From the NCBI GenBank assembly GCA_947568835.1, contig OX387604.1:7843860-7907859 (forward strand): a stretch of DNA of 64,000 bases. Reading direction: 5' to 3'. Shown piece by piece: positions 1 through 64,000 of this stretch. Both the position numbers and the translations under genes were made by a program. The stretch is from Protonemura montana. Its lineage: Eukaryota > Arthropoda > Insecta > Plecoptera > Nemouridae. Under the pieces are notes generated by a model. The model searched no databases. It had not been told where the DNA came from and was given only the letters and a program-made list of their open reading frames with translations. Every line of letters begins with the position of its first letter. The first letter of the stretch is position 1.

Positions 1-548
1 GCATAAAGTTTTCTTTGAAGTGACTTTATTCAAAATTCGATTTCGAGTTCATCCCCGTGCTTCCAAGTTCAAAGCACAATAAAAATAATCATATACGTAT
101 CTTCCCGAATCGGTTTATATTGGATTTTGAAAATCACATAAGAGAAAAGGATTGTCGTCAAAAAGCAAAACCACTGCAAAAACAGTCGCTCGTATATATA
201 ACATATCACATACATTTTCCATATAAGATACCTCTTGTTTGTGCGTTGACGAACGATGTGGAGTTAATATTCGGAAAAGCTTACCTGTATGTTCACGCAG
301 AACCATTGAATATAGGGCACACGACAGAGTTCGACAGACCGATAGATTACAGGTAGTGTAATATTATTGTCTGGTCCAATCGAGTCTTGGGTCGCGCAGC
401 ACGACGCAGAGGACCGTCGGTGCTACTGTAGACGGGGTATGGGAGACCAGTATGCGTGTCGTGCGGGATTGCGTCTTTACTGACCAGGTGAACGAAGCGG
501 ACTGCGGACTGCGACGTACTGCCAGCGCAATGGGCTACAGCGGCGGTA

Positions 549-587
<39 letters not shown>

Positions 588-1374
588 TCGGCGTCGGTGG
601 CGGTGGCTACGGCGTCTGACTGACTTTCCCACGCGACTCGCTAGCAGTTCCCGGCGTTTTCCTCGTGGCGCTAGCTGCCAGTCGACCATGGCCGACCCAA
701 TGCAGCTCGACTCCCAATGCGCTGGTCCCTGCACGACCCCTCCACACCCCTACCCCTGAAAGAGACCTACCCTGAGAGCCCGTAAAGGGCCAACCGAGCT
801 ACGAAAACACCGTCTGACCGTCGCCTGGCAAAATACTGGCACTTGAGCGCAGAGAAAATATTCACGTTTACTCTGTTTCAGGTAGAGCCTTATAAATACA
901 CGCGTTCAGTCGTTTTGAACGGTTCACTTTCTGTTGCAGTTTGGTAAAATCAATCAGAACACTTGTATTTTTAGCGAATAACATCATTTTATGTCATTTA
1001 TAAATAAAAACCAATCCATTTTCTTACTAAATAGTTTACGAGGGTACTTGTTGGTAAGTATACAGTAAGATAGTCAGGGGCAGGGCAAACCTTACTTAAA
1101 ATTATTTTCACCGAGAGACCAAACATGCGCCAATAGATATTACAAATAATTTTTTCTGATTTCAGTGAAGTGCTAACACATCGACAGGCAAATGTAATTT
1201 TACCCCCGACATAACTTTCATTTAAAATTAGGTCAACAAATTCACATGTAATCAAAATAACAAAAGCATTAGAGGTATATTAGCTAAATTAAACCAAACG
1301 AATCGATTCCCTCAGAAACGAGCATTTTCCGCACAGGATCGACGCCGAATTCGCACACGGGTAGAACGTTCCTC
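1..1374. other. 3' flank of FAS-like gene, no gene recognised
   Basis: I see no convincing coding exon here. The stretch next to the FAS-like stop codon is presumably its 3' UTR, read on the minus strand. The short open frames, including an Arg-rich one at 477-734, come from simple sequence and have no recognisable domain. No strong AATAAA signal is visible on the minus strand; a TATAAA variant lies near 998-1003. Confidence 0.5.
548..600. repeat. GGCGTC hexanucleotide microsatellite
   Basis: About eight near-perfect tandem copies of GGCGTC, ending in GGTGGC variants. On the minus strand it produces an artificial poly-Arg open frame. Confidence 0.85.
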
Positions 1375-3200
1375 TCAAATGATGATGGCATCGTTTATCA
1401 CTGTTGCTGTGACTGGATTGCGTACCATTGACCTGTGGTCTCCTTCCACCAGAGTAATGTTGACTGTATGCTTGAAGAACTGAAATATCGGAAAAAGATA
1501 AATCATTGGAACAAGCTGTTACATAACAAGTATATACCGTGAGCTTGCTTCGAGGCGGTTTTTATTTAGGAGGTAAACCGATCGACTATGCTATGCTTAC
1601 CTGATCCAAGCCGCAGTTATCGTGTTCATTACCCCCTTCCATTGGTCGAATGAGGTGTACGACCCCCTGAACCAAGCTGCCCGATGGCGTGTACTCCAGG
1701 AGTGCACTAATCCTCTGGAAGATGGCCTCGAGAGCAGCAGCCAAATATTCTTTGTTAAGATTTTCGGATACTGAAGAAAGCGCCAGCTGCAGACGGGACT
1801 TCCAGTCCGGCAAACCCGTCAGCTCTTCTCGGATCTTAAGACAAAAAAATCTAGTCAACAAGAGAATTACAGTGTTGTTTTTTTAGACTCGAGGATTTTT
1901 CTAACCTTTGCACTAGTTTTGAAAAAGAAAATAGTTTTATTAAATGCATGCTGCTAAGAGAAATCGGTTTTACTAATGTTTCGTGAGATGTACTTTATCA
2001 CACGCGAAAGCCCGACTGACTTGCCTTCTTTAGCAAGAACCAAATAAAAAACTTGCCTTAGCATCTAACAAAAATCCACAGCCAGCTATGTACAAAATGA
2101 ACGAAATAAAATTACAATGAAATGACAATAAAATAGCAAGTTCTCTTGAAAAAAAACACAACCAAACAAGCCTTACACGATAGAATTTTTTCTCATCCTG
2201 TTAATGTCATCAATCGCAATTTTACCTCTTTGCAACTCCAAGTCAAAAAGTAATAAAAACACAGCATAAAAAAATTCTAAATCTCCCAAATCTTTTAAGA
2301 AATTCATACAAATGTTTGCTACCTTTGGAGACGTGATCGCCAGTAGCTGTACGAGCATGTTCACTTGTAGTTCGACGCCTTCCCCGAACTGCTTAGCCAT
2401 CTGTAGCGTGGTTTCGGGGGCTCCATCCAACAAGAACACCTGAGTCTTATCGCCGAGCGTCTCTAGCTGCCGGGCAATTTCCACTGCCAGGGGCCCGCCC
2501 CAAGACGCACCGACGAGGTTGTACGGGCCATCAGGCTGGGCAACTTTCACGTGCTGCAATCAAAAGTTGACGTTACGAAAACCAGCTAAGGAATCAAATG
2601 TAAAGTGCTAAAAAATTACATGTATGTATTGACTTGTTGTGTTTAAAGCCACACTCTTGACAGTGGGCCCTGTGGTTCTGGTGCTGGCTAAATATTACAG
2701 GTTATGATAGTCTGTGTCAAAAAAAATCGACTTTTTACATTTTCACTGTTTTTTTTCACTGATTTTTAACGATTTACTATTCAAGGTCTATGCGTTTAGA
2801 GTTCTCCATTCAGTGTTTAAATTCTGTGTTCAAATTAATGAATGATGTGCAAAATCTTGTGCATTTACGACACCAGCTGTTGCGTCAACATAAAGTCCTA
2901 AATCTCTCTCCCGAACGAACAGAGTGCTCATAACAGGTAACTTAAACGTCATAAGAAATAGGATGGGGGGGGGGGGGGGGGGGGGTATGAAATCAATCCA
3001 TTAGTGTGTCCTTACCTCTGCCAGCTTGATGGCTGAGCTGACGATAGACGTGTCGCTGCTATTACCAAACTGAGCACAGAGAGTGGGGTACATAAGACTC
3101 CTCACTAACGGCTTAAGTAGAGTCTCTCCGTTCGAGGCACCTTGCAAGCCAGACACGATGAAGATCGGAGGGATTTCACGCACTAGTCCTAGACCAGGAC
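1375..3200 (-). other. Thioesterase (TE) domain, catalytic triad intact
   Basis: Exons 29-32, about residues 1940-2185. PPIFIVSGLQG begins the alpha/beta hydrolase. The nucleophile elbow is GASWGG with S2013, the acid is D2039 in FLLDG, and the histidine is H2166 in VEGDHR; all three match the human triad S2308, D2338 and H2481. The C-terminus is 19 residues beyond that His, as in FAS thioesterases. Confidence 0.88.
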
Positions 3201-4283
3201 TCAAAGACGCTAACTCAACCAGTGAATGTGATTTGAGTTCAGATACTTCTGCGCCAAGCTCGATAAGCTCATCCATGGATGATGGAAGGAATGCTGCGAG
3301 TTTTTCAAAGTGTGAAATGCCTCCAATATCTGCAAAGAAAATGTTTCGGTGCCATTTTTATATTTCATTAAAGAGAGGCCAAGCATGAATGGTAGTTAAG
3401 ACAGATAAGAATTCTATCTACCTGACCCGCTGTTTACTAAATCTTCTGAGACGTAAATAACAGAGTCGTTGGTTTTCGCAAGTATTCCGTCCAAAACGCC
3501 GAGTGCGCGCCAAAGATTGCCTTCTTTGCCGAGATTGTCTGGCCAGTGGACGGCAAGCGCCGGAAGTCCGGCCTGTCGGCGTTGGTCGCAGAGCGTCGCA
3601 CCGCCGTCGTACAGGAGGCAGACGAAGTTCGAGACAGAAGTCAACGATCTACACGACACGTCCAAGTTGCTGATGCAGCTGTCGCTTAGACGGCTGCCAT
3701 TTGAGCACTCCTGTCAAACATTTTCATTAGACGAATATTAGATTCTACCCGTCTCTGATTAGCAAAGCAAACTATTAACTAACTGTAGTTAGGGAGACAA
3801 CATCTTGAACACCTAATTGGCAGTTGTATAAAGTGACCTTGAAAGAAAAGTCAAGTAATCTCTAGCTTTCTTATTGGCAGATGGCCAAAGTGGCCTTGGG
3901 ACGAAATGTATAGTTTCTGATTGGTCTTACTGACTCGCTCGTTCTTAAAATGAATTGTCTGGTGACCTTGAGAGTTCCTATTGGCTGTGCCAATGCCATT
4001 GAAAGCAGCAACCAATCTCACCGAGGGCAGGACGAATACTGCAGAGAGTGCACCGAGCGAGCAAGTCTCCTGTATGATGCTGGATGCTCCTTGAAGTGAT
4101 GTAGCCTTGGAAGAAGAGGCCAGTAGGACCTGGGCCCCATGGTGCTGACGAAGAAGACCAATTCTTCTGGCCACGTGACTTGAGATTGTCTGCGACGGCT
4201 GCGCGATTATGATCTTGCTAGCTCCTCGAGCTACCAGCCATTCTGCTAGGTCGAAGCACAGTTCGGCGCGGCCACCTTAAATG

Positions 4284-4317
<34 letters not shown>

Positions 4318-7300
4318 GTTTATTGTCTGAACTAACATAACATGTTATACAAACTGCAGGGTTTTTAAAACATAAGTTTAATTTACAATCAGGTAAATAG
4401 TATCAAATAATTTTATCGCAGATGGTCACAGTATTTATTCATAAAAAAAAAGCGCTTTTCAATCAAATAATTGTTTAGCTGCTAGCCAATTTGGTTGTTC
4501 CTTTATATATATTAATTACAGCCGGTAGCACCTGGTCAAGTTTTGTTCCTCCGTGAACTTGATCGTGTCCTAAATTAGCTTTTATGTTTTCGCACGGTGT
4601 CTTTCCATAGTCAAATAGCTATTGCTAAGTCATCATCGTCATTTTCCATAGTGACAAGCAGATAAAGACTGCGAACGTGATGACACGATCAAAACTTTAA
4701 AATCGTGTCATAAATTTCATCACAAAAAGTTCATTTATGATTGGAAACGCTTATAAGCAGAGAATACGTTCGTGGTTTGAAATACGCTAGCTCATGAAAT
4801 GATCACCAACCAGGGACACTAATGGTACTTTTAGTAGTTCGATAATCAATACACCTAATAGGATGACTTTTTTAGGAGGAATTTGTGTCCATAACAATAT
4901 AATGTACTGCCAATTACGAGCATTGGTAATTTAATTAAAAACTAATATGATACACAGTTCGCTGGCTGTAATTGTTGGGACTCTGTTGGTAATTTCAGTT
5001 GCCAAACAAACTCCAAAAGCATAGAAAGTTTGTCTGGGTATCCAGCATGTACAGAACAATAACATAAAACTTACGACTGACAAATGATTTTGTCCGTATT
5101 ATCGTTGCGAGGCGAGGGGTTCCTGACAGGATTTCTATCGGGATTTCTGGCAACTAAACCTAAACTCACCAACAATGAGGTATGAGCTTTCAGCGTCGCA
5201 CTGGAATTTGTTGCTTTCTTCTTTTTTTATCGAATCGTCTTGCGACGTAAGTTTCTTGTCGTTTCCAACTGATAAAAGAACCTTGCCAATCTTGTTTCCG
5301 TCTCCCAGAAGCCTAGAACAATGTTTGTTTCATAATTGTTTCCTCTTTTAATGAAGCACATGGCCTTACACCACGGGTTACCCACTCACCGACACTAGGA
5401 TAGACGATTTATTTTAACCAGTCAGATGGCTTGCAATGTAATTACATATTGTTAGTCCCTTAATCTCGTGCTGAAAACTAATTTTGAATCACTGAGAGCC
5501 ATCGATCGCTGACCATGGGCGTCGCCTAATATTTTGAGGTATGGAAGGGTGGAAGGGGGAGAGTTTGACGGACCGAGAATAAGTTTAACGTACATTATTA
5601 TTAACGAGAGTTTCTAAACCAACTAAAAATTGACTAATTGAGGATAAGCGACAGAAATAAGTCACTTGTTAATTCACTCAGTTATTTTTCTTAACCATGG
5701 GGACAAGTGCCTTCCCTCCTCCCCCCCCCCCCCCCTTCCGTATCACCCTCAATCTCCAATAAGCTCTTATGTCGATAACAGAACATGACCCCGTCCTCCT
5801 GTCGCTAAATCCACCCAAAAATCAAATGATACTTGAGATATATCGAGTAATGTGGCTATACCTGAGAGCCCCGTCGACCTGTTTTTTGGTAAACACAGTA
5901 CGGTCCAGAGGACGAACTACCCCTGACTTGATGCCCTCTTGCATAGCAGCATGAAGGCTCTTCTTCCATTCCAGGTTCGCGTTGAACAAGTTATCGGAGG
6001 CTACCCCGAAGAACGAGGTGCTCTTCAGGAACATCGCCATGCCTAAAACATAATCACGTGTTAGAAGAACTTACTTCCAGTTTTCCAAAGATCAACACAT
6101 GACTCGATAATTTAAGCACTTTATGACAATGATGATGACTGTGGGTATGATGATTATAGTGACTATTATTATGATGAAGGGCTATTATTTACTGATATAA
6201 CACATCGTATCGATTTAAAAGTTTCCAAAATGAAAATAAAACACAACTAGTGGCTCAGCCCTTTCCCCAGCTGAATCCTTATGATCATTTCGTTTCGACT
6301 AACTCAAAAATATGCCGTTCCAAAGAGCTAATAAATAAAAAAGTAAATTAATGTTAACACCGACACAAGCCTTGCACAAATAGATATACTGATTAACAAT
6401 GTGCTGGTTAGTATATTTAAAACACACATAAATAAAAAACTATGTCTCCTTACGCAGTCTTATTCTATTATATTAGTTTCTATTAAAACTAGTTCAAGAA
6501 CGATTAAAATTTAGGTACAGAAAACTATTAGCAAACACTTTTATATAGTATACCTAGCTTTCCGTTGTTGAGCATGTCCACTTTTCCCAGTTGAATAAAG
6601 CGACCGTGGGGAGCAATGCACCGTAGAGAGGCTTGTAGTTTGGCACCACGAAGTGAGTTGATGATCACCTGGACTCCTTCACCTCCGGTGGCGATCAAAA
6701 GCAAAATCTCGAAGCTTGTGTCTTCCAAACTCAAAATGTTACGCTCGTCGAGCTACAATCAAATATTAACCTTTAGATACCTTGAAAACCCTGTTAAATT
6801 TAGCTATCTATATTCTAAACTCGAATTATTTAAAATTTACCGTTCTGTCACGAAAAGCAAAAAATAACGGTTTTAAGAATTCTCTCATATTTCACGGCCC
6901 CCTAAACTGTGAATCTCTGTCGAAACTATTTCGAATTTAACGTATTTTTATTCGTTTTATTTAAATAGAACATCTATTTATATCTTATGCACGTGCCTAA
7001 TTGATATTAGAGACGTGTAATTTGCCAGCGCTTAGATGTTACTCTGCGGGCATGACGAGATTGTAAAGGGTCCATTACTTAGCTCTATACTCATAGTTAA
7101 GCATCATACCACTTTTGATTAACAATGTATTATGCGTTACTTAGATCTTGGTTAATAAACGGTTCTGTCACGGTGCTCCTGCAGATTCAGAGCATGGCTA
7201 AAATATTCTTAACCTACCCACATCAGCATCTCTGATAGAAGATTTAACAAACAGGACTCACTGTGAGTTAAAAGAAAGTTAACAAAGAGAACCGAGGGGC

Positions 7301-10300
7301 TCAAGAAGTGTCTGTAGTCGGTGTCGGGTGCCTTGCAAACTGGCAACTGAAAAATGTGCTTGAGACAGATTTCTACGTTTTCTTAATTCTGTGTTTAAAG
7401 AAAAGAAAATCTGTTTCCAAAATGGAGTTTGAATTTTTAGTGGGGTCCAACTGCTTCCAGACTTAACTTAGATAACTCCAAAAACTCAATACAAAATATG
7501 TAAAAATATATTCTTTAATCCAACTAATGGACGTACAATAGAGAGCTTGGGTTGTAAAATTCGAATGTCGTAAGACTAAAGTAAAAATTGTAAGAAAATC
7601 ATGATACATATTATACAAATTCCCCACATATCTCACCCCCCCCCCCCCCCCCCCCCCCCACCACTACTTTCTTCAAACACTATCTCAAGGATGCATAATT
7701 TTTTGCAGCCTATTGCGTTATTCGCGTTTTCCATTTCCTATGACTTTCAATACCCAGAAAACAGAACGTCAATTGTTACCTCACTGTTCTCTGTCGAAGC
7801 CAGTTGGCTCGGTCACAAGGGGATGGGGTGGGGAGGGGGGGGGGGGGGGTAGAAGAGCGGGGGTTTACCTAACTAGGCCACGAGTACATCACACAATACG
7901 TCAGCTACGCCACAGTATATATAATTGTTTTTTTTTTAGATCGAAAAAGTCACTGGGGTGCAAAAAGATCTAAAGAATCATCGTAACAAACTTTAGCTAC
8001 AGTCATCATTAAATTTAAAAGATTTCTTGCATATTATTATTATTATTGTGGGGCTTAGCGTCACGTCAGCTTCTAAGCTATTTGTTCCGAATTTTCTTGC
8101 ATAAGTCCTATTCTTAAAATGTCAAGAAAATATGCTTCCACAACGATAGTCTTTAGACTCATGTCTACTTTATTTAACCTTAGGACTAGATTTTAACCAG
8201 GCAATTGTTATACTTTTTTGTGGTTCTTTTGTTACCGGAAAATTGTCAGGATTGCTCTTACCCTTGATAAAGTAACAGGTACAAGCTACAAAACGCTGGG
8301 AAATTAAGTTGTTCTTCACTTGGCATTCAAAACCCAGTTCAAATAGTTTTTGTCATGCCTCCAAAATGTCGGCAAAGAAAATTTTATTGATAGATTATAT
8401 AATGCTAATTCCCCGAATTAAATTTTATCTTGTGCCTGTGAGATTCCCAACGCCATAAGGAGTTATTTTTTAAGTGTACCTAATTCTGCCAAGTATATTG
8501 ATATAAGATCTGTTTACCTTAGGAAAGCTTTGTTTGATGAAGCTCTTTTGCTTGTCGTCAGCGACGGTCACAAAGACAGTGTTGCCCCTGCTCAGAGCTA
8601 TGGCGGTTGCAGCCTGGCCCACAGGACTGCATCCATCGTGTACCAGCACCTTTTCGTCGTCGACGAGTTTGGCGGCAAGGACTAGGGCGTAGTAAGCCTG
8701 CCAGAAAGATAAGTCGTAAGTATCATGTAGGGCGAAATAAGCATGCTTTGAAGATAAGTCGTAAGTATCATGTAGGGCGTACTGAGTTATGAGCAAAGTT
8801 CTAGGTGAGGCTAAGAATAAATTCTGGAGAAGGTTTCAAATTAGTTTTGGGTGAGATTCTGAGTGGGCCCTAGCTGAAGTTCTGAAGCAATGAGTACTGG
8901 AAGTTCCCGTACCGTGGCGTAAGCGAGAGGAACGGTCGCAGCCTCTTCCAGGGTCCATGCGTCAGGAACGTGCCACGTTAGGTACTGGTTCGGGTTGAGA
9001 TGTGTGCTCTTCGTCCCCGCTTTGGCTACGCCCATCAGACGATGTCCAGACGAAGAAAACCCGGAAAACTCCAGATGACCAAGGTCGCAAATACTCTGGG
9101 AAAATAGGTGTATTAATAAAAGATTGTTATTTTTCAGACCGGCGCCATTAGACCAGTGCCACGTGGCCAGATGACAAAACAGTGCGTCTTTAAACGCCAA
9201 TAATAAATCAATCAAAAATTGCTTTTGAATTCAATTATTACCAGCTGTTCTAATTGCTTGCTCTTGGATACTACGTCCGCTCCTGTGTCTTGTAAGTTGA
9301 TTCCAAGGTAGTGCATTTTTATTCCTTCTAGGCTGTAAAAACAAATCAATAACGTCACTTTGCTATTCCAGTAATATGTTGTTAGTGTTCGATGTTTAAT
9401 GAATAATTACAGCTATCGTATTATTTACTTTTTGAATGGCAAGCATCCTTCGGTTGGTGAGGATAAAGATCCTGTTGCCTTTCCGAGAGAGAGATGTCGA
9501 TAACTTCCCCAGGCGCCGTCTTTATACACGTTTATCGCTAAATCTTGGGATAACTGTTGGCGATATAGATTTTCTTTGAGCGAAAACTTTGGTGCGTTGG
9601 GATCCAAGATGAATACAGCTCTAAAATATTGACAGAAACTGAATTAACGTTAGTTTTTAGATGTAAGCACACAGTTTTGTTTCGGTATACTCTGAACGTA
9701 CTTTATTTGTTTGTTGTGTTTGTGTTGTTTGTTAATCAATTAATTAATTGTTAAATTGAATATTTAGTTAATTATTGTTTTGTGATTACTTAGTTTCATT
9801 GGGTGAAGTAAAGGTGTGTTTATTTCAAATATTACGCTTGACATGATGAGTATTTTTAGATATAAACAATTACAAACTGTTTACTAAATTGACTTTATAG
9901 ATAATAGGGGGAAAATTGTGAACAAACCTAAGGTTGTCAGATCCCGACTCTTTGATGAGGTTGTTCACGAAACTGTGGATTCCTTCTTGAGGGGTCTTCG
10001 TGCTGACCACGTATAGTTTTTTGTCGTCTTTAATCTTCAGAATAGTTTTCACTTGCTTGCTCAATGTTGCCTCTTCTCCTGATAGGTTCAATACATTTGA
10101 AGTCTTCTCAGTTATTTCGACAGTCTACGAGAAAATTGCACGTTAAAATGAAATAAAATGCACATTATACGTAAAATCAACGATATTATGACCACATTAA
10201 ACATACTTTTTTGAGAAGTAAGAGTCTTTGTCCTTCGCTTTTCTGTTGGGAAATGAGCGCAAGACTGCTGTCGATCTTCCACGTGTCTTTCTCTGCCAAT

Positions 10301-13300
10301 CGAACTAAAAGGAATGTCGCATTTCCTAGCAGGGAAATTGCGCTGTTGATCACAGCCTTCGTGGCGATAATCATGTGGGCACCTGGCTTGTCACCCCCCG
10401 GCAAGACTGTATTATTAGACGATATCGAGTTCACGATCGTCTGGAAGAAAATTCAGCGTGTTAATCATTACTCTATTAAGATTTCGTGCTGAGCTGTTTG
10501 CACGATAGTCTACCAACTAACATCATAACGTTTATTTAAAGTGAGAGTCTCAGCGCTGATGTTAAACTGCCTTAACGAACATTTCCAAACGAAGACTATT
10601 TCATAGACAAAAAAGGTGGTCGCCCGGATATAGAGCGAAAATTAATTTTGTAATTTATCGCAGATTACTCGCATTTGAGACTGGAATTAAGTTTTTTTAA
10701 TGCTAACCTCAACAATTGATATACATGAATCGATGTTTTGAGTAGTAACTTTTGTAATGTAGAAGTTTGTTAAAAAGGACAACAGCAAGCACTATCTGGT
10801 GGCCACAACCGTCACCGCGTGTAGGATACTGTAGAACGTTTAACATTCGAGCCGTGACTCTTGACTATATATAAACCCAATCTAACATACTCGAGCGTTG
10901 GCATATGCCTTGGAAGTGGCTTCTACTTGGTCTGCAATTGCAGGCAATGTCTTCTTTTCATCCTCGAGCTCGTAGACGTAAAGTTGTTGGTAAGAGGCGT
11001 TTTCGAGAGCGATCTGCATGCTCACCGCTAAGAAATCTTCAATGTGCTGCAAAAAACCAACCCAGTGAACGTTTTTTACCAATCTAGTAAGCCAAAAGAC
11101 ACTATGACTTATGACGCATGACTCAATACTAACATTAGATAACATACCTGGAGTCCCGTGCTGTTGTGATGAATGAATTTGACAGTCTCGAGAATAAAAT
11201 TAGTTTTCGCAATTACTTTTTCGTCGATGGGATCGGTCTTGAGGCCACGAATTTCGACTCCTCCAGAGTGAATGACTCCGATGGATCTTTGGGCGATTGC
11301 CTCAAAAGATTCGCTCGTTTCAAGATGAACGGCTGGGTTAATAACAAGCTTCTGTATTGCAACTGGTTTCTGGAGACTTTGGTTGCTTTCAGCTGACTGG
11401 AGTATCGCAAGCTGCAGCATTGAATCGATGAAAGTTATCCAGTTACCTCTCCATTTCACCTGGCTTACACATCCTGCAATTAAATTAACACAGTGCGTTA
11501 GACGAAATTTGGTAAAAGAATATGGGTGAATATCACTTGCTTATCACACGCACCTTTCTCTCCGAGTCTAGCCGATTCAATTCCCCTAAATAATCCAGAA
11601 TAAGAATATCCGCGGTGCTCCAGCTCTCTATACACTTCATCGCCGGAAATTTCGTCAACCGACTCCCGACTATCCGAGATAGATTTGACATATTCATCTT
11701 CGATCTTCTCCGGTGTCTTTATCTTGCCAGAAGAGAGAAGTTCTCCGTCCATCGAGATTTCAAAGTCGCCACTTCCTCTCTGAAGAAGCACATAAAGCTT
11801 GACCGATCCTCGTTCAGGAATCTCAAGCTCCTTGTGGAAGGTGACGTCTTCGAAAACAACTGGTAATTTGTTGTTGGTAGACGATTGAATTTGCTCGAGA
11901 GTGTCCCAAACGATTTTCTGTTAACCAACGGAAACCGAGCGATAAGTTAGCTTTTCTCTTGCAATTAAGACGTTAATTATCGTGCAAGGCGTGCATTGCC
12001 ATCACTCACGAGATACGCTGCGACAGGGAAGATGATCCGACCTCCGATCACGTGACCGCTGTAAATCCTGTCCTCCTCGTGGTTGAGGCTGACAGTAACA
12101 TCTCGCTCGCCTGGTATACGACCGATCTGGAGACGAGAAAATAAAACTCAACGACCCGACCTTATAATCAATTGGAAAGTAATTACAACATCAAATCCAT
12201 ACAACGTTCTGAAAACGTCTTGACATCGTCCTGGGAACCTTTTGAACTCACTTACCGTGTCTACTTCGGCGGCGATGTGCCATGAGTCAGAATGCTCCCA
12301 AGTAATCAGCGGCGAAATCGACGGAGTGCCATTCGACACGGGGAACTCGATCTTCGGGTAGAGTTGGTCAATCTTCGGGAAGAGCCCAGCCAAGTAGAGT
12401 CTGAATCAAATGTTACGAGTATTCAGATGTAGAAAGTTGCTTAAGTCTGATCAGTGACAACTGACAACTGACAATTTTATATGATGATCAAGTATGGAGC
12501 AATGTTTCAAAAAACTTGTGGTGTCTCTGCACACTTAAAAAAGTAAACCCCAGAGTCGGCTCGCCACCCGATGCAAATTTTGGACTCGCTTTGATCTAAC
12601 CAAAGAAAGATTAGTCGATATCATTGAGTGATAAACGTAACAAACAGAAACATCATCGCATGTTCATACTTTCCAATAGCGGTCATGAGGAACTCCAGTC
12701 CCTTCTTGTTGCCGCGTTGCGTGAGTGGAATATTGGTGCATTCTGAGCCCATAGAGCGTCGCAGGATGGCTTGCAGTAGACCGTGGGGCGCGATTTCAAT
12801 GGCGATAGCATTCTTTGGCAGATGCACGCTGGTCTCTTCGAAGAGCACCGAGCTGAGCAAGTTGTTGGTGTGGTACTCAGCGGAAGAAAACTTGGCCAGA
12901 GGGGTGTCCCAGCGAGCTTCCGGCACCGAGGTACTGACCCAGCGCGAAGTACGTGGCTTAGGCTCAGGGATTACCTGTTAATCAACGAAATAATCAAACT
13001 GCTGATGTATACGCACGGGGCTTTGATCGATACATGTCTTTTGACACCAGCATGAAAAAAATCTTACTAAAAGGCATTATCAAAACAAAATAGGGTGTCG
13101 CTTAGCTAAACCATAAGCTAGTGAAAATGTCAAGGTCAGGAAAAGCTTGTTTTATGTACGATGATCCAAATATCAACCAATCTCACATGAGATTACAGTC
13201 AATCACACAATATGTGTGATTATTTCTTGATAGCGACGGTTCGACAATGACAAACTAGGAATATTTCAAAGCGCCGATCTTTTGTTAGAGCTACTGACGC

Positions 13301-16300
13301 ACCTCTTTTAGGTATTTAAGTAACGTCGGGGCGGCTGGCGCAATGTATTTGCTGTGGTAGGCGATGTTGGCGACGTTCACGGAACGTGCAAAGACTCCAT
13401 TGGCTTGCAGAGTAGCTACGAACTGCTCCATCTGTTCGGAGGGGCCAGAGATGGTACTGCTGTCAACGCTGTTGTGGCACGCTACTTCGATGCCGGGTGG
13501 GCACAAAAGCTTCACTTTTTGGTAGCCAAGACCTGTCATGATACAAGCGCGTTAGTTTCAAATATCAAGTAAACAATGCACACGTGTAATGGTACCAACA
13601 TACTGGTTGCTTGGCCTAAACGGAAATCCCGCGCATGGAGTTGAAATTGTCTGTGTCATCAATAAAATAAAAAATAAAATAAAAAATTAACACTGGACTC
13701 GGAAATTCCGTGCACAGATATTTCGTGTTCCCCGATGGGAATCTTGGTGTGAAATTGGAGAACGAACGAGGTAATCTAGTTTAGAATTACCACTAAACCT
13801 ATTAAATTTGCTATGATTTACTATACCTATGTTTAGTTAACTGTTTAGTTTAAACTGACTAACAGGTGACATTCAGGAGGTGGTCAACCACTTTTCTGTT
13901 AGCAAGCATTGTTAATAGGTGGCGAAAAATAGTTAATTCGCATCTTACTGATTTTGAAATATAAAAATGGTCTGTGTTCAAAACCACACAACTCATGTTA
14001 AGCAGAGAAAGGTAAAAGCGATCGTCAGATAAAACCATGCTATAAAATACATACAAAATAAACAATTAAATAGTAAACTTCGTACCAACAGCAGCCATCG
14101 TTCCCTTGATGAGCTCTGTTTCAATCGACGCTTTTCCTCGTGAGTAGGCGGAAAGCATCATCTGTTCTGCAGTGAAGCACCCATCGGCATAAGCACACCC
14201 AAGCTCCCCCACTGAATGGCCGATGATGCCGTCCGGGGTGACGCCAATCGCTGTGAGCACGTCTACCAGGGCAAGCTAACGGAAAACACAAGGTTGTTAC
14301 AACTAAACGTTCGGTGTGTTGGTAACGCCGGTTCTCGTGAGATCACCTAAATTCTGATACACTGCGCTGGGTCAGGAATTTGATGGGAGACCATCATGCT
14401 TTTGGCAAGTTCTGTTCGGGAGAGAAGTTAAAGGATTGGAGTGAGTACACCAACTTCACCCGCCTTGTTTGCACACCTCTCAACACAATGGATTTGTGGA
14501 GGAATCCTTTTGTTAGCATTGTACCTTCATACGGATGATACGTTAAACCGGTGCCCTTGGTACCCTAAACCTCTTCGACATGAGCAGTGCCGGCACCGGT
14601 TTTTCTCTCTTCCCTTCTAGTTTCGGTAAGGTTCATCATCCCTATCTTCATCACTATCACCATCGCCATCAACATGGTTACCAACTCATTCACGGACGCC
14701 ATCAGACCAGTGACATATAATAGGGCTCGTCGTCAAAACAGTGCGTCGTTACACATCACAAATCAATCGTCAAGTTCAAGTCATCATGACGCTACTAAGT
14801 TATCGCCATAAGATGGGGCGGGCTTTGATTTAAGAGTAAGCGACGTCGGAAAATTCAGCAAATGTGTAAAATACATTTTTTTACCCCCCAAGCTGAACTC
14901 CTACCAATACATTAACGAACTTACACCAATAATTATAGCAATTTAATATCACGCTCTATCACGCTGCATTCTTTGACCAAGGGGAGGAATTAATCTCAAT
15001 GACTTCAGACGTGAGGTGGTTGGTTCACTATCATTCATACGAGGGTTAAACTTGCTTACGTCCAAATAAATAACTCAATCCGGCTCTGAGAGATAGTGTT
15101 CGTTTGACCCACTACCGAAAGCGGAGTTTTCATCTTTTGGGAGAAAAGTAATACAATAAGACTTTAGATTACCTGAATGGCAGCGATTCCAACGAACGAA
15201 TGCAGAATGTTGTCGAATATGGTCGGGTCTGTGGTCGTAATTATGTGTTTCAAGTCGACACCTTTCGGCTCCAGAATTGCGTGACACTTATCGATGGACT
15301 CGGCGAAGACCGGCAGTTCCATCAATTGAGTGCCCATTCCAGCCCATTGGCTTCCCATTCCAGAGAAAACGAACCAGATAGGTCTCTTGGAACCATCGTA
15401 ATGCTGGACAGAATGAAAAGGAATATAACTGCTGTTAAAGTGTAACATATTACTTGTTTAGTAAAAAGGATGATATATTATGTATGAGTTTTCTCATTTT
15501 TGTCTTAAAAAATGGACACCAATCGCTGATCTCACTAGTCACATTAATCTCGCCATGATTGCATGGATGCCAAGCCGATTTTTGTCAATACTTTGTAAGC
15601 AATACCTGCATCTCTCGCGTCTTCGCTTGTCCTGGCTCGCCATCGCTGAGCACAGTATAGCCTCTGTAGATGTAATTTGGTGTGTTTACAGAATAAACAT
15701 CCTGCAACAACCTGACATACTCCGGGTCGACAGGCATAGATTCCACCTGCAAATTACAGCGACGATTAGCCAAGGATCATCGCCATGAGGACCCGGGAGG
15801 TGGCATTCTATCCTTGCTCATTCGAACCAGGATTCGGGCAAATAGAGTTTCATTCCTAGTCCGATTCGGAAATGTCATTCCAGTACAATACGAGTGATAT
15901 ATTTTACTGTACAATTGATTAGCAAACAACACAGTGATACTATAAAACTTTTAATATTGATTACCTTTGTGAGAAGGCGGTCCATTCCCTCCTCCGTGCG
16001 ACTCGACGCTACCACAAGACGGGGCAGGCCATCGGTGAATTTTGGTTTGGGCTTAGCGTGAGATCGAAGAAGCAAGTGGCCGTATTCACCAGTAACTCCA
16101 ATGGCGTTAACTGCCACCAACCCGCCATCCCAAGGGGTCTTTTCAGACACCACCTGGAAAAAGAGAGGCTTAAAAACGCGTGACCGTGACAATGCTAGGA
16201 CAAGCACATAATTTTGGTGTCATCTGCCAAGTAAAATCACTTGGAGTACAGTGAATACGATTAGTGAATTTCCACAGTTATTTCCTGCTGGCTTTACGTG

Positions 16301-18538
16301 TCTGGAAACTTTGCAGAGGTCAAATTCTAATTTAAATTATGCAAAAACGCAGAGCATTAAACTGAACAGTGAACAACCAGAAGACTTTTTCATGTATTTT
16401 TTTAAGCATGCGCGTACGTACTTACTTTCAATTCCGCGTTACTGTCATTGACTTTTCTGATTTAATTGTGAGAAAACCAATGCATTTAAATGTTCAAGTT
16501 CAAGGGTGCTGTTGAAGGCCAGTCGATAGCAATAAAATACAGCTAACAGCCCAATGGTTGTTCTTTTTCGGACTATTTCTTCTTGCGCGAATGTAACACA
16601 GGAAGAGAATGCTAATTGGCAAAAGAGTTCCTATAGTCTTTACCTTGATCCTTCCGTCCGCCAACGCTGGAATGAGTGGAGATGGATTTTCGTAGTGCAG
16701 ATTGGGGGGAATGACTCCTGCCTGCATGGCGATCAGCACCTTGGCCACGGCGAGTAAATTTGAGGAGGCCTCTGCGTGACCGGCATTAGATTTCACTGAA
16801 CCAACCAGGAGAGGAGTTTTCCTACCAGTCACAAGGATTTTATCCATGACGTTCAACTCTACTTGATCTCCATCCTGAAACATATGTGAACGGTCAGCAG
16901 GGTCGCAACTGCCTTTGCAAGCTCTGAGTTATTGTTGAAGGACGCCTCGCTTGCCTTTCTTCCGGAGCCGTCTGCTTCGAGGTAGGCTATTGTGCGAGGG
17001 TCCACCCCACACGTGTTGTAAAAGTTCGTGAGGAGGTTGGTCAGCGGAACTGGGGAGAGGTTGCAAGTGAACTTTTCTTGGCGATCTCCGTAGAAGGAGA
17101 AGTCGGAGTGAACAACGCTAGCGTAGATTCGTTTAGCATTCTTAGACTTCTGGAGGAAAACTGCCACGACAGCCTCACTGCGAGCATATCCGCTTGCTAG
17201 CGAAACATTCCAGATCAGGCATTACTATTCATTATTACATAAACATGACGTGTTTATATTTTCATAGATATGGTTTTTATCTTACCAGCGGCATCAAAGG
17301 ACTTGCATTTGCCGTCCATGCTAAGAAGCCCTAATTGGCAGAGATGCCAGGACATTTCAGGGTGCATTACCAGATTGGCGGTTCCAACTAGAGCCGAGTC
17401 ACAACGGCCTTCTTTCATGGCCCGGTAAGCCATAGATAACCCCTGCATACCGCAGGTATCGGCAGAAATGAACGCGTAACTTGGTCCTGGAAATGACATC
17501 AGGCGCGCGGTCAGCGCATTCCGCATTGTTCTCGGTTATATAATAACATGCCCAGATTCACAGCAGTCGCGAGGGATAGGCTTCCAGGATCAATGTTTTG
17601 AGTGTATGCTTCCCGCTCCTGTCCATCGTGGAGTGATGTAGCAAAATTGTATTCTGTTGCTGGCCTGCTTATTTGAGTTAGACCTTATGTCAGTCAAACC
17701 TGATTCTAAAATTTCTCTGTCCAAAAAACCATCCGAGAATGACTGCTGTGAATATGGCAATAGCTTTTTGACGTTGCACTCTATTGTGAGCAATGTAATT
17801 ACCATGTGAATTGAGCCAGTACGAGACGCGATTCGCCAACATGGATCTGTTGTGACCCAAGATACCAAATCCATTCTCAGTGTCGACAAACATCCAGCTG
17901 TTTTCTGACTCACTGATGTAAGATCCCATGAAGACCCCCATATTGGAACCCCGCAGGTCTGCAGGGTTTACACCTAAAGGGCAAGGGTTGCTGGTCAATC
18001 ACACCAGTACCCACCGAAAAAACGTCGATCTATCGACGTTAATCTCTAGCTATACGCTCAGTCTCACCAGCATCTATGATGGCTTCGTAGGACCTCTCCA
18101 TCATGAGACGGGTCATGGGGTCTAGCGGATTACATTGCTTGCGGTGCACCCCGAAGAATGCTGCATCAAACTTGGCGCTCTTGCTAATTTTCCCAATCCT
18201 ATCAGGGATCCCTAGCTTTGCTGTGGATTGAAAACAGGTTGTCAGCACTTAACAACAGCATGGCGAAGATGGTGAGCCTTCATTTGAGTCAGCATTTGAG
18301 CAGGAACTGTCAGAAAGGGTTCTTTGGATCCTTTCCCGGGAAATTCCGGTGCTTCACTGAGGTAGATTGGCGTAGGCATAGAATTGACAACTGACTTACC
18401 TCCAGCCTTCCAATGGACGTCCTGTGTTTCTTTGACCATATCCACTTTATTGAAGAGATTATCACGGAGTTCGTCAAAGTCGTCAGCGTTCGGAAAGCAC
18501 CCACTGATGCCCGAAATAACAACTTCTTCGGTAGCCAT
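1375..18538 (-). CDS. FASN-like: Fatty acid synthase-like multidomain protein (32 exons, 2185 aa), predicted non-elongating
   Basis: Type I FAS architecture: KS, AT, DH, short pseudo-methyltransferase, ER, KR, ACP, TE. Exons on the minus strand: 18538-18400, 18220-18068, 17973-17803, 17486-17286, 17196-16955, 16874-16644, 16153-15965, 15746-15606, 15403-15173, 14275-14086, 13532-13303, 12974-12670, 12400-12256, 12126-12010, 11917-11554, 11473-11148, 11046-10891, 10440-10207, 10124-9928, 9620-9429, 9332-9242, 9095-8913, 8697-8518, 6752-6554, 6042-5862, 5312-5170, 4275-4022, 3710-3422, 3329-3016, 2553-2323, 1834-1601, 1479-1375. These sum to 6558 nt with every phase matching. The start MATEEVVISGISG is the usual FAS N-terminus and the stop is TGA at 1375-1377. 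Human FASN has 2511 residues, so this one is about 325 shorter. All introns are GT-AG except the fifth (GC-AG). The frame is open throughout, so it is not an obvious pseudogene, yet several catalytic sites are lost (see the domain entries). An expressed pseudoenzyme or specialised paralogue fits best. Confidence 0.92.
2965..2985. repeat. poly(G) tract, 21 nt
   Basis: Uninterrupted G run in the intron between FAS-like exons 29 and 30, one of several 15-24-nt G or C runs in the window. Confidence 0.9.
3016..3465 (-). other. Acyl carrier protein (ACP) region with unusual attachment motif
   Basis: A gapless fit to animal FAS ACP runs from DLVNSGS across the exon 28/29 join to ELKSHSLVEL. The phosphopantetheine motif LGLDSLM is IGGISHF, which keeps Ser (S1897) but has Ile in place of the preceding Asp and His in place of the following Leu. 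Whether a phosphopantetheinyl transferase would still modify it is open. The assignment rests on spacing rather than on strong identity. Confidence 0.6.
3422..5312 (-). other. Degenerate ketoreductase (KR) domain
   Basis: Exons 26-28, about residues 1663-1891. The family is recognisable from GNKIGKVLLSVG, from LAEWLVARGASKIII, and from CDQRRQAGLPALAVHW near the end. The NADPH motif GGLGGFG has become GGRAELC (1711-1717). About 30-35 residues usually found after the GVFNLA strand are absent at the exon 27/28 join, and no YxxxN catalytic pair is seen. I looked in the 311-bp intron 3711-4021 for a missed exon and found none. Confidence 0.75.
4284..4315. repeat. (AAT)n microsatellite beside the exon 27 acceptor
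   Basis: About ten AAT units lie 9 bp upstream (minus-strand sense) of the acceptor of FAS-like exon 27, where a polypyrimidine tract would be expected. Confidence 0.9.
5721..5735. repeat. poly(C) tract, 15 nt
   Basis: Uninterrupted C run in the intron between FAS-like exons 25 and 26. Confidence 0.9.
7636..7849. repeat. poly(C) 7636-7659 and poly(G) 7835-7849
   Basis: A 24-nt C run and a 15-nt G run about 175 bp apart in the FAS-like intron between exons 23 and 24. Being complementary, they could pair as an inverted repeat. Confidence 0.85.
8035..8070 (-). mobile_element. Short SINE-like 3' tail in the FAS-like intron between exons 23 and 24
   Basis: Reverse-complement counterpart of 61614-61650, ending in (AAT)n. 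Only the tail is recognisable. Confidence 0.4.
8683..8779. repeat. 45-bp tandem duplication spanning the exon 23 acceptor
   Basis: The 28-bp segments 8707-8734 and 8752-8779 are identical and 45 bp apart, and a third partial copy (TAGGGCG at 8683-8689, AGTAAGCCTG at 8691) lies inside the exon. The unit is a multiple of three and the frame stays open through it. Confidence 0.85.
9136..9214 (+). mobile_element. SINE 3'-tail fragment in FAS-like intron 21
   Basis: CGCCATTAGACCAGTGCC followed by CAAAACAGTGCGTCTTTAAACGCC and an (AATC)n-like end matches the 3' part of the 5S-type SINE at 34960-35392. The 5' head is missing. Confidence 0.7.
9429..11046 (-). other. Reduced pseudo-methyltransferase / structural core region
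   Basis: Exons 17-20, about residues 1126-1384. In animal FAS a degenerate methyltransferase fold plus structural core fills some 500 residues between DH and ER. Here only short matches remain: NATFLLVRLAEK resembles the strand near the end of that fold, and INVYKDGAWGSYRHL is the conserved pre-ER segment. Roughly 250 residues of the usual region appear to be missing, and I found no overlooked exon in the introns. Confidence 0.6.
11148..12400 (-). other. Dehydratase (DH) double-hotdog domain
   Basis: Exons 13-16, about residues 808-1125. The first hotdog has HVIGGRIIFP, which fits HxxxGxxxxP with H881. The second hotdog has RGYSYSGLFRGIE followed by FIDSMLQ with D1033 and Q1037, the second catalytic site. 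Both active-site motifs are preserved, unlike those of KS and KR. Confidence 0.85.
12670..16153 (-). other. KS-AT linker and acyltransferase (AT/MAT) domain, catalytic residues intact
   Basis: Exons 7-12, about residues 380-807. The AT core shows FSGMGSQWAGMG, then GHSVGE with nucleophile S587, R612 in the SRG motif, and H689 in the IAYHS motif, matching human S581, R606 and H683. The neighbouring YADGC and AAVG motifs are conserved. By family knowledge this domain would load malonyl or acyl groups onto the ACP; substrate choice cannot be told from what I can see. Confidence 0.88.
14300..14775 (+). mobile_element. 5S rRNA-derived SINE copy A (FAS-like intron 9)
   Basis: The head (GCCGGTTCTCGTGAGATCACC, then ACTGCGCTGGGTCAGG and TGATGGGAGACC) resembles 5S rRNA. 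The body (ATGGATTTGTGGAGGAATCC, GTGCCGGCACCGG) and tail (AACAGTGCGTCGTTACACAT) match copy B. It is more diverged than B, and I could not find a clear target duplication. Confidence 0.8.
16644..18538 (-). other. Ketosynthase (KS) domain, catalytic residues lost
   Basis: Exons 1-6, about residues 1-379. The fold is clearly KS: SGISGCFP at the start, NPLDPMTRLMMERSYEAI, FDAA, and KSNAGHAEA near 330-338, which keeps the Lys and the second His (H335). The nucleophile motif DTACSSS after GPS is replaced by ISADTCG: the position of the catalytic Cys (C161 in human FASN) is D164, and the only nearby Cys is C166, two residues late. The HGTGT motif reads DGSGR, so the first catalytic His (H293 in human) is D297. 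Decarboxylative condensation is therefore unlikely. Confidence 0.88.
16875..16954 (-). other. GC-AG intron 5 of the FAS-like gene (80 bp)
   Basis: The donor reads AAG|GCAAGC and the acceptor TTTCAG|GATGG. Only this join continues the KS alignment without a gap (EADGSGRK then DGDQVELN, matching the HGTGT to GDPQELN stretch). No GT donor nearby keeps the phase. Confidence 0.8.
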
Positions 18539-19200
18539 TTTGGCGATCGGTACACACCGAGGTAAAATCTTCAGCGAGCAAAAAGCACTTCAATCACCCC
18601 TCGACACTGGACTCGGCACACGAATTTGATGATGATGAACAAACGGAATGGAATGATAAGAATAGAACGAAACTTATTTCTAAATTACGATGCTATAATT
18701 TTCCCAAAGGAAAATTGAAACAGCAAAGGTGGTAAGTAATCCCTGCCTAAGACTACTAACTCAAAGTTTTAGCGTGTATATTCTTCTTATAACAATTTAC
18801 TATCTCACGACCTTGAATAATACTCGTTGTCTTGTGCCTATTGTTTCAAAGGGGATTCAATCGACAAGCAAATAAAATTAAAACGCGTAATTATTGTTAC
18901 GTAGGTGGCAAGCAGCGGGCTGAAAAGCTTGACCATTGGTTAGTTATCTTCGGCTAAATGGAATAGTTAATTATGTAATATCCAGGCGTGGGATAAAAAA
19001 ATAATAAATGCACATTTCAAAGGAAAGAGGAAGTACCGTGTTCTCAATCTGAATAACTTATCATGAATAATTCAGATAGATTTTCATAAATACCTAATAG
19101 TGAATATCTATTCTTTGAGACCGGCCATTTACGAAGTGTTTAGACTTTGATTGGAGAAAGAGGTGTAGGAATGCGTAGAGCAGGCTAGGCGCTGTTTCTG
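18539..19200. promoter_or_regulatory. Probable 5' UTR and promoter flank of the FAS-like gene
   Basis: Lies immediately upstream of the FAS-like start (ATG at 18536-18538, minus strand). A transcription start must lie here or beyond an unseen 5' intron. I see no TATA box or other element I can defend, so the call is positional only. Confidence 0.35.
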
Positions 19201-19364
19201 GGCTATCATTTACATTCCATGAAAGTGTATTTAGTACTATCAAAACGGAAGCCGGGGCAATGCCTTCTTGGGCGTAAGATTTTCTCCTTACAGCCGGTGT
19301 TTACCGGTCTGCACTCTCGAACTGGGAGGCATTCGCTCACTGGGACCCAGCTAGCTCCAGGTCC

Positions 19365-19540
19365 GGGCCCAGCCACAGGCCCAGCCACAGGCCCAGCCAC
19401 AGGCCCAGCCACAGGCCCAGCCACAGGCCCAGCCACAGGCCCAGCCACAGGCCCAGCCACTGGCCCAGCCACAGGCCCAGCCACAGGCCCAGCCACAGGC
19501 CCAGCCACAGGCCCAGCCACAGGCCCAGCCACTGGCCCAG
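19365..19540. repeat. 12-bp minisatellite, about 14 copies
   Basis: Tandem CCAGCCACAGGC units with a few CACTGG variants. The repeat is open on both strands, giving GPAT repeats on plus (19219-19668) and GPVA repeats on minus. Neither frame shows any other sign of being a gene. Confidence 0.92.
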
Positions 19541-19936
19541 AACTTTCTTTGAACAGACAGGTCGAGAATGGGATAGAAATCTTCAGCCTCAACACTGTCG
19601 AAAGCCAGCTACTTTCTAAATATACACACTTTAATAAAGAACCGAAACAAAGAATATACAAGTGTTAATAATATTAATAATAAACAGATATTAGTAATCC
19701 GAGGCGAGAGCGTGTGGACACAATATCGTGCGGAAGGATCTAGACTCTAAAGAGCATGCATGGGCAGCCTTCATGAGCGCTTAGGTCTGAGCCACGTTCG
19801 ACATGCCACCATTTAACATAGTGTTTAATTTTTTCATAAATACTTATTATTGCCCTTATTTGCTACAATGATATTAGCTGTAATAAAATGTTTTTGATTT
19901 GAGTGTTTTTCATAGATTTTTTGTATTAAACTTACA

Positions 19937-20066
19937 TGCTACTCATTTCAGTGGCTCTGCTGCATAATCTAGATATTGAATGCAGACTACTAGCTTATTG
20001 TACTGCAGAATCATTGCTTTGGTGTTTTGAACCTTGTTCCACGGGCTTGCTTATGAAATGAGTAGC
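19937..20066. repeat. 13-bp inverted repeat pair
   Basis: GCTACTCATTTCA near 19937 and its exact reverse complement TGAAATGAGTAGC near 20054 enclose about 104 bp. It could be the ends of a small foldback remnant; no clear target duplication. Confidence 0.5.
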
Positions 20067-20129
20067 AGCACAATATTCTAGATAAAGTAAAGCATTACAC
20101 TTGAATTAACATGGAATCCATTTTATAAT

Positions 20130-20470
20130 TGTCATAATAATAAGTTAATAATAATAATAAATAATAGTAGTAATATATAGTATAATAGTAATATAATAAT
20201 ATATAATAATAATAATAGTATAATTTATAATAATAATAATAATAATAACAATCATAATAATAGCTTATTGTTATAAGAAATCGTAATAAATTAATCAAAA
20301 TAATCATAAGGAAAAAATAACATTCGTTATAAGAACTATAATAATTATAATAATCATAACGATAAAAAATCGATTTTTTTTTACATTCATGACAATAATA
20401 ACAACAATTTAATTATAATATAACTAAAAATGAAGATAACACAAACAATAATTAAATAAAAACTATGATA
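20130..20470. repeat. AT-rich (TAA/ATA)n low-complexity block
   Basis: Irregular runs of AATAAT, TATAATAG and similar triplets. The Tyr-rich open frame on the minus strand (20095-20307) is an artefact of this composition. Confidence 0.85.
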
Positions 20471-20929
20471 TTTGAATTGTAACAGAACATTATACATAGA
20501 ATAATCGCAATGTATCATAAATCGTAATGAAATTCACAATCCGCATATCACCTATACGCATTCCTCTCGCTTGCTTGCCCTTTGACCTGTACGTGGCGAC
20601 AATCAGTGTATGAGACAACATTTAAAAGATTATCATCATCATCCACCCACTGAATTCTATTCATTATGCACTGATAATAGCAACAACGATCATAATTGTC
20701 TTAATTGTCAATATTTTATTATAAATACAGTAATCCCATCCTTCTCCCCTCCCAACAATGATTGCTAAAAAATAATATTATTTATGGCTACATTTTGTAG
20801 ACATACCTCACAACAAGACTAGTGATTCCGTTTATTCAGTTTACCTAAAAAGAAAAATCACATTCTCGACCAACTGATATTAAAAACACTTGAAACGAAT
20901 GGCCTTTGAGAAGAGTGCCCGAACCGGGT

Positions 20930-21215
20930 GACAGTGACTGGTTTACGATCAAACCAGTCCAGTGACATTGACAGTTACAGTGACAGAAACCAGTGATCAG
21001 TGATCAGTGACAGGTTTCTGTCACTTGGCCAATCAGATCAGACCAGTGGCATTGAAAGTAACCAGGGACTAGTGACAGTGACAGTGGCATTGACAGTAAC
21101 CAGTGATCAGTGACAGTGATAGTAATCAGTGACAGGTTTCTGTCACTTGGCCATTCAGATCAGACCGGTGGCATTGACAATGACAGTGACAGTGCCAAAG
21201 ACCAGTGACAGAGGT
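20930..21215. repeat. CAGTGACAGTGA-rich repeat block with about 122-bp higher-order unit
   Basis: Dense variants of CAGTGACAGT, CCAGTGATCAGTG and similar. A longer segment (CAGGTTTCTGTCACTTGGCC then TCAGATCAGACC) occurs at about 21011 and again at about 21133, a 122-bp period. Confidence 0.8.
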
Positions 21216-21814
21216 CAGCTTCACCAACCATTGGCCATGCGCATCAAGGTCAAAACCAAACAAATCAAGTAATGAAAAGCTGCCAAGGGTGCATGACCCG
21301 TCGCCAGTAACCCACGCAGTGCGTAGCTTCCAGTACCTCTTACACAGCTAGTTATATTTTAGTTTATTAATTTACTTACTTTAAATATAATGTTAGTTAA
21401 TGACCCTGTTCATTAAAGGCTAGTATAAGATATCTTAATATTTCTCCCCGCACATCGTGGGAACATGACGATTTCCCTTGTAACCAAAGGTTTTTCAAAT
21501 CAAGACCACATCAAGTTCTCCAGGAAAGTGACTAGTTGGCACTTGGCACCTATTGAGGCTGCATTTTACTTGTACTGCTTGCAAATATATCACCTACACC
21601 TATCTACTTTTCATAGTTGATCTCTGGTAGCTTTGAGCATCGAGGCATTGGTGTTTCACTTATATTCTCATTGTATATAAAATAATTGGCAACCACAAAA
21701 ATTTCGAAAGATTCTCTCGAAAGTATTGATGAAAAATATTTAGAAATGCTCGCCGATTATACCAAATAAAATCTTGCTCCCAGCTCAGCTACCAGAACCT
21801 ATAATTACTATTAT

Positions 21815-22060
21815 TATTATTACATTTTATGGCCAGAAACCTCGTGACTGGTCAATTTGTCAGGATTTCATGAGTCGGGAGCGGCCGAGGTTGTCAGCAT
21901 CCCTATGACTCTTACGAGACACTTACTAAGCAGGTGCCATGTAAAATGCAGGCTCAGAAATGGCCCATGCAGGTGTGAGCCAGATTGGCATTCCTGAGTT
22001 ACACCTTCAGGTACTATCCATTATCCCGACTGGCGGTGTCTGGCTTAGCGCCCATTACGT
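21815..22060 (-). mobile_element. Unclassified interspersed repeat with (AAT)n end
   Basis: The stretch begins on plus with (ATT)n then ACATTTTATGGCCAG and ends near GGCTTAGCGCCCATTACG. Read on minus it looks like a short retroelement body finishing in an (AAT)n tail. I do not recognise the family. Confidence 0.35.
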
Positions 22061-25000
22061 ACTATATCTTTAAATGCTTTGGCAAGACTTAGAAAATAAT
22101 CCAGACACAGAATTCCGCATGAAGTGAACAGGGATAAATTTATCTAGCATTTAAACCGTGATTACCTCGTCTAGAGAACCACACATACTTTTTTATTTCT
22201 GTGTTAATCTTATGTTCTTGGCTTGATTTGGCTTGACTATCCTAAGTTTGATAAGACATGCCTTGGCAGGTGCAATACAGTTCAAGCACTGACGACACAA
22301 GCAAGACAGGTATTAATCAGGTTTCCGTCAGGTTTCTCCTGGTTTTTTCAAGGTCACCGGTTGTTTCGGTGTTTGGTTTATAACTCCCGAAAACATCGTG
22401 TGTTATCTGGCTCAAAGGCAAGAAATAAATTTATCCCTCTGATAAGAATTTACAAAATGTATAAAACCATGTGGAAATGATGAGTTTAGCACAAATGCCA
22501 TCACTAACACCAAACAGTTGCTGGTCAAACAGTCACTTTCACACATGAATTCAGAGATGCATGATACACAGTAATTTTAAAATACAAATTAAGAACAGAA
22601 ATCTCGTGGCTAATTGACGAAACGATTTTGCAAAAAGAGACAGCTTTTAAAAAAACATACTAATAGTACCTTTTTTTCAATATTATTAATAAGAGTCAAC
22701 ATTATTAAAAACACTTTGAAGCTTATTTTTGTATCTTTTGGAAGAAAGATCTTTCAGCAATAATTCTATTACTTGATTGCCTTGCTTTACATTACACATT
22801 GTTTCAAATGGGCTCACGTTCTTATTTTTTTACAAAGATGAGGAATTTATTATAAAATAACTCAACATGTCTGGATAGAGAATAATAAATCTTTAAGGCC
22901 CCTGTGCTCCGTTTTATAAAACCACTCCCTCCGATCAAATTAAGATACATGATCCGTATTAATTATTCTGATTATTGCTCTGAAATCAAGTAGCTATTTA
23001 TCTGTAGTAGAAAATTGTCATTACCCAGAAATTAACTACCGAACCCCCTATACGAATCCGAGAAAGAATGTCACAAAATTGTATTAACCTCTTATCAGGG
23101 TTCATGGCTTAATACCACTTAGGGAGGTCAGAGGGATGGGCTGTTGCCCGTGGCGAATCGCAAGTAATAATATATTGCGGTTCGCACGACCTGCGGGCAG
23201 CGGGCAGCGGGCAGCGGGCAGCGGGCAGCGGGCGCAGCAACGCTCGTCATGATCGCATTGGTCAAGGGTAAGATAAGTGTCTAACACTTGCTGTAAACAC
23301 AGTGCACGGTGCACAGTGTTCCGCTATGCGGTGGGCGCGAGTGACTGACCACTTTCCAAGATAGTATCAGGTGGACAGAGAAAGCAAGAAAGTAATTTGG
23401 TTTGACCAGATACAGGGTTGGCTCGTGGATCAACAGTATCGACACTTGCACACGTGTTCCAATTTGGCACCCTTAAAATGATTGGCATCAATAGATGGCT
23501 GGTGCTCAACAATGTGCAATTACGTCAACTATTAGGTGAAGTTGCTAGGAATAGTTGGCGACAAACAGTAAGCTAGATTTGAAGCAATTAATCTAACAAA
23601 GTGAAGTATACATCTGAGATTTTCTTGAAAATATTATTACTGGAGAGTCTTAACGGCAGATAAAACACTTGTTCACAAACATGTATTGCAATTATTTTTG
23701 CACAACATCAAATCAATAATGTCTTTGTTTATCCACAAATCTAAGGAACGAGTAATAAACGTAAACGACGATATAAGGGAAGCAATGTGCTAACTTTGAT
23801 CGTTACGTTCATTTACAACTGCTAGGTAGGCTAGGATATTTATTATTACAGGTAGGTACTTGATAGGTACTTGATACGCCATGCTCGATATTGGTACAGC
23901 TCTAACGAGGGCCGAGGGTACATTGACCAATCAAATAAAACATCGACTAGGTATTGCAGATTGTCCATGTTGTCTTATTGTTCTTTCTTACGATCCCGCA
24001 GTATAAGTTCAAAATTCACATCTACCTAATATTAAGATATCGTAAATTTGATATGATTATAAATTCATTACGATATGAAATGTTCACTGAATTTTATCGA
24101 GGATATGTTTTCGACTAAGATTTTGAGTAAATTTTGTTAATAGATTATATTTAAGCTCTTAAAAAAATGTGTTGCGTAATGGAGGACCCGAATTTCGGAT
24201 GCATTTTAAATGGCTTGGGTCTAGGTATTTGTTGTTTGCTTCTAATATGCACTCTGTGCGATGTAATTTAACTTACTGACAATTACTGACAGCTGTCAGT
24301 CGAGTCTACGTCCTAATCACAGCAACATTGATTAGCCAGTTGCCGCCGCACTGGGCTCGCTTCAAGTGACTTACGTATGACTTAAATACTCAACACAATA
24401 ACACAGTACAGTCTTCGACAAAGAATTAGCACATAAAAAAATCTACCGTACGTTTTTTGTCTTCAAAATATTTGACAGCTTTTCTATACATTAATAACTA
24501 TTACTGTTGACAGATTGAGTAATTTTGAGTTCATTACGATTTGGCACATATTTTTTAATAGAGCCTGTGCAAGGGGTGGGGTCCCTACGCGGTACTCTAC
24601 TATCAGAGGGTCAAGCTAACAGATGCAGACTGATAAAAAGAGGGGAAGAAGCCTCATATAATAACGTAGGGAGATCGAATGTGTTTTCATTATTTCTGCC
24701 ATTGGATGAACAACTCATTGTTCCAAGTGAGGGCATTTTAATAAGACATTCTAATAGCACAATAGTCTGATGACAACGTTGTTTGGGGGGGAGGGGGGAG
24801 GGTGAAGAGGAAGATTTCAAATTTCAACCTTCCTCAACACTTATTTTCTCCATGATATCTGGCAAGTAGTTTGATATGGCAAAAGAGATGATCGAAAATT
24901 CACTCATGAGCAATTAGATTGATATGGAGTACAAATTGATTGATAAATGTAAGTATATAGGTATATTTATATAATGTTAGTTGAAAAAGGTTCAGGATCA

Positions 25001-25914
25001 AGAACTAATGTGTAAACTAAAACTACGGCTATTACGGATTCCGACTAGCTGAGTAAGTAATGTCGAATTCTTAGCGATATATTCAAATGGATAGTAGAGA
25101 TGATTACTGATTAGCGATTGAACGTGGATAAAAACTGTCGTCAAGTTTCAGGGAAATATCTAACCAAGTCTCGATAAATGTGTAGGTATATTATAATGAT
25201 TAGTAAAACTATTTTGTTGCTTTTTGTTAATTACTTGCACGATGGCTTCTACCCTAGCGGGACATCAAGTCTCATTCCTAAGATCCGAACCAGATCCGTG
25301 CCCCAAAATGGGGCGCGGACAAAATTAAACTGCGTGAAACAGTCCACGAGTCCAACAGCAATGACAAAACAAAAAAGTGATTGTACAACGTAGTCTTAAA
25401 AATCAGTAATCAATACAACCTAGATAATCAACCGATAACAACGATAACTAAAAGTATTAAGTATACTTTATGAAAGATTATTAGAAATTATTAAGTTAAG
25501 GTACAACAATATTATAATAAAACAAAATCACAAATCTTTGGCTTGTTCCCTTTACCATTCAACTATTTTCATTCAGTACAACATATTTGCTCTTTTTTTC
25601 AAGTAAAAATAAGCCCCTGGAAATCACAAGATTCGATTTTCTGTCCGAGCTTCTTGCATTTCATTTACACCGCTACCCTAGATGATGGTAATTCTTTTTT
25701 TATAAAATAATTGGCTATTCGCAATAGCCGTATTCCACATCCGATCCCCAACTATCTTTTGAAACGCTCGATATCGTTTGTGTGAAACTTGTTCTCTTTC
25801 TTGACCTCCCTCGTATTGCTAGAAGAGTCGAGATGAATTATCTCGAGCGGTAGCTTAAAGAACGAGATGATCCGACCTCGGCGACTCTGGCAGAGGACGT
25901 GCTGCTGCGACCGA
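22061..25914. other. Intergenic region, no gene recognised
   Basis: Apart from the GGGCAGC repeat I see only ordinary AT-rich sequence and short chance open frames. The last few hundred bases before 25915 are presumably 3' UTR of the distal PCBP isoform. Confidence 0.5.
23193..23234. repeat. GGGCAGC 7-bp tandem repeat
   Basis: About six consecutive copies of GGGCAGC, the last one merging into GGCGCAGC. Confidence 0.85.
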
Positions 25915-41318
<15,404 letters not shown>

Positions 41319-41447
41319 CTCAAGGTGGTTTTCTACTTCGAAGTGGTGAGGGTGGCGACTCAGAGGAGCTGGAGGTGCCGCCGAAAATGTTCTTCACTGG
41401 AGACTCGGGGAGGAAGGGGTGGTAGCGTGGAACTAGCTCTCTTGACT
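41319..41447 (-). other. PCBP: 5' UTR part of PCBP exon 1 with upstream acceptor
   Basis: An acceptor TTGTTTTACAG|AGTCAAG ends at 41448, so at least one more non-coding exon probably lies upstream. An in-frame stop separates this leader from the start codon. A possible 5' exon donor (GGAAAG|GTAAGG) lies near 42065 but cannot be proven. Confidence 0.55.
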
Positions 41448-44400
41448 CTGTAAAACAAGACACAGTTTTATTAGCAATACTCCTGGAAGTGCAAAATGTT
41501 TAGGTCCCATGTCTGGAAGTTCCACGTCTGAAAGCACCACGCAATTGCCTACGACACAAATTCATTTTATTCGCCAGGTCTGACTAAAGTAAGGCTACGA
41601 ATATTTTATTGAAGCTGTCAATCGAAATCTTTCTGTACAGTCCACTCCTCGAAAGTATCTTGTAAGAAACCAATCGAAAACAGCACAAAAAGTTGCAAAG
41701 GTTCCAACGACTGATTGGGATGTCTTGTGTAGCGTGATTGACGTAGATGCAAACGTTTCAGCACGTTACAGTCTTCCCACACTACAGTCTAAACTCAATA
41801 CGATGCCAGTGGATTTCCTGGTCCAGGAACCACCACTTGATAGGTTTTATCAGAACTGTCACCGGCAGGAATTGCGTTTCACCGATGTCAAACGAACTCT
41901 TCATCGGTCGCTCCGTTTTAATCCAGCCGCCGCCGCCGCCGCAGCCGATGCCGATGCCGATACACAGCACATGTGTGAAAACTTTATATAGTACGTTATT
42001 ATTGATAGGAATTCATCAAGCAAGTGTTGAGTTTGTTACTTAAAAATGTGTTTGCGGTCCTTACCTTTCCAAAGCCTAGGCGAGTTTGAAAGCAGTAAGC
42101 GAGCTGGACATAAAATCAAGCATTGAAATGTTTCTAGCAGGCCCCACCTACCTAGTCGTGCAACCTATGGGTCGCTTTCCAGCCTTCCAGCTTTCCAGCC
42201 TTCCAGCCCCCTAATCGCGTTTCCACAGCATGCAGCCTTACAAGGGAAGTTTTCATATACATTTCATAGATTCCCAATGACTGAAGCCCAACATTTATCC
42301 GAGCCTAGCGCTCTCTTTTCAATCAGCTTAGACACATGCAATGGTGAATGCGGGTCGAGCTCTCCATGCGACACAGGAAATTCCGAATGAAACCATGCAA
42401 AGTATGGTCATATTCTGGTAATATAATATGCTTCTACGACATAGGATCTAGAGCATACATGAATAAAACGAAGACATGCTCACATGTGTGGAAATCAAAA
42501 GTAATTCGTTTAAAGTTAGTGATGTAAGCTTTAAAGTAATCAAAATTGTTCCCATTGAATGCTGCACATGTGCATTGCACTGCGGTAATGCTCGTATTTG
42601 ATCTCCGTCCGTGGTTGTAGAATTGTATTAGCTTAGGGAGGAAATGAAAGGATTTTGGTTTGGGGGATGACTGGGAAGAGGCTTGGGACACGTAGAGTGG
42701 AAGCCGTGGACGAATATCGATATCCGTTGTTCGCAGAGAAAGAGACGCCGGTATAGACGCCAACCTCCGCCGCCGTCTCCGCCATCACCGCCGCTGATTC
42801 ATCCGATGCTGGGACACAGGCACAACTATCCGTTCCACCGTTGAAAAACCAAAAACCTGAAAGACACTTGCCTTATGTCAGCTTCTAATTTGAAATCTTG
42901 GAGTAGCATTACTTTTATGAAAAGATGCATAAGAATGGAAACATGAATGAAAGTGATGTGAATCTATAAATAGATTTGAATATGAACATAAGCAAGGGAT
43001 TGAATTTGAAATTGGAATCGAAAGGTGTGATATAAACCTAGAATCTTCGATCTTGCTTTGAATGGTACGAGATTCTATCATCGTACACCGTCTGGAAAGT
43101 GGAGATGGTGCTCGATTGAGGATCAAGAAGGTAGGGGGATATTTTTTAAGGCTCGGCAACGGTATTAGGTGGATCTTCGAATGATACATTTTTCGTAAGT
43201 TTCTCGTGTAAAGTGTCACTAGATTGGCGGGCTTTTACTTCATACTCCCAGGGTCAGTGAAATCCCTATGTACTGGTATAGGTCGCCCTCTTGCAGCCAT
43301 TGTTTAATAATGAATGTAAAATATCGAGCCAGTGAAGTGGCTTCGTTTCAGTTTGCTAGAGTACCGAGACTTCTTGTTTGGAGATACTTGCTGAGCTATG
43401 CCATTTATAAGTACCACCAAAGGGGATGAAACGTGCTGACCCAGCAAATTATTACACAAGCCTTAAAGGTATCTTCCCATAGCAAAAGACGGCTGTTCTA
43501 GACATCTAGACAGTTAAAAATTAATAGTGATATGTGAGTTTCACATTAATTAGTTGAGTTTAGTTTTGAGTGTGTTTATATCAAAAACATAACATTACAA
43601 AACAAGGCTAGAAATGAAGAAAATAGCTAGTGTGTGGGAAACGTATGCATGGTTACCAAGATTTTTTAGACACATTCCACATATTTAACTTAACATAAAA
43701 CATATTTCAGTATTAGTTCGTAAATTTCGAAAAATGTGCGCGTGTTTAACAGTTTTATGAACTCTCTTTTAAGCAATCGACATTTTAAGGATTAATCTTT
43801 GCAATTTGAAAATTTAGACAAGGTTAGTTTTGCTTGTTCTCAATCTCCACCCCCCCCCCCCCCCCCCCCCCCCTAACCAATAATGCCATATTGCAAGTAG
43901 GTCGTAAATGCAACATTGAATCCACGCTTCATTGAAATACGCTCACACATTGAGCAATATCACAAGACAATTGCAATATAACAATAATGTATAATATCAA
44001 TAACATCAAAGTCAATTCCACCATATGCGCTTCAAAAAGGTAAAATCGCCGCCCTTACATGTCCGCCTGACTTGTTTCCACACAATACCCTACCCTAAAT
44101 AATAAAATATAAAACTGACTATCGGCTGACTACGAGGAACAGTGGAAGAAGCAAACGGGGGAACTCTAGGGGCGGCGTCCTAACACAGATGAGTGGCGGC
44201 GGCGGTAGCGGGGGCGGAGGTGGTGATTCCGCCTGCTCGGCTACATGGGGGTGGAAGCTGGTGAGGTAGCGGTGAGAGTGGGGGCCTTAGGTAGACAGGT
44301 ATAGGCACTTTCGTTCCTAAAAGAGACGTAATAACGTGTCGCTCGTAGCTGTAACCACTCAGCAGTCAGAAGTCAACAGGCAGCAGTGGTACTGCATGTT

Positions 44401-46250
44401 GCAAAAGGTTACTGACACGACTAGGATTAGAGGGTCCATGCCATGGCTATGGTCGAGTGGGGATGTCACCTAGGTCTCTGCCTACTTTTCCCTCGACAAT
44501 ATTTTCCCATCATCCCTGAATATGTAGCGTGCTTCAAGCCTAACATAACCTAACATGCATCGAAAAATTAGCAACACTAATTGCATGCCTAAGTGAGCGC
44601 TCACTTCGTATGAACGTATACTGAGCGCGATGAAATAAAATTAGATTAGAGTCAACTTAATGGCATACGGAATCATCTCGGCGAGAAGATATGTAAAATG
44701 ATATAATTTGAAAATGTCAGAGAAGAGATACACTTTAAAATGTTCGTGAGCACTAAAATGTTGGTTTTGCAGCAAATAAGAATTGCAGAGTTTTGAGGTG
44801 TACGTTCATGTACCAACGACCTAAAAATCAATGTAATCATGCTTAAATGTTAATTTATACACTAAACGGTGAAGGTACAGTGTAGATTCTGTTTTCATTT
44901 AACCGGATCGAGAATCAAAGACTATCGAAGTACGTAAATGTACATATGTTTGCCTGAAAGGATGCATTGCATTGGCGTGGATCCAAAACGTTTGCAACTA
45001 CGACGTTTGGATATAAGCTTGACGTTTTAGTACGTGCTGCAGAACTAGAAACAACATCAAGGTACTAATTGCTACTGTTTTATCTTGATGCTAATTCATA
45101 TGAGTCCATATGGGTCCCAGCAGCCGCATAGCGCAGTTCAAGAAATGATAATGATCAAGATGAAGTTACTGCCAAATGATCGGTATTCGGTATTCGGTAG
45201 ACCGGGAGCCGGCTCCGCTTGTTCCAAGTCGGTCCATGAATTGTGAGGCGACGATGCGCAGATCGAAAGGAAATGCCAAGCGAAGCACGTCTAGCAATAA
45301 GAAAACTAATCGGTGTCTAAGTCGCGGACCTTTGTGATCGAACGAAGGGAAGATAGAATGATATTTCGATGGAATTAATTCTTTATACTTTAACGTTGCT
45401 GAATTATCAACGAGTGTGGAAGCAATTTGGTTTCAAATCTCTCTAGAGGGCATGAATTTCACAAACATATATTCGATTACCAGTTCGAGGGCCGCTGACG
45501 GATCGAGCCATGGGTTTTTAAGTTGAATGGGCTTAAAGTTCTGAGCAAATCAATGTGCTACCCTCCCAAAGTGAAAGGATTTGGATTTTTGCAAAGGTTT
45601 TTTTTTCAAGCAATGAAACTATGTTACAGTACCTGAAATAGTATAAGGATGTACGTGATACATTTAAGGATACAATCTCGCTTTGTCGTTCACAGACAGA
45701 CATTATTTAATAAAACTTTGCCCGCGGCGCTGAAAAAAAGGCACAAAGACAAGAAAATTTTACACTTAGAGTCTGTCCTTTTCGGTGGAGAATTATGAGG
45801 TACGAGACTTGAGAGGCTACCTTTTCTTTCAAAGACAATTCTCAACAACTCTCGAACCTTTTAAAGCGGATTGAAACGGACAACCTTAGCAACTTCAGCA
45901 GCTACATTTTGCTAGCGCAGTCTTTATCGATAGTGAATCCATGCCACATAAATGACCATATGCGAGGAACACCCACCGGAATTGTTTTAATGACTTGTTT
46001 TTGGTTTTAAGTTCGTAAAGGAAGCATAGATCTGAAACGATCCAGCAGCGACTTGATGGTAGTGGAGCTATCGCAGCATTTGTAAGTGAAAATGTTGTGG
46101 AAAACCACGAACCCCATTCTACTGAATTGCACATGAGACCTGAAAAGGAGTTATAGTTGCACCCTGGTTATGTTTCTACTTGGCAGAATAGGGTATCATA
46201 TTCAGGCAGCCTAGAGGAGTAATCATATTGCAGCATTGTTACTCAGTTCT
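41448..46250. other. Gene-poor region upstream of PCBP
   Basis: Probable home of PCBP 5' non-coding exons and promoter. GC-richer patches with CGG/CCG repeats lie at 41930-41970, 42765-42795 and 44185-44240. Short TTCCAGCC repeats lie at 42178-42210. No coding gene recognised. Confidence 0.4.
43850..43873. repeat. poly(C) tract, 24 nt
   Basis: Uninterrupted C run upstream of the PCBP gene. Confidence 0.9.
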
Positions 46251-46276
46251 GGGTCATTTCCATATCAAATCAATAC

Positions 46277-46303
46277 AAAAAAAAAAAAAAAAAAAAAAAA
46301 AAA
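46277..46303. repeat. poly(A) run, 27 nt
   Basis: Homopolymer directly inside the left terminal repeat of the foldback element. Confidence 0.9.
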
Positions 46304-47059
46304 CCATATGTAATTCTAAGAATCTGTGGGCAAGTAAATAAAGTGTGCCCAGGACAGAAAAAACCCTTTTTTTTATCTCGCACCGTTCATGCGCAGTAAC
46401 CGTTCGAACTTTAGCACTTTTGGGTGCACTTTTGCACATTCCTCAACTTTTGGGCTTATAGCTAACGACCAGTTAAAGATAACAAAAAATTAAAAACACT
46501 ATTGGAAAGCTGAGAAAATTCCAGACAAGTAAGGAAAATAAAATGCATACAAATTAAAAAACTACCCTTAATGTGCAATCAAAGCATTGCCCAAATTTTT
46601 ATTTTCACGAGAATGTACCTGGAAGTTACCAAAGAACCGATTAAGCTTCTCTGAAAGTTTCGTGGTGGGATTCGCACCCGTGTTTAAGATAAAATTTATT
46701 TTATCTCAGTTACGTAGGATTTGCATGCAAATCAGCTTAGCTCATATTGTTTTCTCCTGATTGGTCCGATTTTCAGGGGTTGCTCATGCTTTAAATTAAA
46801 AAAATATAACTCTGAATTGTGCCTTTTAGTTTATTTAAGGGTCTTCAGAAAGTTTTGGGTCGGAATTCACAAAAGTTTTTAAGATCAAAAATATTTCATC
46901 TAGGTTGATCTAAGCGCCCGTTGCGTGCGCCGGTAAGATCGAACAGTAACGCAGAAAACAATGTATCTCGTAAAATTTTGCGAACCCCACCTTAAAACTT
47001 TTTTGAGAGCTTCATATAACTACAAGACACAATTCTAAAATATATTTCTTGAATTATAA

Positions 47060-47700
47060 GTATGGGCAACTACTGAAAATTGAAACGGAGATGGAGATAA
47101 CAATAAATGATCAGCAAAACGTACCTAATCGAGATAAAAGATTTTTTATCCTAACAACTGGAGTGAATCTTGATGTGAAATTTGCTGGAAAGCTTTCTTG
47201 AACTACAAGACCTAATTTAAAAATATAGTTTAAGAGTGTTAGTAATGGGCAATGCCTCAAAACAGGACCGATTGGGAGATAACAATATGTGATATTCTTA
47301 CTTCAATGCAAAATGTCGAAATCGAGATAAAAGAAAGATGTTTCATCTTGAAACATGGCTTGAATCCTGACGTGAAAATTTTTGCATATAGCTTCCAGGC
47401 AGAACTAAGACATGTTTTTTATTTGTAAGTATGGGCTACCACTGAAAATTGGGCCGATAGGGAGTAAACAACATGTAATATTCTGATTTGCTTCCATAAA
47501 CTTACGTAATGGAGAGAAAAGATTGTTTTTTAAACCAAAAATAGTGTAAGCCCCAACGTAAAACGCACGTAACTACTAAATAAATTTCTGAAATAAAGCT
47601 TTTGGTTTTTAAGATAAAGCAACCCCGAAAAATTGGACCTATCGGGTTATAACAATATATTATATGCTGATATATTGCATGCTTAAAATTAAAAAATATA
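47060..47700. repeat. Direct repeats of about 185 bp inside the foldback element
   Basis: The motif GGAGATAACAATATGTGATA and its variants occur at about 47093, 47276, 47462 and 47646 on plus (183-186 bp apart), with inverted copies near 46746 and 47824. Each unit also carries a CGAGATAAAAGA-type segment and a GGGC-ATGCC-type segment. Confidence 0.75.
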
Positions 47701-48712
47701 TGTTTCAAAATAGTGTCGAGTAGTTTTTTAAGCTCTCAAGAAATGTTTACGTCGGAATTCAAGGCATTTGTTGAGATAAAACATCTTTTATCTCGATTTC
47801 GCCATTTTCCATTGAAGTCAGAATATCACATATTGTTATCTCCCAATAGGTCGTGATTTGAGGCATTGCCCATGACTAACACTCTTAACTTATATTTTGA
47901 AATTATGTCTTGTAGTTCAATAATAATTAAAGAATTAAAATAATTAAAAAATATATAATAATAATAATAAATAAAATAATTTTGATCTTAAACACTGGTG
48001 CGAATCCCACCACGAAACTTTCAGAGAAGCTTAATCGGTTCTTTGGTAACTTCCAGGTAAATTTTCGTGAAAATAAAAATATATGCAATGACTTTGATTG
48101 TACATTAAGGGTTGTTTTTTAATTTGTAAGCATTATGTTTCACTTACTTATCTGGAATTTTCTCAGATTTCAAACGGTGTTTTTAATTTTTTGTTATCTT
48201 TAACGAGTCGTTAGCTATAAGCCCAAAAGTTAAGGAATGCGCAAAAGTGCACCCAAAAGTGCTAACGTACGACCGGCTACTGCGTATGAACAGTGCGAGA
48301 TCAAAAAAGGGTTCGTTCTGTCCTAGACATCCTTCATGCGCAAAAATACTTTGTTTTTAATAAAAAATAGTTGGGTTGTATGCTGTGTTGATTTGACGTG
48401 GAATGACTCTTCTACAGCACGTTCAGTTCTAAACGCAGGAGATTTGTCGAGTTGAAAGCTTATTTAACCGCAGAATTAAGCTGCATGCTTTAGAGCCAAA
48501 CGAATGCATGTATAGGTATAAGTCAACGTTATAATTCGATAACAATGTTTGTGGTAAGACTTATTCTTCGATTTGTGATTGAAACTGTGGAGATGACAAT
48601 TCGACAGCTCGCCTGTAAAGCCGATCAGTGAATCGTACTAATTAAATGTTTATTCGCTTGCGCGCGTAAGTTGACAGAAATCAGTTTTTAATCTGTATAC
48701 GATTTTACTTTA

Positions 48713-48779
48713 GTACGTTGGTATACATGTGTACGTCGGTATGTTGGTATGTTGGTACGTTGGTACGTTCGTACATTGG
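48713..48779. repeat. GTTGGTAC-type 8-bp tandem repeat
   Basis: About eight imperfect copies of GTTGGTAC/GTTGGTAT next to the tail of SINE copy C. Confidence 0.8.
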
Positions 48780-49105
48780 TTGATTGATTGATTGATTAGA
48801 GGGGTTTAACGACGCAATGTTTTGACAACTGGCTCTGTGGCACTGATCTAATGGTGTCGGTGAACGAGTGGGTGATGATGATGATGATGATGCGCCTAAA
48901 TTAGTCTAGAAGGGAGTAGGGGAAACCCGGTCCCGGCTCGTAGCCTACTCCTGTCGCAGAGCACCAAGGGGACCACCGGCTTAAAGTCCCTTTTCTAGGA
49001 CGGTACAACTCGAACAACAGGGTTCCTCCACAAATCCATGCTGTCGAGAAATTGATAAGCAAGGCGAATGATGTTGTTATACTAACTTCCATCCTTCCAA
49101 CCTCT
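48776..49105 (-). mobile_element. 5S-type SINE copy C, 5'-truncated, minus orientation
   Basis: Read on minus it has GGATTTGTGGAGGAACCC, a CCGGGTTTCCCC block, a (CAT)n stretch, a GTGCCACAGAGCC block and the AACATTGCGTCGTTAAACCC tail ending in (TCAA)n. The 5S head seen in copies A and B is missing. Confidence 0.82.
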
Positions 49106-51121
49106 TTGAAAGTTTGTACGTTTGCACGTTCCTACCAATATCCAGATCTCCTCATCAGAGCTAAAGCTGATCTCATCCGTAGAGCACGACATGGAATAAA
49201 ATCGTGGCGATTCATGTGGCCTGGCACAAAAGCTTTGAAGGGTTGCCTCATTTAGTCGAGACTACGAGAGTTGAGCGTTGTGTGTACCCGCAGATTCTAT
49301 CAGCAGAGATGGGACGCGACTACCTACAATAAAATCTTATTTATAACTTGTCGTCCTTTGTCTTGAATAAATTGTCACAAAAAACGCTAAAGAAAAATGT
49401 CGTAGAAAAAACAAATGGAAAATTCCTTCGAATGAAGTTAAAAGTCTAGTGCAAGTTGTTTGATTAGAAGATAATTAATAAATACTTTCGCTGTCACAAT
49501 TGTATTAATATGATCGTAAAAGCAACACTTGTCTGTAAATAGCTATTTACAGTTGCAAGCGTAAAATAGCCCGACAGTGACAAGGTCCCAGAAGAGACAG
49601 TGATCTGGAATAGTACAACATTTCGAAACGAAAGTTGCAACGGTTTGTTCGCGATACTTATTCGCGACATGTCCCATTCTTTCTGTAGCGTATTTGCGAC
49701 TATGTGGAGTCGCGGTCACTGGATTAGACATATGCTCTCGATGGAAATAGAATGATAATGTCGGCCAATAAAATTAACATTTGGGTTGGCAAGGTGAGCT
49801 AAGATAGACGGTTGGGATATGCGACAATCTTCAAAGAAATAATGATTTGTACTTTAACAAATGTGCTTTCGTACGAGTCACCTTTTTGTTATTTGTTCTC
49901 AAATATCAAATCTTTTCATCTTGCGTAGCAACTCTGCTATTGTTTGCAGACGGAAGGCAATTAGGACCGAAGAGATCACTGTTCAAGAAAAATGCTCCTC
50001 TTTTATTAGGAATACTAATTGGTGTATGGCCCCTGGTTGATGAAGGCTTCTCACATCTACTTCATCTCAATCCTGAGCGAAAACGAAGCAAAATGTGATC
50101 ACTTGAAGCATACACAGAGTTCGTCACTCGCAATCGTATTTCATTTGCAACATATTTTGCACAAGTCAATGGCATCTGCTTTAAAGCGTGCACTTTTCAC
50201 TACGTGTTTACTCGAAGTTCAAGCGAATCTTTGGCAACCGCAGTGTGCCGGGTACCGGGTACTGGCACCGGTATGCCAGTGGAGCCCGCACACCGTCAAA
50301 CATGTTACGAGACTGGCAATTTTGACAGCTTACGCCGAATTAAGGGGCCCACGTTCTCGTACTAATGCACCATATACCTAAAACTATTTAAAATAACCGA
50401 TTTAGTTTTCCTTGGATTTTTCCCAACTTTTAAATAAACATACCGATCGATTTGTTGAACATTTACATTAAATAAGCTGGTGACAGAATCGTAAGATTCT
50501 GCAAGCGTCGGGTGTCATGTTGTTGTTTGCTTGTAAATTAACAAGATTTATTTTTTAATATCACGTTGTGAAGAAACTTAATGCCATTCACAACAGTTTT
50601 CTTGCTAAGTTAATGCAATTTCTATGTGGCAGTTGCAGCTTCCTTCCCTTATTTACTTTTATTCTTGCATGCTTGTTATTCTTAAACACGAAGTGCCGGT
50701 GTTACACGACGGAATGTTATTACATTTGTAAGCTTTCTGCAGAATTTGTGTAAAGCATATTGATTAGGCTAAGCGTGGAGCATGGGGTCTATGAGATCGT
50801 CTCTAAGACGAGGCGGGATGAGACTGGTGGTCGAGCACGTGGACCTATGATACCTTCGTCTAAGAGATCATGCTCACAGCCGCCGGCAAGTCCCAATTCC
50901 TAATTTGCAAGTCGATGGAACAAAAGGGAGGCTCCCGGCATTATTCATGCGTCCCTTTGTCAATTAAATATTTCACTGGTTAACAATAAGAGCACGAATC
51001 AATTTTACAACCTCGTCGATTGCATGTCGACACTAAAATGACTTTCTGACTTCAGAACGTAAATCGCTATGAAATCGTTAAGAAATCGCAAACAACTTAT
51101 AAAAAAAACTTTAAAGTTACA

Positions 51122-51137
51122 GGGGGGGGGGGGGGGG
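51122..51137. repeat. poly(G) tract, 16 nt
   Basis: Uninterrupted G run in the intergenic region. Confidence 0.9.
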
Positions 51138-51900
51138 AGTCAAAAGAACTATAAACTTTAAACAAAAATGAAATACAATAAACATAAACACGTGATGATA
51201 ATTTACTTGCCATGTACAGAAGTGTCGCTTGCAGTTTCCCAGCACGTTTATCACCGTGCAAGAAATCGAGTGCAAGTCAGTCCGTCGTTGTTTGGTCCAC
51301 TTAGATCGGCGTAATCTCTGCCGCGTACAGTGTCAACATCTAATTAAACACGGCAAGTTGTGCACTCACTAATACCAAGATCGCCACACGAACAAACTGT
51401 TCGCGCTTAAGAGAAAGTAATACTTTGTCGCTAAAAATAGCCCGTGAGACGGTCAGGATACTTGTTCTTTATCGTCGGTACACCACATTTAACAAATTTA
51501 CCGAGTTGTGATCTAAGGACGTTGCGAGCAGGTAATTCGGGAAAATGATGATTTCGATGATAAAAATGGTGATGGAAGTAATGGTAATAATTGAGATGAT
51601 AACGGTATCATAAAATGGATCTGAAGTGATGTTTGTTTGTTTGTGAAGAGTTACAGGGTTTACGGGAGAACCGGGAGATTCAGGTTGGATGGATGAGAGA
51701 ATGTAGCTGGCTACAGGCTAGCAGGCAGTTGCCAACGTGCCCTGCAGTGTGGTGAGGTAGAGAGTAGAGCTTTACTGACGTGCACTACACGAGACGACGT
51801 CCACACTTCGAGTAGCAGCGTCGCGTCGCGGCGCTCAGCTAGGCTACACAGGCGCCTAGCGTCGGTTACTAGCGTATCTTGCAACCTGCCTCTGCCCATG

Positions 51901-51972
<72 letters not shown>
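51901..51972. repeat. (CCTG)18 microsatellite
   Basis: Eighteen perfect CCTG units, then degenerate ones to about 51985. It produces an artificial RQAG-repeat open frame on minus. Confidence 0.95.
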
Positions 51973-51973
<1 letters not shown>

Positions 51974-54517
51974 ATGCCTGCCTACCAACTTTGCTTGCTT
52001 GCAAAATATATCGATCTAGGCTCACAACTTTGATGCAATTACAAGGAGCCTGAGGCCGTGGACCATTGGCGTAGTAATGATGAAATTTGATGGAATCTAC
52101 AGAGATAAATTTGTTAGCAGGGTATTTTAGAGATGGTGATAGTTTGTCGTTTTTAAGCGGGGCTTTAGATGGATAGGGATTAGAAAATCGCTAGTGAATC
52201 TCGATATTTTTCTGCGATTGCGAACTAAAACTTGTTTGGGGATAAACACAATCGACCTCATTTATCCATTCAATTTAAATCATGAGATAAAATCATAGAG
52301 TTGTCACGAAATGTAAAAAAATCTTAAAAAATAATATTCTTTTGTGAGAAGGTCATGGAAAACCTGTAGAGCTGAATAGATGACAATCATCCAGATTGAA
52401 TATTTGTAATCTATGTGAATAAATGATTTCCTCTACGCGTTTCAGTACATCAAGAGTGTAAAGGATACGACGCTATAGGTGCTTGGTTACACTGAAGCAA
52501 AGGCACCTAGATCTGTCTACCCGGATAAACAATCATTCTCCGCCCAAGTTTTGCCAACACACGACCCAGGGAATTTCCTACGGAACCATAACAATAGTTT
52601 TTCCTATAAATAACATGGATAAATAACGGTGATAATTATTGTACGCAAGGTTATTCTGATATAGTAAATTAATACAAATATTAATTATCAATAATAATTT
52701 CGAAAGACGATATGTTAAAGCGCAATGCAACAATAGTAAGGTAGGTATGTGATTGAATTTCTTGATGAAGTCACTCTTCATTTGACTTTCAGCGTCGGTG
52801 CTAATCGAATTTTCGAATGTGATTTCATTATAATTAATTTTAAAATTAACTTCGGCGTCGTTTGAAAGCACAAACTCGATGAGATGACACGGAAGATGAA
52901 AGCTTTGGCCTATGCTGCTAATGTCGCGACAATAGAACCCTTTCATCTCTAGGGATGGTCAGAAAATTAATTTCTCTGAACTCCAGCAAAAACTAAATAT
53001 ACGTTTATCTCCTAGTAGTAGGATGGAAATATCAGTTGACATTTTCCTTGACTTTTAATAATGTATAGCTTGTTGGAAATTATGATAACTTGCCTCACTT
53101 AAGAAGCACTCAAAGAGTGTTGCACAGTTTTTAGTATAGGATTTTAGTATAGTTTAGTATAGGTTTTGAGAGTAATACATCGGTAAAAAGAGGAATATTA
53201 CGATGCCAGTTGAGCTCATATTCTGGCGTGGGTTGAAAATCACATGTTGCCCATTAGGTGCCTGACAGATTTTGAACTGGCAGGTCGATCGATTTTTATT
53301 TGACACCCAGTATTATTGGAATCACAAAAACACACACACACTCACAATGAACATACTGATCAGCAGCATCGAGACACCGTCCCTCAATTTCTTGAAAAAG
53401 TATAAGAGGTTATCTTGTGAATTTACCTCGTGCAACATTTATCCGTATTTTATTTCCATGCTATATTTTCTGTGCTAGCTTTTTTTATATTTTCTATTCA
53501 AGGGATGTTCTATCCAATGATATCCCAGGAAGACTCGCGCAAACTCAATTTGACAACTCATCTCGCAGCTACGTCATCTGATAAACTCCAATCACCCTTG
53601 CGACTCTAATAAATAATACAGCTTAAAATGTATAGAACTCTTGATGAGATGCATATATTTTCCAGCGTGTACCAAATGAAATGGTCCATTGGATTATTCT
53701 GAATTGCGTTCACTGATAATATGTTGCATTGATTGGAAACGGCAGCAAATTTTCCGTATTTGCTTGCGAGCTCTCATTTCCCTGAAATTTTGTAAACATG
53801 GATAAACTAAAATCATTTTATGTTGTGGCAGGTCGCATCAGTTTGTCAATAGCAAATATGACTGGAACGCTGACTAAACTCGCTAGATCGTAAATCACAG
53901 CGGGTCCCCAACTGCGCCCCAGAATTTCCCACATCCGAGTCAGATCATCAAAAACTTGGTTCTCCATTCAATTCTCATATGTTCCGAGGTCACTTTCTCG
54001 ACAAATGATAACATGTGCCAGCCACCACCATCTTCTGATGAATAGGTCAGTCATGCTGTCACAAGTCACAATCGCGAATGATGAAATTTCAGTTTGGTAT
54101 CAAGTACCCCAACAAACAATGCAAGTAAGTGTCTCAGTGCAAGACTCGTCAAACCCACATAGCCCAGTCTCTTGTTATCCTTGCACATCCGACACGCCAT
54201 CTGGACCATATTTCAAGAAGTACCCCTTTCGAATCTGAGCAAGGTTAAAGAAATGTTTCCCGAAGAGTAGAGAATACCCCTGTGTGAGTGGGCCGCGAGA
54301 TGTGACAGACAGATCAATAAGGACTAGCGATGAGAATATGGGAGTGAGTAGGAGCGCAAATTTGAAGGGCGAGTGTGAGAGAGTCGGCAAAAGCGGAGCC
54401 ACGCAGTCTCGGGATGCTGGACTCTTCCGCCCCCGCTACCCCCACCCCGCCCCGCCCCCACGTCCCAGCATCCCGCGCCTCCACCTACAACAAACGGGGA
54501 GGCAGAGAGAGAGAGGA

Positions 54518-54533
54518 GGGGGGGGGGGGGGGG
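54518..54533. repeat. poly(G) tract, 16 nt
   Basis: Uninterrupted G run preceded by GA repeats. Confidence 0.9.
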
Positions 54534-57500
54534 TTAAAGGGTATCCAAAGTGTTCTCACACTCGATTGGTTTCTTTCATAGTCATCGAATTTATTTAATG
54601 GCCTGCACAAAACAGGATCAATGGCTTGGCTACCTCAGATTCGGAACGAAATTGAATCAACTGCGAATTTTGGCAAATCTAATCAAAAGAGAAATTTTGT
54701 TCGATACTTTCTCGTTTGAGATCACATTTGATTGGGTGGTAGAGAATGATTACTTTGTATTTGAGATTCAGAATGCGAACATGGTGTTGCTATATATAAA
54801 AGCCCACATGTTCCCCAAAATGTCCACTTTTTGGTTTATGCGCGCACCACAACGCCGAAAAGTTGGTGGTAATTACAAAACTCGATACAATATACCCACG
54901 GCGTATTTAGTTCGATGCTCGGCGAGCTAGCAGCATGTACAGAACACGTTTAGTACATGGAAAATGCATGTTCACTAAATGAGACATGAGACCTGCACTT
55001 TTCAATCAAACGAATGCAATTTTTTCAATACGAAAACCATGCCCGTGGCACCTCTATAGTAAAATTGAAACCCGGCACCTCCACCAAATAGCGAACTTTT
55101 CCATATCTTGGAAACAGATTTTATATGCGACTCGCAGTCAAGGGTTTCAATCATTAGCAGCTTTAAAAATAGTAAACCTAGCGCATACATACCAGTTCTG
55201 GTTTTTCTGACTCGAAACACAGGTGGTACAGTAGCAAACGTGACAGAAGATGACACGGAAACTTATGCGGTGACATAAACTCAGGCTCGAGCTTCAGAGA
55301 AATCAAACATTTTCAAAGTTACACCTTTATTACCCCTAGTGTATATCAGCTGTCTTTCATAATATGAGAATAAAAATACTATTCGATGAGAATTTATACT
55401 AGACGTTTTCCTAAAAAAATATATCATATTGGATTTTTGCGGAATGCATTCGCTTGGAAGTGAGCGATGCAACTGAAACGATTGGCAAACTGATCTGAGC
55501 ATGTGATGATGCATGCATGCGAATCTATCTGATCAGTATGACGATCATGTGATATCGGTACGTGTTTGGGAAGAGTAAGAAGGACAACAAGCCGTGCCGA
55601 CAAGGGCAGGGGCTGGAGGGCAGCGGGGCAGAAGCCCAGACGCAGACGCCGACGCCATGTGATAGCGCGTCGTCGAGCGTGATGCGTCGGATGACGTCAC
55701 AACGAATGTGCGTGATGATGCGGTGTGTTCCACCAACGAGCGTGCTTTCTCTTTATCAGGCATTTTATCGTTAATACTTTTCTTTCGCTCATCTCTCCTC
55801 GAAAACCCCCAAAAAGAATTACTTTCCCTTTGCAACATGCTGAAAGGATGGTTGACAGGTGCCTTTTGTACCACGTAATGAGTTTCACGTTTTTACATAT
55901 TGGTTGGAACTCAAACGAACATTTGACTAGTTCAAGACGCGTATTCAATCAATGCAGCATCACCTTTTAATCAGTCAAGGAGATTGGAAAATGTTAGTAA
56001 ATATTTGCCGGGTACGTAACCGATTCGCGGTCTGGAGAATTTCTGTAGCTGTAATAGAAATCGTGGCAGGTAGCTATTTTGATGTCACTTCTATCTGGGT
56101 AAACTAGATGCAACATAAACCCTAGGAAACAACCTAAGCTGCTAGGAAGCGTCACTCAATTTCGTCTTACCGTCGACTTAAAAAATGATAATTTGTCAGT
56201 GAAATTTTGCGTAGTTTACTGTGAAAATGATCAAAAAAATTATAAATTTAAAATGGGGAGAGACAATTGGAAATTAAAAAAAAAGGAACCGCTTTTAATC
56301 GTGGTTAGTGCAGTAACGCTGTGTCATGATTATTTCATCCCTGTACAGTAATAAATAGTTGCAAATCCCTAACTATGCACATTTACGAGCATTGCAACGT
56401 GTGGTGCGGGAGTTTGACCATGAGTGCGCAGATTCGTGATGCAGCTGGATTATTATAGTCTAGTTTCAATTTAAAACAGCCTGGAGTGGGCCAAATAATG
56501 AGGTGAGTAAGAGAGAGGTAAAGAGAGAGCAAAAGAGAAGAACGAGGAGCAAAGCAGCCTCTCCGTGGGAAGAGATGCGGCTCCATATGGGAGAGAGAGG
56601 GTTGCACGAAACGCCGAGCACCTAGTAATATTGATCTGGTGAAGGCCCACCAGAGAAACAGCCAGCCACCAAGCAGGGAGACCAGGGAGCAGGCCAGCCA
56701 GCCAGCAAACAGTGCACAGCATCCGCGACAGCCTGGACCAGGACCTTAGCTACCTTAACGCGAAAATCATCCCCTCTTTCACGGCCACAAGTCGATCAAT
56801 TGAAACTCTAGCGGGGATATGTGGATCTTAGTACTGACTCTGTTGATAGTGGTGTAGGTAACTACTATAGCTAGCCAACTAGACAGAGAGTAACACTGCA
56901 GTTGCGTGAGATTAATGAGGCGCCACTCTCTTATAGTATACAGGTGTAATTAAAGAGGAAGGAAAATCAAGATAAATGCATTGTTCTCGTTCAGGGGAAA
57001 GGCGCTTCGAGTATTGGGCAAAAGAATTCCAGTTTTGGGTTTGTCCCTGGGCTGAATTGAGACAAGGGCAAGGGTAGAATGTGGATCAACAGTTAGATAG
57101 AAAATCGAGAGACAATTTGTCATGCTTGGAAGGGCGATTTCTTTCATTTTCACAGTTTTAATTCACCGAATGAAAGAAAGGCTGCTGGAGTTATTCAAAA
57201 CTGTAGAAATTATCTAAAAATAAACTAAGGGGGCAAAGAAGAAAAGGAAACAATGTAACATTTGTCGATTCAAGATCACCCTAAATGAAATTCACATTAT
57301 AAATCTTTAAGAAACTGTAGCTTTACCAAAACAGTCTTCAGCGTCCGTTTAGCCCACCACTCGAATTCTTGAACAACATGCAACAGCATTTTCTTTCAAA
57401 TACGATAATAATTAAATTTCTTCTACATGTAGCCAATAAAGATAGAAACGTATTTTCAATTTTGTAACAATTTTGCTAATCTCTTATTGGCATGCAAAAT

Positions 57501-60500
57501 GTCTTTAGTATAAGTTTCCAATTTAAAGTTTATGAGAATCCTAAGATTGTTTAACATGATTAGTCTTGGTGGTTAGACGAACGCAGAGGCCATAAGCAAG
57601 GCTGGAGGGAGTAGGTGAGGTGGGAGTGGTGAGTGTTGGGGGGGTGGTGACTCAAGGGGGTGGGAAAGGTTAATCCACAGGGGCCTTACTGCTGATTGCA
57701 AGCACCAATCTTCATAAAGTAACAATTATCCTGCGCTGGTCGGGGCTACGTTGTTTTACATTTGCCCATAGTTTGCCTGGAATCAGATCTTCTCGCATCC
57801 TAGTTACAAGTCTACATATATTTTGGAATGCTCGAAGCTAGCGCTGATTTACCAATTGGCACCGTTGGTCTGGCCTTTTTTTCCCTCTTCTTTTCTAGTC
57901 ACGTGACAGTTCGGAACAATTGGACTTGCTTTATATTTGTAGGAGCTTATGCCAAGATATGCTTGGATTATTTTTATCTTATAGACCACCTGACGAGTTA
58001 TTTGGCTAACAAAAGTGCAATTAAACAATATGGCAAGAATTCCTGTGCATGTTAGACTTATTGCTACAGTATCGACTAAAATTACCAATCCTCACGCTTG
58101 TCGGTCCACGCTTTGCTAAGAATCAAACGAACTCTCCTAGATGGACCTAGCAGCTTACGTTCATTTGTTGCACTATCTGTTCCAGAAAGATACTAGCATG
58201 GAGTGTCTAACTCTGTCTGACGAATGTATCTCGTCGTATTTTGATTTAAAAAATTGACACTGTTGCATTGAGCAAGATGGAAATGTAATTGTACCAAGAC
58301 TGCAAGCAGCAAGAAGTGCAGTGACTAACAACAGATTGGGACCGTTTCATATGAATCGCTTGGCTGGGCGTCCAACTGCGAAATAATAAAAAATGCTGAA
58401 CTGCTGAAACGTCACTCTATGACAAATCAGCAATTTGTGAGATTTTTGGCTGGATTTGCACTTTTTGACGAAACGTTTCCATGGATTCTTGATATCAATT
58501 AGAACGTGAGCTGTGATATGTAGAAAGTTTTTGGAAATCATTATCAACAAGTTCAACGGACAGTATTTTTCTCAGGACTTCAATATCTTGGCCTTAAAAT
58601 GACCGAGTAAAGCAATTGAGAAGAACCATTAGAAACTAAACATCTCTGTCGGCGTTGCTGGTAAATAGCCAGATAGGCCTGAGATGTTGCACACAATAAT
58701 CGAGCCTACCTTAGCTACAGACACCACTCTACTCCCAACTACCAACAGACCCTGGATTGTTGCTAAAAATAACAATCATGGACATGGGACATTATATATA
58801 TGCGTATATAGCAATCCTAGCCGAAGAAGACACTACAATAATAGTGTCTAGACTTTATAGATGAGCGTGATACTTTCGGAAATGTTTGGCGAAAATCTCG
58901 CACTCAGTGCGGCCAGGACGGAACAATGCATTCCGCCAATTCGTTTTTGTTGTGGTTACGTCGCTAGTACCTACGTTCTTGTAAGAAATTTTTGGCAGCA
59001 GGACTTCTTTAATCAAGGTTTTTACATTTCAGTATTACTAAGTCGAAGAGCCATAGACAGCTACACTACGGAACTTGGAAAATGTGACTGCCCGGAGACA
59101 AAAAATTTACCATAATATGTAATAGAATTTTAAATCTTGATTACCTACATTATATCATTTTTTAAGTTAACTGACATTTTAGGTTGGCTGCTTTTGTTAG
59201 AAAATGAATTTTTACCGAACAGGTATCGGCAAACATAAATATAGTGACTATATATACATGAATGCATTTTGTTCATATTGACGATTTTGATCTCTTTGGA
59301 AGTTGCAATGCTCAGCCATGCAATTATAGAAGATTCATTCCATGCTGATGGGCATTCCGTCCACACAAATAAGTACCCAGCTAGGCAGACAGCGCTTTGT
59401 GGATATTGTCTGTCTTCTCAATTAACGGGATTCATAAATAGCGTAATAACTAATCCCCTCCATTCCACATTGACACGCAATGCAGTCATCCGTTCGCTTT
59501 CGCTTTGCCAGTAAATATTTGGTCCCATAGACTTGAAAGAGTGCTACTTCTACTATCACTATGTCGACTGTGATTTCGGTACCAATGCACCCGTCGAACA
59601 CCCTACAAAGACATTACAAAGTTTCATGGACTCCTTTATCGATGACGTTACCTAACTTCGGAAGTTTTTTTTGACGTCTAGTTAAGTTGATAACTGGACG
59701 TTGAGATTAAAATGGAAGTATCTGATTGTCTGCAACCATGGACATGAGTCCTTAACTGGCCGTTATCTTTTTAACCGAACATTGTAAAACTAGGTCTTAA
59801 TCTATAACTATGTAGAAGTCTGGGTTTGTCATTCGCAATTTCGACTTGAAAGTATAGTCAGACAATTTTTTTAAGCTGTAAGTAGAATCAAACATTTAAA
59901 TATGTTTTCACGCTAAAAAAATGTTACTCCATAGTTGCTGATTAAAAGTTTATTGGTTTAATTAACGTACTGGACAAAATATGTTAAATACAAAACTATC
60001 TAAGTACAGAAAAGCAGACCAAAGTAGACATACAAGGATTTATCTCTTAGGCATACCTAGAGCTCATTCCGAGTAAGTTTACTCAACAGAGATGCATTTC
60101 TGATATTATTTGAAGATATGTTGTTAATAAAATTGATTTGTGTGTATTTTTTTTAAGTTATTCATTTTTGCTAGAGCCGAAGTGAGACTAAAGCCGTGAG
60201 CCCTGGGCCAAAAAATAAACATAGTAGAGACTTCCAGCTTGTAAAATTGAGAGGTAGGTAATGGTTATTATTTCTAAACACAAATTCTGAACTATCATTG
60301 AACATTTTTGAATGCAAAACATCGACTTACAACGTCATAGTAACAGCAAATTATTTTGATGACACACTGTAAGGTGTATATCACAGTGCTGTTTCTTAGA
60401 AGATGAGCTCAGAAGACTACAAAAAAAAAAATCGCTGAAAATGTATATTTTTTATATGCACTTGATTTTACCGCCAAGTGTGGCCGCCTTCTATAAACGT

Positions 60501-60621
60501 CAGATTTAAGTTTGACAAGTACTGAATTTTTCGGAAAACGTTGATAGTGTACTGCAAAGGTGTACTGGTGTACTGCTAATCCTAGTCTCAATTAAAATAA
60601 AAACATTTGAGGCTAGAGACG

Positions 60622-63600
60622 ATGGAATATGATTACTTGATCAAATTTCTTGCTTTAGGTGATTCAGGTGTTGGTAAAACGAGCTTCTTGTATCAATATA
60701 CTGATGGAACTTTCAATACCAAATTCATTTCCACTGTGGGCATAGACTTCAGAGAAAAGCGACTTGTAAGTTGATAATTAAGTGTTTTGAAATACTTATT
60801 ACCAGTGCAGTTATAAATTCTGCGTGAAATTTTTATAAGTTTCATTTATAAGAATCTGACTTTTATTTAGGAAATTTTATTCTACGTCACAGACAACCTC
60901 TTTTGTTCATGTACGTCTCCTTTTAGTTTCTGACAAATTCACATGTTTAAGTCCAATAAAACAAGTCTTCTAGTTTCAAATTGAAATGTAATTTTTGTAC
61001 AGTTCATCCTGCTTTCTACACGGGATTTTAGAATCGTCCCTCATTCGTCAATGCTTAAAATGTTTGACTTATTTTTTACTATTGGCAGATGTACAGAACA
61101 CATGGGCGCAACCAGAGAGTGCATTTGCAGCTTTGGGATACTGCTGGTCAAGAACGGTATGAATTACGTGCTATCCGTAAATATACCGGTTATTTAAGAT
61201 ATTAAATCCTTTATATTTCAAGCTCACAAAACTAATTTGAAGATTGGCAGAATGCATAAGCACGAACGTCTATCCTACTGAATTGTTAAATTAATCAGGC
61301 TAAGCAAGTACACATCATCAAAGCAATAAAAAACTACACATTTCGCCTTTCTTTGCAAGGGGGGACATGAACATTTTCCTACATCTCCAAAATACTAAAA
61401 TATTTTGGTACTATGCAAACCTTTTTAGAAGTTAAATCAACCTTTATTTAACGTTTGAAACAAGCATACAGTTGTAGTTCTCCTACAATATTCTCCTACA
61501 CAATGATTTTGACGTCCATAGCCTTCGTGTATATCATGCCTTCAGGGTATCCTAATTCAATATGTTCCTAACACTAACGCAGAAACCTTTATATCAAAAT
61601 AGCCTAGTAGCTGACGTGTCGCTAAACCCCACAATAATAACTTTATCTCAAGTATTGTCAGTCATAGCAGTAATATTTCCCTGGCAACAATGCAAAGTGA
61701 AAATGTGGTATCAAACTCTTGGGCACAGGTAGAGAATGTAAGAGTATATAAGTAGAGAATATTAAAAAATATTGAGACAAATCCTCTGCCCATGGCATGT
61801 TGACTACCATTTTCCTGTTAGCCCACCCCTTCTTGAGATTAACTTGGAATTAAAAGTGTGAAGTAGTCCCAGCAGTCCACCTTCTAGAATTGGTTTAGTA
61901 ACTTTGTAACCTCACCGATAGTTTTCGTGAAGTCAGGAGAAATTTATTCTGGAATTTTATTTTGTCTATCTTGTGATTTTGTGCACGGTTGAAGACAAAA
62001 CTTACACTTTTAAGACAAATAGAAATAATAAGAAAGCTATTTAACTTCTCCACAGGGATAATTTCAGTCCCTAGCCTCTCTTCAAGAGCATTACTAACTG
62101 AATTAACGAATGTCAGTGTATTTGTATTTGTATCGCACTCAAAATGTTTAGTTGAAGTTCATCTTTGGAACGGTCGTGGACGCTATTTTTTTATTTTCCT
62201 ATTGTTTTTGGTTCATTGCCAAAATAGTCGCGTCTAGGATACGTATTTTTAAATATTCATTACAAATATGCAGTTTTGAATACCCACACCTTCATAATAA
62301 CCATGTTCATGTCACTATGTTCATGTCACTGTATTTGCTGGTGTACTTTTATAACACTGTTACGGGCATAAAACTGACCTTTCACTGAAATTCTCCCATC
62401 TCTCCCCAAAAGAGACAAAATTTGGTAACTGTTCCAAACTGATGTGGATTGGGAGCTACAACAATTGGCAATAATTTGAAATTTATGTACCAGCACTGAG
62501 ACAGTGTAAAGACAGTATTTTAGTAAAAATGTTGTCCATACTTTTGTTTTTGTTAAATATTTCAGGAATAGCACCAATGTAGCTTGTCAGATTTTGAGGG
62601 AATTAAAAAGAAAACAATTAGTTAGGCCTACTTCCACATGTGCCTCTCCAATCGCCCTATAAGACGAATGAATGAATGCACGTTAACGCTTTCTTTTGTC
62701 TTCATATCACACTATTTAGTTCAGTTCACATCGCATGTGAATGCATGGTAGCAAAGTAATGGATTAACAATCAACCTAAATGGTAATGGAATTTCACACC
62801 ATTTTAAAGAACTGTTCTGAGAAGTCATTTGGAATTTCTTAAAGAACACTGACCTGCACCTACCGATTTGAAATTCATAGAAGAGTAATCGTAAATTATT
62901 TGAAATTCCATGACCTCCCTGGGCTGAGAAGTAGGTAGGTAATGCATTTGGAACTCGGATTGATGCTGCATTAACACTACTCACTGTCTTCACTGTAGAT
63001 TTCGTAGCCTAACCACTGCATTCTACCGCGATGCAATGGGCTTCTTACTTCTATTTGATTTGACAAACGAGCAGTCGTTTGTGGAGATCAGGAATTGGCT
63101 GGATCAATTAAGGGTAACATTTTAAATATGTTTTGTATACTTTAATTAGAGAGAAAGTACATTACTGGTGTGGTGTCTCTAATTAACATCAGGCACATGC
63201 TTTCCATGGTGGAAGCAAACTATCCTGCTCTCAGCATGCAACTTCAACTTAAGTATTCAATGAGAATCTTTCTAGAACTTCTCAAAGGTATTACTGATTT
63301 TTAAAACAATCATTTGTAAGATTTTAGCATTTCCACTTTCTTACATTCTAGATTTTGGTCTTTTTTCACCGTAGTTTGGTATTTGCTAGATAGACCAAAC
63401 TTTTGCTTGATTGCACACATACTTGTCCGCAGCGCAATAAAACAATACAATACCTCTTATGTAGTAGGTACTGCCACATTTTTTTTTTTATATTGTGACA
63501 CCTAGTGATATTGATTTTATTGTTGTTGACAAAATGTTTATTAAAATTATAACGTTGATGCTAGACTATGTAGGGCTAGTTTATTTAGGCCCTGTTTAGG

Positions 63601-63966
63601 ACCACAAGTCAGTTCAAACAGAGCAAGTCCATTTCTCCCTACAGCACATAAATATTGTGGTTATCTTGGTTTTCTTCTGTCTAGAAATTTGTATTGATCA
63701 CTTAAGGAAACATATTTAATACAGACTGGAGATGATTATCAATGCCTTTGGTAAAGTTAGTGGTTTTAATTTTTTAACAGACTCATGCCTACTGCGAAAA
63801 CCCTGACGTAGTGCTCTGCGGTAACAAGTGTGACCTAGAAGATCATCGTGTGGTCACTTTTTCTCAGGCGCAAGAATTGGCCGATAAGTATGGCCTTGCA
63901 TATCTGGAAACTAGTTCAGCTACCGGCCAGCATGTCTCCACTGCAGTCAACTTGCTTTTGGATCTG
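60622..63966 (+). CDS. RAB27: Rab27 small GTPase, 5' four exons (gene continues past window)
   Basis: Rab GTPase that in animals directs docking of secretory granules and other secretory vesicles at the plasma membrane. Exons: 60622-60765, 61089-61156, 62999-63113, 63781-63966, 171 codons with matching phases and GT-AG introns. P-loop GDSGVGKT is at residues 13-20, the switch I Thr at 38 in FISTVGIDF, switch II WDTAGQE at 64-70, NKCD at 124-127 and ETSSATG at 152-158. The Rab27 signature is [19 protein letters not shown], the YRTHGR insert and [20 protein letters not shown]. The ATG at 60622 gives MEYDYLIKF, one to three residues shorter than vertebrate forms. The donor after 63966 (CTG|GTACGA) leads to an exon beyond the window that should hold the C-terminal prenylated cysteines. 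Confidence 0.95.
61614..61650 (+). mobile_element. Short SINE-like 3' tail in Rab27 intron 2
   Basis: GACGTGTCGCTAAACCCC followed by ACAATAATAAC matches the reverse complement of about 8035-8070 (GACGTGACGCTAAGCCCC, ACAATAATAA). The two look like tail remnants of one retroelement family. Confidence 0.4.
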
Positions 63967-64000
63967 GTACGATCATACCTCACTTCAATTTTTTTTGTTT

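What the first reader, a model, noticed from the sequence alone, without database searches (positions are those of the whole stretch)
16955..17486. FAS-like ketosynthase with Asp at both the catalytic Cys and first catalytic His positions
Seen: after GPS the motif is ISADTCG instead of the DTACSSS type, putting D164 at the Cys position (C166 is two residues off), and HGTGT is DGSGR, putting D297 at the His position. The surrounding KS motifs and the second His are kept and the frame is open. Known: Cys-His-His is required for decarboxylative condensation in KS domains. Inference: the protein cannot elongate chains and may be a FAS pseudoenzyme with a new role. I do not recall a described animal FAS with this pair of changes.
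Basis: partly seen in the sequence, partly recalled or inferred. Interest (0 to 1): 0.85.

Follow-up and report, generated by a model that had tools for sequence, protein, structure and literature searches.

The report
Insect fatty-acid synthase with dead ketosynthase
This insect gene makes a fatty-acid-synthase-like protein that has lost the chemistry for building fatty chains but kept one working-looking part, the loader of building blocks, and the same kind of protein occurs in several insect orders, probably as a helper subunit of other synthases in making the waxy coat of insects.

Summary
In detail: D164 at the Cys position and D297 at the first-His position of a fatty acid synthase (FAS) ketosynthase (KS), in an open 32-exon minus-strand gene of about 2150 aa. 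It is not a lone decaying copy, nor new as a gene. It falls in one insect clade (25 sequences held, support 100) that includes Locusta FAS3, published as "AFPK ar-clade 3" and probably "cluster III". All 25 lack the KS Cys and the carrier-protein (ACP) Ser; KR is destroyed. All 25 keep the acyltransferase (MAT) Ser, Arg and His, and MAT is their best-conserved domain. Conversely, 29 insect FASs, three of them in this genome, have MAT defects but intact KS; 0 of 207 have both. Best reading: a KS-dead subunit that lends its MAT to ACP-bearing FASs, probably as a heterodimer, in cuticular-hydrocarbon synthesis. Anatomy and conservation are shown; partnering is inferred. Papers call this KS unmodified or the clade polyketide synthases; ten searches found no report of the dead KS. 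Against: 19 of the 29 come from orders where I found no dead-KS member.

The parts
1375..18538 (-). Whole coding gene: KS-dead, ACP-less FAS paralogue, 32 exons, ATG at 18538, 2150 modelled residues plus one codon (ATT), then stop TGA at 1377-1375
   Evidence: spliced alignment guided by P0002 (Cryptotermes), no stop or frameshift; exon edges are predictions, and the GC donor of exon 15637-15746 is probably a GT a few bases earlier
15965..18538 (-). Ketosynthase (KS) region, seven exons, about aa 1-440
   Evidence: Pfam ketoacyl-synt, Ketoacyl-synt_C, KAsynt_C_assoc; mammalian FAS chains in PDB
17286..17486 (-). Exon with ISADTCG in place of D(T/S)ACSSS; D164 at 17460-17458
16955..17196 (-). 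Exon with EADGSGRK in place of EAHGTGTK; D297 at 16972-16970; GC donor
16644..16874 (-). Exon with the retained second His (SNAGHAEASS, H335)
12670..15428 (-). Malonyl/acetyl transferase (MAT), best-preserved domain; Pfam match aa 497-811, whose last residues lie in the next exon
   Evidence: Pfam Acyl_transf_1, 263.1 bits, the best of 11 families in the protein
14086..14275 (-). MAT exon with nucleophile S585 (GHSVGELG) and R610
13303..13532 (-). MAT exon with H687 (IAYHS)
11148..12400 (-). Dehydratase (DH) region, weakly recognised, His kept at aa 879
   Evidence: Pfam PKS_DH_N E 1.7e-7 and PS-DH E 2.2e-5
5862..9095 (-). Enoyl reductase (ER) region, NADPH loop degenerate (GCSPVGQ for GSGGVGQ)
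3422..5312 (-). KR remnant: GGRAELC for GGLGGFG, catalytic segment deleted; ACP missing downstream
   Evidence: Pfam KR matches positions 2-60 of 180, no PP-binding hit at E 0.001; alignment
1381..3320 (-). Thioesterase (TE), S1979 (GASWGG), D2005, H2132 kept
   Evidence: Pfam Thioesterase E 4.4e-8

Best explanation
The gene encodes a non-condensing FAS subunit. Its KS is catalytically dead by sequence, it has no ACP and no working KR, and what it contributes is an intact MAT (and perhaps TE). Most likely it pairs, through the KS-KS interface by which animal FAS dimerises, with an ACP-bearing FAS paralogue and loads malonyl or methylmalonyl units onto the partner's ACP. The obvious partners in this genome are the three neighbouring C12 FASs, which have the KS, DH, ER, KR, ACP and TE residues but a MAT without its Ser and Arg. 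The pair would serve cuticular-hydrocarbon synthesis. Shown here: replaced KS residues, missing ACP and KR, intact and most-conserved MAT, single clade, complementary defects. Taken from papers: integument expression and hydrocarbon phenotypes of Locusta FAS3 and cockroach Fas4. Inferred: dimerisation, the partner, loading in trans, the substrate.
For: 25 of 25 Cys-less proteins keep MAT Ser, Arg, His and the string IAYH; 25 of 25 have a gap at the ACP Ser; at the KR Tyr 24 have a gap and 1 a Val (some of the 25 are incomplete models). Median pairwise identity in the dead-KS group (22 of 25 after thinning): MAT 0.65, KS 0.44, ER 0.34, TE 0.32, DH 0.30, KR 0.28; MAT exceeds KS in 231 of 231 pairs. 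Mirror image in MAT-defective FASs (22 of 29): KS 0.64, MAT 0.40, MAT exceeds KS in 0 of 231. Remaining FASs (92 of 151, of which 5 have unplaced MAT residues): 0.585 and 0.561. 0 of 207 rows have both defects. Own genome: C12a-c read Gly at the MAT Ser and Gln at the Arg, with the tabulated residues of other domains kept. Parsimony puts 12 changes of MAT state outside the clade; at that rate 3.6 would be expected inside it and 0 are seen (Poisson 0.027; 0.0015 with the rate of a 115-tip clade that holds 27 of the 29). [quoted passage not shown] that MAT of one mammalian subunit serves the other's ACP in mutant dimers is recalled. LmFAS1 and LmFAS3 are integument-expressed and their knockout altered cuticular and/or inner hydrocarbons (PMC10764717, section 10 read; also PMC11855270, passages). 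Blattella Fas4 is one of five FASs whose knockdown is said to change hydrocarbon quantities (PMC11289792, passages).
Against: 19 of 29 MAT-defective FASs come from orders in which I found no dead-KS member (10 Hymenoptera, 6 Lepidoptera, 1 each Trichoptera, Psocodea, Diptera; by the names), so the partnership cannot be strict, or ordinary FAS is the donor there. 15 of the 29 keep the MAT Ser and lack Arg or His, so they may be altered rather than dead; this includes the MAT-defective FASs of Periplaneta, Bacillus rossius and Timema. The human FAS study saw ACP engaged only on the same side. No expression, interaction or enzyme data exist here for this gene. The dead MAT of C12a-c mostly stays under constraint (dN/dS 0.10-0.65 in 5 of 6 comparisons, 1.86 from 6 changes in the sixth), so conservation of a domain does not prove catalysis.
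Confidence: 0.5

Rival explanations
1. Scaffold or regulator: the protein forms heterodimers with ordinary FAS and lowers or redirects its output, like a chain-length-factor partner; MAT is kept for shape, not chemistry.
For: The KS sequence is retained (44% median identity, full length) without its catalytic residues; dead KS partners that pair with an active KS exist in bacterial type II polyketide systems (recalled). The dead MAT of C12a-c also stays mostly constrained.
Against: MAT Ser, Arg and His are unchanged in 25 of 25 while KS, ER and KR residues are replaced and DH residues drift; a mere scaffold should not single out MAT catalysis.
Confidence: 0.2
2. Stand-alone acyl-CoA enzyme: MAT loads malonyl or methylmalonyl on its own Ser and passes it to water, TE or a separate acceptor, tuning the precursor pool.
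For: TE Ser, Asp and His are each present in 18 of 25, with 3 or 4 gaps in incomplete models, and TE identity (0.32) is not below that of the other FASs (0.28).
Against: TE residues are replaced in some members, including the own-genome C1 paralogue (S, E, R). No carrier links MAT and TE. It does not explain why the KS is retained.
Confidence: 0.13
3. An active polyketide-type synthase (AFPK), as ar-clade 3 is read in print, using another residue such as C166 or the Glu/Asp/Trp for condensation.
For: LmFAS3 was placed in AFPK ar-clade 3 and linked to hydrocarbons (PMC10764717).
Against: No ACP in 25 of 25 and KR destroyed, so no chain could be carried; Trp sits at the Cys position in 16 of 25; a Cys at the C166 position is shared by only 3 of 25 (window, P0111, P0004).
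Confidence: 0.04
4. A decaying pseudogene.
For: Catalytic residues are lost in several domains.
Against: 2150 codons in 32 exons without a stop or frameshift, a second open paralogue of 2168 aa on C1, and one clade that spans five named insect orders plus this genome. Grasshopper FAS and elongase ortholog pairs have dN/dS 0 to 0.129 (PMC5039406, passage); that the cluster III pair is among them is presumed, the table was not seen.
Confidence: 0.03
5. Assembly or gene-model error.
For: No transcript data were available; the D297 exon ends in a modelled GC donor.
Against: Both motifs lie inside exons; a D/D relative (P0111) and a Cys-less paralogue in the same genome (C1) show the same kind of change.
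Confidence: 0.02

Closest known systems
Insect FAS cluster III (Finck 2016, PMC5039406) and AFPK ar-clade 3, for example Locusta FAS3 (PMC10764717, PMC11855270)
   Same: ACP missing, DH, ER, KR and TE modified, KS and MAT regions present; the Locusta FAS3 record (P0014, whose model also carries a reverse-transcriptase-like stretch) falls in the clade with the window gene
   Different: [quoted passage not shown] here the KS Cys is gone in 25 of 25 and the 25 form one clade. PMC10764717 reads ar-clade 3 as AFPKs with FAS-like architecture. Identity with cluster III is inferred from description, with ar-clade 3 from the name LmFAS3; their sequence lists were not compared.
Animal type I FAS (mammalian FAS; own-genome C11)
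   Same: Domain order and KS similarity (best E 1.9e-110)
   Different: No KS Cys or first His, no ACP, no KR catalytic segment
KSQ loading ketosynthases of polyketide synthases
   Same: Active-site Cys replaced
   Different: KSQ has Gln and uses the His residues to decarboxylate (recalled); here Asp, Glu or Trp, and the first His is gone in 24 of 25
KS-beta / chain-length factor of type II polyketide synthases (recalled)
   Same: A KS-like subunit without active Cys that works by pairing with an active KS: a working analogy
   Different: Separate small protein, not part of a megasynthase with an active-looking MAT

Membership tests
Condensing ketosynthase of animal FAS/AFPK | Cys-His-His catalytic triad | tested here: not met
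   D164, D297, H335
Complete animal type I FAS | ACP with phosphopantetheine Ser | tested here: not met
   no PP-binding Pfam hit at E 0.001; gap at the ACP Ser in 25 of 25
Complete animal type I FAS | KR with NADPH loop and catalytic Tyr/Ser | tested here: not met
   GGRAELC, segment deleted
KSQ decarboxylase | Gln at Cys and both His (definition recalled) | tested here: not met
FAS MAT acyltransferase | GHSxGE Ser, malonyl-binding Arg, catalytic His | tested here: met
   S585, R610, H687; Acyl_transf_1 263.1 bits
FAS MAT acyltransferase | transfers malonyl or methylmalonyl to an ACP | not testable with these tools
   needs protein
Insect FAS cluster III / ar-clade 3 | groups with Locusta FAS3 on the KS-MAT tree | tested here: met
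   25-row clade, SH-aLRT 100; FastTree support 1.0 among 207 rows
Insect FAS cluster III / ar-clade 3 | lacks ACP, DH/ER/KR modified | tested here: met
Insect FAS cluster III / ar-clade 3 | KS not modified (as stated in PMC5039406) | tested here: not met
   0 of 25 have the Cys; the published domain structures were made with the MOTIF tool, so the statement probably concerns domain presence
Heterodimeric partner subunit | physical pairing with an ACP-bearing FAS | not testable with these tools
   no interaction data

The most novel reading that the evidence does not exclude
Insects run a natural split FAS: an obligate heterodimer of two complementary, partly dead megasynthases. One subunit (this clade) gives only MAT (and perhaps TE); the other gives KS, DH, ER, KR and ACP and has repeatedly been free to lose its own MAT. 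The KS-dead subunit would then choose the extender unit (malonyl or methylmalonyl) and so set the methyl branches of cuticular hydrocarbons.
Probability: 0.3. Interest if true: 0.9.

Novelty: new variant of a known kind. Interest (0 to 1): 0.72.

Why it matters
Genes now annotated as fatty acid or polyketide synthases cannot, by sequence, build chains, yet papers report integument expression and hydrocarbon phenotypes for members. If they supply MAT to other FASs, this would bear directly on whether and how MAT-defective insect FASs work, which PMC5039406 left unclear, and would give a testable route to how insects choose methyl-branched versus straight surface hydrocarbons.

Tried and rejected
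Alternative exon with a normal KS motif: searched, none found in the window. Lone decaying copy: rejected. KSQ-type decarboxylase: rejected because the Gln and the first His are absent. dN/dS for the window gene: not possible, since its nearest own-genome relative (C1) is 60% identical over KS+MAT, too far for dS; dN/dS was computed for C12a-c instead, and it showed that the dead MAT there is mostly still constrained, which weakens the argument from conservation. A strict one-to-one link between MAT loss and the dead-KS clade: not supported (19 of 29 from orders where none was found; two of the three protein searches list only the best 120 of more than 2,100 hits, so absence is not shown). Structure prediction was not run: the protein is spliced, so it is not read letter for letter from contiguous window DNA, and the dead-KS relatives held are longer than 1200 aa. 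Organism: not identified; the tree places the gene near Phasmatodea and Blattodea and the C1 paralogue near Orthoptera. PMC9898505 (passages) had nothing on FAS active sites.

Errors on the way: the C5 and C12c models were translated in a wrong frame and were replaced; C12a had one frameshift inside the diverged MAT and was remodelled without it, after the table had been made with the models. The first residues of the C11 model are a dispersed repeat, not FAS. In one search the alignment puts a His at the MAT-His column of C12a and C12c inside a doubtful stretch; I treat it as unplaced. In one search the tree was rooted wrongly, so its lengths and P value are void; one search replaces it. The 115-tip clade behind the 0.0015 figure was chosen after seeing the data and has support 0.75. 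The 72-row tree is a quick LG+G4 search with SH-aLRT alone.
Full report
WHAT IS THERE. The finding lies in a minus-strand gene that fills window 18538 to 1375. Spliced alignment to a termite relative (P0002) gives 32 exons and 2150 residues (one more codon precedes the stop) with no stop and no frameshift. D164 (codon 17460-17458) stands where mammalian FAS has the KS Cys, D297 (16972-16970) where it has the first His, and H335 keeps the second. The GFGGxN loop is also lost. Pfam finds KS, acyltransferase, DH, the FAS pseudo-KR, ER, a KR fragment (positions 2-60 of 180) and thioesterase, and no carrier protein at E 0.001; acyltransferase is the strongest hit (263.1 bits). No alternative normal KS exon was found in the window.

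THE GENOME. The window is C16 of a 258-Mb genome in 34 contigs, in which a search with the D164 exon finds seven KS active-site exons (a lower bound). Gene models give: C16 (this gene, D/D) and C1 (2168 aa, W/D), both KS-dead, ACP-less and MAT-intact; C11 and C5, with all sixteen tabulated catalytic residues; and C12a, b, c, three neighbouring copies (two on one strand, one on the other) with the KS, DH, ER, KR, ACP and TE residues but Gly at the MAT Ser and Gln at the MAT Arg, the MAT His region being too diverged to place.

THE FAMILY. Three protein searches (two of them list only the best 120 of more than 2,100 hits) gave 228 proteins. 28 of these, P0011 and P0145-P0171, bacterial or PKS-like by their listing, were dropped before alignment; with the seven own genes 207 rows remained. 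Of these 207: 25 lack the KS Cys and keep MAT; 29 keep KS and have a MAT defect; 146 have both intact; 5 have intact KS and an unplaced MAT residue; 2 keep the Cys but have a changed first His; 0 lack both. The 25 are: own 2, Blattodea 5, Phasmatodea 3, Orthoptera 2, Coleoptera 8, Hemiptera 2, unnamed 3. Two pairs are probably one gene or isoforms each (P0003/P0112, P0057/P0058), and some models are incomplete. Residues at the Cys: W 16, E 7, D 2; at the first His: D 10, Y 10, E 2, S 2, H 1; second His: H 23, N 2. The second D/D protein is from Timema monikensis (P0111).

HISTORY. With the six catalytic KS and MAT columns removed, the 25 form one clade (SH-aLRT 100, 72-row tree; FastTree 1.0 among 207 rows). 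Acid-type members (window gene, stick insects, cockroaches, termite) form a nested group (96); the own C1 paralogue groups with Anabrus and Locusta (99); beetles and Hemiptera form another Trp-type group (92); an unnamed Trp-type protein (P0216) branches beside them all. The Trp type is therefore probably older (inference).

WHICH PART IS SELECTED. In the dead-KS group MAT is the best-conserved domain: median pairwise identity 0.65 against 0.44 for KS, MAT above KS in 231 of 231 pairs (22 of 25 rows after thinning). In the MAT-defective group the order reverses: KS 0.64, MAT 0.40, 0 of 231 (22 of 29 rows). The other FASs: 0.585 and 0.561 (92 of 151 rows). MAT Ser, Arg, His and the string IAYH are unchanged in 25 of 25. 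Parsimony puts 12 changes of MAT state outside the clade (at least 9 forced by well-supported branches); at that rate 3.6 are expected inside and none is seen (Poisson 0.027; 0.0015 with the rate of a 115-tip clade that holds 27 of the 29). These figures ignore uneven sampling, and the second clade was picked after seeing the data.

HOW IT PROBABLY WORKS. Without KS, KR and ACP the protein cannot build or carry a chain. It keeps a loader. [quoted passage not shown] mammalian mutant complementation shows MAT acting across subunits (recalled). So a subunit that gives only MAT can serve a partner that gives the rest. This genome holds such partners, C12a-c. Periplaneta and Bacillus rossius also have both kinds in my set, and Timema as a genus, but their MAT-defective members lack the Arg and keep the Ser. 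That the two pair is inference.

WHAT IS IN PRINT. [quoted passage not shown] cluster II FASs lost MAT in at least three orders, and it is called unclear whether such transcripts code for functional proteins; Tribolium TC000238, of very similar domain structure, gave 100% mortality on larval RNAi. PMC10764717 (section 10 read; passages): LmFAS3 is ar-clade 3, an AFPK, integument-expressed; knockout of LmFAS1/LmFAS3 altered the cuticular and/or inner hydrocarbon profile. PMC11855270 (passages): FAS3 lacks ACP, and the authors speculate that it cannot complete fatty acid synthesis alone. PMC11289792 (passages): Blattella Fas4 is among five FASs whose knockdown changed hydrocarbon quantities; that P0005 is the same gene is inferred from the name. 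PMC7510082 (passages): the TC000238 reading frame is, by the order of the table, 6450 bp, the length expected of this clade. PMC7360829 and PMC12349703 (passages) list LmFAS3 among cuticle-lipid genes. In ten paper searches of an open-licence library I found no report of the KS loss or of MAT supply in trans. The primary Locusta and Blattella FAS studies did not appear in these listings; I did not try to fetch them.

AGAINST MY READING. 19 of 29 MAT-defective FASs come from orders in which I found no dead-KS member, so any partnership is not strict, or ordinary FAS plays the donor there; absence is not shown because the hit lists are capped. 15 of 29 keep the MAT Ser. C12a-c keep constraint on their dead MAT in most comparisons (dN/dS 0.10-0.65 in 5 of 6, one outlier of 1.86 on 6 changes). 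There is no expression, interaction or enzyme evidence here for the window gene.

VERDICT. Observation confirmed. The family is known; its KS-dead, MAT-preserving nature and the mirror-image defects in other insect FASs appear unreported in what I could search. A new variant of a known kind, with a testable mechanism.

Noticed in passing
36446-37845 and 38257-39656: Perfect inverted repeat, 1400 nt per arm at 100%, 411-nt spacer, holding a reading frame of which a 192-aa part has no Pfam match: a very recent palindrome, gene conversion or an assembly artefact.
   Followed up: partly
G000 C12:5426952-5506962: Three neighbouring FAS copies (two on +, one on -) with intact KS, KR and ACP residues and Gly at the MAT Ser; a and b are nearly identical over ER (dS 0.008) but not over KS (dS 0.39), which suggests gene conversion.
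   Followed up: yes
16955: Intron modelled with a GC donor (AAAG|GCAAGC) directly after the D297 exon.
   Followed up: partly
35421-35822: Minus-strand open frame with a KH RNA-binding domain, E 2.8e-16.
   Followed up: no
14476-14562, 35135-35233, 48959-49054: Dispersed repeat reading roughly MDLWRNPxVRxVPS that also lies upstream of the C11 FAS and was pulled into that gene model's first residues.
   Followed up: no
19189-19668: Simple tandem repeat seen in overlapping open frames (GPAT, RPSH, GPVA repeats), upstream of the gene; no repeat finder was run on it.
   Followed up: no
P0033 and P0188 (ants): Two ant FASs keep the KS Cys but have Asn or Tyr for the first His (ECNSTGSK, ECYGTGSK), a possible separate KS loss.
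   Followed up: no
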